In this document: one piece after another, positions 1-64,000 of the stretch
How positions within the stretch are numbered: the stretch's first letter is position 1
Layout: each line of letters opens with the position of its first letter
Assembly: GCA_027452245.1 (NCBI GenBank)
Contig: DAIDGW010000049.1
Location: 1 to 64,000, forward strand
Length of the DNA: 64,000 nt
Source: Acidobacteriaceae bacterium
GTDB taxonomy: Bacteria; Acidobacteriota; Terriglobia; Terriglobales; Acidobacteriaceae
Reading direction: 5' to 3'
Translations under genes and position numbers: made by a program
The notes under the pieces: model-generated
Database searches by the model: none
What the model saw: only the letters and a program-made list of their open reading frames with translations
Told to the model about the DNA's origin: nothing

Positions 1-117
1 ATGAATGAGGTCTACGGCAAGTACTTCAATTCCGCGCCGCCGGCCCGGTCCACCGTGGAAGTGGCGCGCCTGCCCAAAGATGTTCTGGTGGAAATCGATG
101 TGATCGCGCTCGAATAA
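1..117 (+). CDS. ridA: RidA family protein, C-terminal fragment
   Basis: Only the last 38 codons are inside the window; the reading frame is open at base 1 and ends with TAA. The peptide contains the conserved RidA/YjgF tail [15 protein letters not shown] followed by [10 protein letters not shown]. RidA proteins are small trimeric enamine/imine deaminases that hydrolyse reactive 2-aminoacrylate produced by PLP enzymes; the Arg in the PPARST segment is the residue that binds substrate carboxylate in this family. The internal ATG at base 1 is not the true start, since the family is about 125-130 residues long. The call rests on this motif alone, but the motif is distinctive. Confidence 0.85.
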
Positions 118-239
118 CGTGGCTGCCATCACGTGCTTTATTAATAAGTGCTCCGCATCCCTAACCAGGAAAAATCCGGCGTTCCACCCCACATCAGCCC
201 AGCCGCCGCGTTATCATTGTCTTTTTCCAAGGAGCCTGC

Positions 240-701
240 ATGAAGAAGCAGTTAATGCCACTACTCGTCATGCTCGTTGCCGTTTCCCTTGCTTCGGGGC
301 AATCGGGAACGGCGAAGAAGACCCATCCCAACACCAACGCACCCACCAGGGTCACCGGCCCGGGCGTAAAGCTCGACGATGGCCTGCAGTATTGGGAGAT
401 TCGCGAAGGTCTCGGCGCCGTCGCCAAAGAGGGCAGCCATGTCCGCGTGCACTATACCGGATGGCTCACCAATGGCAAGAAGTTCGATAGCTCCGTCGAT
501 GCCGGAACCCCCTTTGATTTCACCATCGGCAACGGCGAAGTTATCAAAGGATGGGAAGAGGGCGTCGCTGGCATGAAGGTGGGCGGCAAACGCCAGCTCC
601 GTATTCCGTCGGCTTTGGCCTATGGCGCAAAAGGATATCCCCCGATCATCCCGCCCAACAGCACTTTGATTTTCGATATCCAGCTGCTCAAAGTGCAGTA
701 G
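240..701 (+). CDS. Secreted FKBP-type peptidyl-prolyl cis-trans isomerase
   Basis: The protein has 153 residues. An N-terminal signal peptide (MKKQLMPLLVMLVAVSLASG) is followed by a single FKBP domain from about residue 45 to the end. Typical FKBP landmarks are visible: VRVHYTGWL, FDSS, PFDF, VIKGWEEGVAGM, GGKRQLRIPS, LAYG and a C-terminal LIFDIQLLKV strand. FKBPs catalyse prolyl isomerisation during folding; with an export signal this one should act in the periplasm. The ATG is preceded by an AAGGAG Shine-Dalgarno sequence. The gene is monocistronic, followed by a convergent rpmB. Single-domain secreted FKBPs of this length are common, so function beyond general folding help is not resolved. 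Confidence 0.93.
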   Translation: MKKQLMPLLVMLVAVSLASGQSGTAKKTHPNTNAPTRVTGPGVKLDDGLQYWEIREGLGAVAKEGSHVRVHYTGWLTNGKKFDSSVDAGTPFDFTIGNGEVIKGWEEGVAGMKVGGKRQLRIPSALAYGAKGYPPIIPPNSTLIFDIQLLKVQ

Positions 702-946
702 GATCAGCTCACGTTTCCAACCGGGGCAGCCCTCCGCCGCGTCCGCAGAACTCACGCTTTAGAAAATAGCTGGAGATCCGGGCGCCCCGCAGGCGAGGAA
801 TGATCAGCCCAGAGCGTCACGCCCTGGCAAAGCGTGGGAATCCAATCGAGCCCCGCACAAGACGGCACGAGTTCCGTTACACACGCTTCCCCGAGCTTTC
901 GCGTAGGGGTGGAGATGTTTTCAGACTGTTTTGATGGTGCGGGAAA

Positions 947-1135
947 CTACGCCTTGACGACCTTGCCGCTGCGCAGGCAAGACGTGCAAACGCGCATGCG
1001 CTTGGTGGTTGAGCCCACGCGGGCATGCACCTGGCGCAGGTTGATGTTCCAGCGCCGCTTGGTGACATTATGCGCGTGACTGATGCGGTTTCCCGCTTGC
1101 GGCTTCTTGCCGCAGACTTCGCATTGCTGTGCCAT
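947..1135 (-). CDS. rpmB: 50S ribosomal protein L28, zinc-binding form
   Basis: The 62-residue protein starts MAQQCEVCGKKP and has the L28 core GNRISHAHNVTKRRWNINLR. It has two CxxC pairs (CEVC near the N terminus and CTSC near the C terminus), the zinc-ribbon form of L28 (C+), as opposed to C- paralogues that lack them. The ATG is preceded on the minus strand by a GGGAG sequence, and a plausible sigma-70 promoter lies about 45 bases upstream. The gene stands alone, which is usual when L28 is not next to rpmG. High confidence from size and motif. Confidence 0.96.
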   Translation of the reverse strand: MAQQCEVCGKKPQAGNRISHAHNVTKRRWNINLRQVHARVGSTTKRMRVCTSCLRSGKVVKA

Positions 1136-1179
1136 GACTACTCCCGGAAAAGTTCAGATCTTGTAGGGCAAACCTTGAT

Positions 1180-1207
1180 TTTATAGGAATTTCCGCTTTT
1201 TCAGCAA
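1180..1207 (-). promoter_or_regulatory. Probable sigma-70 promoter of rpmB
   Basis: On the minus strand TTGCTG (-35) and TATAAA (-10) are separated by 16 bases, about 45 bases upstream of the rpmB ATG. Inferred from sequence pattern only. Confidence 0.45.
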
Positions 1208-1335
1208 CCACTTGCGCGCTTGGGCAGTTCGCTTGTCATGCCGGACAAGCCGATTTGCGCAGTGGAGAGCTGGATATCCGCGAAGCTTCGCGTGCTTCTC
1301 GCGACCCAATACCGTGGCTTTCGGTCGCTTCCTCT

Positions 1336-2100
1336 TTACCCGCCCGTCGTCTCATCCGCAGGCGAGAACGACAGTACCGCCCGCCCCGACGTCGGATGCC
1401 CCATCGACAGCGCTGGACGGAATGTCGTGAAGATCAGCATCTGCTTCACTTCCGGCAGCAACTTCTTCGCGCCCTTCGGCTCGGAAAGAATCCTGTAATC
1501 GTCTACCCGGCCATTCACGCCGATCGTCGCCTCGATCACCAGCGAGTCCGCGTCGATTGTGCTGCTCGACATATTGAACGCGCTCTGCTCCAGCTCCGGA
1601 GCCGTATTCACCATGACCAGCGGAACATCGTCGATGTTCGCCCGCAAGGGCACGGGCACTGCGAAATACGCCATCACCACACCAAAGATCAGTACGGCGC
1701 TTAAAAATCCGGCCGTCACCGGAACCATGAAGGCCTGCATTTCATTCTCTACCCGCACCAGCCATCCCTCGAACCATGGCTCGCGGGTCCGCGCCGCTTC
1801 ATGCGAGATCGCCAGGCGCAGCTTCAATCCCAAATCTGCCGGAAGCTTCGGCTTTCCCACGCTGGCCAGCATCTGTTGCGTGCCGCGCAACAGGCGATAC
1901 TCCTCGGTGCACTCCGCGCATGCGGCCAGATGCTTCTGCACGGCGCGCATCTGCCAACCGGTCACCGCGCCGTCCAGGTATACAGAGAATAGATTTCTGG
2001 CTTCCGGGCACTGCAACTCCCGCTGCTCGCCCGATCCCCACGTCCCCGCCGGTCTCGAATCTCCGCGCGAGGTTTTGAGTCTCATTTGCTTGAGCCTCAT
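1336..2100 (-). CDS. Transmembrane anti-sigma factor (zf-HC2) with TonB-C-like periplasmic domain
   Basis: This 254-residue protein is translationally coupled to the ECF sigma gene: its ATG overlaps the sigma stop by 4 bases. Residues about 30-70 form a zf-HC2/ZAS zinc finger (Cys31, then His57-x3-Cys61-x2-Cys64), the domain by which such factors bind ECF sigma. One transmembrane helix is predicted at about 125-148. The remaining C-terminal part would be periplasmic and resembles a TonB C-terminal domain: a GVNGRVDDYRILSEP strand, a helix, then F.PA..MGHP..GRAVLSFS. Family knowledge: ZAS anti-sigmas hold sigma at the membrane until a signal releases it. Inference: the TonB-C-like part could be the sensor or could touch an outer-membrane partner. 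A second in-frame Met at residue 6 is an alternative start. Confidence 0.88.
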   Translation of the reverse strand: MRLKQMRLKTSRGDSRPAGTWGSGEQRELQCPEARNLFSVYLDGAVTGWQMRAVQKHLAACAECTEEYRLLRGTQQMLASVGKPKLPADLGLKLRLAISHEAARTREPWFEGWLVRVENEMQAFMVPVTAGFLSAVLIFGVVMAYFAVPVPLRANIDDVPLVMVNTAPELEQSAFNMSSSTIDADSLVIEATIGVNGRVDDYRILSEPKGAKKLLPEVKQMLIFTTFRPALSMGHPTSGRAVLSFSPADETTGG

Positions 2101-2819
2101 GGTGTCACCTCGACCCTTCTACCCCCCGTGAACCGTAGCTTTTCCCCAGGATTTTCTGTTTCTACCGGCTGGGAAAGTCCCAAGTCTCTGCCAGCCTCGC
2201 GTACATACTTTGCCAATTGCTGCTTCAGTGCTTCCCGGCCACGCGTGAGCCGCGACTTGACCGTGCCCAGCGACACTTCCAGCACCTCGGCGATCTCTTC
2301 GTACGACATTTCTTCCAGGTCCCGCAGCACCAGCGTCGTGCGATACGGCTCCGCAACCTTTCTCAGCGCTTCTTCCACCTGCTGCCGCACCTCGCGATGC
2401 GCCACGTTGTCGAACGGAGAATCCCCGTGATCGGTCAGCGCCTCTTCCGTCTTGGCGCTCCGTTCTTCTTCCGGCGGATCGATCGATGTTTCCTGCGCCT
2501 TGTGCCGGAACCACCAGCGCCGCCGGTTCGCCGCTTCATGCAGCGCGATCCGGTAAATCCATGTCTTCAGGCTCGACTCCCCGTGAAAGTGGTTCATCCC
2601 GCGAAAGACCTTCAGGAAGACTTCCTGCGTGGTATCGGCCGCGTCTGACGGATCGCTCACGATCCGGTACACCAGACCGTAAACCGGCTGTTGAAATTCC
2701 CCAATTAACCAGGCGTATGCTTCTTCTGAGCCGGCCTTCAGTTCGGCCACGATGGCCGCTTCCTGCGACCGGATTCCTATTGCACTGACTAGATCACCCA
2801 AGGTGGTTGCCCCCGCCAT
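2097..2819 (-). CDS. RNA polymerase ECF-type sigma factor (RpoE-like)
   Basis: The 240-residue protein has sigma region 2 (about residues 30-105: PVYGLVYRIV, DAADTTQEVFLKVF, SSLKTWIYRIALHEAANRRRWW) and region 4 (about 165-215: EPYRTTLVLRDLEEMSYEEIAEVLEVSLGTVKSRLTRGREALK, an HTH). A charged linker joins them. It is an alternative sigma that redirects RNA polymerase to a stress or envelope regulon; the coupled anti-sigma gene immediately downstream is its probable membrane inhibitor. A GAGAGGA sequence upstream of the ATG may serve as ribosome binding site. The 5' flank contains a GGAATTCC palindrome but I cannot confirm an auto-regulated ECF promoter. Subgroup assignment would need alignment. 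Confidence 0.92.
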   Translation of the reverse strand: MAGATTLGDLVSAIGIRSQEAAIVAELKAGSEEAYAWLIGEFQQPVYGLVYRIVSDPSDAADTTQEVFLKVFRGMNHFHGESSLKTWIYRIALHEAANRRRWWFRHKAQETSIDPPEEERSAKTEEALTDHGDSPFDNVAHREVRQQVEEALRKVAEPYRTTLVLRDLEEMSYEEIAEVLEVSLGTVKSRLTRGREALKQQLAKYVREAGRDLGLSQPVETENPGEKLRFTGGRRVEVTP

Positions 2820-3331
2820 ATTCCGGCGATCCTCTCATTCTATAGGAATTCCCACCTGATCGTGCCCGTCAAAAATCAGCCGCCAATGCCCGGCCCCACC
2901 CGAATCCCAGCAGAACCGTGACTCACTTGACATAGACTCCGCCGCCCTGTCCAGAGTTCCCACCGTTGCGCCCATTTGATTACCAGAGTAACCGGGCTTG
3001 GCTCTAACACCAGGAAGAGCCCGTGTAATCAAGCATTTCGGGAAGTTGCCGTGGCGACGGCGATCTCAGGTTGGCGCACCCCTAGCCTCTCAGACCGAAA
3101 CACCGAAATAAGGTCGAGTTCCCGCCGCCTCGGCGTCCTTTCGAGCCCGGCCACCTTCTCCTGGTGGAGCGAGACCTCCCGCCAACCGGACCTCTTTGGG
3201 ATTACAACAGTGCCGCCGCTCCTCCGCCCTTCCCGGTAGTGGGCGAAAAGTCGCCCACTACCTCCTTCCCGTTTCTCTTTCTTTTACCGCTCTAACTCGT
3301 TACACTCGTCCGTTTGCCATTAGGAGCCCTC
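2820..3331. other. Intergenic region between divergent genes, no gene seen
   Basis: This 512-base spacer separates the minus-strand sigma gene from the plus-strand S9 peptidase and must hold both promoters. Short ORFs in it look like chance and have no ribosome binding site. I see no convincing -35/-10 pair, RNA gene or repeat. Confidence 0.5.
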
Positions 3332-5494
3332 ATGCGCCGCATTCTTATTGCCGTAATTACTCTGCTCTCGTTTGCTGCCGTTGCCTTCGCCCAGGCCAGG
3401 CACCCCTTCACCTTCGATGACATGATGAAGCTGAAGCGCGTGGACGATCCCCAGGTCTCGCCCGACGGCAAGTGGGTCATCTACAGCGTGGTCGACGTCG
3501 ACCTCGCCGCCAACACCCGCATCCCGCACATCTGGATTGTCCCCATCTCTGGCGGACAGGAGCGCGAACTTACCTCCGCTCAGGCCGGCGAGCGTCCCCG
3601 CTGGGCCCCCGATGGCAAGCGCTTCGCTTTCACCTCCACTAAACAAAACGGCTCACAAATCTGGATTGCCGATTTTGACAATGCCGCGGGAACCGTGACT
3701 GGCGTTCATCAGCTCACCAACATCGCCACCGAAGCCAGCGGCGAAATCTGGTCGCCCGATGGCAAGAACATTCTGTTTGTCTCGGACGTCTATCCCGAAT
3801 GCGACGGCGCACCTGAAAAGGAAATTCCGTGTGACGCAAATAAAGTCAAGGAAGCTGAGCAATCTAAGGTTAAAGCTCAGATCTTTACCCATCTTCTCTA
3901 TCGCCATTGGAATGCCTTCAAGGAAGGCAAGCGCACGCACATCCTGGTCATAAGCGCTGCCGCGCCCGGAGGAACAGCACACGATCAACTTACGGGGATC
4001 CCTCGCGACCTCACTCCTGGCGACTACGATGCTCCCGTCTTCTCTCTTGGCGGGCAGGACGATTACGCCTTTTCACCCGACGGCAAAGAAATTTGCTACG
4101 CGTCGAATCACGACAAGAATCCCGCGGCTTCGACTAACAACGATTTATGGATCGTCCCGGTCACCGGAGGCGAAGCCAAGAACATCACCGCCGACAATCC
4201 TGCCAGCGACACCTCCCCGCTCTACTCGCCCGACGGACGCTACATCGCCTACCGCGCCCAGCAGCGGCCCGGATACGAGAGCGATCGTTTCCGCCTCATG
4301 CTCTACGACCGCCAGACCCGCCAGAAGAAGAACATGACCGAGGACTTCGATCATTGGGTCGGTACCTACGTCTGGGCGCCGGACTCGAAAGCCATCTACT
4401 TCAGCTCCGAAGAGAGCGGCGGAGCGCCCTTGTTCCGGCTCGGGGTGAATCATGAAAGCATCACGCGCATCGTGCAGGGAACATTCGATGAAATGAATTT
4501 TGCCCCCGACGGCAAAACCCTGCTGCTGACGCAAATGTCCGTGGCCTACCCGACCCGCATCGAGGCCGTCGAGACCGGCTCGGTCGAAGATCTCGTGGCT
4601 CAAATGGAAACCAGGCGCCCCAAAAACGCCATGGGCGGCATTGGAACCATGACTGATATCGTTCCAAAAGTTATCGCGGATCCCAATGCGCACCTGCTCT
4701 CGGAAATCGATATGCAGCCCCTCGAATCCTACTGGTTCACCGGCGCGCACAACGACAAGGTGGAAGGCTTCGTGATCAAGCCTCCCAGCTTCAGTTCCGG
4801 CAGAAAGTATCCCGTGAAGTTCCTTATCCACGGTGGGCCGCAAGGCGCCTGGGGAGACGATTGGAGCTATCGCTGGAATCCCGAACTGTTCGCCGCCAAC
4901 GGATACGTGATCGTGATGATCAACTTCCACGGCTCGACCGGGTACGGGCAGAAGTTCATCGATGCCATTAACGGCGATTGGGGCGGCGCTCCCTTCGACG
5001 ACCTGATGAAGGGGCTCGATTACGCCGAGCAGCATTACCCGTTCATCGACAAAAACCGCGAGTGCGCGCTCGGCGCCAGCTACGGCGGATACGCGATCAA
5101 CTGGATCGAAGGCCACACCGACCGCTTCAAGTGCTTGGTCTCGCACGACGGCATGTTCAATGCCGAGTCGGCGTGGGGAGCCACCGAAGAACTCTGGTTC
5201 AACAACTGGGAATTCAAAGGCACTCCGTACGACAACCGCGAACTCTACCGCAAGTGGTCGCCGCACGAGTACGCCAGGAATTTCAAAACGCCGATGCTGG
5301 TCATCCACGGGCAGCGCGACTACCGCCTCGACGTCTCGCAGGGATTCGACCTGTTCACCACCCTGCAGATGGAAGGCGTTCCCTCAGAGATGCTCTACTT
5401 CCCCGACGAAGGACATTTCGTGCTGAAGCCGCAGAACGCCCAACTCTGGTACAGAACCGTCAACGCCTGGGTCGACCGCTGGATCGGAAAGTAA
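3332..5494 (+). CDS. Secreted S9 family prolyl oligopeptidase (acylaminoacyl-peptidase-like)
   Basis: The protein has 720 residues from ATG 3332. The ORF track starts 18 bases earlier at a TTG, but TAGGAG sits 5 bases before this ATG and a signal peptide (MRRILIAVITLLSFAAVAFAQA) begins there. Residues about 25-430 are WD40/TolB-like beta-propeller repeats (recurrent SPDGK/APDGK turns); about 460-720 form an alpha/beta-hydrolase domain. The nucleophile is Ser583 in GASYGGYA; the acid is probably the Asp in HGQRDYRLD and the base the His in PDEGHFV. S9 enzymes cleave oligopeptides, with the propeller filtering substrate size. It should act outside the cytoplasm in peptide scavenging. A strong terminator follows the stop. 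Exact S9 subfamily (B or C) is not certain. Confidence 0.93.
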   Translation: MRRILIAVITLLSFAAVAFAQARHPFTFDDMMKLKRVDDPQVSPDGKWVIYSVVDVDLAANTRIPHIWIVPISGGQERELTSAQAGERPRWAPDGKRFAFTSTKQNGSQIWIADFDNAAGTVTGVHQLTNIATEASGEIWSPDGKNILFVSDVYPECDGAPEKEIPCDANKVKEAEQSKVKAQIFTHLLYRHWNAFKEGKRTHILVISAAAPGGTAHDQLTGIPRDLTPGDYDAPVFSLGGQDDYAFSPDGKEICYASNHDKNPAASTNNDLWIVPVTGGEAKNITADNPASDTSPLYSPDGRYIAYRAQQRPGYESDRFRLMLYDRQTRQKKNMTEDFDHWVGTYVWAPDSKAIYFSSEESGGAPLFRLGVNHESITRIVQGTFDEMNFAPDGKTLLLTQMSVAYPTRIEAVETGSVEDLVAQMETRRPKNAMGGIGTMTDIVPKVIADPNAHLLSEIDMQPLESYWFTGAHNDKVEGFVIKPPSFSSGRKYPVKFLIHGGPQGAWGDDWSYRWNPELFAANGYVIVMINFHGSTGYGQKFIDAINGDWGGAPFDDLMKGLDYAEQHYPFIDKNRECALGASYGGYAINWIEGHTDRFKCLVSHDGMFNAESAWGATEELWFNNWEFKGTPYDNRELYRKWSPHEYARNFKTPMLVIHGQRDYRLDVSQGFDLFTTLQMEGVPSEMLYFPDEGHFVLKPQNAQLWYRTVNAWVDRWIGK

Positions 5495-5532
5495 GGCCGG
5501 AGAAAAGACCAGAAAATAAATTCCCGCATCGG

Positions 5533-5567
5533 ATCCCCGTACAAGCGAGGCATGTACGGGGATTTTC
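5533..5567 (+). terminator. Rho-independent terminator of the S9 peptidase gene
   Basis: A perfect 11-bp stem (ATCCCCGTACA ... TGTACGGGGAT) with a 9-base loop is followed by a short T run. It lies 39 bases after the peptidase stop codon. Confidence 0.8.
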
Positions 5568-5613
5568 TTCGGCGACAACAGCGGCTTCTACCATCGGCTC
5601 AGCGACGAGCCCT

Positions 5614-5703
5614 TGTCATCCCACTGTCACTCTGTCATCCCGGTGCTTCTTTCCGTCTGTCATCCCGACCAAGTGATGGGATTGGCGCAGTCAATCCCAT
5701 CAC
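5614..5703. repeat. Triplicated TGTCATCCC motif plus 12-bp inverted repeat
   Basis: TGTCATCCC occurs at 5614, 5633 and 5658, with 19- and 25-base steps. Directly after the third copy is a perfect 12-bp stem (GTGATGGGATTG ... CAATCCCATCAC, 5673-5684 and 5692-5703) with a 7-base loop. The hairpin has no T tract, so it does not look like a terminator. It resembles an intergenic repetitive element rather than coding sequence. Confidence 0.6.
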
Positions 5704-6066
5704 GCGTGGAGGGACCTGCTGTTCTTTCCTTCGCACGGCGACCTGGTCTCGCCTCTAAGTCGTTGATAATATCTGCAAGTTATTGAACTTCGCGGTAAGT
5801 CGTTGAAAGTTCGTAAAAACGCCAATAGAAGCCGCCTGCGGCGTTCGGAGGCGAAAAATGACCCCAAGCCTGCACCGACCCCTCCGAGGCGCTCCTGCGG
5901 CCTTGCGGGCTCCGCAAATGCTGTTTTAGGCGAGGTTCAAGACAGGTCGACGGTACTCCTTCGAAGACAACCGATCGGGACCGGGTTTATGTAGTAACTG
6001 AAAAGTATGTACATTGTGATCGTAATCACAGCCTGCCGATCCAGAGTAAGTTTTCTCCGAGGAGAT
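5704..6066. other. Intergenic region with an 11-bp direct repeat, no gene seen
   Basis: This stretch lies between the S9 peptidase repeat island and the end of the minus-strand matrixin-like gene. TAAGTCGTTGA occurs twice, at 5756 and 5796, exactly 40 bases apart. Small ORFs here lack start signals and recognisable products. Confidence 0.45.
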
Positions 6067-9000
6067 CTACCTATGAAGGGGCACGCTGGGCCGTACCGCG
6101 GTCGGTGCATGCGATCCAAAAACCGGTTGCGATCCCGATCCGCCCGCCACCGGAACGGTCTCAAGCACGTAACTCAGGCTGGCGGAGGTTCCCGCTGAAG
6201 CCGTCACATCCACCTGCAACTCGCCTCCAAACGATCCCGTAGAAGGCAAAACACTTGCCAGCCCGTTGATGTCGCTCAGCACGGTGTTTTGCGAAGAACT
6301 CAGAATCACGGGCATCCCGCCCTGCCCGCCCGCCGGCCCGTCTTCACCGGGGCGCACCACCAAGGTCTGAAACAATACGCCGGCGCCCAGCACCGGATTG
6401 GGCGACGGTGCCGAATCGGCCACGCGCACGCTGATCGCAGAAAATGCCTGTCCCGTGCTGAGGATCTGGTTCGACCCGTCGACCGGTTGCAGTTGCAGTT
6501 GCGCGAGCGGCATCACCGCGACCGCGATGGTCTGGCAAGGATTATTTGCCGGGGCCACGCACGCGCTGATCTGTACCGGGAAATTGACGTTCGTGAGCGA
6601 CAACGTGACCATTGCATATCCGCTGCCGCTCGTCGGTGCGCTGCCCGAACTTAACGAAGCCGCGCCCGCTCCGCTCATGATCTGGTAATTCACCGTCGTG
6701 CCGCTTTGCGGCGTGCCGTTGTTTACTACCCGCACCGTAAGGGGCGTCGACACCGTCGCCCCCTGGGCCACGAATATGTATGGCGTGGCGGCCGCGATCG
6801 CCAGGCCGTTCGCCGTCCCCAAAACCTGTGCGGTTACTGACTTCGGAGATTTATATGATGCCGGCGCGAGCGCAGCCGTGATATTTGCCACTCCTGCCAC
6901 CGTGGGTGTTGCGTAGGTGGAAGCAATGCCTGCTTCATCGCTCGAAGCCGAGCACGCGGTCGCGCCTCCGCAAGCAGACAGGCCAGTGTTGCTGGTGCTG
7001 CTCCAGGCCACTGTCGCGCCGCTGACGGGCGTGATGCCATCGGCCGCCAGCACTTTCACCTTAATCGCGCCCGGACACGCCGTTCCCACCGGAGCTGATG
7101 TCACCGACAGGGGCAGCAGCGTAATCGAGTCACTGGATTGCGCGCCGATCTCCACCGCTCCAGTCATGATTGAAGAAGCTCCTGTCGCGGGATCGCTGAT
7201 CGTGACCGTCTCTGTGCCGTCCGCGGCGGCGGGAATGTTCAGAATCATCTGGCCGGCATTGACACTCAGCGGAGTGACGGCATTGCTTCCGATCTTGACG
7301 GTTTGTCCCGCGGTGAGCCCAATGCCCTTGACCGTGATGGGGCCGCCGCTCGCGCTCAAGCGCGCGGGAGACACCGAATCGCCGTAGAGAATGTGCGCGT
7401 GGTAGTGATAATCGGGGCGCCCATCGCCGCGGAGATCCGAGATGCCAACGCGAAACTTTGTCGACGAAAGAATTTGCGCGTTCAACAAAGTCGTGCCCGC
7501 CTGCTGCGAGTTGAAGGGAGACGTCGTCAGCGCAGGCGGACGCATGCCTTGCGGATCGCTGGCGCTCCAGATCCCGATCACCGGCTGCGCTTTCAATTCA
7601 CTGGCGTTTCCCAGTTCATCGAGCGCGGTGACCGCGACCGACAGCGTGCGATTGGCTTGCGCGGTCAGTGAAAAATACGGTGTGTCGCCATATGTGTCGA
7701 GCGAACCGATCCAGTCTCCGGCGGCAGGAATGGGAGCAGGATTCGTCCATGTTGCTGACGCAGCCCAACTTGGCACCGGTTGCGCCGTGGCTGTCATCAG
7801 AATGTCTTGCGCCACATCGATTCCCGGAGAAGCATTTACCACGATCGGTTGCACCGTTCCCGAAGGCGCGACCTGATACGGTGCGTAGGGTCCAACTCCT
7901 TCCGACCAGAGCGCGTCGATGCCTTCGAGGGTCAGCTGATATTGCCCGCTGGTCGCGCCATTGGGAAAAGGCAACCCGGCGAGATCGAAGAAGCCTTGCT
8001 GCGAAGCCTGCGACGATCCCCAATTGCTGTAAGGATTTCCCATTGCGTCCAGAAATCCCGTGATGGGATTGCCCGCGTTTCCGGTGAATAGAAATCCCGA
8101 GACGGTGGAAAGCGAGTAGCGATGCGAAGGCTGGCCACTCACCGGATCGATCCAGCGCGCCACGACGTTCGCTCCCTGCATGGGTTGCGTTTGCTCCCCC
8201 GCGGCGCTGGTGAACCACACCGAGCCATAAATGCGCGCAGTGCTCGCGGCGAAGAGCTGTTTTCCGGGATAACTGGATTGATTCTGTGAAGTTACCGGAT
8301 AAAGCCGCGACACGGCAGCGACATCGTCGGCCGCCATGGCATAAGGATTGGCATAGCAGACCGTGACCGGAACGCATCCGCTCAAATCCATGAAGTGCAT
8401 GACCGGAAATCCCGCGAAGTCATCTGGCGTGGGATGGGGGTTTCCCGTGATCACGTTGAGATTCAGTTGCGACCAGCCGATACCCATAACTTGGCCTAGC
8501 ACGCGCACCAGGCGATATTCCAGATCCGTGAGTTGCGAACTCTGCAGCACGCACTGTCCGTTGATGACCACCAGCGCATGCTGGATAGCAGCGAACTGCC
8601 CGAAATTATCGGCGCCGCCGAAGACGGAATTGTAGAAGCACTCGTACGGATCGGACGAGCCGGCTCCCGCGCCCAGGAAAGCGTCGGTCACCGACCCGTC
8701 ATAGTCGTACACAATACCGACGGGAGTCGCGGTCGCGGTCGGCTGAATATCCAGAGGCATCGAGATCGTGCCATCGGAATTGCGCGTGACATTCGATCCA
8801 TTCACGTCTTCGGCGAGTTGGCCGCCGCTGCTGGCGGACAGTGCCGCCGTGGAAATCGAAGTCCACTGGCTGAACGCATCGGCAACAAGAGAATTCGCCG
8901 AGGCGTTGGGCAGAATCGGGCTAAGGTCTCCCTGATCAGTGAAATACGTGAGCGTGCCTTGCGGCCAGAGAACGGGCTGTCCGGTGACCGAGGGATCAAA

Positions 9001-9147
9001 GAAAGTTGTTCCGGCAACGTACCTGGGATTTCCCGCACGCGCAAAGAGCGTGCACAAAAAGACAAGCCCGGCCGCCGCGAGGGCGCGAAAGAAGAATGAT
9101 TGCGCGATGGGGACGATGCGATGCGTTTTCGCTGTGCTCATGCTCAC
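6067..9147 (-). CDS. Secreted matrixin-like protein with degenerate zinc site and IPT/Ig-like repeats
   Basis: The protein has 1026 residues. A signal peptide (about 1-38) precedes a matrixin/metzincin-like domain (about 40-285): a WPQGTLTYFTDQGDL strand, AFSQWTSISTAALSASSG, and the family's closing ADDVAAVSRLYP motif. The expected zinc motif HExxHxxGxxH is present by spacing but reads R215-V-L-G-Q219-V-M-G-I-G-W225, so all three zinc ligands and the catalytic Glu are replaced while the glycines stay. Downstream are a carboxypeptidase-regulatory-like segment (about 310-430), an IPT/TIG-like region around 600-690 and several Ig-like/invasin-like repeats to about 1010. It is therefore probably a non-enzymatic secreted binding or adhesion protein. 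It starts inside the stop of the upstream small secreted gene (ATGA overlap), so the two are coupled. Confidence 0.82.
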   Translation of the reverse strand: MSMSTAKTHRIVPIAQSFFFRALAAAGLVFLCTLFARAGNPRYVAGTTFFDPSVTGQPVLWPQGTLTYFTDQGDLSPILPNASANSLVADAFSQWTSISTAALSASSGGQLAEDVNGSNVTRNSDGTISMPLDIQPTATATPVGIVYDYDGSVTDAFLGAGAGSSDPYECFYNSVFGGADNFGQFAAIQHALVVINGQCVLQSSQLTDLEYRLVRVLGQVMGIGWSQLNLNVITGNPHPTPDDFAGFPVMHFMDLSGCVPVTVCYANPYAMAADDVAAVSRLYPVTSQNQSSYPGKQLFAASTARIYGSVWFTSAAGEQTQPMQGANVVARWIDPVSGQPSHRYSLSTVSGFLFTGNAGNPITGFLDAMGNPYSNWGSSQASQQGFFDLAGLPFPNGATSGQYQLTLEGIDALWSEGVGPYAPYQVAPSGTVQPIVVNASPGIDVAQDILMTATAQPVPSWAASATWTNPAPIPAAGDWIGSLDTYGDTPYFSLTAQANRTLSVAVTALDELGNASELKAQPVIGIWSASDPQGMRPPALTTSPFNSQQAGTTLLNAQILSSTKFRVGISDLRGDGRPDYHYHAHILYGDSVSPARLSASGGPITVKGIGLTAGQTVKIGSNAVTPLSVNAGQMILNIPAAADGTETVTISDPATGASSIMTGAVEIGAQSSDSITLLPLSVTSAPVGTACPGAIKVKVLAADGITPVSGATVAWSSTSNTGLSACGGATACSASSDEAGIASTYATPTVAGVANITAALAPASYKSPKSVTAQVLGTANGLAIAAATPYIFVAQGATVSTPLTVRVVNNGTPQSGTTVNYQIMSGAGAASLSSGSAPTSGSGYAMVTLSLTNVNFPVQISACVAPANNPCQTIAVAVMPLAQLQLQPVDGSNQILSTGQAFSAISVRVADSAPSPNPVLGAGVLFQTLVVRPGEDGPAGGQGGMPVILSSSQNTVLSDINGLASVLPSTGSFGGELQVDVTASAGTSASLSYVLETVPVAGGSGSQPVFGSHAPTAVRPSVPLHR

Positions 9148-9779
9148 TCCTCTCCAGCCGCGCGCCGCACCGCGTGGATAAACTGGGTCAGCGGGACCGA
9201 TGACTTTCCGGGCGGCGCAATTTCCGAGCGAAAGGCCTGCCGGTGCAGAGGAGAAAGAGCAACGTCTCCGGCGGGATCAATGGCGAAGCGGCCCAACTCA
9301 CCGCCGACCGGGCTGGTCAGGCCGAGTTTGCTGGGAGGATAGAAGAACATCAGCAGGTGATCGCCGGGACGATAGCGCGGGGCGCCCGTCCAAAGTCCGG
9401 CCCATTCGTGGATGGTCAACTCACCCGCATTGGCGCCGCGCAGGGCGCGTTCCACCTGAAAGGTAACGGCGACGGTGGCAGCCGCCTGCTCGCGCGCGGG
9501 CGGGGTGCGGGTGATGGAAACCACAGTTCCGGCAAAGATGGTTCCGGAATGGCGCGCCAAGTTGGCGAACCCGAAATCTGCGGGCGATGACGGAAGCGGG
9601 CGAGGCAGAACCGGAACATGCGGTCCGGCCGGGGCGGAAAACGTTGGGGGCAGTGCCGGACGCGAGCGCAGCAGGCCGCCATCCTGGGAAGCTGAGGGCG
9701 CAAACACCTGCGCCAAAGTAATCGATGATGACAGGACCAGACGGAACAGGAGCAGACAACGGCAACATCTCCCTTGCAT
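9144..9779 (-). CDS. Small secreted protein with NTR/TIMP-like beta core
   Basis: This 211-residue protein (from the ATG at 9779; the track uses a GTG three codons earlier) has a signal peptide ending near SSSITLAQ. An AAGGTG sequence lies about 8 bases before the ATG. After a proline-rich linker, residues about 70-165 look like a beta-barrel: TIFAGTVVSI, VAVTFQVERALRG, ELTIHEWAGLW, RYRPGDHLLMFFYP. The pattern 'F.GTV..I ... V.F.VE...RG ... G...L.F' resembles the netrin/TIMP-like OB fold, but the usual cysteines are absent, so this is a weak structural analogy. It overlaps the start of the matrixin-like gene by 4 bases, implying coordinated production. I cannot assign a biochemical role. Confidence 0.6.
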   Translation of the reverse strand: MQGRCCRCLLLFRLVLSSSITLAQVFAPSASQDGGLLRSRPALPPTFSAPAGPHVPVLPRPLPSSPADFGFANLARHSGTIFAGTVVSITRTPPAREQAAATVAVTFQVERALRGANAGELTIHEWAGLWTGAPRYRPGDHLLMFFYPPSKLGLTSPVGGELGRFAIDPAGDVALSPLHRQAFRSEIAPPGKSSVPLTQFIHAVRRAAGEE

Positions 9780-10004
9780 GGGAAGCACCTTGCGAATCAG
9801 TCTGCTCGGAGGGACCGGGAAAAACAGGCGAGGGTAATCCTTTGGTGCTGAGGAAATCTGTGATGGATGTCACATGCGGCTGTGGAAATCCGGTGGAAGG
9901 TGCAATCCGGCGCAGGACGACGCGAGGAAATTCCGGTGACCACATGCCCTCGCGGAATAACTGCCCGTGGTTGTACGAACCGCCGGTAGTCCCCCCCTGT
10001 CTCG

Positions 10005-10034
10005 TTGACTTTGTTTTCCATTAAAACCTAAGAT
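10005..10034 (+). promoter_or_regulatory. Probable sigma-70 promoter of the Ser/Thr kinase gene
   Basis: TTGACT (10005-10010) and TAAGAT (10029-10034) are separated by 18 bases. A transcript from here would begin around 10041, downstream of the first in-frame ATG at 10033, which supports translation starting at 10087 instead. Confidence 0.45.
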
Positions 10035-10086
10035 GGCTGGATTCCTCCAGGGCCCTCGCACCATTCAGGAGAGACTTGCGCACAAC

Positions 10087-13044
10087 ATGATCGACCAGAC
10101 CATCTCCCACTATAAGGTTCTAGAAAAGCTGGGAGGCGGCGGCATGGGTGTAGTTTACAAAGCCGAAGACACCCGGCTGCACCGCTTCGTCGCGCTGAAA
10201 TTTCTTCCCGAAGAGGTGACACGAGACGCCTCGGCGCTGGCGCGCTTTCGGCGCGAGGCCCAGGCTTCGTCCGCGCTCAATCATCCCAATATCTGCACGA
10301 TCTACGACATTGGCGAGGAAAACGGCACGGCCTTCATTGTCATGGAGTATCTGGAGGGCTCGACCCTCAAGCACGTGATTGGCACCCGCCCGATCGAGCT
10401 GGAGAAGTTGCTGAATCTGGCCATTGAAGTGGCCGACGCGCTCGATGCGGCGCATGCCAAGGGCATCGTGCATCGCGACATCAAGCCGGCGAATATCTTT
10501 GTGACTTCGCGGGGACACGCCAAGGTGCTGGACTTCGGCCTGGCGAAAGTCACGCCCAATGGAAATCGCAGCGCGGATGCCAACGAGGCGACGCAGGCAA
10601 CCGCCGGGGAGGCGCACCTGACCAGTCCCGGCTCGGCACTTGGCACCGTCGCCTATATGTCGCCGGAGCAGGTTCGGGGCAAGGAACTTGATTCCCGCAC
10701 GGACTTGTTTTCCTTTGGAATTGTGCTGTACGAGATGGCCACCGGCACGATTCCTTTTTACGGCGAGACCTCGGGCGTGATCTTCGATTCGATTCTGAAC
10801 CGGGAGCCGGCAGCCCCGGTGCGGCTGAACCCGGGATTGCCGCCGAAACTGGAAGACATTATCAATCGCACTCTGGAGAAAGACCGCGACCTGCGCTATC
10901 AGCATGCGGCTGACATAAAAGCGGAGCTGATGCGGCTGCGGCGGGACCTGGACTCGCGGCGGGTGTCATCGGTCAGCGACTCGCAGGCCATGCCGGCCGA
11001 CGCTGCTCCGTCTATGTCGCGAGAGCGTTCGGGCTCTGAGCCGCGCCCCAGTGGATCGGCAGCGGCCGTGCGAATCAGCTCGGGGGCGCACGAAGCAGCT
11101 ACCGCCGGCTCTCCACGGAATTCCTGGAAATTTGTCATTCCGGCTGCGGTTACCTTGATGGTCGCCATGCTTGCCGGAGGACTTTACTGGCGCAAGCATC
11201 AGGTCCCGAAACTCACCGACAAAGATGAACTCATCCTTGCCGACTTTACCAACCAGACCGGCGATCCAGTATTTGATTCGACGCTGAAAGAGGCGCTCGC
11301 CATACAGTTGGAACAATCTCCGGTTCTGCAACTGGTCAGTGATGCCGAGTTGCACAGCAATCTCCCCTATCTCGGACAACCCAAAGATCAGAGAATCACC
11401 CCCGAACTGGCCGAGCAGTTGGGGCAGCGCCTGGGGGTGAAGGCATACTTGGCAGGCAGCATCGTAAGCTTGGGTTCCTCATACGTCATCCAGATCAACG
11501 CCGTGAACGTGGCCACCGGAGAAGTCTTCGGTCGCGAGCAAGTCACGGCCGCTGATAAGACCGCGGTGCTGAACGCCGTGTCGCAGGCCGCGACCGCCAT
11601 GCGGGCGCGCCTGGGCGAGTCCATGGCTTCGATTCAGAAGCTGACCACGCCCTACACCAACGTGACTACGGCATCGCTGCAGGCGTTTCACTCATTTTCG
11701 CTGGGAGAAAATGAGCACATCATGGGCCGGGACTTCCCCCAGGCTGTCGACTTCTATCAGCAGTCGGTGCAACTGGATCCGAGCTTCGCGATGGGATGGG
11801 CTCGGCTGGGTGTTTCTTACGCGAACGTGGGCTCCGTTTCGAAGGGGCTCGAGTATCTCAAAAAAGCGTACGACCTGCGCCAGCGCGTAACCGAACACGA
11901 GCGCATGTATATCGAGTCGCAGTACGAGCTTCAGCAGTTCGACATGCCCAAGGCTATCGAATCCTTCAAGCTTTTTGTGGCGACGTATCCGCGCGATGCA
12001 GCCGCCTGGAATAACCTTTCGACCGCCTACTCTTTGATCGGCGATTATCAGGCTGCTGCGGAAGGATTCAAGACGACATGGGAGGTTGCCCGCTGGGATA
12101 ATGTGGCAGCTACCAACACCGCGAGCAGCTACCTTACCATGGATCAGATTGGCCTGGGAGAACGCTATCTGAAGGAGGCCTTCGATCAGGGCGGCGCCGA
12201 TAATCTCAGCTATCAGGGCGCCGCGATGTTGGACGATTTTCTCTCCGGGCGCAGTGACTGGGAAAAGCACATCCAATGGGCAACTGGACGGCCTGACGGT
12301 TTCAATATGGACACCAACGCAGGCACCTACTATCTATTCCTCGGCAAAATGCATCAGGCGGAGAAGGAATGGGAGTTGGGGGCAACGCGGGCCCAGCAGG
12401 AACACATTCCCGATGCTGCCGGAACCTCGTACGCCCTGCTGGCGTTACATGATGCCCTCATCGGAAATTGCAATGGATCGCGCGGGGCCGCCCACAAGGC
12501 GCTGGCTCTTGACCATTCGATGGCCACCACTCCCGATGCAGCTATGGCTCTGGCGCTGTGCGGCGAAAGCTCCGCGGCGCTCAGCGAAGTCGCGCGCGCC
12601 GCCGCGGCGGCTCCAACTAACACCCTGTACACCGACCTGATCGTTCCCGAGGTCAAAGCGGCCGCCGCCCTGGCCGAACATCATCCCGAGCAGGTCGCCA
12701 CTCTGTTATCCTCCGCCGGTTCTTATGGACTGGTCTCGAAAATCGCTCAGCTCGAAGGCAGGGCTTCGCTGGAGATGAAGAATCCGCAGCAGGCCGTGAC
12801 GGATTTCGCCCCGGGCTTACGCTATCGCGGAGCCGGCCTGGCAGAAGGTGGCACGGGATCTCCTCAGGCGCCTGATTACGTTCTCTGTCTGCTGGGCACC
12901 GCGCGGGCGCAGGCGCAATTCAATAAGACCGCGGCCACCCGCAGCTACGAGCAACTGCTGGATATCTGGAAGAATGCCGACGCCGATTTCGTGCCCGCCC
13001 AGGAAGCGCGGCGCGAACTGGCATTGCTGAAGAAAGGAAGCTAA
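10087..13044 (+). CDS. Transmembrane Ser/Thr protein kinase with TPR output region
   Basis: The protein has 985 residues from the ATG at 10087. The ORF track starts 18 codons earlier, but the probable promoter overlaps that ATG and the family normally begins with MI.QTISHYK.LEKLG. The Pkn2/Hanks kinase domain spans about 1-270: glycine loop [17 protein letters not shown] lysine, catalytic H129-R-D-IKPAN, DFGLAKV, and [10 protein letters not shown] with APE-like SPE. A Ser/Pro-rich juxtamembrane segment leads to one TM helix near 349-368. Outside, about 375-515 is a FlgO/CsgG-like alpha-beta module ([21 protein letters not shown]), then about 540-950 holds TPR-like helical repeats. It is probably a membrane signalling kinase whose TPR region binds an extracytoplasmic partner. 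All catalytic residues look intact. Confidence 0.93.
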
Positions 13045-13117
13045 GAAGAGGCCGGGGTCCGGCCAACTTCGGTTGCCGGGCTCCGAATGTGATTATGCTG
13101 CGCTGCCGGTTCTTCCC

Positions 13118-14053
13118 TCATTCATTCCTGGCGTAGTATCCCGTCCGGTAGCGAAGCCGCAGGTTGTGCGGAGCAACGATCTGGATGCGGTGAAACATCT
13201 GTCCCGTGAGGTTCGAGGGCCGATAAGCCACGGCGTACTGGCTGCGAAGTTCGTGCTGAAGGTTGCTGAAGGCGTGGCTGACGTCGCCGCTCATCGAAGC
13301 CACCATGTAGTTACCCCCGGTGGCATCGGAGAGCATTTTGAGGATGTGCTCACCCTCCTTGCCATCACTGGTGTAGCGATCGTCGCCGACATTGACGGTG
13401 TAAATGGAAGTATCGGCCTTCAGAGCCTTGCGAATCGCGTCGTCGAGCGAAGCGCGACTGCTGTTTTCCTCGCCATCGCTGATGAGGATCATGATCCGTC
13501 GCGCCGGGCGCTGGTCGCGCGCAAACCACTGGGTGGCCCCGCAAACCGCGTCATAGATGGCGGTTTCGCCCGCCGGTTTCAACTTCCTGACTCGCTTGTA
13601 AATCCGGTTCCAATTGTTTTGAATCGGGGCCTCGAACTGCAGGTCCTGATTGAAGGCAAATAACATGACCGAATCGAACGGGCGGATCACTTTGTGGATG
13701 AATCCGGAGACGGCGCTTTGTTCGGCGGGAAAACGATAGGCGACCGAGGCGCTGGTATCGAGGACGAAGGCGACGTCCATGGGCAGATCGGTTTCGCTCT
13801 GGAAAAAAGTGACGGCGCTCTGGCGCGCATTGTTGTCGAGGATCTGCAGATCTGAGGGTGCAAGATTGCGGACGAAGTGACCCTTGGGGTCGGTGACGGT
13901 GACAACCAGGCTGACCTCGTGCACCATGAACTGGTAGTTGAGGTCGGAGTTGAGGTGTAACGCGGAGGCATGCGGTTGGGATGAATGTTGGGCGAAGCCT
14001 ACCGAAAGGAAGGCCAATAGAAACAAGATCAGCAGGATCATGCGGGCTTTCAT
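13118..14053 (-). CDS. Secreted VWFA-like protein of the acidobacterial type
   Basis: The protein has 311 residues from the ATG at 14053; the track start (TTG, 8 codons earlier) would place charged residues before the signal peptide MKARMILLILFLLAFLSVGFAQ. Residues about 45-75 form a short beta segment (VVTVTDPKGHFVRNLAPSDLQILD), followed by a von Willebrand A domain (about 90-265). The MIDAS metal site is recognisable as DTSASV in FVLDTSASV, with later ISDGEEN and TAIYDAV strands. VWA domains bind protein ligands through a divalent cation. Proteins of this layout are very numerous in Acidobacteriota, but their ligands are unknown to me. It converges on the kinase gene with a 73-base gap. Confidence 0.88.
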   Translation of the reverse strand: MKARMILLILFLLAFLSVGFAQHSSQPHASALHLNSDLNYQFMVHEVSLVVTVTDPKGHFVRNLAPSDLQILDNNARQSAVTFFQSETDLPMDVAFVLDTSASVAYRFPAEQSAVSGFIHKVIRPFDSVMLFAFNQDLQFEAPIQNNWNRIYKRVRKLKPAGETAIYDAVCGATQWFARDQRPARRIMILISDGEENSSRASLDDAIRKALKADTSIYTVNVGDDRYTSDGKEGEHILKMLSDATGGNYMVASMSGDVSHAFSNLQHELRSQYAVAYRPSNLTGQMFHRIQIVAPHNLRLRYRTGYYARNE

Positions 14054-14374
14054 CTTCCACTCTCGACGGGCGGTCAAACACGTAACTGACTCGTGATTTG
14101 CGCCACGTAGTCTTGCGGTGAGCAGGCGGACCGGGAACGAAGAGGGCTTTGGTCCGGCAAGCCTGCGCCGTGCGGTTTCAATTCAGGATTGGATGATTCC
14201 AGTCGTGAGCGGAGAATCTCTAAATTTCTGCCTCAACTTACGACGGTTTCGGGATGGAAGAAATACGGTGATTTTTGGGGAATGCCGAGGTGAGGTTCCG
14301 TATAGCTCTGGACAAAGTAACGGATTAACCGAGAGGGTAATAATTAAGAGGTATTTCGGCGGGAAAAGCGAACA
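14054..14374. other. Intergenic region, no gene seen
   Basis: About 320 bases lie between the end of the BrkB-family gene and the start of the VWFA gene, both on the minus strand. The promoter of the VWFA gene must be here. I see no clear consensus elements or RNA structure. Confidence 0.4.
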
Positions 14375-15244
14375 TCACACCACACGGCGGGAATGCTCCT
14401 CAGCCGAGAGATGGGCTCCGGCAAGCAAGAGCAGGCCGGTGAGAAATGCCCAGAACATCAGGCTGACCGAGAGCGCGAAGGGTCCATAGACTTCCTGAAA
14501 GTTGAGCCGGGGTAAGGCCAGGATGTAGGCATATTTCAGGGCTTCGGAAAGCAATCCCATGATGATGGCGACGGGCAAGACCGCGCCGGCCGGAACTTTT
14601 CCATTGGGCAGGAGCCAATAGATGAGGAAAAAGATGGCGATGCTGGCGCCGATGGCGAAAATTTTCATCATCAGAAAACTGACGAGGCGGACAAAGCTGG
14701 TGCCATATCCGCGCAGCACAAATTGCATGAAAGCCAGAGGGCCGGCGGTCAGCGCGATCGAGAGGAGCGCCAGCACACCGCAAGCGAAGGCGAGTCCGAG
14801 AGAGACGAGTTGATTGTGCAAGTAAGAGCGATTCTTGTCGAAATGCCAGATGCGGTTGAGGGCGACTTCGAGCGGAAGAAAAACTCCGGTGGAGGTGATC
14901 AACAGGATAAGCAGGGAAACGATCTGCACGCGGTGGCGCGAGTTCACCATCGCATTCAGATTGCGGATGACGAAATCCTGCCCGGCGGGAAGATAGTCGC
15001 GGAGCAATTCGACAATGACGTCAGCCATCACGCGCGAGTGAAAGAGATGGCGGACGAGGGTCATCAGCAGCACGACAAATGGAAAAAATGAAAGGATAGC
15101 GTTGGCCGCGACCGAAAAGGCAAAGGTGTGCACTTCGGTGCGCATGAGGTATTTCGCCGTGGAAACGGCCAGCCCGGGGCGGCGCCGGCGCGCAGGAGCG
15201 GCGGGCGGAATTGGGGATCCGGGCGGTGCAGTCAAGGTGGGCAC
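14375..15244 (-). CDS. YihY/BrkB family integral membrane protein
   Basis: The 289-residue protein begins at a GTG after a Pro/Arg-rich N-terminal tail. It has six or so predicted TM segments from about residue 40 to 285 (ANAILSFFPFVVLLMTLV, VQIVSLLILLITSTGVFLPLEVALNRIW, GLAFACGVLALLSIALTAGPLAFM, IFAIGASIAIFFLIYWLLP and others). The conserved FFPFVVLL and FLPLEVALNRIW segments are typical of the YihY/BrkB family, once called RNase BN by mistake and thought to be a transporter or envelope protein. Substrate is unknown. The start codon has no strong ribosome binding site, so a nearby alternative start is possible. Confidence 0.87.
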   Translation of the reverse strand: MPTLTAPPGSPIPPAAPARRRRPGLAVSTAKYLMRTEVHTFAFSVAANAILSFFPFVVLLMTLVRHLFHSRVMADVIVELLRDYLPAGQDFVIRNLNAMVNSRHRVQIVSLLILLITSTGVFLPLEVALNRIWHFDKNRSYLHNQLVSLGLAFACGVLALLSIALTAGPLAFMQFVLRGYGTSFVRLVSFLMMKIFAIGASIAIFFLIYWLLPNGKVPAGAVLPVAIIMGLLSEALKYAYILALPRLNFQEVYGPFALSVSLMFWAFLTGLLLLAGAHLSAEEHSRRVV

Positions 15245-15710
15245 GGGATTGACGGTTATGGTAACAGAGCAGCTTGGAATTAGTTAACCCAAAGTTTTTC
15301 AGCAAGTTACCGGGGGTATTTCTTTAACCTCGTTAAACTGATATGGGGGAGAAGCGTCAGCTGAAGAGATTCGGTTCTAATTCTTCTTGCGAATCGTTTT
15401 GTTTATGCGTATTATCTTTTGCTCGTCACCGGAATTTGGTCTGGTGGCTAGTCCAAGCAAGGTTGACGTCTTTCTGTGAGTGGTGGAAACGCACCAAAAT
15501 TGACGGGCTCCGGACTCAGTACTGTGCTCTCGTGGGCACAGCGTGAGTTGCGGAGTCTTTCGAGTTTAGGAGCAATTTCTTCCGCAGCAACGAAGAACGC
15601 AACCGCGTTCATCCGGTTTGCTTGAGGGGGGTATCTCGAGGCAACCAACTCGAGATTCGACCGGTCGTTCCGGATAACAATTCTTCGCGATTGAAAAAGG
15701 AGTATCTGCC
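15245..15710. promoter_or_regulatory. Long leader region of the cold-shock gene with inverted repeat
   Basis: This 466-base spacer lies upstream of the cold-shock gene and also carries the promoter of the divergent BrkB-family gene. An 8-bp perfect inverted repeat ATCTCGAG/CTCGAGAT (15633-15640 and 15649-15656, 8-base loop) sits 55 bases before the GTG start, followed by a small CCGG-TCGTT-CCGG hairpin. Cold-shock mRNAs often have long structured 5' leaders that act as thermosensors; that role here is inference. No credible ORF is seen. Confidence 0.4.
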
Positions 15711-15914
15711 GTGAGAGAGAAAGGTACAGTGAAGTGGTTTAACGGAGCGAAAGGGTATGGTTTCATCCAGCGTTCCACGGGGGAAGATGTCTTCGTGCAT
15801 TTCTCCGCCATTCAGGAAAACGGTTATCGCACGCTGAATGAAGGCGAAACCGTGGAGTTCGACCTACTCAAAGGCCCCAAAGGATTCCAGGCGGCCAATG
15901 TAGTTCGAGCCTAA
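15711..15914 (+). CDS. Cold-shock protein (CspA family)
   Basis: The 67-residue protein starts at a GTG preceded by AAAAAGGAG at good spacing. It is a single cold-shock domain with both RNA-binding motifs: KGYGFIQ (RNP1) and VFVHFSAI (RNP2), flanked by GTVKWFN at the N terminus and [16 protein letters not shown] at the C terminus. Csp proteins bind single-stranded RNA and DNA and melt RNA structure at low temperature or during growth transitions. A strong intrinsic terminator follows 16 bases after the stop, so the gene is monocistronic. Confidence 0.97.
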
Positions 15915-15930
15915 CTGATAAATTTCTTAA

Positions 15931-15960
15931 ACCCTCCCGGTCCCAGCGGGAGGGTTTTTT
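15931..15960 (+). terminator. Rho-independent terminator of the cold-shock gene
   Basis: A GC-rich hairpin (CCCTCCC ... GGGAGGG) is followed directly by six T residues, 16 bases after the stop codon. Confidence 0.92.
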
Positions 15961-15985
15961 AGTCTGTAAAATTCTTGTACTACGC

Positions 15986-18022
15986 TTAGTGAACTTCCAG
16001 CGAAACGATGTCACCGCTGTTGGGACCGTCCGACTTGTAATTGACATCGACGGAACGTCCTTGCCAATCGCAGGAGAATTGATCGGCTCCGATCAGGACC
16101 AGCGATTTGTAATCGGCGGTATGCAGGCTCAAGGTGTTGCCCTTGCCGGATACGGTGAGAATCGCGGCCGGAGCATGCGAGCAATCCACCTGCACGAGGG
16201 TTCCTCTGAGAAATTTCGTCACGCGCTTATCGGCGGTCGTGCTCTCCTCGGAAACCTGGGTGGCGGCGGCGCGTTTGGCGGCGTCCTGATCGAGAACGTC
16301 GAAAGGCGATTTCTGAGGTTCCAGTTTGGGCGAGTTGCCAAGATTGGCGGCGATGCCGTACTTCTGCTGGCTGGCAATTTCCGACAGGCGGGCTTTCGCG
16401 TCGGAGGCGACTTGCGTGTTGTCGCTCGCCTTGAGCTGTTCCAATAACGAGGTTGCCGCCGGCCATTTTTTCGACGAAATATAAATTTCCGCCAGATGGT
16501 AGAGATAGAGCTGGTTCCGCGGGCTGAGTTGAATGGCGGCGCGTTCCGCCAGCATGGCAGGATTCGGGGTGCCTCCGTAGTTGCGGGCCACGGCGAGAAG
16601 ATCGTAGGCGTCGGCGAACTCGGGATACCATTCGAGCACCGAGCGCAGGTCTTGCATCATGTTGGCCAGTCCCTGGATGTCGCCGTGGTTGGCCTGCGAC
16701 ATGCGGTACTTCATCACGGAAAGATAAAAGCGAATCCACAGATCACCGGAATTGAGGGAAGCGGCATCGCCCAGTTCGGCAAAAGCGTCTTCGAATTTGG
16801 AGTGCTGAATGTCGTCCCAGGCGAGGGCGCGGTGGGCGATTTCGTTTCCGATCGCCGTGTTCAACGTTTGCTGATCGTTGGGGTGTGCGACGCGGAACGG
16901 ATTGGCCGTCACTTGAGTTACCGCGGTGGTGGCGAGCCGTTGCAATTCTTTCAGCCCGGCTTCGCGGCGTTCGGGAATGCGGGTCTGCACGTCGGCATAG
17001 ATGGCGTGGAAGTCATCTTCGGAAAGCGATTTGCTGATGATGGCGGAAGTGTCGGGGCCGACCGGCGATGGAAAGCTGTGAATCCCGGGATGGGCGGAAT
17101 TTGGGTTTGCGGAATTTGCATTCGCAGACGGCGCTCCCGCTCCACTTTGCAACGAACCCAGCGAATGGAAATATGTTTTGACGGCGGTCTCGAGCTGGCC
17201 GGGACCCAGGCCGTAGGCCTTCTGAATGGCTTCGTCGATCGGCAGCTTCTGATACATCGCCAGCCCGAGATAGGTGCCGGTTTCTGAGAGCAGCTGTTCG
17301 TGAATCAGGTAATGCATAAACATCCACGACTGCGCGTAGAACAGGGTGTGATGCGTGCCCTCGTTGAAGTCCCAGGGATCGTGCTTCATCGTGAACAGGT
17401 CGGGAACCGAGAGCCAGATTTGCGCGCCCAATAGATCGGTCAGGGACTGGGGAGCGGTGGACTGGTTCTGCGGCACATCGGGCGTGCTGATCGCGGCTTC
17501 AGGATCGCTGCCGAGTTCGACGGTGTTGTCATCGAGGCGAATGGAGGCAAAGTATTCTGAGAGGCCGACGTCGAACCATCCCTGGGCGGGCGGATAGTTG
17601 TAGTTCAAATACATGCGCGCCAGGTCATAGGCCACGGCGCGCCACGGATGCGGCTCGGTCAGGTTAAGAACGATGAAGTACTGATCGGGGCAGGGCAGAA
17701 AGAAGCCGGGCACGTCGATGGGCTGGCCGTCCTTCAAGGGCGCAAGCTGGTAATAATCCTTGTCGTTGTTGAAGGCGAGGATGGTCAGCGGGACGGCCTG
17801 CGTCAGCCGGTCTTTCCGAAGCAGTCCGGCAAAGACGGCATGCATCTGCTCGAAGCGAAGCGCGATCTGGCGGCCGCGCTTGTCACCGGCATCGGTGATC
17901 ACGGTGAAGTGTGTGGAATGAACCTCGATCCAGGGCGACCGGGGCGTGGTCGAGGCCAGCGCGGGAATGGTCAGCAATACCGCAGCCAACAGCGAATACG
18001 GGATTGTACGCGGGGAAAGCAT
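15986..18022 (-). CDS. Secreted gluzincin-like protein with degenerate active site and TPR-like region
   Basis: The 678-residue protein has a signal peptide (about 1-23). Residues about 30-300 resemble the DUF1570/peptidase-MA type gluzincin fold: WIEVHSTHFTVITDAGDK, a YY.L..LKDG segment, WRAVAYDLARMYLNYNYP, and GWFDVGLSEYFASIRL. The position of HExxH reads Y132-D-L-A-R136, and the third-ligand Glu in the usual W.(N/D)EG segment is Val152. All zinc ligands are lost, so hydrolase activity is unlikely. Residues about 320-590 contain TPR-like helices (LAEIYISSKKWPAATSLLEQL). The C-terminal 80 residues are a small beta domain with a KFLRGTLVQVDCSHAPAAILTV segment. Function unknown; a periplasmic scaffold is a reasonable guess. 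Neighbours are unrelated. Confidence 0.78.
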   Translation of the reverse strand: MLSPRTIPYSLLAAVLLTIPALASTTPRSPWIEVHSTHFTVITDAGDKRGRQIALRFEQMHAVFAGLLRKDRLTQAVPLTILAFNNDKDYYQLAPLKDGQPIDVPGFFLPCPDQYFIVLNLTEPHPWRAVAYDLARMYLNYNYPPAQGWFDVGLSEYFASIRLDDNTVELGSDPEAAISTPDVPQNQSTAPQSLTDLLGAQIWLSVPDLFTMKHDPWDFNEGTHHTLFYAQSWMFMHYLIHEQLLSETGTYLGLAMYQKLPIDEAIQKAYGLGPGQLETAVKTYFHSLGSLQSGAGAPSANANSANPNSAHPGIHSFPSPVGPDTSAIISKSLSEDDFHAIYADVQTRIPERREAGLKELQRLATTAVTQVTANPFRVAHPNDQQTLNTAIGNEIAHRALAWDDIQHSKFEDAFAELGDAASLNSGDLWIRFYLSVMKYRMSQANHGDIQGLANMMQDLRSVLEWYPEFADAYDLLAVARNYGGTPNPAMLAERAAIQLSPRNQLYLYHLAEIYISSKKWPAATSLLEQLKASDNTQVASDAKARLSEIASQQKYGIAANLGNSPKLEPQKSPFDVLDQDAAKRAAATQVSEESTTADKRVTKFLRGTLVQVDCSHAPAAILTVSGKGNTLSLHTADYKSLVLIGADQFSCDWQGRSVDVNYKSDGPNSGDIVSLEVH

Positions 18023-18245
18023 GGCAGCCTGCCAATATTATCCGCCAGCCGGGGAAGTTCTTGTCCTTTATATATACGAAATGAAACTCAGTCTTTGAAG
18101 AAGGGGCCGCTCCGGCCCGAGAGCATTTGGATGCAAACTGGGTGCAAGGGTTGAGCTCGCTTCAAAATCCGTTTCCCCGAGAGTGAGACTTAGCAGGGAA
18201 CTTCTCCGTCTTGGCATGCGTAGAATCGGAGGGAGTTTCCGCCCT

Positions 18246-19103
18246 ATGAGGATTTGGTCCCTTTTCGCTCCTCTCGCGTTGGCCGGGGGTCTGATCGCTC
18301 AGGGGATTCCCTCGGAGCCAGCCCCACCGACTCTCACGGCCGATGTGATCATGGCGCGGGTGGCGGCGAACCAGGACCGCGGCGAGGCTTTGAGAAAGCA
18401 GTTTGTTTACCGTCAGCATATTCACATCGTGACCCACAAGCCCGGTGGACGCCTGATGCGCGAAGAAACCGCCGATTACGACGTCACGCCCGCGCCCGAT
18501 GGAACCGAGAAGAAGCTGACGCTTCTTACCGGACGCAACTGGCACAAAGGAAAGTATGAGGCGTTCTCGGGAGAGCCTGCCCCAGATCAGGACAGTATGG
18601 ACGGGGACATGGTCAAGGATTTTCGCGAAGATCTGGCGAACGATAAGTCCAAGGACGGTTTGGGAAAGGACCTGTTTCCCCTCACCAGCGATGAGCAGAA
18701 AAATTACGCGTTTCAATGGCTCGGCGAGGAAGTACAGGACGGGCGGAAGGTCTATCACATCGGCTTTCGCCCGAAGGATAAAGGAGATATGACCTGGGCC
18801 GGGGAAGCCTACATCGATGAGGCCGAATTCGAGCCGGTGCGGGTGTTCACAAAAATGTCGCGCCGCATACCATTTCTTGTCCGCACACTGCTGGGAACGG
18901 ATGTGCCGGGGCTTGGCTTCAACGTCGCGTATCATCGGCAGGAAGACGGAGTGTGGTTTCCCGCGACCTTTGGAACTGAGTTTCGCATTCGCGCCTTCTT
19001 CTTCTTCATCAATCGGGAAATTTCGATCTCGCTCGAGAATTCTGGCTTTGAGCGGACTCACGTAAAGTCCACCGTGAAAATACCCCCGATGGAGAATCAT
19101 TAA
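18246..19103 (+). CDS. Secreted LolA-like (outer-membrane lipoprotein-sorting-like) protein
   Basis: From the ATG at 18246 the protein has 285 residues and an immediate signal peptide (MRIWSLFAPLALAGGLIAQG). The ORF track extends 21 codons further upstream to a GTG, which would bury the signal peptide; GGAGGGAG precedes the ATG. The mature part is beta-rich, with FVYRQHIHIVTHKPGGRLMREETADYDVTP, AYIDEAEFEPVRVFTKMSRRIPFL and GVWFPATFGTEF, the half-barrel pattern of LolA/LolB-like proteins. LolA proteins shuttle lipoproteins, but this group lacks clear evidence for that role and might bind other hydrophobic ligands. The gene is followed 72 bases later by a chloride channel on the same strand. 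Confidence 0.65.
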   Translation: MRIWSLFAPLALAGGLIAQGIPSEPAPPTLTADVIMARVAANQDRGEALRKQFVYRQHIHIVTHKPGGRLMREETADYDVTPAPDGTEKKLTLLTGRNWHKGKYEAFSGEPAPDQDSMDGDMVKDFREDLANDKSKDGLGKDLFPLTSDEQKNYAFQWLGEEVQDGRKVYHIGFRPKDKGDMTWAGEAYIDEAEFEPVRVFTKMSRRIPFLVRTLLGTDVPGLGFNVAYHRQEDGVWFPATFGTEFRIRAFFFFINREISISLENSGFERTHVKSTVKIPPMENH

Positions 19104-19175
19104 TTCAACCCCCGCGTTGCCGTGTCCGTGGCGGTATCCGAACTCCACCGCAAAATGCATTAGCATAGGGTCTGC

Positions 19176-20534
19176 ATGCCGACCCCCGTGGCGAAGAACA
19201 GCGGAGCGATTCCCACCACGCTGGCCTCTCCGGGCGCGCTGCGGTTTTGGCTGGCAGTTGTGCTGATCGGCACGAGCACAGGACTGGCGGCGGCCGCGCT
19301 GACAAGATTACTGGAAGTCGTGCAGCGCATCGTCTGGCGCGGATCCGGCACGAACATCCTGCAAGCTGCCAGTCAAGCCGGGGCTTACCGGCATATCGGG
19401 GTGCTGCTGGCTGCTGGTGTTCTGACCGGCGTTGGGCAATTCATTCTCAAACAGCTCTCGAGCGGAAACGGAATCGACACGACGGCCGCAATCTGGTTCT
19501 ATGCGGGACGCATGCCCGCGCTGCGGACCCTGGGCAGCGCCGTGTTATCGATCTTTGCCGTGGGCATGGGAGCGTCGATGGGACGCGAAGGCGCGCCCAA
19601 GCAGGCGGGCGCCGTCTTTGCGAATTTCTTCGCCGATGCCGAAGATCTCTCGGACGAGCAGCGGCGGTTGCTGGTAGCCTGCGGCGCGGGTGCCGGCATG
19701 GGAGCGGCCTATGGAGTTCCGGTGGGCGGGGCGCTGTTCGCGCTGGAAGTGATGCGCGGCAAACTGGCATTGCGCTATGTGCTGCCCGCGCTGTTCGCCT
19801 CGCTGATCGCGACCGCGGTTTCCTGGGTGGGCCTGCCCGATGCGCGCACTTACAGCATCCCATCTTTTCCGTTGTCTGCTTCTGTGATTCTGTGGGCCAT
19901 CCTGGCCGCGCCCATCTTTTCGCTCGGGGCGATCCTCTACGTTCGGCTGGTGCGCTGGGCCGACAAGAACAAGCCGCACGGATGGCAGCGATTCATCGCT
20001 CCGACGGTGGTTCTTGGCGTGCTGGGAATTGTTTCAGTGCGCTATCCGCAGATACTGGGCAACGGCAAAGACTTGTCGCAGCTTCTTTTTGCGGGACAGA
20101 TCGGAGTGCGGGTGGTGCTGGCACTTCTGCTGTTGAAGCCGCTGGCTACCATCATGTGCATGCGCAGCGGCGTGCCCGGCGGCCTGTTTACGCCGTCGCT
20201 CACCTTTGGCGCCCTGCTCGGCGCTACGCTCGGACACGCCTGGAGCGCGTTATGGCCGGGCGTTCCAGCGGGATATTTCGCGTTGCTCGGCGCGGGTGCG
20301 GTTCTCTCCGCAACGACGCAGGGTCCGATTTCGGCCGTCGTCCTCGTCATGGAACTAACGGGCCGGGACCGGTCTTTCATCTTGCCGCTGATGCTGATCG
20401 CCGCCATCTCAACCCTGATCTCACGCTCGATCGATAACCGTTCAATCTACGACGCGCGCATGAGCGATGAGCAGATTGCTGCTCGCCAGAAGTTGCGCGA
20501 GCACGAATCCGGCGACATCGGAATCCCGCAGTAA
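19176..20534 (+). CDS. ClC-family chloride channel or Cl-/H+ antiporter
   Basis: The 452-residue protein has about 10-12 hydrophobic segments across its length. ClC signatures are visible: GMGASMGREGAP (the GxEGP-type loop with the gating Glu) near residue 130-140, ACGAGAGMGAAYGVPVGGALFALEV, and RSGVPGGLFTPSLTFGALLG (GxFxP-type). The first selectivity loop, normally GSGIP, reads SGNGID here, which is unusual. ClC proteins move chloride across the inner membrane, often exchanging it for protons in acid resistance. No CBS domains are present. It converges on the TonB receptor with a 9-base gap. Confidence 0.92.
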   Translation: MPTPVAKNSGAIPTTLASPGALRFWLAVVLIGTSTGLAAAALTRLLEVVQRIVWRGSGTNILQAASQAGAYRHIGVLLAAGVLTGVGQFILKQLSSGNGIDTTAAIWFYAGRMPALRTLGSAVLSIFAVGMGASMGREGAPKQAGAVFANFFADAEDLSDEQRRLLVACGAGAGMGAAYGVPVGGALFALEVMRGKLALRYVLPALFASLIATAVSWVGLPDARTYSIPSFPLSASVILWAILAAPIFSLGAILYVRLVRWADKNKPHGWQRFIAPTVVLGVLGIVSVRYPQILGNGKDLSQLLFAGQIGVRVVLALLLLKPLATIMCMRSGVPGGLFTPSLTFGALLGATLGHAWSALWPGVPAGYFALLGAGAVLSATTQGPISAVVLVMELTGRDRSFILPLMLIAAISTLISRSIDNRSIYDARMSDEQIAARQKLREHESGDIGIPQ

Positions 20535-20543
20535 GCATCGGCC

Positions 20544-23500
20544 TCAAAATTCCAGTTCCATCACCATTTGCACATTGCGGGGACTGCCATTGCCGAAATA
20601 GGGATTGTAGGAATCGGGCGTGCTGGTTAAACGGAAGCCGGAACCGAAAGTGGTGGACGGGTTGGCAAAGTTCGGATGGTTCCAGATATTGAAAAATTCC
20701 GCCCGCAGCCGCAACGTCCAGTCATGAGAGATCTGCTGCGACTTCACGAATGACATATCAAAGTCGTTGAGCGAGGGTCCGCTGAAGGCATTTCGTGCCA
20801 GATCTCCGTAGGTGCCTGGGACCGGCTGCCCGAAGGCTGCCGGATTCAGATACGGTCCCAGCGGATTGAAGGGCACGTAGGGATTGCCGATCAGATTGGG
20901 GCGGTCGTGAAATTCGCCCGTGCCAGAATTATCGAAGGGCAAAGTGATGTTGATCGGCCCGCCAGTCTGCAAGGTCGTAATGCCATTTACCTGCCAGTTG
21001 GAAGCGAGCATGTGCACCCAGCCGGGAACGTCGGCGGGCGCGGGCACGCGCCAGGCATAGGTGATCGTGAAGCGATGGCGGATGTCGAAGTCGGAGCGCC
21101 CGTAGTCGAGGCGCAGGTTGCGGCTGTCCTCGGGCGGTCCGTGATAAAAGCCGCCGGCTCCCGAGGCATCGTCGAGCGATTTGGAGAATGTATAGGCGGC
21201 GCGAAAAGTCAGATTGGCGGCGGAGCGCTGCGCCGAGACCTGCAGGCTGTTGTAGTTGGAATAGGCAGTCGCGGAAAGCGTGTTGATCACTCGAAACTGA
21301 GGAAATGCCGCGTAGAACGGCCGGCGAGCCTGTTCGCTCACGGGATCGGAACTTCCCGGGTTCGGCTGATTGATGTCGAGGACCACAGGCAAATCCGAGC
21401 CGCGGGTGCCGTAATAGGCGATGCGCAAAGTCTGTGGCCCGCCCAGGGATTGTTCATAGGCCAGATCGTAATCCTGATAGCGGGGGTCGGGATAATGCCG
21501 TTCCACACCAAAGACATCGAATGGCGGCTGCGGCGCTGCCGGCCCGAAGATCTGGACACCCGGGCCAAACGGTACCGGCGCGGGCGGCGTGATGGTGAAG
21601 ATTGCACTGGAACCGAGCGGATTGAATACCGGCCCGGAAAGGATCGAGTTCGAGTTATTGCTGTTGCCCATTAATTCATCGAATGGCTGGGCATTGAAAT
21701 ACATTCCCCAACCGCCGGTCAGCGTGCGCGAGCCGCCTAGTCCGAGCGCAAACGCGGCGCGGGGAGCGAAATCGGTGAGGTTCGGCTGATATTCGTGCGC
21801 GAGTCCGTTGCTGCCGACCGGTACGAGTCCGGCGCTGGGAAGAAAGTTACTCATCCGGCCTTGCTTCTCGGAGGGCACGGAGAATTGGTCGTGGCGAAGT
21901 CCAAGGGTGATCTTGAGCCTGGGCCGAACCTGCCAGCCGTCCTCCACGAAGGCCGACCAGCGGCGCTGGCGCAAATAGCGCTCGGAGTTGCCGCGCGCGA
22001 TGGTGGTTACGCCGGGAGAAGGCAGTCCGGCGAGCAGGTCCACGAGGCTGGCGATGGGGAAGTCGCTCGTGAGCTGGTTGCCGAGTTGCGAGCCATCGAA
22101 CACCATCCGCCCACGCATGCCGGTGTCGGTAAACGCGTTCTCCTGCAGCAAGGTCAAGCTGCCGCCGAACTTCCATTGATGCGCGCCGCGATTCCATGCG
22201 AGGCCATCGGAGAAGTCGTAGACATCGCTGACGCGTCCGCGGGGCAGGGAGGTGGAAGCGCCGAGATTTTCGTATTCGCCGGGCGCGATATCGATTTCCG
22301 GCAGGCCGGAATCGCGGCCGGATGTGACTCCGGTATTCAGGCCGAGAGTGGATGGATCAAAGCCAACGTCTCCGGGAAGCGTCGTCTCGTTGTAGCGCGA
22401 ATAGCCGACGCGGGCAGAGTTGATCAAGCGCGGGGAGAGCGCTCGTTGCCACTCGGCAGCGAATAACTGCACGATGTCGTGGGACTGCGAGGCATACGCC
22501 GGGAGCCGCGAGCCGCCCCCCAACCCGAATGACCCTTGGGGGAAACTTTGACGGTTTGCGCCCAAGGCGTATGAAACCGAGATGGTGTCGCGGCCCTTCT
22601 CGCCATGATCCAACTTCAGAATCATGGTGTTGCCGTCGCTGCGTCCGAGATCAGAAAAACTGAGCAGGCCCTGGCCGAGCGAGGCGGGATAGAGCGCAAG
22701 AATGGGTGAGGCGAGCGCGTTCACCGGGTGTCCGTCTGAACGAACGAGCGATGTTGCCGTGGAGATTTCCGCCTGGGTGGGAAATCGGGAGGCGAAAGTT
22801 ACGCCAACCCGCTCGTGCTGCCCTTCATAAGAGCTGAAAAAGTAGTTGTGAGGGAGCAGCGGTCCACCCAAGGTGAACCCGAATTGATTGTTGCGGAATT
22901 CAGGGCGTGGGCGCCCGTAGGCATTGTTATAGAAGTTGTTGGCGGCCAGCTTGTCGTTGTCGAAAAATTCGAACAGCGATCCGTGCAGCTTTCGCCCGCC
23001 ACGCTTGATGGTGGTGATCACGGCCGCGCCGGAAGGTCCGTACTCGGCGCCGGTGTTGGTTTGTACGTTGATTTCCTGGATGGCATCGAGCGGCAGCAGA
23101 ACGGCGGGCGCACCGAATGCGCCGCCCTGCCCGATGGCTTCGGCGCTGCGGAAGGGATCAAGATTATTCGTGCCGCTGACGATGTAGGTGTTGTAATGCT
23201 GGCGGCTGCCATTGACGGGAAACGAGCCGAACGTGCCTCCAGTGGCTCCGGCGCCGGGGACGAGAGTTTCCAGAACACCAGACGCCTGCCCGCGCACCGG
23301 AAGCGTGCGAACCTGCTCTTCGACGCCCGCGCTGCTGACTTCGGTTACGGCGTTTGAGAGCGCCCGCCGCGGATCGAGAGTGACCTGCAATTGCCGGTTG
23401 TCCCCGGGTTGGAGTGATATGCCGGCGGCTTCAATGCTGACGTATCCAGTGTGCGTCACCTGCAGGCGATAATCGCTCGCAGGTGCAAGGCGGGAAAACT

Positions 23501-23720
23501 GGAACTGTCCGAGCGCGTCGCTGACCGCGGTTGCGGTCGCCCTGGTGCTCTTTCCCTGATAAACCAGGACCTTGGCGCCCGAGATGGTACGCCCATGCGT
23601 ATCCGACACTCTGCCTCGCAGAGTGCTGGTTTCGGTCTGGCCGCCAGCCTGAATTGCAATAAAGAGGAAAAGAAGAGCCGTGACCGCGCGAATTAAAATG
23701 ACCCGCCGACGCCCGATCAA
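20544..23720 (-). CDS. Oar-like TonB-dependent outer-membrane receptor with carboxypeptidase-regulatory domain
   Basis: The 1058-residue protein has a signal peptide (about 1-28), a carboxypeptidase-regulatory/CarboxypepD_reg domain (about 30-115: TLRGRVSDTHGRTISGAKVLVY), a plug domain (about 130-245: LPVRGQ, GRQHYNTYIVSGTNNLDPF, IQEINVQTNTGAEYGPSGAAVITTIKRGG) and a long beta-barrel that ends with an aromatic residue (MVMELEF). This layout is the Oar-like family greatly expanded in Acidobacteriota; members import or bind large ligands using TonB energy. No TonB box is obvious. The TTG at 23720 is the only plausible start, as there is no Met before the signal peptide. Ligand unknown. Confidence 0.92.
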   Translation of the reverse strand: MIGRRRVILIRAVTALLFLFIAIQAGGQTETSTLRGRVSDTHGRTISGAKVLVYQGKSTRATATAVSDALGQFQFSRLAPASDYRLQVTHTGYVSIEAAGISLQPGDNRQLQVTLDPRRALSNAVTEVSSAGVEEQVRTLPVRGQASGVLETLVPGAGATGGTFGSFPVNGSRQHYNTYIVSGTNNLDPFRSAEAIGQGGAFGAPAVLLPLDAIQEINVQTNTGAEYGPSGAAVITTIKRGGRKLHGSLFEFFDNDKLAANNFYNNAYGRPRPEFRNNQFGFTLGGPLLPHNYFFSSYEGQHERVGVTFASRFPTQAEISTATSLVRSDGHPVNALASPILALYPASLGQGLLSFSDLGRSDGNTMILKLDHGEKGRDTISVSYALGANRQSFPQGSFGLGGGSRLPAYASQSHDIVQLFAAEWQRALSPRLINSARVGYSRYNETTLPGDVGFDPSTLGLNTGVTSGRDSGLPEIDIAPGEYENLGASTSLPRGRVSDVYDFSDGLAWNRGAHQWKFGGSLTLLQENAFTDTGMRGRMVFDGSQLGNQLTSDFPIASLVDLLAGLPSPGVTTIARGNSERYLRQRRWSAFVEDGWQVRPRLKITLGLRHDQFSVPSEKQGRMSNFLPSAGLVPVGSNGLAHEYQPNLTDFAPRAAFALGLGGSRTLTGGWGMYFNAQPFDELMGNSNNSNSILSGPVFNPLGSSAIFTITPPAPVPFGPGVQIFGPAAPQPPFDVFGVERHYPDPRYQDYDLAYEQSLGGPQTLRIAYYGTRGSDLPVVLDINQPNPGSSDPVSEQARRPFYAAFPQFRVINTLSATAYSNYNSLQVSAQRSAANLTFRAAYTFSKSLDDASGAGGFYHGPPEDSRNLRLDYGRSDFDIRHRFTITYAWRVPAPADVPGWVHMLASNWQVNGITTLQTGGPINITLPFDNSGTGEFHDRPNLIGNPYVPFNPLGPYLNPAAFGQPVPGTYGDLARNAFSGPSLNDFDMSFVKSQQISHDWTLRLRAEFFNIWNHPNFANPSTTFGSGFRLTSTPDSYNPYFGNGSPRNVQMVMELEF

Positions 23721-23791
23721 TCAAGATGCCTGTATCAACTTACGAAGTGTATCGTCAAACGCTTTCTTGTGTCCTTCTGGTCTGAAGTTTT

Positions 23792-23812
23792 GATCATACG
23801 CAATGCATGATC
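23792..23812. promoter_or_regulatory. Imperfect palindrome between divergent receptor and PQQ genes
   Basis: GATCAT and ATGATC arms flank a 9-base centre, and a further TGATCA copy follows 8 bases on. It lies in the 276-base divergent spacer, about 70 bases from the receptor start. A regulator binding site is possible but unproven. Confidence 0.3.
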
Positions 23813-23996
23813 CGATTAGTGATCAATGCGTGTCACGGGGCTGCTTTGTTTGCTGGCGGACTGATGCATCTCCCCGGGCAGGTCACGGGATGTTGAAGAT
23901 GACGACGGGGTGTATACTCCTTGCGTTTTGCGTCGTGCGAAACAGGGCCCCCACCAGTTACTTCCTCACCATCTTCACAATTGAAGGAGCGATCGC

Positions 23997-26021
23997 ATGA
24001 CTGGACGGCATGCACTGGCAGTCGCTGTAGCAGCGGTTGCGGTAGGCCTGAGTCAGGCAGCGAGCCAAGCGGCGAAGCAGGCTCCCCTATTTACCACGGA
24101 GCAAGTGGCGCAAGGCAAGATGCTCTATGCCACGAACTGTTCCGCATGTCATGGCGAAACGCTGCAGGGCGGAGCGGCACGCGCACTGGCCGGTCCTGCA
24201 TTTGCAGCCCGGTGGAAGTCGGGCTGGGGCGATTCAAAGTTGACGGTGGATGACCTCGATTTCATCATCCGCACTACTATGCCCAAGGGATCGCCGGGAA
24301 AGATGCGTCCCGAGGAGTACACTGCGGTGCTGACCTACATCCTGCAGCAGAACGGGTATGCAGCGGGAGGCTCCTCTCCGCTGCAGGCAGGCTCGGCGCG
24401 CATGAAGCAGGCGCGACTGCAATTCGGCGTGCCTCTAGAAATCGCGGACGCCCCGCCTCCGCTGCGAGTGGCCGGGGACCCGGCCGCCGTGCCGAAAAGG
24501 GGCGGGCCAACCCAGGAAGAACTCACTCAGGCTGCGAGTTCGACGCGCAATTGGCTCTATCACAACCACGACTACTCCGGCACGCGCTATGTCGCACTGG
24601 ATCAGATCAATGCGGAAAACGCCAGCCAACTCAGGCCCGTTTGCGTCTTCCAGGTGGGGGACGAAGGAAATTTCCAGACCGGTCCGATCGTATATCAAGG
24701 GACGATGTATATCACAACCAACCGCAGCACGCTGGCCTTGAACGCCACTAATTGCCGTCCGAAGTGGCGTTACGCGTGGGTGCCGCGCGCGGCTGACGTA
24801 TGGCCCAGCAACCGCGGCGTGGCCCTCAAAGATGGCTATCTGGTTCGGGGAACATCCGATGGATATCTTTTAGCTCTCAATGCAGACACCGGCGCATTGG
24901 TATGGGCGGTGAAGGCGGCAGACGCGGACCAGGGCGAGACCTTCACCATGGCGCCGCTGATATTCGAAGACCTTGTTTTGATCGGACCGGCGGGCAGCGA
25001 GAATGGCATCTCCGGTTGGGTAGGCGCGTTCCGTTTGCGGGACGGTTCGCCAGTATGGAAATTTCAAACCGTGCCGGGAGCCACTCTCGCCGGTTCCCCA
25101 TCCTGGGGCAATCCCCAGAAAATCAGAATCGGCGGCGGGTCTGTGTGGACGCCGTTCTCCTTGGACGCAGAGAAAGGTCAGCTATTCGTGGCGGTCACCA
25201 ATCCCGCGCCCGATTTGCCTGAGAACCTGCGCCCCGGCGATAACCGCTACACAAATTCAGTCGTCGTTTTGGATGTTCACACCGGCAAGTTGCTGTGGTA
25301 CCGCCAGATGGTCCCGAACGATTCTCACGATTGGGATCTGACCCAAGTGAGCCCGTTGTTCGCGGGAACGATTCATGGGAAGGAAACTCCCGTCCTGACC
25401 ACCGTGGGGAAAGACGGCATCCTGCGCACGGTCAGCCGGGAGAATCACGACGTCCTGTTTTCGACTCCCGTCACTACCCTCAAGAATGTCGATGTGCCCG
25501 TCTCGACCAAAGCTTCCGAAGCCTGCCCGGGAGCGCTGGGCGGGGTGGAATGGAACGGGCCCGCACTCAACCCGGGATTGAACATGCTCTATGTCAACGC
25601 GGTCGACTGGTGCATGACATTCACCAGCGCAGAGAAAGTGAGGAACATTCCCGGGCGCATGTATATGGGTGGCACCGTGGAGTTCGCCTCCCATTCCCAG
25701 GGATGGCTGACCGCGATTGACGCTTCCACGGGGGCGGTCCAATGGAAGTATCAATCGAAGCGGCCCATGATCTCGGCGGTCACCACTACGAAAGGAAACG
25801 TGCTATTCACGGGCGAGCTGGATGGAGACTTCCTGACCCTGGATGCGCATACCGGCAAGGTGCTTTACCGGTTCAACACGGGCGGAGGTATCGGCGGCGG
25901 AATCGTTACCTACGACGAGGCCGGAAAGCAGTATGTGGCCGTCATGTCCGGCCATCCATCGAATTTCTGGTCGAGCGAGATCGCCGGCGCGCCCACGGTA
26001 TTTCTGTTTGCCTTGCCGTAA
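23997..26021 (+). CDS. PQQ-dependent dehydrogenase with N-terminal cytochrome c domain
   Basis: The 674-residue protein has an AAGGAG ribosome binding site, a signal peptide (about 1-26), a haem-binding cytochrome c domain (about 30-115, C48-S-A-C51-H52) and an eight-bladed PQQ propeller (about 175-674). Propeller blade motifs such as LNADTGALVW, LDVHTGKLLWYRQM, IDASTGAVQWKY and LDAHTGKVLYRF are clear, and NDSHDWDLTQVSPLF matches the catalytic-Asp region. It oxidises alcohols or sugars in the periplasm and passes electrons to the attached haem. In classical quinohaemoproteins the haem domain is C-terminal, so this order is reversed. The vicinal Cys-Cys pair of methanol/ethanol dehydrogenases is not visible. 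Substrate is unknown. Confidence 0.9.
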   Translation: MTGRHALAVAVAAVAVGLSQAASQAAKQAPLFTTEQVAQGKMLYATNCSACHGETLQGGAARALAGPAFAARWKSGWGDSKLTVDDLDFIIRTTMPKGSPGKMRPEEYTAVLTYILQQNGYAAGGSSPLQAGSARMKQARLQFGVPLEIADAPPPLRVAGDPAAVPKRGGPTQEELTQAASSTRNWLYHNHDYSGTRYVALDQINAENASQLRPVCVFQVGDEGNFQTGPIVYQGTMYITTNRSTLALNATNCRPKWRYAWVPRAADVWPSNRGVALKDGYLVRGTSDGYLLALNADTGALVWAVKAADADQGETFTMAPLIFEDLVLIGPAGSENGISGWVGAFRLRDGSPVWKFQTVPGATLAGSPSWGNPQKIRIGGGSVWTPFSLDAEKGQLFVAVTNPAPDLPENLRPGDNRYTNSVVVLDVHTGKLLWYRQMVPNDSHDWDLTQVSPLFAGTIHGKETPVLTTVGKDGILRTVSRENHDVLFSTPVTTLKNVDVPVSTKASEACPGALGGVEWNGPALNPGLNMLYVNAVDWCMTFTSAEKVRNIPGRMYMGGTVEFASHSQGWLTAIDASTGAVQWKYQSKRPMISAVTTTKGNVLFTGELDGDFLTLDAHTGKVLYRFNTGGGIGGGIVTYDEAGKQYVAVMSGHPSNFWSSEIAGAPTVFLFALP

Positions 26022-26029
26022 GGTGTTGC

Positions 26030-27241
26030 TCACGACCCGACCGATGTAGCACTCCTCGGCTCGGCCAGGGCGGGCGTCTGGGACGATCCCGCCTGGCCCC
26101 AGCGGCTGCGCAGGAAGCGATTCGCCGGCTCCGAATACAGGTTGGCGACGCCGGCCCCGAGCAGTCCCGCAACCAAAATGGCGGAACCGAACAGAACAGG
26201 CACGCCGCGCATGGGCTTGCCGGCACGAAGAAACAGGTCAAATAAGCTGAACACGACGAACATATGGGTCAGGTAGATTTCATAGCTGTACCGGCCCATC
26301 CGCAGGAGTGGTGCCAACATCCTCGGGCTTCTCCATTCGATTTGAGTTGTGCCGGCGATGAACAGGCAGGTCCCCAGGCCTAGAGCGGTGAAGTTCAGCC
26401 CGGTTTTGCCCAGCCAGTCCCGATACGCCTGCCAGGAAAATATGAGGCTAGCAGAAAGGACCACAGTCCCTGCGATCCCAGCCGCCAAAGCCGCCCGCCG
26501 CGAGAAGGTTCTGCGTGACATGAACAAAGCTGTGAGGCACCCCAAGGCGATTCCTTCCATGCCTCCCAGATAGGAATAATCTTCCGCGATCCAGTTGCCA
26601 CGCGCGAATACGGTGCGGCCAAACGGACCAAGGATCACAAAAACGAAAAGCAGGCCCGGCAGCGCGATATTGCGACGGAATAACCTCTTGCCGCCGAGCA
26701 GCAGACACGCCAAGGGAAAGAAGAGATAGAACATCTCTTCAATCGAAAGCGACCACAGGATGTCCCAGTTGCCGGGCAAATACCCGCGGTGAATTTCCAA
26801 CTCGTTCACGTGGAGGGTCAACGCGGCCAGGAGGGCACGCCCCAGTCCGCCTGTCTTCGTCGTGACTACGTAATGCTGCACGCCCGCAAAGTGCAGAGTG
26901 CAGAGAACCGCAAGCAGCAGAAACAGGAGCGGCGCGATACGCGCAAACCGAAACACGTAGAAGCCGCGCAGGGAAACCCGGGGCAGCGATCCCCAGCGCC
27001 GGATGGTAATCGAGGTGATGAGAAACCCGGAGATGACAAAAAACATCTGCACCCCGAGTTGGGCGTTCCACACCAGAATGTGCACCAGCTGCGCAGGGAG
27101 CAATGTGGTATAGGCAACATCCGCACCGCGCAGGCGGATGTTGATGTGGTTCATCAGAACGAAAAAGATGGAAAGCCCGCGGAGCAGGTCGATGCCATCA
27201 AGGCGCTTCCGCACATCTGCTTGGGACCTCGAACCACCCAT
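26030..27241 (-). CDS. Membrane acyltransferase 3 family protein (OafA/YrhL-like)
   Basis: The 403-residue protein begins RLDGIDLLRGLSIFFVLMNH, the hallmark of the acyltransferase 3 family with the essential His in the first TM helix. About ten TM segments follow, including QMFFVISGFLITSITIRRW and YRF-like arginine segment FRFARIAPLLFLLLAVL. These enzymes transfer acetyl or other acyl groups from cytoplasmic acyl-CoA to extracytoplasmic sugars of surface polysaccharides or glycolipids. The SGNH domain found in some members is absent. It converges on the PQQ dehydrogenase with 8 bases between stops. Acceptor unknown. Confidence 0.92.
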   Translation of the reverse strand: MGGSRSQADVRKRLDGIDLLRGLSIFFVLMNHINIRLRGADVAYTTLLPAQLVHILVWNAQLGVQMFFVISGFLITSITIRRWGSLPRVSLRGFYVFRFARIAPLLFLLLAVLCTLHFAGVQHYVVTTKTGGLGRALLAALTLHVNELEIHRGYLPGNWDILWSLSIEEMFYLFFPLACLLLGGKRLFRRNIALPGLLFVFVILGPFGRTVFARGNWIAEDYSYLGGMEGIALGCLTALFMSRRTFSRRAALAAGIAGTVVLSASLIFSWQAYRDWLGKTGLNFTALGLGTCLFIAGTTQIEWRSPRMLAPLLRMGRYSYEIYLTHMFVVFSLFDLFLRAGKPMRGVPVLFGSAILVAGLLGAGVANLYSEPANRFLRSRWGQAGSSQTPALAEPRSATSVGS

Positions 27242-27587
27242 GTCTCATTGTGCCTCGAAGTCGCTGGTGCGAATGGAATCTGCCTGCCAAGGAAACCTGA
27301 TTGTCACTAGATTAGTGCCCAAGGAAATTTATAGGGCACCCAGGCGCCGGAACGATGTTGCACCCGGATGCGTACCACCTAGCATCCTGATCTGGAAGAT
27401 GAGGTTCATGAGCCTGCACAGAACGTGCAGCCGTTTCTGACAGTAGTTCCGACGACTTTGGGTTCTCTCTCGATGCGCAATCCAACCACCGGCCGATAGG
27501 GGGAGTTGCGTCGCAGTGCTTGCGGCCGCGATACCGTGCAATCGGATCGGCTTTCTCAACCGCGCACATTATCTAACGCCAAGAGGT
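27242..27587. other. Intergenic region before the tRNA, no gene seen
   Basis: The region holds the promoter of the minus-strand acyltransferase and nothing else I can recognise. Small ORFs on either strand have no ribosome binding sites. Confidence 0.4.
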
Positions 27588-27617
27588 TTGACACTGTTTT
27601 GCGCTGCCTCTTAGAAT
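27588..27617 (+). promoter_or_regulatory. Sigma-70 promoter of the tRNA gene
   Basis: TTGACA (27588-27593) and TAGAAT (27612-27617) are separated by 18 bases, about 85 bases upstream of the tRNA. The -35 box is a perfect consensus. Confidence 0.7.
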
Positions 27618-27702
27618 CGAAAGAGAAGTGACGGTCAGCCTGTCTCTTCGGAAGCGGGAATGTTTCCACCACCTCCCGCCTTTTCCCGTTCAGTCTTCGC
27701 AT

Positions 27703-27779
27703 GGCGGTGTAGCTCAGGTGGTTAGAGCGACGGTCTCATAATCCGTAGGTCGCTGGTTCGAGTCCAGCCGCCGCCACCA
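27703..27779 (+). tRNA. tRNA with CAU anticodon (elongator Met, or Ile2)
   Basis: The acceptor stem GGCGGTG pairs with CGCCGCC, the D arm is GCTC...GAGC, the anticodon loop is CTCATAA (anticodon CAT), and the T arm is GCTGG-TTCGAGT-CCAGC. The discriminator A is followed by an encoded CCA. The first base pair is G-C, which excludes an initiator tRNA. CAU tRNAs can be elongator Met or lysidine-modified Ile2; primary structure alone does not settle this. The anticodon stem has one U-U mismatch next to the loop. Confidence 0.93.
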
Positions 27780-27976
27780 GGATTCAAAGCTCCGACCCCA
27801 AGGTTTGCAACCAACTGTCTCGATCCTGTACATGGTCCAGAGAACGGAAGATTCTGGGACAAACCCTCTAGTTTCTCGAACGTTTACAAAATGGACGACT
27901 TCCGTCCGAATTCCGAGCTGCGTCGGCTTTGGCAGAACGCGTGCACTCTCCTGATCGTGTTCGCAGAGGTATACCC

Positions 27977-28381
27977 ATGAGCAGCATTCAGATCATTCAT
28001 GAACAGATAGCAGCCAGTATTCAGGCCGAACGCCGCCAATTTCAACGCGTCAGAGCAGCGGTCCAGATCGAATTGAAAATCGAAGGCACCAATGTACCGA
28101 TTCGTGTCGAAACTTCGGATATTTCAGAAGGTGGCTGCTACGTTGAAATGCCCCTGACGCTGCCGAAAGACGCCAAGCTGCAAATTCTGCTGTGGCTGGG
28201 ACAGGACAAACTCGTGTTTTCGGGGCGCGTTGCGACCAGTCACCCACAATTCGGAAATGGTATTGAGTTCTGCACGCTTTCCCAGGATTGTACCCGGAAG
28301 CTGGTTCAGTACATTGACAGGGAGCGATTGGTGAGCGACTCCGCAACCTCCCCGGCTGCGGCAGTGTCGCTGATTGTGTAA
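27977..28381 (+). CDS. PilZ-domain protein (putative c-di-GMP receptor)
   Basis: From the ATG at 27977 (AGAGGT 6 bases upstream) the protein has 134 residues; the ORF track begins 16 codons earlier. It is a single PilZ domain: an N-terminal arginine patch (RRQFQRVRAAVQIELKI) and the second c-di-GMP motif TSDISEGGCYVEM, then beta strands LQILLWLGQDKLVFSGRVATSHP and GNGIEF. PilZ domains change conformation upon binding cyclic di-GMP through the Arg patch and the (D/N)xSxxG motif; both are recognisable here. It lies 2.1 kb upstream of a large c-di-GMP turnover protein that carries a similar PilZ domain, so the two may read the same pool. Confidence 0.88.
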   Translation: MSSIQIIHEQIAASIQAERRQFQRVRAAVQIELKIEGTNVPIRVETSDISEGGCYVEMPLTLPKDAKLQILLWLGQDKLVFSGRVATSHPQFGNGIEFCTLSQDCTRKLVQYIDRERLVSDSATSPAAAVSLIV

Positions 28382-28551
28382 CGATCGACTTACCGAATGC
28401 CTGCTGATGCTTTGCCCTGATAAGGGAAGCCTCGAACGTGCCGGTGCGAGGACGAGTCCGGGTGTTTCGTTCAAGGTTCGTTAAAACTCTTTTTCGGATT
28501 TGCCTAAGAGCGCAGGAGCGGATTACACGGAAAACTCCGCCGCAGTGTTTG

Positions 28552-29205
28552 CTATCGCGGAGCAACCAGGCAGTGATTTACCGCGTGCACAGAAAGCATG
28601 ATCCGATTCTGCACACCTACCTTGCGCATGAGTTTCGCCACATGCGCTTTCACCGTGCGAACCTCGATACCCAAGGGTATTGCGATTTCTTTGTTTGACC
28701 GTCCCGCAACAAGCATTTCCAGCACCTCTTGTTCGCGGCTCGTAAAATCAACCCTGCCGCTGATCCGGCCGCCGTAACCGGTGGAACGATCTACAAATTT
28801 GGCGAGCACTCTTCGCGGCGCCCAAATGAGTCCTTCGCTCACTATCCGGATCGCATTCACGAACTCTGAGGCCACGGCGGCTTCGTCGACATAACCCTTT
28901 GCCCCGATCGACAATGCCTCCAGCATGTTCTCGTCATCGCCACCCTGGCCAGTCACGATGACTCCGAGATTCGGATTCGCCAATCTCAGCTGTTGCAGAA
29001 TTCCGGATAACGCCTGTGAGTTTCGTCGCGCGACGATCATGACCTGGAATTCCGAGGCCCGTCCGATTTCGCCTAGCGACAATGACTGCAAATCTAGGTC
29101 ATCCTGCCCTCCCATTAGCGCGCGAAAACCCGCGATGCGCAAAGGATCGGCTTCCAAGATTCCGACATGAATGCAAGCTTGTTGTTTAGGATTGCGAGTT
29201 TTCAT
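28552..29205 (-). CDS. LuxR/NarL-type regulator with degenerate receiver domain
   Basis: The 217-residue protein has a receiver-like domain (about 12-130) and a LuxR-type HTH (about 150-215: FTSREQEVLEMLVAGRSNKEIAIPLGIEVRTVKAHVAKLMRKVGV). The HTH is canonical. In the receiver, the expected phosphoacceptor Asp at the end of strand 3 is Ala59 (MIVARR), and the acidic pocket near LEADP is only partly kept, whereas the Thr (VIVTGQ) and Lys (GAKGYV) are retained. It is therefore probably not switched by ordinary phosphotransfer. No histidine kinase gene is adjacent. It may bind a ligand, be constitutively active, or dimerise. It converges on the PilZ gene. Confidence 0.88.
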   Translation of the reverse strand: MKTRNPKQQACIHVGILEADPLRIAGFRALMGGQDDLDLQSLSLGEIGRASEFQVMIVARRNSQALSGILQQLRLANPNLGVIVTGQGGDDENMLEALSIGAKGYVDEAAVASEFVNAIRIVSEGLIWAPRRVLAKFVDRSTGYGGRISGRVDFTSREQEVLEMLVAGRSNKEIAIPLGIEVRTVKAHVAKLMRKVGVQNRIMLSVHAVNHCLVAPR

Positions 29206-29685
29206 AAAAACAATTCTGATTTCTGACCGTAATAAGTTAAATGCACGCCTTGAACGAGAAGCTACTTTGCCTCTCTGGCTGGTTCTCTTCGTGCACTTGC
29301 ATCACCAAAGTATCGTCTTACGAGTTACCTCGGTGCATGTTTGGTTTGTAGAAGATAGCCATTTTGAAAGACCGGACGCGTCCACCCCTGAGTGTTTTGG
29401 ATCGGGATTTTTCCGTCGCAGGAACAAATCCTGGAATTCATTCCGCGGATCGAATGTCTTCATTTCACATCCATTACGCGGCAGAGCCAAAACGCCGGCC
29501 CCGGGTCGCGAATATATACCGCAGCGTTTGGCATTACAGTTTTTTGTATTTCCTAGGGATTCTTCCGTATTTCCTGTTTTGACTTCTCCTAATACGATTG
29601 GAATCAGCTAAAAGAAACGCTCAGGCGATGCGGCCGCCCTGCATCGCGTACGTAACAAAACGTATGCGCGCTGCTTGCCGGAGGT
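29206..29685. promoter_or_regulatory. Divergent intergenic region with a 9-bp direct repeat
   Basis: This 480-base spacer separates the LuxR-type gene and the small XRE gene. GTATTTCCT occurs at 29546 and 29567, 21 bases (two helical turns) apart, about 110-140 bases before the XRE start. It could be an operator. The ORFs listed in this stretch look spurious. Confidence 0.35.
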
Positions 29686-29967
29686 ATGGCCCGTCCACGC
29701 AAATTCGTCGTCTCCCCAATTCCTACCTGGGCATGCAGAGTGAGGGCACTCCGTCAGAGCCTAGGGATGAACCAGTTGGAATTCGGACGGATTTTAGGAT
29801 TCTCTCCCATTGTCGTTTCCCGCTGGGAGCGTGGCCTCAAAAAGCCTTCCGCCGAGGGTTTCATCAAAATGGGCAAAATGTCGAAACGGCCGTCGGGCTG
29901 GTACTTTTGGCGTCTGGCCGGTGTTGACCAGCAAGACGCTCTTCGCATGCTAGGGGATGGGCATTGA
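29686..29967 (+). CDS. Small XRE-like helix-turn-helix DNA-binding protein
   Basis: The 93-residue protein contains one HTH of the Cro/CI/XRE type at about 20-60: VRALRQSLGMNQLEFGRILGFSPIVVSRWERGLKKPSAE, with the family's SRWE.G...PS signature. A GGAGGT sequence abuts the ATG with almost no spacing, so the true start is a little uncertain. The C-terminal 30 residues are unassigned. It may regulate itself or the following c-di-GMP gene, which begins 145 bases downstream on the same strand. There is no partner toxin gene of the HigB/RelE type nearby. Confidence 0.75.
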   Translation: MARPRKFVVSPIPTWACRVRALRQSLGMNQLEFGRILGFSPIVVSRWERGLKKPSAEGFIKMGKMSKRPSGWYFWRLAGVDQQDALRMLGDGH

Positions 29968-30014
29968 CTGCGGGGTTGGTAGTCAAGCCTTACTTGCAGA
30001 TTTCAGGGCAAGTT

Positions 30015-30032
30015 ACTTCGGGTTACCGAAGT
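30015..30032. promoter_or_regulatory. Short hairpin upstream of the HD-GYP/GGDEF gene
   Basis: ACTTCGG-GTTA-CCGAAGT forms a perfect 7-bp stem with a 4-base loop, 80 bases before the next start codon and 48 bases after the XRE stop. With no T tract it could be an operator or a weak terminator. Confidence 0.3.
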
Positions 30033-30111
30033 TTGCCGCAACCCACTCCAAATCATTGTTGATAAATGGGTTAACTGGTAGGTTGAGTGTGGGTTGAGGT
30101 AAGACTTTTTG

Positions 30112-32904
30112 ATGACTGGAGCCACGGCTATTGCTGCCAGAACGCGGAGCCATGTTCGCCCTTGGCGAAGCATCCCATGGGCGGCAAGACTCTTCATTTC
30201 CGTAATTATTGTCGCCGGGACCAGTGTCCTGTCGTATGGCGCGGTGCATCAGTCCAGCCGAAATATTGCCGAGTTCATCTGTTATCTCGGAATCGCAATT
30301 CTCGCTTCGAGATTAAAGGTCAGCCTGCCTGGGATCACCGGAACTCTTTCGGTGAATTTTCTTTTCATCCTGATCGGGGTCTTAGAACTGAGTTTTGCCG
30401 AGACGCTCACGCTGGGCGCGGTATCGATGCTGGCGCAGTGCTTGTACCCTGACCCGCCCCGTGCCATACAAACCACTTTTAACGTGTGTGCAGGATCGAT
30501 CTCAACCGCCCTGGCATACCTGGCCTATCACGACCCAGTGATAAATGACCTGGTATCCAGCAAGCCCATCCTGCTCTGTCTGGCTGCGTCCGTCTATTTC
30601 ATTGCGAACGCCGGTTCGATTGCGACCGTAATCTCACTCGCGGAAGGGCGCCGTTTTACCGGAATTCTGGTCGATTGCTATTTCTGGTCTTTCCCCTATT
30701 ATCTCGTGGGCGCCGGTATTGCCGGAGGCGTGGCATGGCTGAATCACACCTTTAACTGGGAATCGTCGTTGCTGTTGGTCCCCGCAGTGTACGTCATTTA
30801 CCGTTCGTATCGCCTCTACCTGGGAAAGCTCGAGGATGAAAAACGCCACGTCGAAGAGATCGCCAACCTCCATTTGCGAACCATTGAAGCCTTGGCCCTT
30901 GCTATCGAAGCCAAAGACCAGACAACCCATGACCACCTGCAACGCGTTCGCGTCTACGCAATTGAAGTAGCCAAGGAATTAGGAGTTACCGGAGCTGAAC
31001 TCGAGGCCTTGCATGCGGCTGCTTTGTTGCACGATATCGGAAAGCTAGCGGTACCCGAGCACATCATCTCGAAACCCGGCCGCCTGACCCCCGAAGAGTT
31101 TGAAAAAATGAAGATTCACACGATCGTAGGGGCTGAGATCCTCGAGCGTGTCCGGTTTCCCTATCCGGTGGTCCCGATTGTCCGCGCTCACCATGAGAAA
31201 TGGGACGGAACTGGCTATCCCATGGGACTCAAAGGGGCCGAGATCCCAGTCGGTGCACGCATCTTGTCTGCGGTTGATTATCTCGACGCTCTTGCCTCAG
31301 ACCGGCAGTATCGCCGCGCGTTGCCCTTAAATGAAGTCATGAAGAAACTTGCGGCCGAGTCGGGAAAATCGTTCGACCCCAAGGTGGTTGACGTTTTGCA
31401 GCGCCGTTATCAAAGCCTGGAACGCATGGCTATCGCCAAGTCCGCACAGGACGGTAACAGTCCACTCTCGACGGGAACAAAGATTGAACGCGGCGAAGCC
31501 CCCGCTGCCGGATTTGAAAACACTGCCGCACGTGATTACGCGGGTCGCGAGGCCACATTTCTTTCTTCGATCGCCGCCGCCCGCCAGGAGGCACAAGCTC
31601 TTTTCGAACTGAGCCAGGATCTTGGAGCCTCGCTCAGTTTGGGCGAAACACTTTCTGTATTCTCGCTCAAGCTCAAGCCCATGGTTCCCTATGACGCGAT
31701 CGCGATCTACATCAAACGGGACGATGAACTGATTCCCGAATACGTCAATGGCGATAACTACCGTCTCTTCTCCTCGCTGCGAATTCCCATGGGACAGGGA
31801 CTTTCTGGATGGGTAGCGCAAAATAGAAAGCCGATCATCAACGGAAATCCCTCGGTTGAGCCTGGATATCTGAATGATCCCATGAAGTTCAGCACGCTGC
31901 AGTCCGCTCTGGCGGTACCGCTCGAAGCGGTGGGCGGAATCGTCGGCGTGCTGGCGCTCTATCGTGCCGAGCGCGATTCATTCACCTCTGACCACTTGCG
32001 CATCATGCTGGCCGTCAGCAGCAAGATGGCCTTGTCCATCGAAAACGCCCTGAAATACCAGCAGGCGGAAAATTCAGCTACTACCGATTATTTGACAGGA
32101 TTGCCCAATGCCCGCTCGCTCTTCTTACAGCTTGACCGCGAACTTGCCCGTTGTAAGCGCGACAATTCCTCGGTTACAGTCATGGTCTGCGATCTCGACG
32201 GCTTCAAGCAGATCAACGATCGCTTCGGCCATCTTGAAGGCAACCGGACGCTCCGCCTGTTCGCCCAGGCCCTAAAAGACACCTGCCGCGAGTACGATTA
32301 TGTCGCTCGCATGGGCGGCGACGAGTTTGTTGTTGTTGTTCCGGGACTGCAGCCCGACGCCTCAGGCAAAAAAGCCGAGCAACTCCGCACGCTTGCGAAA
32401 CAAGCAGGATTCGATGTATGCGGCGAAGAAATTCTATCTTTAAGCGTGGGACAGGCCGTCTATCCCACCGATGGCCAGGATGCCGAAGAGCTTCTCGCCG
32501 AAGCCGATCGGCGCATGTACCTCGAAAAGCAAAAGCAGCTCTCCTACAAGGATCGCCGCGCCCATCCCCGCATGAAATGCCGCGTCACGATCGAGTTGCA
32601 GGCGGGCGAAAGCCGTACACCCGTTTTCGGAACACTTATCGATCTCAGCATGGGAGGCTGTTATGTCGAAACCAGCGAGATCCTCGCTGTAGGCACACGG
32701 GTCCGCATCGGTTTCTCACTGGACACGGGCAGTCTTTGGGCGGAAGGCAGTATCACTCGCATCGATCCAGGTTCCGGCCTGGCCGTGCAGTTCCGCGAAG
32801 TAAACCGCGAAGGGCGCGACAAGATGCTCAGGATCATTGAGTATGTCCAGAAGACAACCGCGTTCTACAACAATCGTTATTTCGACAGCCTGGTCAAGCG
32901 CTAA
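30112..32904 (+). CDS. Membrane HD-GYP/GAF/GGDEF/PilZ cyclic-di-GMP signalling protein
   Basis: From the ATG at 30112 the protein has 930 residues (the track uses a TTG one codon earlier; GAGGT lies upstream). Order: about seven or eight TM segments (about 25-240), HD-GYP phosphodiesterase (about 255-440; H307-D-I-G-K and H360-H-E-K-W-D-G-T-G-Y-P), GAF (about 495-645), GGDEF cyclase (about 660-800; G735-G-D-E-F with VCDLDGFKQIND), and PilZ (about 812-905; R815-RAHPR and D844-LSMGGCYV). It therefore has intact-looking motifs to degrade, make and sense c-di-GMP in one chain. GGDEF I-site RxxD is not obvious. This domain set is unusual and implies internal feedback. It follows the small XRE gene on the same strand. 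Confidence 0.93.
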   Translation: MTGATAIAARTRSHVRPWRSIPWAARLFISVIIVAGTSVLSYGAVHQSSRNIAEFICYLGIAILASRLKVSLPGITGTLSVNFLFILIGVLELSFAETLTLGAVSMLAQCLYPDPPRAIQTTFNVCAGSISTALAYLAYHDPVINDLVSSKPILLCLAASVYFIANAGSIATVISLAEGRRFTGILVDCYFWSFPYYLVGAGIAGGVAWLNHTFNWESSLLLVPAVYVIYRSYRLYLGKLEDEKRHVEEIANLHLRTIEALALAIEAKDQTTHDHLQRVRVYAIEVAKELGVTGAELEALHAAALLHDIGKLAVPEHIISKPGRLTPEEFEKMKIHTIVGAEILERVRFPYPVVPIVRAHHEKWDGTGYPMGLKGAEIPVGARILSAVDYLDALASDRQYRRALPLNEVMKKLAAESGKSFDPKVVDVLQRRYQSLERMAIAKSAQDGNSPLSTGTKIERGEAPAAGFENTAARDYAGREATFLSSIAAARQEAQALFELSQDLGASLSLGETLSVFSLKLKPMVPYDAIAIYIKRDDELIPEYVNGDNYRLFSSLRIPMGQGLSGWVAQNRKPIINGNPSVEPGYLNDPMKFSTLQSALAVPLEAVGGIVGVLALYRAERDSFTSDHLRIMLAVSSKMALSIENALKYQQAENSATTDYLTGLPNARSLFLQLDRELARCKRDNSSVTVMVCDLDGFKQINDRFGHLEGNRTLRLFAQALKDTCREYDYVARMGGDEFVVVVPGLQPDASGKKAEQLRTLAKQAGFDVCGEEILSLSVGQAVYPTDGQDAEELLAEADRRMYLEKQKQLSYKDRRAHPRMKCRVTIELQAGESRTPVFGTLIDLSMGGCYVETSEILAVGTRVRIGFSLDTGSLWAEGSITRIDPGSGLAVQFREVNREGRDKMLRIIEYVQKTTAFYNNRYFDSLVKR

Positions 32905-33003
32905 GAACCCCTGTGCACCTTGTACCGCTGACTCTAAGGTCCACATGCGTGAGAACCGTTGGCTCATCTTGAAGCGCATCCCCACTGCCCTTAGACTTGT
33001 TGT

Positions 33004-33945
33004 GTGCATGTTCACAACCACGGCGTAGCCGGGCCAACCCGCGTCCTGAAGATCTCGGTGGCGGTCACCATCTGCTACATTGCTCTACTGGTTGTAGCGG
33101 GGATACGGTCACACTCACTGGCCCTGCTCTCTGAAGCCGGACACAACCTTTCTGATCTGCTCGCCCTGCTGCTCTCATTAGTAGCGGTCTATCTCCAAGC
33201 CCGTCCGCCAAGCGCAACCAAGACCTACGGATATCATCGCGCTGGAGTTCTTGCCGCTCTGGTCAATTCCGTGTCCCTGGTGGCAGTATCGTTTTTCATC
33301 TTTTACGAGGCCTTCCGTCGCCTGCAGCATCCCGAGCACGTTCATGCCGGAACGATGATGGCCGTGGCCGCCGCTGGCGTTGCCATGAATGGGATCATCG
33401 CCCTGCTGCTTTACCGCTCCTCTGCGGGTTCCGGAGCCGACGTGAACATTCGCAGTGCTCTGCTGCACGAACTCGGAGACACTCTCTCCACGGCTGCCGT
33501 GATCGCCGGGGGCTGGGCCATTATGGTGACGGGGAATTACTGGATCGATCCGGCGCTCTCGTTTGGAATCGGCGTGCTGATTCTCTGGTCGGGATTCGGC
33601 ATTGTTCGCGAGACGCTGAACATCCTTCTGGAAGGCACGCCGCGAGGAATGAAATTAGATCGTGTAGAATCCGCCATTCGCGAAATTGAAGGTGTGAACG
33701 ATGTTCACGACCTGCATGTCTGGAGCATCGGGTCGGAGACCCACGCCTTGTCCTGCCACATCTCGATCGCCGATATCCCGCCCTCGGTAAGCGAACGCAT
33801 TCTGCGCGACGTCAAAGAACGCCTGCATCACGAATTCCGCATCGACCACACGACCATTCAGTTCGAACACGTGAATTGTGAAGTGGCGCATGGCTGCGTT
33901 CTCCCCGTCAGCGAGAATCATGAGCACCAGCACCACAATCACTGA
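33004..33945 (+). CDS. Cation diffusion facilitator (CzcD-like metal exporter)
   Basis: The 313-residue protein starts at a GTG with a His-rich leader (MHVHNHG) and ends with another His-rich tail (NHEHQHHNH). Six TM helices span about 15-205. The two CDF metal-site motifs are present: HNLSD in LLSEAGHNLSDLLALL (TM2) and HELGD in ALLHELGDTLSTAAV (TM5). A cytoplasmic alpha-beta domain (about 210-295) contains IEGVNDVHDLHVWSIGSETHALSCH. CDF proteins exchange cytoplasmic Zn2+, Co2+ or Cd2+ for protons. The HD pair in TM2 and TM5 suggests zinc. It converges on the DNA ligase gene 5 bases away. Confidence 0.95.
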   Translation: MHVHNHGVAGPTRVLKISVAVTICYIALLVVAGIRSHSLALLSEAGHNLSDLLALLLSLVAVYLQARPPSATKTYGYHRAGVLAALVNSVSLVAVSFFIFYEAFRRLQHPEHVHAGTMMAVAAAGVAMNGIIALLLYRSSAGSGADVNIRSALLHELGDTLSTAAVIAGGWAIMVTGNYWIDPALSFGIGVLILWSGFGIVRETLNILLEGTPRGMKLDRVESAIREIEGVNDVHDLHVWSIGSETHALSCHISIADIPPSVSERILRDVKERLHHEFRIDHTTIQFEHVNCEVAHGCVLPVSENHEHQHHNH

Positions 33946-33950
33946 GGTTC

Positions 33951-35711
33951 CTATTTCTGGCGAGCATAGATTTCAGCCACTCGCTCGATCGTGTCCGCTT
34001 CTTCCGCCGATTTGTCGGGCCTGAGCCGCACAATCCGCGGGAAGCGCAAGGCGTATCCGCTGTCGTGTCGCTCGGACTTCATCATGTTGTTGAATGCCAC
34101 TTCGATGACGATCTTCGGTTCCACGATCAACCGGAATTCCTGATCTTCGATCGTGTGCTCCAAGAACCACTGCGTCTTCTCTCTGATGTCGGCATCGGTC
34201 AGGCCGGAATACGCTTTCCCGATATTCACCAGCCGATCTCCATTCCACACCGCGAATGTATAGTCGCTCAGCACCTTGATGCGCTTGCCGTGACCATATT
34301 CAACGGCGGTTACAACCACGTCCAGCGTCGCCAATTCCCGCTTCATCTTCAGCCATGATTTGCCCCGCTTCCCCGGACTATATGTGGAATCGAGGTTTTT
34401 GATCATTAATCCTTCGTTGCCTCGCGCCTGCGCAGCCAAAAATAGTTCATCAAGTTGCTCCGGAGAAGCTGCGCGGAATACCGGCGCACGAATGATGCTC
34501 CCTGCCACACTCGTTTGCTCGTCCTCAAACGCAAGCTTCGGCTGACTCTGGATTGTTCTGTAGCCTCTTGGGCGAGAGTCCCTCTCCGCCAAGAGTTCGT
34601 CTAGAATTCTCGCCCGCTTCTTTAAGGCGCAGTCGATCGTCAGTTCTCCGTCGGCGTAGAGAACATCAAAGACCAGATAAGCCACCGGGATCTCGCGTAG
34701 CATCTTTTCGCTGACCTTCTTCCTCCCCAGGCGCTGCTGCAGAACACTGAACGGACGCGCCCTGCCCAGATTTACAGCCTTATGTCGATCCGCCGGAGAA
34801 ACCGCTCCATCCAGAATTTCCTTTGTCATTTCAATCTCTGCCGGATACTCCCATGCCACAATTTCTCCATCCAGGATCGCCTCTCGCCGCAACCCTGCCA
34901 GTGCCTCGGGAATTTCCGGAAAAGATTCGGTGATCTCATCTCTCGTGCGCGAGAAGATCTTTACTTCTCCATTGGAGATATGCGCCTGCGCACGTACCCC
35001 GTCGTATTTATCTTCAACCGCCGCTTCGGGGAAATAGCTCAGGCCCTCTCCTGCCGATTCAATCGGGCTGGCCAGCATGAATCCCAGAGGATGAAACATG
35101 CGCATCCTTGCCTCGCCCAATCGCCTTGCGGCTGCGAACCGCAGCGTCTCGCCGATATCACCCAGCAGCATATTGGCGCGCTGAACATCGCTAGGTGCTG
35201 CATCGTAAGCTTTACCAATCGCCTCCTCAACCAGACTTTCTTTCAATCCAATCCGCAGATCGCCGGTCATGATTTTCACGATGTACTTGGCTTCCAGCGG
35301 AGTCGCCCGCGACAGCAGTTCGCGCACCAATCCCACCTTGGCCGCTGCGCCTCGCGCCGCCGCAATCTGCCGGAACATCGACTCGGCTTCCAGCACCCCG
35401 AGGCCTTGACCATTTCTTTTCGGCAAGACTTCCCCCGCAACCGCCCCCAAGTCCCCGTGCCTGCGATATTCCCCCGCCAGTTCGCTACTTGACTTCCCCG
35501 CAAGCTCGGCTACGATTTGCCACAAAGAACGTCCGCCAACCTGCAACGTGGTTTCCTCCCACACAGGAAACGGCTGTCCCGACAGAAATACGGCTGAAAT
35601 AGCCGACTCATCTACACCACACGACTTCAGATAATCCGCCACGAGCGCCGTTTTCACCAGCTTCTTGGTCGTGCCTGCAATCTGCTCGCAGGTTTCGGCA
35701 AATTTTCTCAT
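33951..35711 (-). CDS. ATP-dependent DNA ligase, archaeal type
   Basis: The 586-residue protein has an N-terminal DNA-binding domain (about 1-205), a nucleotidyltransferase domain with motif I EDKYDGVRAQ (catalytic Lys of the adenylation site near residue 243), motif IIIa-like YLVFDVLY, motif IV NEGLMIK, motif V SWLKMKRE, and an OB-fold C-terminal domain ending at FPRIVRLRPDKS. Domain order and length match archaeal/eukaryotic ligase I-type enzymes, not the NAD-dependent LigA. Bacterial copies are accessory and usually work in repair; LigA must be elsewhere. The Lhr-like helicase and MBL-exonuclease partners seen with some bacterial ligases are not adjacent here. Confidence 0.95.
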   Translation of the reverse strand: MRKFAETCEQIAGTTKKLVKTALVADYLKSCGVDESAISAVFLSGQPFPVWEETTLQVGGRSLWQIVAELAGKSSSELAGEYRRHGDLGAVAGEVLPKRNGQGLGVLEAESMFRQIAAARGAAAKVGLVRELLSRATPLEAKYIVKIMTGDLRIGLKESLVEEAIGKAYDAAPSDVQRANMLLGDIGETLRFAAARRLGEARMRMFHPLGFMLASPIESAGEGLSYFPEAAVEDKYDGVRAQAHISNGEVKIFSRTRDEITESFPEIPEALAGLRREAILDGEIVAWEYPAEIEMTKEILDGAVSPADRHKAVNLGRARPFSVLQQRLGRKKVSEKMLREIPVAYLVFDVLYADGELTIDCALKKRARILDELLAERDSRPRGYRTIQSQPKLAFEDEQTSVAGSIIRAPVFRAASPEQLDELFLAAQARGNEGLMIKNLDSTYSPGKRGKSWLKMKRELATLDVVVTAVEYGHGKRIKVLSDYTFAVWNGDRLVNIGKAYSGLTDADIREKTQWFLEHTIEDQEFRLIVEPKIVIEVAFNNMMKSERHDSGYALRFPRIVRLRPDKSAEEADTIERVAEIYARQK

Positions 35712-35866
35712 TCCGGAAGAATAGATGACCGGAGCCGGCTCCGCGTCAGTCGCTCAATGGTGAATCTGGCACGCTGCAAACCCCTTCGCCCGAGGAAACT
35801 AGATATGCAATACGAGACAGACTTCCAGCTGTCCACCGCACCCCTCGAATGCAATACTGTGTGCCC

Positions 35867-36718
35867 ATGTTCCTGCGCTCGGTCGCCCTCGCCGTCGTCC
35901 TTAGCGGAACCTTGTTCGCGCAACCCGCCCCGGAGTGGACCCAGCCATTCCCTCCCTATCGAATCACTGCAAACATCTACTATGTGGGAAGCAAGGATCT
36001 CGCCTCGTTTCTGATCACCACTCCACAGGGACACATCCTCATCAACAGCAATCTCGAAACGTCTGTTCCGCAAGTCAAAAGCAGCGTTGAGAAACTTGGA
36101 TTTCATTTTCGCGACATCAAGGTTCTTCTTATCAGCCACGCGCATTTTGATCACTGCGCGGGCAGCGCATTACTCAAGCGCCTGACCGGCGCCAAATACA
36201 TGGTCATGGACGCCGATGTGCCGGTCGTGGAAGATGGCGGCCGCAGCGACTTTCGTTACGGCAACTCGCCATCCATGTTCTTCCCGCCCACCAAGGTGGA
36301 CCGCGTCCTCCACGATGGAGACCAAGTCCGCCTCGGCGGCATTAGCTTGGTGGCACATCTCACCGCGGGCCACACCAAAGGCTGCACCACTTGGACTATG
36401 CAGGTGCACGACGGCGGCAAAAGCTACAACGTCGTCATTGTCGGCAGTCCGAACCTGAACCCCGGCTATAACCTGGTTCACGATCCCAAATACCCTCAAA
36501 TGGCGCAGGATTACGAACAGACCTTTCAGGTTTTGAAGTCCCTACCCTGTGACATCTTCCTCGGGGCCCATGGCAGCTACTACGACATGACGAGAAAATT
36601 CGCGGAACTGGGAAAGACTGGTTCGAACCCATTCATTGACCCTGCCGGTTACAAGGCCTATATCGCGGACCGCGAACAGGCCTTCCGTGCGGAATTGGCC
36701 AGGCAGGAGGCACCCTAG
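35867..36718 (+). CDS. Subclass B3 metallo-beta-lactamase
   Basis: From the ATG at 35867 the protein has 283 residues with a signal peptide (MFLRSVALAVVLSGTLFAQ); the track starts six codons earlier. All B3 zinc-site elements are present: HAHFDH (the HxHxDH motif), the His of TAGHTKGCTTW, and the final His of LGAHGSYYD. B3 enzymes hydrolyse penicillins, cephalosporins and carbapenems in the periplasm using two zinc ions. DVPVVEDGGRSDF and GNSPSMFFPP resemble the B3 loops near the active site. Environmental B3 enzymes are common in soil bacteria. It is transcribed alone, 150 bases from the ligase gene on the opposite strand. Confidence 0.92.
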   Translation: MFLRSVALAVVLSGTLFAQPAPEWTQPFPPYRITANIYYVGSKDLASFLITTPQGHILINSNLETSVPQVKSSVEKLGFHFRDIKVLLISHAHFDHCAGSALLKRLTGAKYMVMDADVPVVEDGGRSDFRYGNSPSMFFPPTKVDRVLHDGDQVRLGGISLVAHLTAGHTKGCTTWTMQVHDGGKSYNVVIVGSPNLNPGYNLVHDPKYPQMAQDYEQTFQVLKSLPCDIFLGAHGSYYDMTRKFAELGKTGSNPFIDPAGYKAYIADREQAFRAELARQEAP

Positions 36719-36747
36719 AGCGGTTCGTATAGGCCTCTTTCCGCCCT

Positions 36748-37848
36748 GTGTTACCCTTATGTTTGGCTCTTTCCCAGCTCCTGGAGCATCTAATACCCGT
36801 GCGTTCTCTGCGAAATTACCTGAAGTTCCTTGCGGCTGTGCAGCTATTGCCGGCGCTCGAAAGCGGGGAAGAAACTTTGGTCGGCGGACAGGCCGTGCTT
36901 GAGGGCGTAATGATGCGCTCTCCCCATGCCTGGGCCATCGCCTGCCGCAAACCCTCGGGCGAAGTTGTCACCATGAGCCAGACACTCGACCGTCCCTCCG
37001 AAAAGCACAAGTGGATGGGCTGGCCCATCCTTCGCGGCGTGATGACGCTTGGTTACGCCATGACTCTCGGTTATCGCGCCCTGCGTTTTTCCGCCAACGT
37101 CGCCATTGAAGATGTCATGCAGCAAGATTCCGAAGCGGCGAACCACGTAGGAACAGCCGCCACTACCGAGCAAAGCTCAGCCGCTGCCGCTCGCGAAAAG
37201 GCTTCAACCATCAGCGGATGGATGGCCGCCATTAACATCATCATCTCTATTGCATTCTTCATCTTCATGTACAAGTATCTGCCGCTGCTTGCGGCCACGG
37301 AACTGAAGAAGGCTAATCCTGCGCTAGGCGGCCAAATCGTCTTCAATCTCGTTGATGGTGCTATTCGCCTCGTGCTTTTCCTGTTCTTTATCTGGGGAGT
37401 CTCTCTCTGGAAAGATATTCGCCGCGTCTACGAGTATCACGGCGCCGAGCACAAGACCGTTTTCGCATTCGAAGACGGCAAACCGTTGGAGACTGCGGAA
37501 GTCCAGAGATACTCGACCTATCACCCTCGTTGCGGCACTAGCTTCCTGATGACGGTAATGCTGATATCGATCGGCTTCTACATGCTGATCCCGTTCACCA
37601 CATTCTGGCCGCGCTTCGCCGCGCGCATCGCGCTGCTACCGCTCATTGCCGGCGTTTCCTACGAGATCATCCGCTTTGCCGCCAAGCACAAAGGGTCGCT
37701 GTTCGCGATGATGACCGCTCCCGGCCTCTGGCTGCAGCGCATCACCACCAAGCCTCCCTCTGACGATCAGGCCCAGTGCGCCATCAAAGCCCTCGACGAA
37801 GCCATGGCACTGGAAAAGGACCATGGCGGGGAACTGGTGATTGCCTAG
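36748..37848 (+). CDS. DUF1385 membrane protein (YqhQ-like)
   Basis: The 366-residue frame contains the DUF1385 signature LVGGQAVLEGVMMRSPHAWAIA near residue 44 and then WPILRGVMTLGYAMTLGYRAL, two further TM pairs, and the conserved YEYHGAEHKTVFAFEDG and STYHPRCGTSFLM segments. The His residues in HGAEHK and HPRCG suggest a metal site. Function is unproven; the family is sometimes listed as a putative metal-dependent enzyme. It lies 49 bases upstream of prfA, an arrangement that suggests co-transcription. The track start is a GTG; a GTG at 36799 is an alternative that fits better with the family N terminus. Confidence 0.85.
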   Translation: MLPLCLALSQLLEHLIPVRSLRNYLKFLAAVQLLPALESGEETLVGGQAVLEGVMMRSPHAWAIACRKPSGEVVTMSQTLDRPSEKHKWMGWPILRGVMTLGYAMTLGYRALRFSANVAIEDVMQQDSEAANHVGTAATTEQSSAAAAREKASTISGWMAAINIIISIAFFIFMYKYLPLLAATELKKANPALGGQIVFNLVDGAIRLVLFLFFIWGVSLWKDIRRVYEYHGAEHKTVFAFEDGKPLETAEVQRYSTYHPRCGTSFLMTVMLISIGFYMLIPFTTFWPRFAARIALLPLIAGVSYEIIRFAAKHKGSLFAMMTAPGLWLQRITTKPPSDDQAQCAIKALDEAMALEKDHGGELVIA

Positions 37849-37897
37849 AGACCGTCTTGGGCGGCGTCCGAGGACCATAGACTAGCGACCAACGAAG

Positions 37898-38977
37898 ATG
37901 TTTGAGAGACTTGACCAAATCGAAGCCCGCTACGAAGAACTGACCCACGCTCTGGCCTTGCCGGAAACGATCAGCGACTCGACGAAGTACCAGAAGACTG
38001 CCAAGGCCCACAGCGAAATTTCGCCCATCGTCGAAAAATATCGCGAATACAAAGATCTGAAAAAAGGAATCGCCGATAGTCGCGCCCTGCTCGCCGAAGA
38101 AAAAGATCCTGAGATGCGTGCCTATGCGCAGGAAGAACTCGATAAACTCGAATCGCGCGTCACCTGGACTGAGGAAGAACTGAAGGTTTTGCTCCTGCCC
38201 AAAGATCCCAACGACGAAAAGAACATCATTCTCGAAATCCGTGCCGGTACCGGGGGCGATGAGGCCACCCTCTTTGCTGCCGAGATTTTCCGCATGTACT
38301 CTCGCTACGCCGAGTCGCAGCGCTGGAAGGTCGAAGTGCTTTCCACCTCCGAATCCTCGGTCGGCGGGTTGAAAGAGGTCATCGCCATCATCGAAGGTAA
38401 TCGCGTTTACTCGCAGCTCAAATACGAGAGTGGCGTCCATCGCGTTCAGCGTGTCCCGGCAACCGAGCAACAAGGACGCGTGCACACCTCTGCCGTCACC
38501 GTCGCCGTCCTTCCCGAAGCCGAAGACGTCGACATCAAGATCGAAGCCAAAGATCTTCGTATCGATACCTTCTGCTCCTCCGGCCCCGGCGGCCAGTCCG
38601 TGAATACGACGTACTCCGCCGTCCGCATCACGCATATTCCGACCAACACGGTGGTTAGCTGCCAGGACGAAAAGTCGCAGATCAAGAATCGCGAAAAGGG
38701 AATGCGCGTTCTCCGCGCCCGCCTGTACGAAATTGAGATGGAAAAGCAGCAGGAAGCGCTAGCCAAAGAGCGCCGCGCCATGGTGAAGTCCGGCGACCGT
38801 AGCGAGAAGATTCGCACCTACAACTTCCCGCAGAACCGCCTGACTGATCACCGCATCGGCTTCACCATCCACCAGCTCGACTCGGTGATGGACGGTAAAA
38901 TCCAGCCCCTCATCGAAGCTCTGGTTACGCATTACCAGGCGGAAAAGTTGAAACAGGAAACCGCCGGCGTGGTGTAA
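37898..38977 (+). CDS. prfA: Peptide chain release factor 1 (RF1)
   Basis: The 359-residue protein has the catalytic G231-G232-Q233 motif in [20 protein letters not shown], which triggers peptidyl-tRNA hydrolysis at UAA and UAG stop codons. The N-terminal helical domain starts [20 protein letters not shown]. The codon-recognition region has the RF1-type P-A-T segment in [15 protein letters not shown]. Length agrees with the family. The usual partner, the RF1 N5-glutamine methyltransferase prmC, is not the next gene. Confidence 0.97.
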
Positions 38978-39098
38978 CCCTGATACGAGAACACCTATCG
39001 CTTCTCCGCTCCGTCCCAGTTACTAATGTCCCGATACCAGCACCTACTAGAAAAGCGGGATTTTGTCGGTTACTTTTCCTTCGATCAGGAGGACTTCT

Positions 39099-39617
39099 TT
39101 GAAATATCTCTGGCTTGCTATTCTCTGCCTTTCGCTTACTCCCTTCACTGCCGCGCAAGCTGCCGACGATATGCCTTCCCGCGACGACGTCATGGCTTAC
39201 CTGCAGATCATGCGCACGCATGACATGATCCAGAAGATGGCACAGGTGCAAGCGCAATCCACCGAGCAACTATTGAAGTCCGCATTTCTGAAAAACAACA
39301 CGAAACTGCCTGCGGATTTCGACTCTCGATTCCGCAAGTCTATGGAAGACCTCATCAAGAACATGCCCATCGACGACATGACGCAAGCCATGATCCCCGT
39401 CTATCAGAAACACTTCACCAAGGGTGACCTCGAAGCCATGACTGCTTTTTATTCCTCTCCCGTCGGACAGAAAGTCCTTCAGGAATTGCCCGCGGTTATG
39501 CAGGAAGGCAACCAGTCTATGATGCCGATCCTGAGCAAGTACATTGGTGAGTGGATGGTACGGATGCAACAGGAATTCAAGCCGAAGAAAACAGTCGTCC
39601 TTAGCGATCAGGACTAG
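39099..39617 (+). CDS. Secreted DUF2059 family protein
   Basis: A strong AGGAGGA sequence lies 5 bases before the TTG at 39099, which gives MKYLWLAILCLSLTPFTAAQA, a clean signal peptide, and a 172-residue protein; the track start at 39063 has no ribosome binding site. The mature part is all-helical and ends in the DUF2059 core, with MIPVYQKHFTKGDLEAMTAFYSSPVGQKVLQELPAVMQE. DUF2059 proteins are periplasmic and of unknown function. The gene follows prfA by 121 bases. Confidence 0.85.
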   Translation: MKYLWLAILCLSLTPFTAAQAADDMPSRDDVMAYLQIMRTHDMIQKMAQVQAQSTEQLLKSAFLKNNTKLPADFDSRFRKSMEDLIKNMPIDDMTQAMIPVYQKHFTKGDLEAMTAFYSSPVGQKVLQELPAVMQEGNQSMMPILSKYIGEWMVRMQQEFKPKKTVVLSDQD

Positions 39618-39694
39618 CCTCAAACATCATCCGAACGGATCGTTTCCTTTGAGCAATTCACCGGCGGGGTCCACCTCTCTGGTAAAACGTTCTC

Positions 39695-40168
39695 ATGAAA
39701 GATCTGCATTCCACACTCTCCTCCGTTCTCGTCGAATGCTTTACCAGCAACGCAGCCCGCATTCACGAGCTTGCTGCCGGGATTCCCGAACAACACTTCT
39801 GGAAAAAACCCTATGTTTACGGCAACAGTTTCGGTCACCTCGTTCTGCACCTGACTGGAAACCTCAACTACTACATCGGCGCGCAAATCGCGCGTACTGG
39901 CTACATCCGCGACCGCCCGAAAGAATTTAACGATCCCAACCCCCCCTCGAAGCAGGAATCACTAAGACACCTTGACGATGCCATTGCTATGGTGACCCGC
40001 ACACTGCACTCCCAAACGGCGGACGACTGGGCCGCGCCATACTCGGCCGTTGGTAGCGCTTGCGCTAATCGCCTGGCAATGATTTTCCAGTGTGCCGCGC
40101 ACATGCAGCACCACATCGGCCAGATGATTTATCTCAACGCGGAGTGGAACCGTATAGACTCGAAGTGA
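39695..40168 (+). CDS. DinB family protein (putative metal-dependent hydrolase/transferase)
   Basis: The 157-residue four-helix-bundle protein shows the DinB pattern of spaced histidines: FGHLVLHLTGNLNYY in helix 2 and AAHMQHHIGQMIYLNAEW in helix 4, which would bind one metal ion. DinB-like proteins include mycothiol- and bacillithiol-dependent transferases, but many have no known substrate. It is transcribed in the same direction as DUF2059 and TspO, about 45-80 bases apart, so the three may share an mRNA. Confidence 0.85.
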   Translation: MKDLHSTLSSVLVECFTSNAARIHELAAGIPEQHFWKKPYVYGNSFGHLVLHLTGNLNYYIGAQIARTGYIRDRPKEFNDPNPPSKQESLRHLDDAIAMVTRTLHSQTADDWAAPYSAVGSACANRLAMIFQCAAHMQHHIGQMIYLNAEWNRIDSK

Positions 40169-40212
40169 CGGGCGGGGCAACCCTCCCGCGTCCTTTGTCA
40201 CCTAGGTGATCT

Positions 40213-40710
40213 ATGTCGAACGCGAAATCCCGCTCTCTGCTCGCCCTCGCCGGGTTCGGTGCTGTTACCGCTGCCGCCGCCTGGTACGGAGCTCGTTACA
40301 GCCACAAAGGAGAGAATGACCCCTGGTACCGCACTCTGGTAAAGCCCAGTTTCACTCCGCCTGAGAAAGTATTCCCCGTGGTTTGGACGACCTTGTTCGC
40401 CCTAATTGCCTTCTCGGGATGGCGCATCTGGAGCTCTGCTCCCTCTCGCCATCGCGATGCGGCTCTCCGCCTCTGGATCGAGCAACTTGCCGAAAATTCG
40501 CAATGGTCCAAATTCTTTTTTGGGCAGCATCATCCGCGCCTGGCATTAGCCGATTCGATTGCACTCGAGCAGAGCATTCTGGCCTACATCCGCACCGCCA
40601 GAAAAGTGGATCGCGCCGCCGCCAATGCCTTCATTCCTTATGCCGCATGGGTTGCATTTGCTACAGTCCTCAATGCCGAAATCGCTCGGTTGAACCCGCA
40701 CGCAGCCTAA
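40213..40710 (+). CDS. TspO/MBR family protein
   Basis: The 165-residue membrane protein has five predicted TM helices and the TspO landmarks: WYRTLVKPSFTPPEKVFPVVWTTLFAL, WIEQLAENSQWSKFFFG, and AFIPYAAWVAFATVLNAEIARLN. TspO proteins bind porphyrins and cholesterol-like ligands and take part in tetrapyrrole handling and oxidative-stress regulation. A small G/C hairpin lies just after the stop codon and may end transcription. Confidence 0.95.
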   Translation: MSNAKSRSLLALAGFGAVTAAAAWYGARYSHKGENDPWYRTLVKPSFTPPEKVFPVVWTTLFALIAFSGWRIWSSAPSRHRDAALRLWIEQLAENSQWSKFFFGQHHPRLALADSIALEQSILAYIRTARKVDRAAANAFIPYAAWVAFATVLNAEIARLNPHAA

Positions 40711-40742
40711 GACGCCTCATGTGGGGACGCCCCCATAGTCAC

Positions 40743-40771
40743 TTGACGCTCAGGTGTACACTGGCTATGGG
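40743..40771 (+). promoter_or_regulatory. Possible sigma-70 promoter with GTGTACAC palindrome in the spacer
   Basis: TTGACG and TATGGG are separated by 17 bases, 136 bases upstream of the EF-hand hydrolase gene. The spacer holds the 8-bp palindrome GTGTACAC, which could be an operator. Confidence 0.3.
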
Positions 40772-40906
40772 GTTGTTGCGCCCTGAACCCCGCGATGCAC
40801 AAGCCTTTCTCCCCTCACGGTTCCGGGCCATAGGCGTGTAAAGACATAAAAATTTGGCAGCATCCCCGATTGCAATCGCTTCATCTGAAGTCAGTTCGGA
40901 GCCCGC

Positions 40907-41686
40907 TTGGCAGTTTCTGCTCCATTCCGTTGGGGAACTTTGGCCGTTGCGCTGATGGTCGTTGCAACCCCGCTTTTTTCAACTGCGGAAACCCAGCTTA
41001 GCCGCCATCGCCAGCCCCCTCCTTCCAATATCATCATCGGCTTCGTTGGCGGATTCGTGCGTCACAACAACCCTCACCAGGAACCAGTGAAACTCGCCAG
41101 GGACCTTCGAAAAACAGCTCCTCCCGATACCTACGTCCGCGTATTCGAGAATCGTCACCGGAGAGCTGCCTATCGCACGATCGTTCGCCTGCTTGATACA
41201 GACCACGATGGCAAGCTCTCTTCGGCAGAAAAGAATCGCGCCCGCATCATGCTCTTCGGTCATAGTTGGGGAGCCGCCGCCGCTGTTTTGCTGGCCCGCG
41301 ATCTCGACCGTCAGGACATCCCTGTGCTTCTGACGGTTCAGGTGGATAGCGTGGCCAAACTTTGGCAGGACGACTCTGCCATCCCCGATAATGTTGCCGA
41401 GGCCGTCAACTTCTATCAGCCTCACGGGTTGATTCATGGGCAGCGTCTCATCACCCCCGTGGATCCCATCAAAACCGAGATTCTCGGCAACATTCTCATC
41501 GATTACCGAAAGCATCCCGTGGAATGTACCGGAATCTCGTGGTTCGACCGCTACATCACTCCCTCACATGCCGAGAGTCAATGCGATCCTCGCCTCTGGT
41601 CGCACATTGAAGAAATGCTGCGCCAGCGCCTCGCGGTGCAATCGGCGAAAGCTGTCAGCCCCCAAATCAGCGATAAGGCTCAGTAA
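40907..41686 (+). CDS. Secreted alpha/beta-hydrolase-like protein with an EF-hand calcium loop
   Basis: The 259-residue protein starts at a TTG with GGAG 5 bases upstream and has a signal peptide ending near FSTAETQ. NIIIGFVGGFV is the strand and oxyanion-type loop typical of alpha/beta hydrolases, and LFGHSWGAAAAVLLA holds a nucleophile elbow with Ser120. Immediately before it, residues 97-108 (DTDHDGKLSSAE) form a complete 12-residue EF-hand loop: Asp at 1, 3 and 5, Gly at 6, hydrophobic at 8, Glu at 12. The acid and base are not certain; His near CTGISWFDRYITPSHAES is a candidate. It may be a lipase or esterase controlled by Ca2+. Substrate unknown. Confidence 0.7.
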   Translation: MAVSAPFRWGTLAVALMVVATPLFSTAETQLSRHRQPPPSNIIIGFVGGFVRHNNPHQEPVKLARDLRKTAPPDTYVRVFENRHRRAAYRTIVRLLDTDHDGKLSSAEKNRARIMLFGHSWGAAAAVLLARDLDRQDIPVLLTVQVDSVAKLWQDDSAIPDNVAEAVNFYQPHGLIHGQRLITPVDPIKTEILGNILIDYRKHPVECTGISWFDRYITPSHAESQCDPRLWSHIEEMLRQRLAVQSAKAVSPQISDKAQ

Positions 41687-41712
41687 GGCCTGGGATTGTT
41701 TTCGGAATTCAT

Positions 41713-42843
41713 TCAGTGGACCGCCGCAATCAGTCCTTTTGATCCCACTGCCAAAGCCCCTCCGCCAGGATATGCACTGATCGCATTAAATATCAGCCCC
41801 TCAGCCTCTCGTCCTGGGATTCGCCTTGTCTTGTGCCGCGGTTGCAAATCCAGAATGAAATCCTGCCCCACGATGAATGCTCCGCTCTTCGCCGAGCCTG
41901 AGACGCCTCGCTCATATGCAACCGCTGAAAAATATGCCTGTGGACGAACTGCGGAAAGCTTCCACGTCTTGCCACCATCTTCGGTGAACGCCAGATTCGG
42001 CCCGTCATCCTCTGGGCGTTTGTAATCTCCTCCGGCCATGACGCCGTGGATCGCATCCCGAAATGCAATCGAAAAGATTCCAGCCGATTCTGGCCCGTGA
42101 ACCATCGGCGTATTCGTCACCTGCCATGTTTCTCCCGTATCGCCAGAATGAAATACGCGTGCAACGCTCCCGCCCGTTCCAAACCAGAGATTGCCATCGT
42201 GTGCCCGCGCGTTATTTACAACGCTTCCCAGTACCGCTAAGCACCTGTTGGACGCCGCAAACGCTCCTTCACCCTCTTCCGCAACCGGCATGTTCGCGGT
42301 AGAAAGTGCACGCCAGTTCTTTCCGTTGTCCGTAGCCAGTATTTCGAATTTTAGTTTTCCCGATTCATCAGGAATTGGATCGCCCAGCACTACACCATGC
42401 TTCCTATCCCAAAAGGCGATGGAATCGAAGAACCCCTTCGGATTTCCGTTCGTGAACTGTAATTCCCAGTGCCGCCCGGCGTCCGACGTGTGATAAATTC
42501 GCGACTGCTCGCCCGGCCCTGAAGACATCAGGAACGCCTCGTTGGCCGAAAATGCCACTACTCCGCGGAAGTCCAGTGCCTCCGCTCCTTTCACTTGCGA
42601 TGCTGCCCAATGTTTGCCGTCGGTGGTCCGGAGATAAGTCCCGTGCGTGCCGGAAGCCCACGCGAGCAACCGTGAAACCGCGCTTACACCCCGAAGACTC
42701 TCAGTTGTATTGGAAGTCAGGATTTGAGTTTGGGCAAAAGCCGCGGACGCGGCAAGCACAAGCGCGAGAGAAGATGCGAATCGAGTTAGCACATTGGCTT
42801 TCGTCAAGCGTTGAACGATAGACCACGCAACCCGGCTCGTCAA
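41713..42843 (-). CDS. Secreted Ycf48-like/BNR beta-propeller protein
   Basis: The 376-residue protein has an N-terminal signal region (SSLALVLAASAAFAQT) and then seven BNR/Asp-box type repeats, for example RTTDGKHWAA, TSDAGRHWELQF, ATDNGKNWRAL, SGDTGETWQV and TEDGGKTWKLS. This is the photosystem II assembly factor Ycf48-like propeller, often annotated as oxidoreductase in non-photosynthetic bacteria. Function outside photosynthesis is unknown. The first codons are uncertain (TTG at 42843; a GTG about 17 codons in is possible). It lies 1 base from the panC stop, so it is probably the last gene of that operon. Confidence 0.8.
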   Translation of the reverse strand: MTSRVAWSIVQRLTKANVLTRFASSLALVLAASAAFAQTQILTSNTTESLRGVSAVSRLLAWASGTHGTYLRTTDGKHWAASQVKGAEALDFRGVVAFSANEAFLMSSGPGEQSRIYHTSDAGRHWELQFTNGNPKGFFDSIAFWDRKHGVVLGDPIPDESGKLKFEILATDNGKNWRALSTANMPVAEEGEGAFAASNRCLAVLGSVVNNARAHDGNLWFGTGGSVARVFHSGDTGETWQVTNTPMVHGPESAGIFSIAFRDAIHGVMAGGDYKRPEDDGPNLAFTEDGGKTWKLSAVRPQAYFSAVAYERGVSGSAKSGAFIVGQDFILDLQPRHKTRRIPGREAEGLIFNAISAYPGGGALAVGSKGLIAAVH

Positions 42844-42844
42844 A

Positions 42845-43687
42845 CTACGGCAGCAGCACGTTATCGATCAGCCGCGTCGTGCCCACGTAGGCCGCTACCG
42901 CTACCAGCGTTCCCGAAGACACCTGCTCCACTTCTTCCAGTGTATCCGGATTGATGATTTCAAAATAATCTAGCTTGACGCCCTTTTCTGTCGAGATCGC
43001 GCTTCGCCCTTGCGATGCCAGGAACCACCCCCGCCGTTCACCCTGTTGCGCCAGTTCCTTCACGCGTTCCAGCGAGCGATGCAACGCCAACGCATGTTTC
43101 CTCTGCTCCGGATCGAGATATGCGTTCCGCGAACTCATCGCCAGCCCATCCGGCTCGCGGACGATCGGGCACCCCACAATCTCCACCGGCAGATTCAAAT
43201 CGCGAACCATGCGGCGAATAATCGCCAGTTGTGCTGCATCCTTCTGCCCGAAAAATGCGGTATCAGGCTCAATAATGTGAAACAGCATAGAAACGACTGT
43301 CGTCACGCCGCGGAAATGTCCCGGTCGTGACCGTCCATCCAGTTTGTCGCTCAGCCCTTCCACTGTCACCCACGTCGCCGCTCCCGCCGGATACATCTCT
43401 TCGTTCGCCGGCGCAAACACAACATCCAACCCCTCGTTCTCCAGGAGAGCCAAATCATGGTCGAAGTTCCGCGGATACTTCGCCAGATCCTCATTCGGAC
43501 CGAATTGTGTGGGATTCACAAAGATAGAAGCTGCCACCGCTCCGCACACCTGACGCGCCGCCCGCACCAGCGACAAATGACCCTCATGCAAAGCGCCCAT
43601 GGTCGGCACAAATCCCAACCGCTTTCCGTCGTCCTTCAGAGTGCGGCACGTAGATCGAGTCTCGCTGATTGTCGTGTAGATTTTGAT
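42845..43687 (-). CDS. panC: Pantothenate synthetase (no canonical start codon)
   Basis: PanC condenses pantoate and beta-alanine using ATP. Motifs: GFVPTMGALHEGHLSLV, IFVNPTQFGPNEDLAKYPR, FRGVTTVV, FFGQKDAAQLAIIRRM and SSRNAYLD. The ORF track starts at a TTG directly before GFVPTMG, which would remove the first beta strand. Reading upstream in the same frame gives KIYTTISETRSTCRTLKDDGKRLGFVPTMG with no stop until 43721-43723, matching the normal PanC N terminus, but no ATG/GTG/TTG occurs there. I place the start at an ATC at 43687 by family length; an ATT at 43711 or a CTG is also possible, as is a base error. The lipoprotein and panB lie upstream on the same strand. Confidence 0.9.
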   Translation of the reverse strand: MKIYTTISETRSTCRTLKDDGKRLGFVPTMGALHEGHLSLVRAARQVCGAVAASIFVNPTQFGPNEDLAKYPRNFDHDLALLENEGLDVVFAPANEEMYPAGAATWVTVEGLSDKLDGRSRPGHFRGVTTVVSMLFHIIEPDTAFFGQKDAAQLAIIRRMVRDLNLPVEIVGCPIVREPDGLAMSSRNAYLDPEQRKHALALHRSLERVKELAQQGERRGWFLASQGRSAISTEKGVKLDYFEIINPDTLEEVEQVSSGTLVAVAAYVGTTRLIDNVLLP

Positions 43688-43773
43688 GGACTTACCCAGA
43701 TGGCTTTTAATCAGGTTTAACTACGGACCTCACGCGGTCCGCCATTCGGAATGCGCTCAAGCGGCAGATGCCA

Positions 43774-44238
43774 TTACGATCCCTTGGCCGTGTCCCACTC
43801 TACCGTTACGTGCGCGCCTTCCAGTTCCCCTGCGGCAATGCCGCGATTCCGCCGGATGGCAATCTGATCCTGCTGAGTAGCCGTGGATTCGTCCTGGACG
43901 ATCATCGCTACCACTCGCCCGTACGGCCAAGCTGTCGGGGGCAGTTCTGCGAGTTGGTCGAGCAACTCCTCCGGCTTAATGATCCGTTCTTCGTTCGGAG
44001 TGATGATGGTCACCATTCCCACTCCGTCCGGCCGGATCACCAGATAAGGATTCCGCCAGTTCTTAGTCTCGTGCACTACCGGATATTTCGCGACATCCCC
44101 AACCGGAATCTTCTGCAGGCGCTCGGCAGCGCTCGGCGGGGCCGCGGCTTTCGCTGAACAACCGACCAGAATCAGCCATATCCCGGCCGCCAGCAATCCC
44201 GTGGTCAACCCTTGTATGTAAGTCCTTGGTTTCGTCAT
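43774..44238 (-). CDS. Hypothetical lipoprotein
   Basis: From the ATG at 44238 (the track begins 16 codons earlier) the protein has 154 residues with a lipoprotein signal ending LILVGCSAK. The mature part is alpha-beta: NPYLVIRPDGVGMVTI, EERIIKPEELLDQLAELP, and YGRVVAMIVQDE. I do not recognise a family. It sits between the immunity-like gene and panC on the same strand and may share their transcript. Confidence 0.65.
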   Translation of the reverse strand: MTKPRTYIQGLTTGLLAAGIWLILVGCSAKAAAPPSAAERLQKIPVGDVAKYPVVHETKNWRNPYLVIRPDGVGMVTIITPNEERIIKPEELLDQLAELPPTAWPYGRVVAMIVQDESTATQQDQIAIRRNRGIAAGELEGAHVTVEWDTAKGS

Positions 44239-44303
44239 AGGCGCAGAGTAAAGGATGCAAAACGCATCCCGAAGGCTGCATTCCACTCCGTCGGCAATTT
44301 TAC

Positions 44304-44513
44304 CTATCGCACCGCCACTGGTACATCAGTTTTGAACGCCCACACCAGCGCTACGACCCACCCAATCATTGTCCAACCCAGAAACAAATTGAGCAACAGA
44401 ATGGATGTCGTGTCCCGTTTGCTCCGCGCAAACGCCACAATGGTCGGCAGAAAATACATCAGGAAGCCGAAACCGAAGAATGGAAAGAAAAAGATTGTCG
44501 AAAAGAGGTGCAT
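44304..44513 (-). CDS. Superinfection-immunity-like small membrane protein
   Basis: The 69-residue protein has two TM helices (FSTIFFFPFFGFGFLMYFLPTIVAF and ILLLNLFLGWTMIGWVVALVWAF). The YFLPTIVAFARSKRDT...LNLFLGWTMIGWVVALVWAF pattern is that of the Imm_superinfect family, named after the phage T4 Imm protein that blocks injection of DNA by later phages. Chromosomal members are widespread and their role is unproven. Location within the panB-panC group gives no functional clue. Confidence 0.8.
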   Translation of the reverse strand: MHLFSTIFFFPFFGFGFLMYFLPTIVAFARSKRDTTSILLLNLFLGWTMIGWVVALVWAFKTDVPVAVR

Positions 44514-44598
44514 AGCTTTGCCTCCTCTGCTCCCCAGCGTAACTTCGCTACAAACAGTTACGTGTGGTTTCGTCGCCTGGTTCCGTGGCCCAGAAACA

Positions 44599-45501
44599 CT
44601 ACCGTCGGATTGCCAGTTTTCGATCCAGTACGGAATCGAGCGCCGCTTTCGCCTCGCGCGATAGATGATACGACTCTGCGTCCGACGGATATTGGTGCGA
44701 CTTCACGTCCGCACAATACCCCTGCACCGCCTTCGCCATCAGCTCGCGAGCGTCCGCGTAGTGTCGCACGAACTTTGCCGGCGCGCCAAACGTCAGGCTG
44801 ACTAGATCATGAAATACCAGCACCTGTCCGTCACACTCCGGACCGGCGCCAATTCCGACTGTAGGCGCAGAAATCTCCGCCGTGATCATTGCCGCCACTT
44901 CCCGCGGAATGCCTTCCAGAAACAGGCAAGATACGCCGGCTCCATCCAGCGCCACGGCATCGCGCATCAGTTGCTCGATCGCGCCCAGGCTTTTTCCCTG
45001 AACCTTGTAGCCGCCCATTACATTCACCGACTGCGGCGTCAGCCCAATATGTCCCGCCACCGGAATCTCTGCATCAATGATTCGCCGGATCAGGTCTGCG
45101 CGCTTCTCGCCGCCTTCCAGCTTCACCATCTCCGCTCCGCCTTCTTTCACGAATCGAGCGGCATTGGCCACCGCACCCGACGCATCGATCTGGTAGGACC
45201 CATATGGCATGTCGGCGACCAGCAGCGCGTTCTTCACACCGCGGCGCACCGCTTTCACGTGATGCAGCATCTCCTCCATCGTGACCGAGAGGGTATTCTC
45301 ATAGCCGAGCATCGCCTGTGCCAGCGAATCCCCAACCAGCACTACGTCAACCCCAGCTTCATCCTCAATGCGCGCAGTTGCGTAATCGTACGCGGTAAGG
45401 CAGGTTATCGGATCGTGGTGGAATTTCTTTTCCCGCAGGGATGCGGTCGTGGTCTTTCGACGGGACTCGTCCGCGAGCCCGCCAATCGGGGTAAGGCTCA
45501 T
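44599..45501 (-). CDS. panB: 3-methyl-2-oxobutanoate hydroxymethyltransferase
   Basis: The 300-residue TIM-barrel enzyme transfers a hydroxymethyl group from methylene-THF to alpha-ketoisovalerate, the first step of pantothenate synthesis. Clear motifs: CLTAYDYATARI, VGDSLAQAMLGY, VADMPYGSYQ, KLEGGEKRADLIRRIIDAEIPVAGHIGLTPQSVN, and VGIGAGPECDGQVLVFHDL. The ATG is preceded by GGAGGAG. It is 171 bases downstream of the deoxynucleoside kinase gene. About 25 C-terminal residues extend beyond the usual length. Confidence 0.97.
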   Translation of the reverse strand: MSLTPIGGLADESRRKTTTASLREKKFHHDPITCLTAYDYATARIEDEAGVDVVLVGDSLAQAMLGYENTLSVTMEEMLHHVKAVRRGVKNALLVADMPYGSYQIDASGAVANAARFVKEGGAEMVKLEGGEKRADLIRRIIDAEIPVAGHIGLTPQSVNVMGGYKVQGKSLGAIEQLMRDAVALDGAGVSCLFLEGIPREVAAMITAEISAPTVGIGAGPECDGQVLVFHDLVSLTFGAPAKFVRHYADARELMAKAVQGYCADVKSHQYPSDAESYHLSREAKAALDSVLDRKLAIRR

Positions 45502-45672
45502 GATCTCCTCCAGTGCCCCTCCAGCCCAGCCGGATAGAGCCTGTACGCATCGTTAGATGCCCTTCGAGGTTATTTTAACCCGAAAATCCTTGTCGTACAC
45601 ACCCGCTTGCTGCAACCAGTAAATCATTGATATCAAATGATTTGCGCCCGTGCGTAGATGAACAGCCCCGAC

Positions 45673-46338
45673 TTATGCTCCCGCCGCTTCCTGTCCACCC
45701 AAGGGCAGGAAGTATTGCGTTCCCTTGATCGGTTCCGTCACTTTGCGCAGCAACTCCTGCAAGTCTTCGTTGTGATCCACGAAATCAATCTCCGACGTAT
45801 TCACGATCAGCAAATCCGAAGACGTGTAGTGGAAAAAGAAATGATCGTATGCCTTGACCACTTCGCTCAGATATTCTTCGCTCACCGCTCGCTCGCCCGG
45901 CGCATTCTTTTTCTTCAGGCGCTTTTTCAGGACCTCCGGCGTCGCCTGCAGATAGATCACCAGATCGGGCGTTGGTACTTGCTCACGAAAATAGTTGTAA
46001 TAGCGGTTATAAATCTCCAGTTCCTGGTCGCTGAGATTCAGGTAAGCGAAAATCTTGTCTTTTTCGAAGATGTAATCAGCCACCACAAGCTTCTGCGATC
46101 TCGCGCCTAAATCCAACGCCTGCAACTGCTCGAACCTCTGCACCAGAAACGCAAATTGAGCCTGAAACGCCGCCCCGCGCTCCCCTTCGTAAAACGCGCC
46201 CAGAAACGGATTCGCCTCTGGCTCCATCACCCGTTGCGCATTCAACCGCTCCGCCAGGATCTGCGCCAGCGTGCTTTTCCCAACTCGAATGGGACCTTCC
46301 ACTGCTATATAACGGGGAGATTCAAAAAGATTGGCCAT
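45673..46338 (-). CDS. Deoxynucleoside kinase family protein
   Basis: From the ATG at 46338 the protein has 221 residues; the track start is a TTG 18 codons earlier. The P-loop is GPIRVGKST near residue 16, and VVADYIFEKDKIFAYLNL matches the DRS/ERS-like region of deoxyguanosine/deoxyadenosine kinases. RLKKKNAPGERAVSEEYL is the lid region with Arg residues. These enzymes phosphorylate salvaged deoxynucleosides with ATP. Location upstream of panB is seen in other genomes, often with folK, which is not present here. Confidence 0.88.
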   Translation of the reverse strand: MANLFESPRYIAVEGPIRVGKSTLAQILAERLNAQRVMEPEANPFLGAFYEGERGAAFQAQFAFLVQRFEQLQALDLGARSQKLVVADYIFEKDKIFAYLNLSDQELEIYNRYYNYFREQVPTPDLVIYLQATPEVLKKRLKKKNAPGERAVSEEYLSEVVKAYDHFFFHYTSSDLLIVNTSEIDFVDHNEDLQELLRKVTEPIKGTQYFLPLGGQEAAGA

Positions 46339-46529
46339 GGGATCGCGAAAAAATTGAAACGGCAGAATATCTTGCCCGCCGCCTTCCGGCAATTGCAGAA
46401 TCAGTTAACAGCGTCCGGTTCGCTCTGGAAATAACGCGGCAATGCTGGTGGCCCGAAAATCGCCGTTCCCGTCTCCCCGATTACAGAATTGCAAAATTCC
46501 TCAATCACTCGATCCGCTACAATCCCTCC

Positions 46530-47270
46530 ATGCTCGCACCTGCACTCGAAGCCATCGCCGCCGCGGCCTCTGTCGCCGCGGGATATCAAACGATGTCGCC
46601 CACCGGGCAGTGGTACGGACGTACCTTCATCGGCCTGCCTCGCGGATCAAAGCAGCTCGCGCTCACCTATGATGACGGCCCCAATGATCCGCACACTTTT
46701 CGTTTGCTCGAGGTCCTTGCGCGTCACAATGTTCACGCTACTTTTTTTTTGATCGGAAAATATGTTGGCCAGCGTCCCGACATCGCTCGCCAACTCCTGG
46801 CCGCCGGACACACCATTGGCAATCACACCTTCTCTCATCCGCTCCTCACTCTAAAAGCCAATTCCACCATCCGCCAGCAGCTTTCCGATTGTCGCGCGGC
46901 TCTTGAAGATGCCGTCGGCGCGCATTCGAATCTATTTCGCCCCCCGTTTGGCGGACGCCGTCCCGCCGTCCTCCACCTCGCCCGCCAGTTCGGCCTTGCG
47001 CCTATCATGTGGAACGTCACTGCATACGACTGGAACGCTCCGCCCGCCGCGCAAATCGAGCGCAAAGTGGTGAAACAAATTCGCGGCGGTGACGTCATCC
47101 TTCTCCACGATGGCGGACACAAGCACATGGGTGCCGACCGCTCCCAGACTGTCATCGCTACGGATCACCTGATCGCCCGTTACAAGTCCCAAGGCTACGA
47201 GTTTCGTACAATTCCCCAGATGATCGAGTCGACGCCGGCGCATGAAGCCTTCGCATCCCAGCATCGCTGA
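46530..47270 (+). CDS. Polysaccharide deacetylase (NodB, CE4 family)
   Basis: The 246-residue protein has the CE4 motifs in order: LTYDDGPN (motif 1, with the catalytic base Asp and metal Asp), HTFSHP (motif 2, two metal His), RPPFGGRRP (motif 3) and VILLHDG (motif 5, with His). These enzymes remove acetyl or similar groups from N-acetylglucosamine polymers such as peptidoglycan or chitin. The N terminus is only weakly hydrophobic (MLAPALEAIAAAASVAAG), so export is uncertain. A GH18 gene follows 30 bases later on the same strand, suggesting a two-gene GlcNAc-polymer unit. Confidence 0.92.
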   Translation: MLAPALEAIAAAASVAAGYQTMSPTGQWYGRTFIGLPRGSKQLALTYDDGPNDPHTFRLLEVLARHNVHATFFLIGKYVGQRPDIARQLLAAGHTIGNHTFSHPLLTLKANSTIRQQLSDCRAALEDAVGAHSNLFRPPFGGRRPAVLHLARQFGLAPIMWNVTAYDWNAPPAAQIERKVVKQIRGGDVILLHDGGHKHMGADRSQTVIATDHLIARYKSQGYEFRTIPQMIESTPAHEAFASQHR

Positions 47271-47300
47271 ACATGATTTTTGCGCCCGCAAGGAGCACGC

Positions 47301-48323
47301 ATGAAACGCCTTCTTCTGTTCCTTATCTTTGTCACCGCATTCGCCTGCGCCCAGCCCCAGGCGCTGTTCTACATGACCAACAGTCCCGGCTCGGTGCAAT
47401 CTTTTCTCGATCATGCCAGCAAGATCGACATTATCGTTCCCGCCTGGTACTCCATTGACGCCGATGGACTCGTCTGGGGAAGTCCCAACCCGCAGGTCTT
47501 GCAAGCGGCCGCGAGCCACCACGTGCCCGTCATGCCCATCATCGGCAGCACCGATCAGGGCGCGCTGCACAAAGTCTTCGTCACCGCCGCCGCGCGCAAT
47601 GCCTATATCGCCTCACTTCTGTCGGAGTGCAAGAAGTATGGCTACAGCGGTATTCAGATTGATTTTGAAAACGTGAACTGGACCGACCGTGATCTCTTCT
47701 CCGCTCTCGTCGCTCAAACCGCGTCCGCGCTTCACAAACAGAATCTGCAGCTCACCATCGCGACTGTCCCCAACGCCCCCGGAGCCCCCGGTTCCGGAGA
47801 CTACTCCCACTGGCTTTACGCCAACTGGCGCGGAGCCTACGACCTCAAGGCTCTCGCCCAGTCCGTCGATCTCATCTGCCTCATGACCTACGACCAGAAC
47901 ACGCGCTGGACGCAGCCCGGCCCCGTCGCCGGCTATCCCTGGACCGTTCAGCAACTCGACTATGCATTGCAATTTGTGCCAAAGGAAAAATTGTCGTTAG
48001 GCATCCCTCTCTACGGCTATCACTGGTTCGCCGGAGATCCCAAAGACGACAAGCCGAATCCCAATGCCGAGGACGTCGGTCAGCAGCAAATCGCGCAATT
48101 CATCGCCGCTTATCATCCCACTGTCGAATGGGACGCCAGCGACCGCACGCCCTGGTTCTACTTCTATCGCGACGATAACCGCGACTGGGTTTTCTATACC
48201 GACAAGCGGGCCTTTCAGGAACGCTGGAATCTCGCCCGCGATCGCGGGCTCCAGGGGTTCTGCTCCTGGGTCCTCGGCTCCGAAGACCCCGCGATCTGGA
48301 CAATCCTGCCGGGGCACAACTAG
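47301..48323 (+). CDS. Secreted glycoside hydrolase family 18 protein (YaaH/YdhD-like)
   Basis: From the ATG at 47301 (AAGGAG 5 bases upstream) the protein has 340 residues and a signal peptide MKRLLLFLIFVTAFACAQ. The GH18 catalytic strand is SGIQIDFENV: the acid Glu and the preceding Asp of DxxDxDxE are kept, while the middle Asp is Gln, as in spore cortex-type YaaH/YdhD enzymes. LICLMTYDQNTRWTQPGPVAGYPW and KLSLGIPLYGYHWF are typical later barrel strands. It may cleave GlcNAc linkages in peptidoglycan or chitin. No LysM domain is present. Pairs with the preceding deacetylase. Confidence 0.9.
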   Translation: MKRLLLFLIFVTAFACAQPQALFYMTNSPGSVQSFLDHASKIDIIVPAWYSIDADGLVWGSPNPQVLQAAASHHVPVMPIIGSTDQGALHKVFVTAAARNAYIASLLSECKKYGYSGIQIDFENVNWTDRDLFSALVAQTASALHKQNLQLTIATVPNAPGAPGSGDYSHWLYANWRGAYDLKALAQSVDLICLMTYDQNTRWTQPGPVAGYPWTVQQLDYALQFVPKEKLSLGIPLYGYHWFAGDPKDDKPNPNAEDVGQQQIAQFIAAYHPTVEWDASDRTPWFYFYRDDNRDWVFYTDKRAFQERWNLARDRGLQGFCSWVLGSEDPAIWTILPGHN

Positions 48324-48532
48324 AACAGGCTAGAAATTCAATTTGACCTCGCATTTGCTTGCGATAGGTGAAGCCGTAGCCTTGTTGCACACTCCCGGAA
48401 TCACAACGCCTTGGGCCCTCTTGCCTTGTGGTAGAGACCTAGATCACCTCGTTGTGGATTCCGTCCAGGAAGCTAAGACCTGGTAGGACTTGAAAACCCG
48501 CTGTGCGCTGCCAGGCAAGATCGCGAAAACGC

Positions 48533-49828
48533 TCACGCTACCGGATCGCCATGGACTTCGATGCTGCGCGCGTCGATGCCAGCAAACTCGGGCATCGGCA
48601 ACCTCCCGGTCCAGTTCGCCAACCCCCAGAACACGGCCGTCGTTGAACTGAGAATTCCGGCCACCGCGCCAATCGTGCGCGGGCTGTAATAGGTCGAAGC
48701 AATCCCGGCCCCCATCAGCGAGATCATCATCATTCCCCAGGTAAGCGTCTCCATGGTGGAGAACACGCGCCCGCGATACTGGTTCGATACCGTCCGCAAC
48801 AGATATGAATAGTTCAGCACGGAATTAATCGCGATCGCGGTGCGCGACAGGATGATGAATAGCAGAGCCATCTCAAACCGCCGCATCTGGCTGAATAAAA
48901 CGTAGGCGCCGCCGTGCAGGATGTAATTCACGAAGATCACTCGCTTATAGTTCTCGAACGACAGGCGTTTGCCCAGCCAGTGCGCGATTCCGCCGCCGAT
49001 CAGCAATCCAACCCCGGCACATCCCCAAATCACCGCGATGCCCGCCGCTCCCGCGTTGAACACGACTTCGCCAAACAGCGTGAACAACACTTGTGCCGCG
49101 CCTCCGCCGGTGGCCCAACCCACCGAGAGCAGCGCGATCGCGAGCACCAGCGGCACCGATCTCATATACCGCAGTCCTTCCCGGTATTCATGCCAGGGAC
49201 GAACCACCTCCGCTTCCGTCAGATTCTTCGGTTCCGGACGAAACGCTGTTCCCTTCGGCGCTCGTAAGTGCCAGATCGCCCATGCCGAAAAGACGAATGA
49301 CAGCGCGTTGAGCACGAACGCCCACTTGTAGCCGATCGCGATCACGGTGGCACCGAGAAATGTGCCGACCGTCAGCGTCGTCCACTGCGTGGTCTGCGTC
49401 AGCGAGTTTGCCGTGTGCAGCTCTTTCGGACTTGCGATCGTGGGCAGAATGGCCGAGCGTCCAGCGGTAAAAAATGGGGACGCGACCATGAGCAGCGCAC
49501 TGAAAAGATAGAGCAGCCAACTCTGATGATGCCCTATGGCCAGAATGAATCCGAGCGCGATCACAGCCCGGGTCAGATCGCTGGTGATCATGATCTGCTT
49601 GCGGTCGAAGCGGTCGAGCAGAACGCCCGCGAGCGGCCCCACGGTGACGGCGGGAATGGCGCGCGCCAGCATAATTCCCGTGACCACCAATCCCGAGCGC
49701 GTCAGGATCATCGCCAGCGAGAACACGGCGATATTGTTGAACTGATCGCCAATTTCGCTGACTACCTGTCCCATCCAGGTATAGCGATAATTGCGGTTCT
49801 GCCTCAGGAGTTGAAGAAATTCACGCAT
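48533..49828 (-). CDS. MFS transporter
   Basis: The protein has 431 residues from MREFLQLLRQNRNYRYTWMGQ (the track begins 13 codons earlier at a GTG). Twelve TM segments are predicted; QVVSEIGDQFNNIAVF and GPLAGVLLDRFDRKQIMITSD (the MFS motif A loop after TM2) are characteristic of the EntS/MFS_3-type drug or siderophore exporters. Substrate cannot be read from the sequence. No siderophore genes are nearby. Confidence 0.9.
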   Translation of the reverse strand: MREFLQLLRQNRNYRYTWMGQVVSEIGDQFNNIAVFSLAMILTRSGLVVTGIMLARAIPAVTVGPLAGVLLDRFDRKQIMITSDLTRAVIALGFILAIGHHQSWLLYLFSALLMVASPFFTAGRSAILPTIASPKELHTANSLTQTTQWTTLTVGTFLGATVIAIGYKWAFVLNALSFVFSAWAIWHLRAPKGTAFRPEPKNLTEAEVVRPWHEYREGLRYMRSVPLVLAIALLSVGWATGGGAAQVLFTLFGEVVFNAGAAGIAVIWGCAGVGLLIGGGIAHWLGKRLSFENYKRVIFVNYILHGGAYVLFSQMRRFEMALLFIILSRTAIAINSVLNYSYLLRTVSNQYRGRVFSTMETLTWGMMMISLMGAGIASTYYSPRTIGAVAGILSSTTAVFWGLANWTGRLPMPEFAGIDARSIEVHGDPVA

Positions 49829-49936
49829 CGCGATAAAAACGTTCCCCGCAGCGCGATTGAGGCTCACACCGGGAGAAGAAAGTTTTTAAGAGTCCCGCAT
49901 TTTAACATCCGGGGGTGGGGAACGTTAGGAACCGAT

Positions 49937-49969
49937 GCTTGGGTGTGGCTCATTGAGCCACACCCAAGC
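49937..49969. repeat. 33-bp near-perfect palindrome
   Basis: GCTTGGGTGTGGCTCA and TGAGCCACACCCAAGC are exact reverse complements separated by one T. It lies between the MFS gene start and the response regulator stop. No T tract follows on either strand, so it is not a standard intrinsic terminator. Confidence 0.8.
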
Positions 49970-50086
49970 CTTGGATCACTTATGAGCCCATGTGATCGAG
50001 CGCGTCCCTCCTGTTTCACCCAGAAACGCGCAGACAACGGTAGGCCGAAACCGGTTCAGGTCAAAACTGTCGGAAATGTTTGCGAC

Positions 50087-50464
50087 TCAGGCCTGTCCCT
50101 TTTCTCCCATCAGTTTGCGCGCCTGTTCGACAAGATGGCGGATGGGTCGGTCTTTTGAGACGACAGTCGACACGCCCGATGCGCGCGCATGATTTTCCAT
50201 GACGGTGCCGGCAAACATCGTGAACAGGATGATTGGGACCTCGGGCAGCTTCTTTCGCAGCAAGGGAGCTGCCTGCAACCCATTCATCGTCGGCATGGAA
50301 AGATCGAGCACGATCAGATCGGGGTGGCTGCTGGGAGCTCGCTCCACTGCCTGTGCGCCATCCGAAGCCTCACCGCAAACGGAAAACCCTGCCGACTCAA
50401 ATACCGTACGAAGGGAGCGCCGGACAATTGCGTTATCATCTGCCAGAAAAACACACTTCTGCAT
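50087..50464 (-). CDS. Receiver-only response regulator
   Basis: From the ATG at 50464 the protein has 125 residues. It is a single receiver with all key residues: acidic ADD pocket near residue 8-10, phosphoacceptor Asp54 in LIVLDLSMP, Thr in ILFTMFA and Lys in VVSKDRP. Stand-alone receivers act on a partner, for example by competing for phosphate or binding a motor or transcription protein. No histidine kinase is adjacent. It is about 30 bases downstream of a small hypothetical gene on the same strand. Confidence 0.92.
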   Translation of the reverse strand: MQKCVFLADDNAIVRRSLRTVFESAGFSVCGEASDGAQAVERAPSSHPDLIVLDLSMPTMNGLQAAPLLRKKLPEVPIILFTMFAGTVMENHARASGVSTVVSKDRPIRHLVEQARKLMGEKGQA

Positions 50465-50498
50465 CGCCAATAACCTTGTTTCCTTTAAGCAGCCCGAC

Positions 50499-50756
50499 CT
50501 ATATCTGCCAGTCTGGGAAGTTCAATTTCTCTGTCTTTAGACACCGCAACGACTCAATAGCGGCGTGGAGCGCCCGCTTCTCGTCATCGTGATCGGGATC
50601 GCCAGACAGTGTTTGCAAGCGGAGAAATATTGCGCTTTCCGCGTCCGCGACCTTCGCCGCAAGTTTTGGCGGGTCGGACTCTCTCATCGCGTCCTGATAT
50701 TTCTGCTGCCAGTTTGCGAATCCGTTCGGAGGTCCCGAGTTCTGGTTCTCAGCCAT
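50499..50756 (-). CDS. Small hypothetical acidic protein
   Basis: The 85-residue protein has an ATG preceded by AGGAG at normal spacing. It is hydrophilic and mostly helical in appearance (KYQDAMRESDPPKLAAKVADAESAIFLRLQTL and DEKRALHAAIESLRCLKTEKLNF), without signal peptide or TM helix. I do not recognise a domain. Since it precedes the receiver gene by 34 bases, the two are probably co-transcribed, so a partner role with the receiver is possible. Confidence 0.7.
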   Translation of the reverse strand: MAENQNSGPPNGFANWQQKYQDAMRESDPPKLAAKVADAESAIFLRLQTLSGDPDHDDEKRALHAAIESLRCLKTEKLNFPDWQI

Positions 50757-50943
50757 AAGCTCTCCTGGACACGCGCTACCCCCTTACGGCAATTGCGCAT
50801 GAATCTGCCTTAAGCAGTTGCAGGAAATACGCAAGCGAACTTTCATCCTATTGGATGGGCTATGAATGTCAATGCAGGTTATAACGCAGGTGCTAAACCT
50901 GATCCCCTAAGGATCAAAGGAATTAGCGGCAGAAACCGGCAAC

Positions 50944-51654
50944 TCAGGCGGCAGCGTCTTCGAAATTAGCAGGCACCATCAGCAGAACACGGAGATCCAT
51001 GACGGCGTGGATCAGTATGGGGAGGAGCAGGCTTCCGGTCACAATGAAAATGGCGCCGAGCATAAAGCCGATCACCACAGTTGAGGCGGCCTGTACCGTT
51101 CCTTGATACAGATGCCCGATTCCAAAGATCAGAGACGAGATCACGAGTGCCCAGGAAAGGCTGAAGTGGAGCGGCGTAACTCCGAAATAATGGAGCAGAA
51201 ATCCGCGATAGACGATCTCCTCGCAGATCCCGGCCGTGATGCAGACCAGCCACCACCAGTGGCGCTCTTCTTTGGTGGAGGGAAGCAGGAAGCTGAACTT
51301 CTTTGCCGCGACGGCGGCTTTGGCGCGAATCTGCTTCATCCATACCGCAAGGATGGCGGGAACCATGATGGCGATCAAGGCGCCGATCGTAAGTCCCTTC
51401 ACGAACATCGCGGCGTGCGATCCCGGCATCAACCAGCCGATTTCCTGCGGTCGAGGATGGATAGTCACAAGGCGCCAGAACCCGACGGCCAAGACGGCAA
51501 CCAGCGCGCAGGCCCAAGACGCGGTAATGATTTGCGCATAGAAACGGACTTTTTTGCGTGGATTCGTGCTCGCCTTGAGGCGTGGAATCGCGTAGTAATC
51601 CTACAGGGGTGCGCCAATTACGAGAGCCAGCAGGAGAATGTTCTGAAGAAGCAT
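50944..51654 (-). pseudogene. CPBP family intramembrane protease interrupted by an in-frame TAG
   Basis: The frame begins at the ATG at 51654 (GCGGAGG ribosome binding site) with MLLQNILLLALVIGAPL, meets TAG at 51601-51603, and continues in the same frame as DYYAIPRLKASTNPRKKVRF and the full CPBP core. The ORF track lists only the downstream part from a TTG at 51492. The core has EEIVYRG (EExxxR), FGIGHLYQG and HAVMD, the metal and catalytic motifs of Abi/CPBP (Rce1-like) proteases. A Trp codon TGG changed to TAG would explain the break. If read through, the product would be 236 residues. It could be a recent nonsense mutation, a sequencing error or suppression; the 3' portion remains well conserved. 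The amidohydrolase gene lies 19 bases upstream. Confidence 0.82.
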
Positions 51655-51673
51655 TCCCGCCTCCGCTTTGAAC

Positions 51674-53080
51674 TTACTGTTCCATGCCCAGAGACGCGCT
51701 GACGGACTTGCCGTACTCTCTGGCCTTTTCGAGCACGCGCGGCTCATCGATGGTGAGCAGTTTCCGGTCACGCATGACCGTTTTGCCCCCAATGATCACC
51801 GTCTCGACGTCATCGCCTTTCAGCGCATACGCCAACTGCGCGTAGACATCGTACATAGGAACTGCGTTCGGCTCATCGAGGCTGATAACGTCGAGGTCGG
51901 CCTTCTTCCCTGGCTCGAGTGATCCAATTTCCTTTTCCATGTGGAGAGCGCGTGCGCCATCGATGGTCGCCATTTCCACGACTGCCTTGGCATTCAGCGC
52001 CAGTGGATTCATCTGTGTGATCTTGGCCAGCTTGGCGGCGAGATCCATCTCTTCCATCAGGTCGAGATCGTTGTTGCTTCCGGCGGGACCATCCGTGCCC
52101 AGACCGACTGCCACGCCCGCCGCCCGCATCTGCGGGACTGGTGACACCCCGCTCGCCAGCATCATGTTGCTGGAAGGATTATGCACACATCCGACTTGCT
52201 TTTGCGCGAGAATCTTTTCGTCGGCGGTATCGACGTAAATACAGTGCGCCGCGACCACATCGGGGCCGAGCACGCCGATGCTGTTGAGGTATGCGACTGG
52301 CGACATGCCGTGCGCCTTTTCGCTATCGTCCCACTCCTTTTTCATCTCGGCCACATGAATCAGGATGGGCGCGTGATATTTTCGCGCCAGCGCGGCGGCC
52401 GCTTGCAGTGTTTTCTGCGAACAGGTGTACATGGAGTGCGGAGCCACGGCGGCGTGAATCAGAGGATCACCTTGCCACTTGCGGATAAAGCGCTCGCTGT
52501 AGGCGAGCATGTCGTCAAGGTTCTTGTTGTCGGGAGTGGGAAAGTCGATGAAGGTCTCGCCTACAACTCCGCGCAATCCCGCAGCCTTGGTTTCTTCCGC
52601 GATGGCCTCTTCGAAATAGTACATATCGGCGAATGTGGTGACACCGTAGCGGATCTGTTCGGCGGCAGCCAGGCGAGTGCCCCAGCGGACGAAATCTTCG
52701 TTCACGTTCTTCTTTTCGGCGGGGAAGATGTACTTGTAAAGCCAGTCATTCAGCGTGACATCGTCATGCAATCCGCGAAACAGGGTCATGGGGACGTGCG
52801 TATGACCGTTGACGAATCCCGGGACAATCAGTTTCCCATGTGCGTCGATGGTATGCGCTCCGTGATACTTCGAATCAATTTCGGAACGCGGCCCAACAGC
52901 GACGATGGAATCGCCGCGGATCGCGATGCTGCCATCGTGCAGCACGGTGCGATTAGCGTCCATCGTGACGATCATGCCGTCGCTGACAATGAGATCGACA
53001 GGCTGCGATTGCGCCGCTGCAAGGCTGGCTGGCGCCCAGATGAAAATGAATAAGACGCAGATATTCCCCAAATTTCGCAC
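51674..53080 (-). CDS. Secreted amidohydrolase (MtaD/AtzA-like deaminase family)
   Basis: The 468-residue protein starts at a GTG (AGGAG 8 bases upstream) with a signal peptide ending SLAAAQ. The metal-dependent hydrolase barrel has all ligands: NGHTHVPM (HxH), LIHVAEMK (His), AAHCIYVD (His) and LGTDGPAGSNN (Asp). Overall it resembles the S-adenosylhomocysteine/5-methylthioadenosine deaminase and TrzA/AtzA chlorohydrolase group. These are normally cytoplasmic, so the export signal is unusual and implies a periplasmic substrate. A C-terminal small beta subdomain (LEPGKKADLDVISLDE) is standard. Exact substrate cannot be set from sequence. Confidence 0.9.
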   Translation of the reverse strand: MRNLGNICVLFIFIWAPASLAAAQSQPVDLIVSDGMIVTMDANRTVLHDGSIAIRGDSIVAVGPRSEIDSKYHGAHTIDAHGKLIVPGFVNGHTHVPMTLFRGLHDDVTLNDWLYKYIFPAEKKNVNEDFVRWGTRLAAAEQIRYGVTTFADMYYFEEAIAEETKAAGLRGVVGETFIDFPTPDNKNLDDMLAYSERFIRKWQGDPLIHAAVAPHSMYTCSQKTLQAAAALARKYHAPILIHVAEMKKEWDDSEKAHGMSPVAYLNSIGVLGPDVVAAHCIYVDTADEKILAQKQVGCVHNPSSNMMLASGVSPVPQMRAAGVAVGLGTDGPAGSNNDLDLMEEMDLAAKLAKITQMNPLALNAKAVVEMATIDGARALHMEKEIGSLEPGKKADLDVISLDEPNAVPMYDVYAQLAYALKGDDVETVIIGGKTVMRDRKLLTIDEPRVLEKAREYGKSVSASLGMEQ

Positions 53081-53289
53081 AAGGGCTCTCCTGTAATTGG
53101 AGACACCACTATAGACGGAATCAAACGAGGGGGGAAATAGCGGAGGATCAGGTGGGACTGGAAGCGAGGCGTGCGGGGGAGATCGCGCTCGCCTCTTCGC
53201 GCAGCCCTAGGGTCATTAGGAGACAAGAGGCTCGTTACATGGCAACCTGGCACTCAGCAGATATGGCTTAAGCAGTATGATTTCAGGAC

Positions 53290-54516
53290 ATGACAGAGTC
53301 AGAGATTCCCAGTTTTCGTGAAGCGCGGAGAATGGTCGATCGGCGGGCGCTTGTGCAGCAGCCTGCAGCGGAGAAGGTTGCGCTGACGCTGGCAACAGGA
53401 CGTGTCCTGGCCGAGGATCTTCGCGCCGACCGCGACATTCCGCCATTTCCGCGCTCCACGCGCGACGGATATGCGGTGCGCGTGGCAGATCTGGGCAAGC
53501 TTCCTGCGGTATTGAAGGTTTTGGGTGAAATTCGCGCCGGAGAGCGGGCGGAAAATCTGCCCTCCACTGTTGCGACTGGAGAAGCAGTGGCGATCATGAC
53601 CGGAGCGCCGGTTCCCAGCGGAGCCGATGCGGTCGTGATGGTTGAGTTTACTTCCCAAGGCAATGGAGATGGGAGGGTGACGGTCTCGCGCGGAGTAGGT
53701 CCGGGCGAGAACATTGTTCTACGCGGAGCCGAAGCGAAGCAGGGCAGCATTCTGCTGGAACGTGGTACGCGCCTGCAGGAAGCGGCGATCGGATTGGCGG
53801 CTTCGGTGGGACGGGATCAGTTGGCCGTCTACCGCAAGCCGCGGGTGGCAATCCTGAGCACGGGAGACGAGATTGTGGAGGTGACAGCCGAGCCCGGTCC
53901 CACGCAAATTCGCAATTCCAACAGCTATTCGCTGGCGGCGCAGGTGGAGCGAGCGGGAGGAGAGGCGATTCGGCTGCCGATCGCTCCCGATGAAGCCGGA
54001 CGATTGCGGGAGTTGATAGAAGAAGGATTGCGGGCCGATCTGCTTGTCATGACAGGCGGCGTTTCGATGGGGCGCTATGACCTGGTCGAGCAGGTTCTGG
54101 AGGAAATCGGCGCTGAGTTCTTTTTCACAGGAGCGAAAATTCAGCCGGGGCGTCCGGTGGTGTTTGGACGTGCGCAGAGGAAATATTTCTTTGGATTGCC
54201 GGGGAATCCGGTTTCGACAATGGTCACGTTGGAGTTGTTTGCACGGCCCATGCTGCAGGCGCTGGCCGGAATGAAGCCGCGTCCGCTGACATTTTTGCAT
54301 GCACGAGCGAAAAGCGAGATACGCGTGAAGCCGGGGCTGACGCGTTTTCTTCCCGCAAATATTTCCGGCGAATACGAAGAATCGCAGGTGGAGTTAGTAA
54401 TGTGGCAGGGATCGGGAGACATCGCGGCGACGGCCCGCGCAAATTGCTACGCCGTGATCGCTCCGGATCGCGAAAAAATCGGCGCAGGCGAGTGGGTTCC
54501 GGTCATGATGCGATAG
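53290..54516 (+). CDS. moeA: Molybdopterin molybdenumtransferase
   Basis: The 408-residue protein inserts molybdate into adenylated molybdopterin. Motifs: PPFPRSTRDGYAVR, GEAVAIMTGAPVPSGADAVVMVE, VAILSTGDEIVE, MTGGVSMGRYDLVEQVL and FFGLPGNPVSTMVTLELFARP. Length matches the family. It begins a plus-strand group with moaC and a MogA/MoaB gene, so the region supplies molybdenum cofactor. No molybdoenzyme is seen in this window. Confidence 0.96.
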   Translation: MTESEIPSFREARRMVDRRALVQQPAAEKVALTLATGRVLAEDLRADRDIPPFPRSTRDGYAVRVADLGKLPAVLKVLGEIRAGERAENLPSTVATGEAVAIMTGAPVPSGADAVVMVEFTSQGNGDGRVTVSRGVGPGENIVLRGAEAKQGSILLERGTRLQEAAIGLAASVGRDQLAVYRKPRVAILSTGDEIVEVTAEPGPTQIRNSNSYSLAAQVERAGGEAIRLPIAPDEAGRLRELIEEGLRADLLVMTGGVSMGRYDLVEQVLEEIGAEFFFTGAKIQPGRPVVFGRAQRKYFFGLPGNPVSTMVTLELFARPMLQALAGMKPRPLTFLHARAKSEIRVKPGLTRFLPANISGEYEESQVELVMWQGSGDIAATARANCYAVIAPDREKIGAGEWVPVMMR

Positions 54517-54548
54517 AGGCTGCATCAAGACGGGCTGTGTAAGATAGA

Positions 54549-55040
54549 GTGTGCGTGGTGACCAAGAAGCTATCTCACTATGATGGTGCCGGACGCGTCC
54601 GCATGGTGGACGTGTCGCGCAAAGCGACAACCGACCGCGAAGCGGAAGCGAGCGCGTTCGTGGCGATGAAGACTGCTGTGCTTGAGGCGCTGCCGGCGAA
54701 TCCCAAGGGCGATCCGCTGGAGGTGGCGCGTATAGCCGGAATTATGGCGGCGAAACGCACCGCGGAACTGATCCCGTTGTGCCATCCGTTGCCGCTGGCC
54801 AGCGTTGATGTGGATATGCGGCTGTGCGAGAATGGCGTGGCTATTACCTCAAGAGTTAAGACCACGGCCGAAACCGGCGTGGAGATGGAAGCGATGGTCG
54901 CGGCCAGTGTCGCGGCCCTGACGGTTTACGATATGTGCAAGGCGCTGGACAAGGGAATTGAGATCCGCGAGATCGTGCTCGAGCGTAAGTCGGGCGGCAA
55001 GAGCGGAGACTATCGGCGCGTGCGAAGCCGGTCGAAATAG
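54549..55040 (+). CDS. moaC: Cyclic pyranopterin monophosphate synthase
   Basis: The 163-residue protein acts with MoaA to convert GTP to cPMP. Recognisable MoaC motifs: [84 protein letters not shown] and a late KSGGKSG. Three closely spaced GTGs make the exact start uncertain. It lies 32 bases after moeA and 11 bases before a response regulator gene, consistent with one operon. moaA is not in the window. Confidence 0.97.
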
Positions 55041-55051
55041 GCGCACTTTTC

Positions 55052-55876
55052 ATGGCAAACGACGTCAAGCTGCTGCTGGTGGAAGATAATCCGATGGTGT
55101 TGAAGATGCTGCAGCAGGCATTGTCGCCGCTGGCCGCGATCACGACGGCGGGCGACGCCGCCGACGGCCTGCTGAAAGCGGTGGACGACCCTCCGGAGTT
55201 GGTGGTGTGCGATTACCGCATGCCCGGGATGGATGGACGCCAGTTCATCGAGAAGCTGAAGAGCCGTCCGGCGACCGCAAATTTTTCTTCTGTGCTGATG
55301 GCGAGTAAAGCCGATATTTCTGAGCGGCTGTCGCAGAGCGACGCAGCCGACGATCTCCTGGAGAAGCCGTTCTTCCTGAAAGACGCAACCCGCCGCATCA
55401 AGCGCATGGTCGACCGCATTGCGCTGGAAAAGATGGCGAAGACCGCGCCGTCGGACGGGGTGGTGCGCGGCAATCTGGCGCAGATGAACGTCATCGACCT
55501 GATGCAGTCGCTCGAAATGGGGCGCAAGAGTTGCCAGTTGACCCTGACGAACCAGGGTGAGACGTGCGAAGTGTTCTTCTCTGAGGGACAAGTGAAACAC
55601 GCGACCTACGGATCGCTGGTCGGGGACGAAGCAGTGTTCAAGGTTCTGCGCTGGACCGGTGGGGTCTTCGAGCTCAACTTCGAAGGCAAGACCGACAAAG
55701 AAACCACCCAGTTGAATACCCAGGGACTGTTGATGGAAGGCCTGCGGCTATTGGATGAATCGCAGCGTGATGGCAGCGGCGAGAGTGCGGAAGGGGCAGC
55801 TGCGGCTGAAGCTCCCACAGCGAGTGGCGGACGCCGGAAACGGGAAGAAGAGGAAGATGTCCTCCTCGACAACTGA
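55052..55876 (+). CDS. Response regulator with DUF4388 (PATAN) output domain
   Basis: The 274-residue protein has a receiver (about 5-125; acidic VEDN, phosphoacceptor Asp54 in VVCDYRMPG, Lys in LEKPF) and a DUF4388/PATAN domain (about 143-240: GNLAQMNVIDLMQSLEMGRKSCQLTLTNQGETCEVFFSEGQVKHATYGSLVGDEAVFKVLRWTGGVFELN). The C-terminal 35 residues are Ala/Glu/Lys-rich and low complexity. PATAN regulators are implicated in motility, polarity and gene regulation. It sits between moaC and the MogA/MoaB gene and overlaps the latter by 20 bases, so it appears embedded in the cofactor operon. Confidence 0.9.
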   Translation: MANDVKLLLVEDNPMVLKMLQQALSPLAAITTAGDAADGLLKAVDDPPELVVCDYRMPGMDGRQFIEKLKSRPATANFSSVLMASKADISERLSQSDAADDLLEKPFFLKDATRRIKRMVDRIALEKMAKTAPSDGVVRGNLAQMNVIDLMQSLEMGRKSCQLTLTNQGETCEVFFSEGQVKHATYGSLVGDEAVFKVLRWTGGVFELNFEGKTDKETTQLNTQGLLMEGLRLLDESQRDGSGESAEGAAAAEAPTASGGRRKREEEEDVLLDN

Positions 55877-56378
55877 GACAAGGCGGCAGGCGTACAGGGC
55901 CGCAGTGATCACGGTCAGCGATTCTTGCGCGCGCGGTAAACGCGAGGATCTTTCTGGTCCGGCGGTGGCGGAAGTGCTCCGAAAGGCTGGATTCGAGCCG
56001 GTTGCGCAGCAAGTTGTTCCCGACGAATCCGTTCAGATTCAGAATCTTCTGGTTCGCCTGACCCGTGAGGTGCGCCTGGTGGTCACGACTGGGGGGACTG
56101 GGATTGCGACCCGGGATGTCACTCCGGAGGCTACGCAGGCGGTGTGCGATCGAGTGCTTGATGGCGTCGCGGAACGCATGCGCAGCGAGGGAGTAAAGCG
56201 CACTCCGTTTGCGGCATTGAGTCGAGGGATTTGTGGGACGCGGGGAATGGCGTTGGTCCTGAATCTGCCGGGGAGTCCGAAGGGGGCAGTAGAATCGCTG
56301 CAGGCTGTCCTTGAACTGATTCCACACGCTCTGGAGTTGCTGGAAGGCCACACGGAACACCATTCGGCGAAAATTTGA
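55857..56378 (+). CDS. MogA/MoaB family molybdopterin adenylyltransferase
   Basis: From the ATG at 55857 (AAGAGGAA just upstream) the protein has 173 residues; the track starts 34 codons earlier inside the preceding gene. Motifs: AAVITVSDSCARGKREDLSGP, LVVTTGGTGIATRDVTPEAT and ALVLNLPGSPKGAVESL. MogA/MoaB proteins adenylate molybdopterin before MoeA inserts molybdate. Its start lies inside the end of the response regulator frame, implying translational coupling. Confidence 0.93.
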   Translation: MSSSTTETRRQAYRAAVITVSDSCARGKREDLSGPAVAEVLRKAGFEPVAQQVVPDESVQIQNLLVRLTREVRLVVTTGGTGIATRDVTPEATQAVCDRVLDGVAERMRSEGVKRTPFAALSRGICGTRGMALVLNLPGSPKGAVESLQAVLELIPHALELLEGHTEHHSAKI

Positions 56379-56468
56379 ATTCTTTTGACGGCACCTTACT
56401 TCCAAGATGCATCGCCAAAAGCGGTGGTCTTTTTGTGTAAAGAAGTTGACGTACACTGAACTCTTTCC

Positions 56469-57086
56469 TTGAAAGCAATCGGACACATACTGGCGCGTTA
56501 CACGGCGTGGATCTGGCACCTGCTCAGTTTTTTCGGAATCTGGGGCGTGTTTGTCATTGCCTTCGCCGATTCCGCGCTGCTGGGCATGCCGGTTGACGCA
56601 GTCGTAGCCACGTTCGTCTATCGCGACCACCATCATTTCCTGCTGCTGGTGCTGCTGGCGTCGGCGGGTTCGGCGTTGGGCAGCATTCCTCTTTACTTGA
56701 TTGGATACTTCGGCGGCGAGAAAGTGTTGCGCAAGAGAATCTCAGAAGAACGATTCAAGCGCATTCACCGGTCTTTTGAGGAGCATGAATTCTGGGCGCT
56801 GATGTTTCCGGCGATGCTGCCTCCGCCCACGCCCTTCAAGGCGTTTGTGCTGGGAGCGGCGGTGTTCCAGATGCGCTTTGTGGACTTTTTGGCGGCGATT
56901 TTTGCCGGGCGGTTCGTACGGTTTTTTCTGCTGAGCTTGCTCACACTGCGCTTCGGGCCGCAAATCGCCGAGATTGCGGGACGGGTATTCCATCAGCATT
57001 TTGCCTGGGTGCTGGGAGCGCTGGCCGGTGGGCTATTTCTGTGGTTGCTGGTCCGGCGGAGGAAGCGCGGGAAGCAGAGCGCGTGA
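56469..57086 (+). CDS. VTT/DedA-like membrane protein (YqaA type)
   Basis: The 205-residue protein starts at a TTG. It has five or six TM helices and the SNARE-associated/VTT domain: FADSALLGMPVDAVVATFVY, AGSALGSIPLYLIGYFGGEKVL, and FPAMLPPPTPFKAFVLGAAVFQMRFVDFLAAIFAGRFVRF. DedA/VTT proteins move lipids (for example undecaprenyl phosphate or phosphatidylethanolamine) across the membrane. The C-terminal end is short and basic. It follows the MogA/MoaB gene by 90 bases. Confidence 0.88.
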   Translation: MKAIGHILARYTAWIWHLLSFFGIWGVFVIAFADSALLGMPVDAVVATFVYRDHHHFLLLVLLASAGSALGSIPLYLIGYFGGEKVLRKRISEERFKRIHRSFEEHEFWALMFPAMLPPPTPFKAFVLGAAVFQMRFVDFLAAIFAGRFVRFFLLSLLTLRFGPQIAEIAGRVFHQHFAWVLGALAGGLFLWLLVRRRKRGKQSA

Positions 57087-57120
57087 AAAGCAGCGGACCA
57101 GTGCGCACTCCGATTCGTAA

Positions 57121-57149
57121 GGGATCGAGTTCCTTCGCCAGGATGACAA
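57121..57149. repeat. Possible dispersed intergenic repeat copy
   Basis: On the minus strand this reads TTGTCATCCTGGCGAAGG, sharing TGTCATCC with the three motifs near 5.6 kb. The match is only 8 bases, so the link is tentative. Confidence 0.25.
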
Positions 57150-57237
57150 AGCTCCAGGAATTAAAACCCTAACGTTCTTAGCCACGGCAAACGACTCGGC
57201 TAAAGATGAGGCCTTTCAAGACTCAAGCGCAGCGCAG

Positions 57238-57774
57238 CTACGCGGCGGCGATGTGATCGTTGGCGGACTTGTGCATCCATCCCGCCAGAGCATGCAGCAG
57301 CGCCGGAGTGGCAAACATGGCCGCGGTGAAGATCATGTCGCCTTCGATCGCGCGGCGGAAGAAGGGCAGACCGGCGTCATAGCAGGTTAATAGTCCCGCC
57401 ATCGTGTGCGGATACATGTTGGTCCAGGCGGCCCACACGGCGAAGTTGCTGATCACAAAAAATGAGACTGAGCAGGTGAGCGCGGCGGCGGCGATGCGCA
57501 ATACCCCGGCATTCTGCTTCAAGTTCGAGCCCAGCCAGATCATGGCCGCGTACCACGCCCAAGTCACAAGGTGGTCCCAGCTGAGCGGGTAGCGGTAGAA
57601 GAGGGTGGTCAGGAGTACGTCCGAGGCGGCGAACAGCGCGACCGGAATCCACATCTTGCGGCGGGATTCGCGGTATCCAAAGAAGAGCAGAGCCGCTCCT
57701 ACAGGAGTCAAGGCCAGGGGATGAGGCATGAAGCGCACTGCAATTGCAAATAGAACAAAGAAATATGCCAGCAT
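57238..57774 (-). CDS. DUF6580-like integral membrane protein
   Basis: From the ATG at 57774 (GAGGTGA upstream) the protein has 178 residues; the track begins 17 codons earlier within the overlap with the GtrA gene. Five to six TM helices are predicted, with the conserved start FVLFAIAVRFMPHP.ALTPVGAALLFFGY and a middle NMYPHTMAGLLTCYDAGLPFF. This resembles DUF6580, small membrane proteins of unknown function that recall ECF-transporter S components. It is the last gene of a three-gene membrane-protein group. Confidence 0.75.
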   Translation of the reverse strand: MLAYFFVLFAIAVRFMPHPLALTPVGAALLFFGYRESRRKMWIPVALFAASDVLLTTLFYRYPLSWDHLVTWAWYAAMIWLGSNLKQNAGVLRIAAAALTCSVSFFVISNFAVWAAWTNMYPHTMAGLLTCYDAGLPFFRRAIEGDMIFTAAMFATPALLHALAGWMHKSANDHIAAA

Positions 57775-57821
57775 GGTCACCTCGAACTGGCTTCTATTCT
57801 GGGCGCTGGAACCATAAGACG

Positions 57822-58262
57822 TCAAGACGGGTCACGCGCCTGGCTGAAAACCCAGGCGTCGCTGACGAGAAAATTGGCGATGGAGCAGAGCGCGATGGCC
57901 ACGGCATTAGCCAATAAGTAGTTCAGGTGCTCCAATCCGACCAGAACCTTCATGAGAAAGAGATTTCCCAGGATTGAAATCGTGCCGGTTGTGAAATTGA
58001 AACGGAGCAGGCGGGCACATGATTGTGACCACGAGGTTTGAGCCCGATCAGCCCAAGTGTATCGTTCATGCCACAAGAAGTTATGAATCACGGCAAGTTC
58101 GACTGCTAGAGCGGTCGCCAGCAAGTAGTCGAGATGGGCTGCACTCTTGAAAATCAAGAGTGCGAGCATCTGCACAGCGATGCCAATGGCGCCGACCAGA
58201 TTGAATTTGAAGCAGCGCCTAATCTGCCGTGAAGCAGAGTTTTGCCGCTGCGTACCCGTCAT
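57822..58262 (-). CDS. GtrA family membrane protein
   Basis: The 146-residue protein has four TM helices and the GtrA pattern: FNLVGAIGIAVQMLALLIF, ALAVELAVIHNFLWHERYTWADR and ALCSIANFLVSDAWVF. GtrA proteins take part in polysaccharide or lipid-linked sugar export, often as flippase partners of glycosyltransferases. Its ATG overlaps the stop of the CDP-alcohol phosphotransferase gene by 4 bases, so the two are coupled and may act in the same lipid pathway. Confidence 0.9.
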   Translation of the reverse strand: MTGTQRQNSASRQIRRCFKFNLVGAIGIAVQMLALLIFKSAAHLDYLLATALAVELAVIHNFLWHERYTWADRAQTSWSQSCARLLRFNFTTGTISILGNLFLMKVLVGLEHLNYLLANAVAIALCSIANFLVSDAWVFSQARDPS

Positions 58263-59026
58263 GACACGATCCTGTCTTCCCGATAGAGGCGGATCGTGTT
58301 TTCGATGGTGAAGAAGATGAGCACGACAGCCATGCCGACGATGCCGATCGCGCCGCCGACGTCGAACAGGCGATAACGCACTCCGAATACAAGCACGATG
58401 GGCTTCCAGAACAGGGCCAAATTCCCGACGGCGAGCAGGATGCGCAATTCCGTGGGACCGAACTTCCAGAAGGACAAGCGAAATTCTCCAAGAGCGTGCG
58501 TCGCGAGATAGGACTGGATCGAGAGAAGCAAGAAAGCCGCGAGCAATCCCATGGCAATCCAGGGATGCATATATCCGGAAAAGGCGAGTCCGCTCATTAA
58601 AGCTAGGGCGCCGAAGCTATCGACCATGTGATCGACGTAGAAGCCGTATCGCGGACGCGGCGTCTGGCGAACCCGGGCCAGAGTTCCATCGAGAGAGTCT
58701 CCAAGCCAGTTCAAAGCCAGAAAAACGATGACGGCGAGTAGGCCGAGATGGCTGCGCGAAGACAATGCGTAGGAGACTCCCGCGCCGATCTGGGCGGCGA
58801 AGCCGAGCGCAGTGAGGTGATCGGGACCGATCCAAGGGGGCGTTTGGTCGGCAAGCCGAAGCAATGCTTTTTTCTCTATGCAAGCGACCCAGCTTTCCTG
58901 CAGACGTCGCGCTTCGGCAAACGGGTTTGACCGCCGGATTTCCACCAGGAGCCTGGGATTTACTTGTTCACAGAATTGGGTCATCAAGGGCAATCCTGCT
59001 GCGGTTTGGGATCTTGCACCTGCCAT
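58259..59026 (-). CDS. CDP-alcohol phosphatidyltransferase
   Basis: From the ATG at 59026 (GGAGG 7 bases upstream) the protein has 255 residues; the track starts 25 codons earlier. The active-site motif is complete: GDSLDGTLARVRQTPRPRYGFYVDHMVD, that is D-x2-D-G-x2-A-R-x8-G-x3-D-x3-D. Six TM helices are expected. These enzymes attach an alcohol (glycerol phosphate, inositol phosphate, ethanolamine or serine) to a CDP-activated lipid head or lipid. The alcohol is not identifiable. A GtrA gene follows directly. Confidence 0.92.
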   Translation of the reverse strand: MAGARSQTAAGLPLMTQFCEQVNPRLLVEIRRSNPFAEARRLQESWVACIEKKALLRLADQTPPWIGPDHLTALGFAAQIGAGVSYALSSRSHLGLLAVIVFLALNWLGDSLDGTLARVRQTPRPRYGFYVDHMVDSFGALALMSGLAFSGYMHPWIAMGLLAAFLLLSIQSYLATHALGEFRLSFWKFGPTELRILLAVGNLALFWKPIVLVFGVRYRLFDVGGAIGIVGMAVVLIFFTIENTIRLYREDRIVS

Positions 59027-59220
59027 GTTGAGCCTCCGAAGGGCCGCAATTCGGCCCGGTAAGGGCCACTGTGCAATGGCAGGCAGACGGTGGCAATGCA
59101 CGGCCAGTCAAATCCGAGTCAACCAAAGATCAATTCGTAAGTGGATGGAAGCAAAAGAGTTGGGCAAGAAGCTTAGGAGGAGGCGAACCTCTTCACGGGT
59201 GATGACGTATCCTGCTGAGA

Positions 59221-59796
59221 ATGATTCTGAATGGACTACGAGTTTGCAACTATCTCTGGCTGGGGTTCGCAGTAATCTGGCTGATCTGGGCTATGCGCAC
59301 CAAGAAGACGCAGAGCCGTGCGTCATATTCGTCGCGAGTTCTCTATGGCGTGATCACGTTTGCGGGATTCTATATGGTGTTTGGGAACATGGTTCCGTGG
59401 GCAGGTCGGTTGTGGATCCGGCTGCTACCGCACGCGTTGTGGGCGCAGGTGCTCGGGGTTGCAGTTACGACTGCAGGCCTCGGCTTTGCCGTCTGGGCGA
59501 GGATCTACCTGGGTAGCAACTGGAGCGGCATCGCGATGGTCAAAGTCGGGCACGAACTGATCCGAACCGGACCGTACCGGTGGGTGAGACATCCGATCTA
59601 CTCGGGATTAATTCTGGCGCTGGCGGGAACCGCAATCACGGTCGGACGCCTGCAAACTTTTCTTGGCCCCCCGATTCTCTACCTGGGATTCAAATACAAG
59701 AGCCTGATCGAAGAACGCCTGATGACGGAAACGTTCGGCAACGCCTACGAGGAGTACCGTCAAACGACGGGTGCGATCGTGCCCAGGTTCCACTGA
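59221..59796 (+). CDS. ICMT/PEMT-like membrane methyltransferase
   Basis: The 191-residue protein has about four TM helices and the family motif RTGPYRWVRHPIYSGLILAL, then EERLMTETFGNAYEEYRQTTGAIVPRF. This is the isoprenylcysteine carboxyl methyltransferase/phospholipid methyltransferase fold that uses SAM at the membrane. Its substrate in bacteria is not clear; phospholipids or other membrane molecules are possible. No strong ribosome binding site precedes the ATG. Confidence 0.9.
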   Translation: MILNGLRVCNYLWLGFAVIWLIWAMRTKKTQSRASYSSRVLYGVITFAGFYMVFGNMVPWAGRLWIRLLPHALWAQVLGVAVTTAGLGFAVWARIYLGSNWSGIAMVKVGHELIRTGPYRWVRHPIYSGLILALAGTAITVGRLQTFLGPPILYLGFKYKSLIEERLMTETFGNAYEEYRQTTGAIVPRFH

Positions 59797-59889
59797 GGTT
59801 CAAGTTGGGACGTTTTTCGGCAAATTGTTCCGGCGAATCTGCAGATTCATCGATTCCCCGTTCCCGCTGCGATAAGCTGTAACTTCCTG

Positions 59890-61524
59890 ATGACGAGATT
59901 CCTGCGCTTCTTCCGGCCGTCGCACCAGCATACTGCCTTCTCGGCGACACTTCTGCTGATGATTACGGTGATGCTGTCCCGGCTGATCGGCTACGTGCGC
60001 GAGGCTTACATCGCATATGCATTCGGAGCGGGAGGGCAGGTGGACGCGTACGTTGCGGCGTTCACCCTGCCGGACTGGCTCAACTACATCGTGGCGGGCG
60101 GCGCGGCGTCGATCACGTTCATTTCTATCTACACCCGCTTCCTGGCGGAGAAGCGCGAAGCTGACGCCGAAAAGACCTTTTCGGTGATCATCACCGTCAT
60201 GACAGCCGTGATGATTGTCGGAACGATCATCACCGAAATTTTTACTCCGCAATTCGTGCGCTGGATGTTTCATGGATTTTCACCGGCACAAACTGCCCTG
60301 TGCGTTCATCTGACGCGCATTCTTCTTCCGGCGCAGATCTTTTTCTATGTTGGCGGAGTGGTCTCGGCGGTCTTGTTGTCGCATCGGCTGTTTCTGTTCC
60401 CGGCACTGGGTCCGTTGCTATACAACGTGTTCATTATTTTCGGCGGAGTGGTTGGAGGGCGGCGGCTGGGTATTGCTTCGTTGGCCTATGGCGCGCTGGC
60501 CGGAAGCTTAGTTGGACCGTTTCTGGCGAGCGTTATCGGAGCGGTGCGGATCGGAACCGGCTACAAGCCTTCCTTTGAAATCAGCAATCCGGCCTTTCGG
60601 GAATGGGTGAGATTGTCGATCCCATTGATGCTGGGAGTGTCGCTGGTTACAGCCGACGACTGGATTCTGCGGCACTATGCGTCGAGCGGCGTGGGCGACA
60701 TCGCACGGCTGAACTACGCGAAGCGGCTATTCGCGGTTCCGATAGCGGTGCTCGGGCAGGCAACCGGGCAAGCGTCCTTGCCATTTTTTGCGCGGCTGTT
60801 CAATGAAAGAAGGATGAAAGATTTTGCCGCGACGGTGAACGATTCGGTCTATCGCGTAAGCGCGGCCTCGTTTTTGGCCACGGCTTGGATGATGGCAGCA
60901 GCCCTGCCCCTAATTGATCTGGTTTACCGGCGCGGGCGCTTTACGTTCACGGATACGCAAACCACGGCGATCTATTTCTTCTGGTTCTCGCTATCGCTGG
61001 CATTGTGGTCGGCGCAGGCACTATATGCAAGAGCTTTCTATGCCGCAGGCGATACGCTGACGCCGATGCTTGCGGTGACGATCATTACGGCGGCGTCGCT
61101 GCCGATGTATTCCTTCTTGTTTCATCACTTCGGCGTGGTTGGGCTGGCATTTGCCTCGGACAGCGGCATCGGAGCCAATCTGCTGGCATTGGCACTGTTG
61201 CTACATTGGCGAAAGCTGATTTCCTTGTGGGAACTGCGTTGGGTAGAACTCGTAAAGGCGTCGATTACGGCGATTATTGCGGGCGCGCTCAGCTTCGAAA
61301 TCGCGAAGCTGGTTCCCCTGCCGTTGAGCGGTCATGGCAGCCGCGTGGGCGACATTGAGCGGCTGGCTCTCGTCTCTGTGACTTGGGCGGGAGCTGTCGC
61401 CGCGGGATTGTGGCTGCTGCGATCGGATTTGCCGAATGATCTGAAGCGCAGAAAGCCAGCGGTGTATCCGGCGGTAGCGCAGGCGGAGAGCAAAGAAATT
61501 CTGGACAGCGGAAGAACACCGTAA
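59890..61524 (+). CDS. murJ: Lipid II flippase MurJ
   Basis: The 544-residue MOP-superfamily protein has about fourteen TM helices. Typical MurJ segments: MLSRLIGYVREAYIAYAFGAGGQVDAYVAAFTLPDWL, ARLNYAKRLFAVPIAVLGQATGQASLPFFARLF and LWSAQALYARAFYAAGDTLTPM. MurJ transports lipid II from the cytoplasmic to the periplasmic face for peptidoglycan synthesis. It is transcribed alone, 93 bases after the methyltransferase on the same strand. Confidence 0.93.
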   Translation: MTRFLRFFRPSHQHTAFSATLLLMITVMLSRLIGYVREAYIAYAFGAGGQVDAYVAAFTLPDWLNYIVAGGAASITFISIYTRFLAEKREADAEKTFSVIITVMTAVMIVGTIITEIFTPQFVRWMFHGFSPAQTALCVHLTRILLPAQIFFYVGGVVSAVLLSHRLFLFPALGPLLYNVFIIFGGVVGGRRLGIASLAYGALAGSLVGPFLASVIGAVRIGTGYKPSFEISNPAFREWVRLSIPLMLGVSLVTADDWILRHYASSGVGDIARLNYAKRLFAVPIAVLGQATGQASLPFFARLFNERRMKDFAATVNDSVYRVSAASFLATAWMMAAALPLIDLVYRRGRFTFTDTQTTAIYFFWFSLSLALWSAQALYARAFYAAGDTLTPMLAVTIITAASLPMYSFLFHHFGVVGLAFASDSGIGANLLALALLLHWRKLISLWELRWVELVKASITAIIAGALSFEIAKLVPLPLSGHGSRVGDIERLALVSVTWAGAVAAGLWLLRSDLPNDLKRRKPAVYPAVAQAESKEILDSGRTP

Positions 61525-61766
61525 CCCGCGCGCTTTTTTCCCCCACAGGGACCGCCGCGAAACAAAAAATGATTGACGTTGTCGAGTACGCTGACAGTTT
61601 TCCCTTCCTGATAAGCCTGCACATGGAGCACCAGAAATTATCGGTTGCGCGTGCAACCGAGTTCGGATGTGCTGCCGCAACTGCTGAGATGGGAGAGAGC
61701 ATCTTTAGAGCAGAACAATGCTAGAAACACCTGGAGCGTAGCCGAGCACGTGGTGGAAAGAACCGT

Positions 61767-62117
61767 ATGAAAAGAATCACTCACTGGGCTGCGCTCCTGC
61801 TGCTTTTACTGAGCATTACCGGATGTCAATCGGAGTCTGGCCACCCCGGCGAAGCAGTCACAATGGAAGGGTGTGTCGCTCATCAGAGCGGGTCGTATAC
61901 GCTCACTGAAGATTCTGGAGTGCAATACGAACTGATGAGTAGCACCATCGACCTGAAGCTGGAAAGCGGGCATGAAGCACTGATCCGGGGTGCCGAACTG
62001 CAATTGGCCGCAAGCCCCCTGGCCCCGGCTCGTGCGGACAATGGAGTGAGAAACGAGGTCGAGGTCACGAGCGCGAGAGTTGTATCGGATAAATGCTTTG
62101 GCTCCCCCCGGGCCTAA
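61767..62117 (+). CDS. Hypothetical lipoprotein (DUF5818-like)
   Basis: The 116-residue protein has a lipobox LSITGCQ after a hydrophobic leader. The mature part, VTMEGCVAHQSGSYTLTEDSGVQYELMSSTIDLKLESGHEALIRG, fits a small beta-barrel seen in acidobacterial DUF5818-like proteins: a 'V.L.GC' strand, 'YTL' strand, then 'GH...I.G'. Role unknown. It is convergent with the his operon. Confidence 0.7.
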   Translation: MKRITHWAALLLLLLSITGCQSESGHPGEAVTMEGCVAHQSGSYTLTEDSGVQYELMSSTIDLKLESGHEALIRGAELQLAASPLAPARADNGVRNEVEVTSARVVSDKCFGSPRA

Positions 62118-62136
62118 ACGTCATTTTTTGCAGTCG

Positions 62137-62811
62137 TCACGGCTTCACCTTCGACGTATAGATCGCCATTCCTAAAACTGCATCGACGTTCATGGAGTCG
62201 AGCAGCGCGACTTCTTCGTGACTCGCGATCCCCCCTGCGGCAATGAGCCGGCGATTGGTCAGAGCCCGTAAAGCGCGAATCATGTCGAGCGGCAATCCCT
62301 GCATCAATCCTTCGGTATCTATGTTCGTATAGAGGAAAGAGCTGCACCAAGGTTCCAGCGTTTGCACCATTTCAATGGGCGAGATAGCGGTGCGGTGGCG
62401 CCAGCCTTGCGTTGCGACTTTGCCGTTGCGCGAGTCGATGGCGAACACGAGCTTGTCGATTCCGAGCTGCGACGCAAGATCAGCGGCAAAGTCGGCCGCG
62501 ATTTCGCCGTTGCGGATCAAAGAAGATCCGAGGATGACTTTCTGGGCGCCGGTTGCAAGCATTTCTTTGGCCGCGTCGAGCGTGCGGATGCCGCCGCCAA
62601 CTTGACATGGCAGACGTTGGGCAAAGTATTCGACGAGACGGCGGTTCCCGCCTTGTCCCATCGCGGCATCAAGATCGATGAGCTGAACCAGTGGATATTT
62701 GGCGAAGCGCTTGATCCAGGAGTCGAAGTCATCGAATTCCAGGGCCTTCCGTGCTCCTTGTACGAGCTGAACGATTTTGCCTCCCATCAGGTCGATGGCG
62801 GGAATCAGCAT
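62137..62811 (-). CDS. hisA: Phosphoribosylformimino-5-aminoimidazole carboxamide ribotide isomerase
   Basis: The true gene is the last 224 codons of a longer ORF-track frame; the ATG at 62811 starts [16 protein letters not shown]. It overlaps the hisF stop by 7 bases. The TIM barrel shows the base Asp in [26 protein letters not shown], and the acid Asp in [11 protein letters not shown]. The loop usually read as TDI.RDG here reads [12 protein letters not shown], a divergent phosphate-binding loop. HisA isomerises ProFAR to PRFAR, the substrate of HisF/HisH. Confidence 0.93.
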
Positions 62812-63572
62812 GGCAGCCTCATGGGAATTCCGGCGGCGGCAAGACTTGCTTTCAGATCGCGGATGGAGTTCAAGCCGTAATGGAAAATGGACGCGGCGAG
62901 AGCAGCATCCGCATGCCCACGCTCGAAAACTTCTACGAAATGCTGGGCTGCGCCAGCGCCTCCGGATGCGATGACGGGAATCTGCAGGTTGCGGGAAACG
63001 CGAGTTGTGAGATCGCAATCGAAACCGGAGTTGGTGCCGTCGCGGTCTATGGAGGTAAGCAAGACTTCGCCGGCACCGCGGCGCTGAGCTTCGGAGATCC
63101 AGGCGAGCACGTCGATGCCGGTGGGCCTGGTGCCGCCGGACACCCAGACTTCCCAATTGCTTCTGTTGTGGTTGTGCTTGGCGTCAACAGCGACGACGAC
63201 GGCTTGCGATCCGAAGCGCGATGCAATGTCGGTAATGAGCGCGGGATTCGCGATCGCGGCGGAATTGATGGCGATCTTGTCGGCACCGGCTTCGATCACG
63301 GCCGCGGCTTCGGGCAGCGAACGAATGCCTCCGCCAACGGTGAAAGGAATGAACAGGCCGCGCCCGGCTCGGCGAACGACGTCGAGCAAAGTGGCCCGGC
63401 CTTCGCGCGTCGCAGAAATATCGAGGAGCACGATTTCGTCGGCGCCAGCTTCGGCATGGCGGCGGGCGAGTTCGGCCGGATCTCCAGCATCGCTAAGATG
63501 TGCGAAGTTCACGCCTTTGACCACGCGGCCCTTCTTGACGTCGAGACAGGCGATGATGCGCTTGGTCAGCAT
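62805..63572 (-). CDS. hisF: Imidazole glycerol phosphate synthase, cyclase subunit
   Basis: The 255-residue TIM barrel starts [23 protein letters not shown] (base Asp in ACLDV) and has [45 protein letters not shown] (acid Asp) and [10 protein letters not shown]. It accepts ammonia from HisH to make imidazole glycerol phosphate and AICAR. Its ATG overlaps hisH by 7 bases and its stop overlaps hisA by 7 bases. Confidence 0.98.
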
Positions 63573-64000
63573 CGGCAGAAGTTTTCCAGGATGGTGAGTC
63601 CGACTTCGCCGGATCTTTCCGGATGAAATTGCACTCCGAACAAGTTGCGGCGTTCAACCGCAGCCGAGAATGGCAATCCGTAATCGCAGGAAGCGACTGT
63701 AAACTCCACCACCGGAGCGTAGTAGCTGTGTGTGAAATAGACGAACGGACGCGGAGGAGCTCCGCGAAAAAGCTGGGAGTCGCTGCGAAGATTCAGTTGG
63801 TTCCAGCCGACGTGAGGAGATTTCACGCCGGATGGAAAACTCTGGCAGGCGCCGGGAAATATTCCCAGCGCGCGAGTTTCCGGGGCTTCCGCGGAGGACT
63901 GGAAAAGCCACTGCATTCCAAGGCAAATCCCGAGAATGGATTTGCCGAGAGTGATCTGTCGCTGGAGAGCCGCGCCCAGAGCGGCCGCGGAGAGTGCGAC
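63566..64000 (-). CDS. hisH: Imidazole glycerol phosphate synthase, glutaminase subunit (partial)
   Basis: The gene is cut by the right edge; 144 codons of its 3' part are present. The frame, which the track shows only from an internal Met, continues upstream to the edge as [18 protein letters not shown], so the nucleophile Cys of GICLGMQ is present. [10 protein letters not shown] contains the His and Glu of the class I amidotransferase triad. HisH releases ammonia from glutamine for HisF. The usual YFTHSYYAP segment is visible as well. Confidence 0.96.

Follow-up and report, generated by a model that had tools for sequence, protein, structure and literature searches.

A matrixin-like protein without a zinc site, and the adjoining gene of predicted NTR/TIMP-like fold, in the Acidobacteriaceae

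Introduction

Within a 64,000-nucleotide stretch of an Acidobacteriaceae contig (hereafter, the window), an initial annotation pointed to a matrixin-like protein whose HExxHxxGxxH motif keeps its spacing and structural glycines, while all three zinc ligands and the catalytic Glu have been replaced. The locus raises the question of whether such a domain is maintained by selection for something other than catalysis and, if so, what the gene that immediately precedes it contributes. Here, we follow the matrixin-like gene (M) and its upstream neighbor (X) through the Acidobacteriaceae and the wider phylum.

Results

Architecture of the two-gene unit

X and M lie on the same strand, the end of X and the beginning of M being only a few bases apart (Table 1). 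Translation of M may begin at GTG 9147 or, as is likelier, at ATG 9141, which has GGAGAGGAG ahead of it and stands just past the TGA of X. The M sequence includes a signal peptide, the end of which is conserved among homologues as A38-G39-G/N40-P41, as well as the matrixin landmarks TLTYFTDQ, AFSQW, YRLVRVLGQVMGIGWSQ and ADDVAAVSRLYP, all of which the initial annotation had listed and which are present in the translated ORF. The replaced motif likewise reads as annotated, with R215-V-L-G-Q219-V-M-G-I-G-W225 filling the pattern R215-V-x-x-Q219-x-x-G-x-x-W225. C-terminal to the matrixin-like domain of ~250 residues, M extends for ~700 more residues, where IPT/Ig-like repeats had been proposed; the IPT/TIG domain passes the Pfam cut-off, whereas the Big_1 stretch remains below it. 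A Pfam scan of the window M protein alone returned no matrixin match.

Table 1. Coordinates of the features of the M and X genes and of neighboring ORFs in the window.
Feature	Position	Strand	Basis
Gene X, first gene of the two-gene unit; 214-aa secreted protein with a predicted NTR/TIMP-like OB-fold domain at residues ~73-214	9144..9788	(-)	AF2, Foldseek, neighborhood conservation
Gene M, matrixin-like, without zinc site	6067..9147	(-)	ORF, 1026 aa from GTG
Signal peptide of M, ~residues 1-38, ending FARAG	9034..9147	(-)	Read from sequence
Putative pseudo-matrixin domain of M, residues 39-290	8278..9033	(-)	Homology to intact matrixins, 255 columns
Replaced zinc site R215-V-L-G-Q-V-M-G222-I-G-W225, at the position of HExxHxxGxxH	8473..8505	(-)	Sequence and alignments
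Met-turn Met250 and new His251 (Phe/Tyr in intact relatives)	8395..8400	(-)	Alignments
IPT/TIG domain of M, residues 590-654	7186..7380	(-)	Pfam PF01833, E 3.2e-6, above cut-off
Ig-like Big_1 stretch of M, residues 706-770	6838..7032	(-)	Pfam PF02369, E 2.6e-4, 21.5 bits against a cut-off of 34.9, sub-threshold
Ser/Thr protein kinase carrying TPR repeats, oriented divergently to X-M	10033-13044	(+)
ORF, 678 aa	15986-18022	(-)	No Pfam match at 1e-5
ORF, 334 aa	18162-19166	(-)	No Pfam match at 1e-5

The zinc site is replaced throughout the family

An M homologue is encoded in 65 of 150 related genomes, a few of these homologues being intact paralogues. We aligned 125 M sequences, 86 of them degenerate and 39 intact, the latter including two (L129 and L133) with small motif changes that a strict pattern missed. 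HExxHxxGxxH is kept by none of the 86 M family members of the Acidobacteriaceae, the one bacterial family to which all degenerate sequences belong, and the window copy is therefore not a lone exception among homologues that retain the motif. The motif is intact in the 39 other relatives, which span the phylum. In every degenerate sequence the first His is replaced by Arg and both motif glycines, Gly218 and Gly222, are retained; the zinc site is replaced, with the structural glycines staying as annotated, in 86/86. Trp stands for the third His in 78/86, and Val or Ala occupies the position of the catalytic Glu in most sequences.

Five landmarks are conserved across the family: R215, G218, G222, W225 and, in the Met-turn, M250. 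Arg215, Gly218 and Gly222 are invariant in a 55-sequence alignment of M, whereas residue 219, which aligns with the second His, has become Arg in 51 of the 86 degenerate sequences and Ser, Asn, Gly, Gln or others in the remainder. The proposed RVxxQxxGxxW signature thus survives in its Arg, its glycines and, largely, its Trp; its Gln, on which the annotation had laid stress, is variable among homologues and was rejected as a conserved position. Met250 is kept in at least 98% of sequences; the next residue is His in 79/86 degenerate sequences, whereas intact relatives mostly carry Phe or Tyr there.

Descent from active matrixins and constraint on the domain

Profile-profile comparison (hhalign) of M with its intact relatives gave a probability of 99.85 and an E-value of 1e-30 over 255 columns, with RVLGQVMGIGW placed opposite HEFGHLSGLDH without a gap. 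The spacing of the motif, which the annotation had described as exact, is thus homologous rather than a chance resemblance. The intact relatives match the Pfam Matrixin family PF00413, several of them above its cut-off, and Pfam and PDB sequence searches with the profile of degenerate M returned no significant match. The AF2 model of the domain, computed from four input sequences only, reached a pLDDT of 28.8; the predicted metzincin fold of M instead rests on profile homology to the intact, Pfam-recognized matrixins.

In a tree of 90 M sequences, from which the motif columns had been removed, all 51 sampled degenerate sequences fall on one side of a single branch (SH-aLRT 100, length 1.4), and their sister is an intact group from another family (support 92). 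The tree thus needs one change; read most simply, a single loss of the zinc site was followed by lasting constraint on the domain. Between near pairs, dN/dS of the M domain is 0.06-0.15. Together with the invariant R215, G218 and G222 and the replaced sites in 86/86 sequences, these results bear out the suggestion that selection has acted on the domain without catalysis.

The same values weigh against the idea that M is a decaying pseudogene. Apparently broken copies exist in a few genomes, with an internal TAG in G028 (L065) and fragments in G034 (L064), from which we conclude that M is dispensable in some species. M is also absent from several complete genomes of the genus. Long open frames, the low dN/dS and pocket residues that stay invariant across 86 sequences nevertheless run counter to decay, which we regard as extremely improbable for the family and which the dN/dS values and the conservation rule out for M.

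Do clade-specific residues form a new site?

Conservation of this kind could also mean that M is not a pseudoenzyme, having acquired a new site, catalytic or metal-binding, that consists of the clade-specific residues R215, H190, D180, E113, H251 and C170/C199/C264. Such sites have arisen in some supposed pseudokinases. R215, H190, C170 and C199 reach at least 99% conservation in the dead clade and are absent at the aligned positions of intact relatives, and D180 and E113 are nearly clade-specific. The loops that carry C170, D180 and E113 align uncertainly to the intact relatives, however, the cysteines may be disulfides, and no known catalytic constellation was recognized among these residues; we consider a new site unlikely, although it is the foremost competitor of the model favored below.

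Pseudoenzymes commonly serve as decoys or regulators (PMC11266112), and M might in this way act as a dominant-negative on an active matrixin of its own cell; in a small number of genomes within the family, such as G054 and G058, an intact pair does coexist with the dead pair. By contrast, searches of this genome and of 45 genomes belonging to the genus turned up no intact family member, and we rejected regulation of an active paralogue for the genus of the window. Most carriers thus have no active relative to regulate, which renders a decoy function very unlikely overall, while leaving it conceivable in those genomes that encode both.

Predicted fold of X

An AF2 model of X residues 60-214, built from three sequences, reached a pLDDT of 78.8 and a pTM of 0.75. 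Searching the PDB with this model (Foldseek) yielded five matches with E <0.001, namely four entries of agrin NtA and the NTR domain of PCOLCE (E 2e-4 to 8e-4), and TIMP-1 (E ~1e-3) and TIMP-2 entries dominate the ranks right below. The TM-scores against these NTR/TIMP structures are moderate (0.33-0.57). On the basis of these best matches, the domain is predicted to adopt an NTR/TIMP-like OB fold. At the level of sequence, none of 44 X members has a Pfam TIMP/NTR match at E 1, and a PDB sequence search with X found no relative.

The mature window X contains no Cys, and there is none among the conserved X columns; the N-terminal Cys1 and the conserved disulfides of TIMPs were sought and are absent. 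Because it lacks the TIMP cysteines, X would have a TIMP-like fold and yet not be a TIMP. The dN/dS of X is mostly 0.16-0.33.

X accompanies both dead and active M

Homologues of X occupy the same upstream place beside degenerate and intact M throughout the phylum, and in a redundant set X lies upstream on the same strand for 125 of 158 M ORFs. We also searched 199 genomes of the phylum with an X profile, made without reference to M. Among the strong matches (E <~1e-15), 36/38 adjoin M, 33 of these adjacencies being read from coordinates by eye and three confirmed from fetched sequence; of the two that remain, one sits at the end of a contig and the other is without M. In this search, each Acidobacteriaceae genome with X carries one copy, adjoining M. 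Six loci from a handful of genomes in the same family and class hold separate intact X-M pairs; in G054 and G058 the intact pair lies alongside a dead one.

X is retained beside dead M in most genera. One subclade of the Acidobacteriaceae keeps M with X undetectable, and M can therefore function without X there. At four loci of this subclade, a thioredoxin-reductase-like ORF, read by eye, lies upstream of M.

In other families, weak X matches include more than 20 cases in which an X-like domain and a downstream HExxHxxGxxH share one long ORF, and the motif is intact in all of these fusions. All nine fused proteins that were scanned match Pfam Matrixin, eight of them above its cut-off. At 17 loci the X-like domain is seen to lie N-terminal to the intact metzincin, fn3, PKD or IPT domains often follow, and one genus (g151) has several fusion copies per genome. 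Since X precedes both active and dead M and is fused to metzincins elsewhere, we interpret the window as encoding a pseudo-protease with a retained partner of TIMP-like fold. The X and M trees are correlated (r 0.83 over 104 pairs and 0.92 over 68 degenerate pairs), which vertical descent alone may explain.

These arrangements bear on whether X could be a genuine inhibitor of the TIMP type, directed at another secreted protease, its place beside M being a relic. The NTR/TIMP fold match is compatible with inhibition, and some bacterial metzincins have dedicated inhibitors. Set against this, the mature X N-terminus is without Cys, X still adjoins M after the loss of catalysis, and elsewhere the X-like domain and M form a single protein, such that we find this reading improbable.

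Discussion

M of these soil bacteria is a secreted protein descended from a zinc protease, and the data taken together suggest that the pair now works by binding instead of cleavage. We favor a model, to which we assign a moderate probability, in which the X-M unit derives from an ancestral pair of TIMP-fold protein and matrixin, M having become a non-catalytic binder and X serving more likely as its folding, export or assembly partner. The ancestral NTR/TIMP-fold protein and zinc matrixin would have been inherited as a two-gene secreted unit. As the sequences show, M was stripped of every zinc ligand and of the catalytic Glu in the ancestor of the Acidobacteriaceae, in an event confined to one lineage, and purifying selection has since maintained it with Arg at the first His position, mostly Trp at the third, and His past the Met-turn Met. 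With Arg215 occupying the place of the metal, the former substrate cleft may bind X, an extracellular ligand or both, and the complex may be displayed outside the cell by the Ig/IPT arms. Non-catalytic binding is the function that we favor for M. X could be the folding, export or assembly partner of M, or its ligand; such a partner role appears more likely than that of a pure inhibitor, because X has outlived the protease activity of M.

A bolder version of the favored model, which we hold to be doubtful, would posit a phylum-wide acidobacterial partnership of TIMP-fold proteins and matrixins, in operons and fusions, that is independent of that in animals; in the Acidobacteriaceae it would have become a purely structural extracellular complex, with the guanidinium of Arg215 replacing zinc as the anchor of the partner.

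A bacterial protein of predicted NTR/TIMP fold that is tied to matrixins by operon and fusion across a phylum bears on the origin of protease/partner pairs. The Acidobacteriaceae branch provides a natural experiment: with catalysis gone and the partner still in place, it can separate inhibition from roles in folding or assembly. M itself is an unusually clean, family-wide pseudo-metzincin in bacteria.

Comparison with known systems

TIMPs have been described as arising in the eumetazoan ancestor (PMC10755359), and we found no description of the acidobacterial X-M pair in the open-licence literature. TIMPs, agrin NtA and the PCOLCE NTR domain are the best structural matches of X, from which X differs in having no significant sequence match, no TIMP cysteines and no Cys1 zinc chelator. 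The closest precedent for the pair is Mtz-Tim of Listeria, whose authors found no earlier record of TIMP-like proteins in bacteria (PMC8235301). In both systems a secreted metzincin is encoded next to a secreted protein that has a TIMP-like predicted fold and no sequence similarity to TIMPs (PMC8235301). Mtz is active and cleaves Tim (PMC8235301), whereas M is dead and, since it lacks the catalytic residues, cleavage of X would not be expected. Moreover, the Gram-positive locus of Mtz is derived from a phage and has the gene for Tim, a lipoprotein, in second place (PMC8235301), whereas X comes first and looks Sec-secreted, without a lipobox.

With respect to M, several of its intact relatives match the PF00413 Matrixin family (Peptidase M10) above its cut-off, and the motif spacing and the Met-turn are shared, whereas the window M, devoid of any zinc ligand or Glu, escapes the family model. 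Pseudo-metallopeptidases, including the ADAM pseudoproteases, have been reviewed (PMC11266112), and among substituted HExxH motifs the exchange of His for Arg or Lys is reported to be over-represented (PMC3650047). The ADAM pseudoproteases and the CLCAs with substituted HExxH show a conserved loss of zinc ligands like that of M (PMC11266112, PMC3650047). In contrast to these, M has lost all of its ligands together with the Glu, within one bacterial family, and has retained its partner gene.
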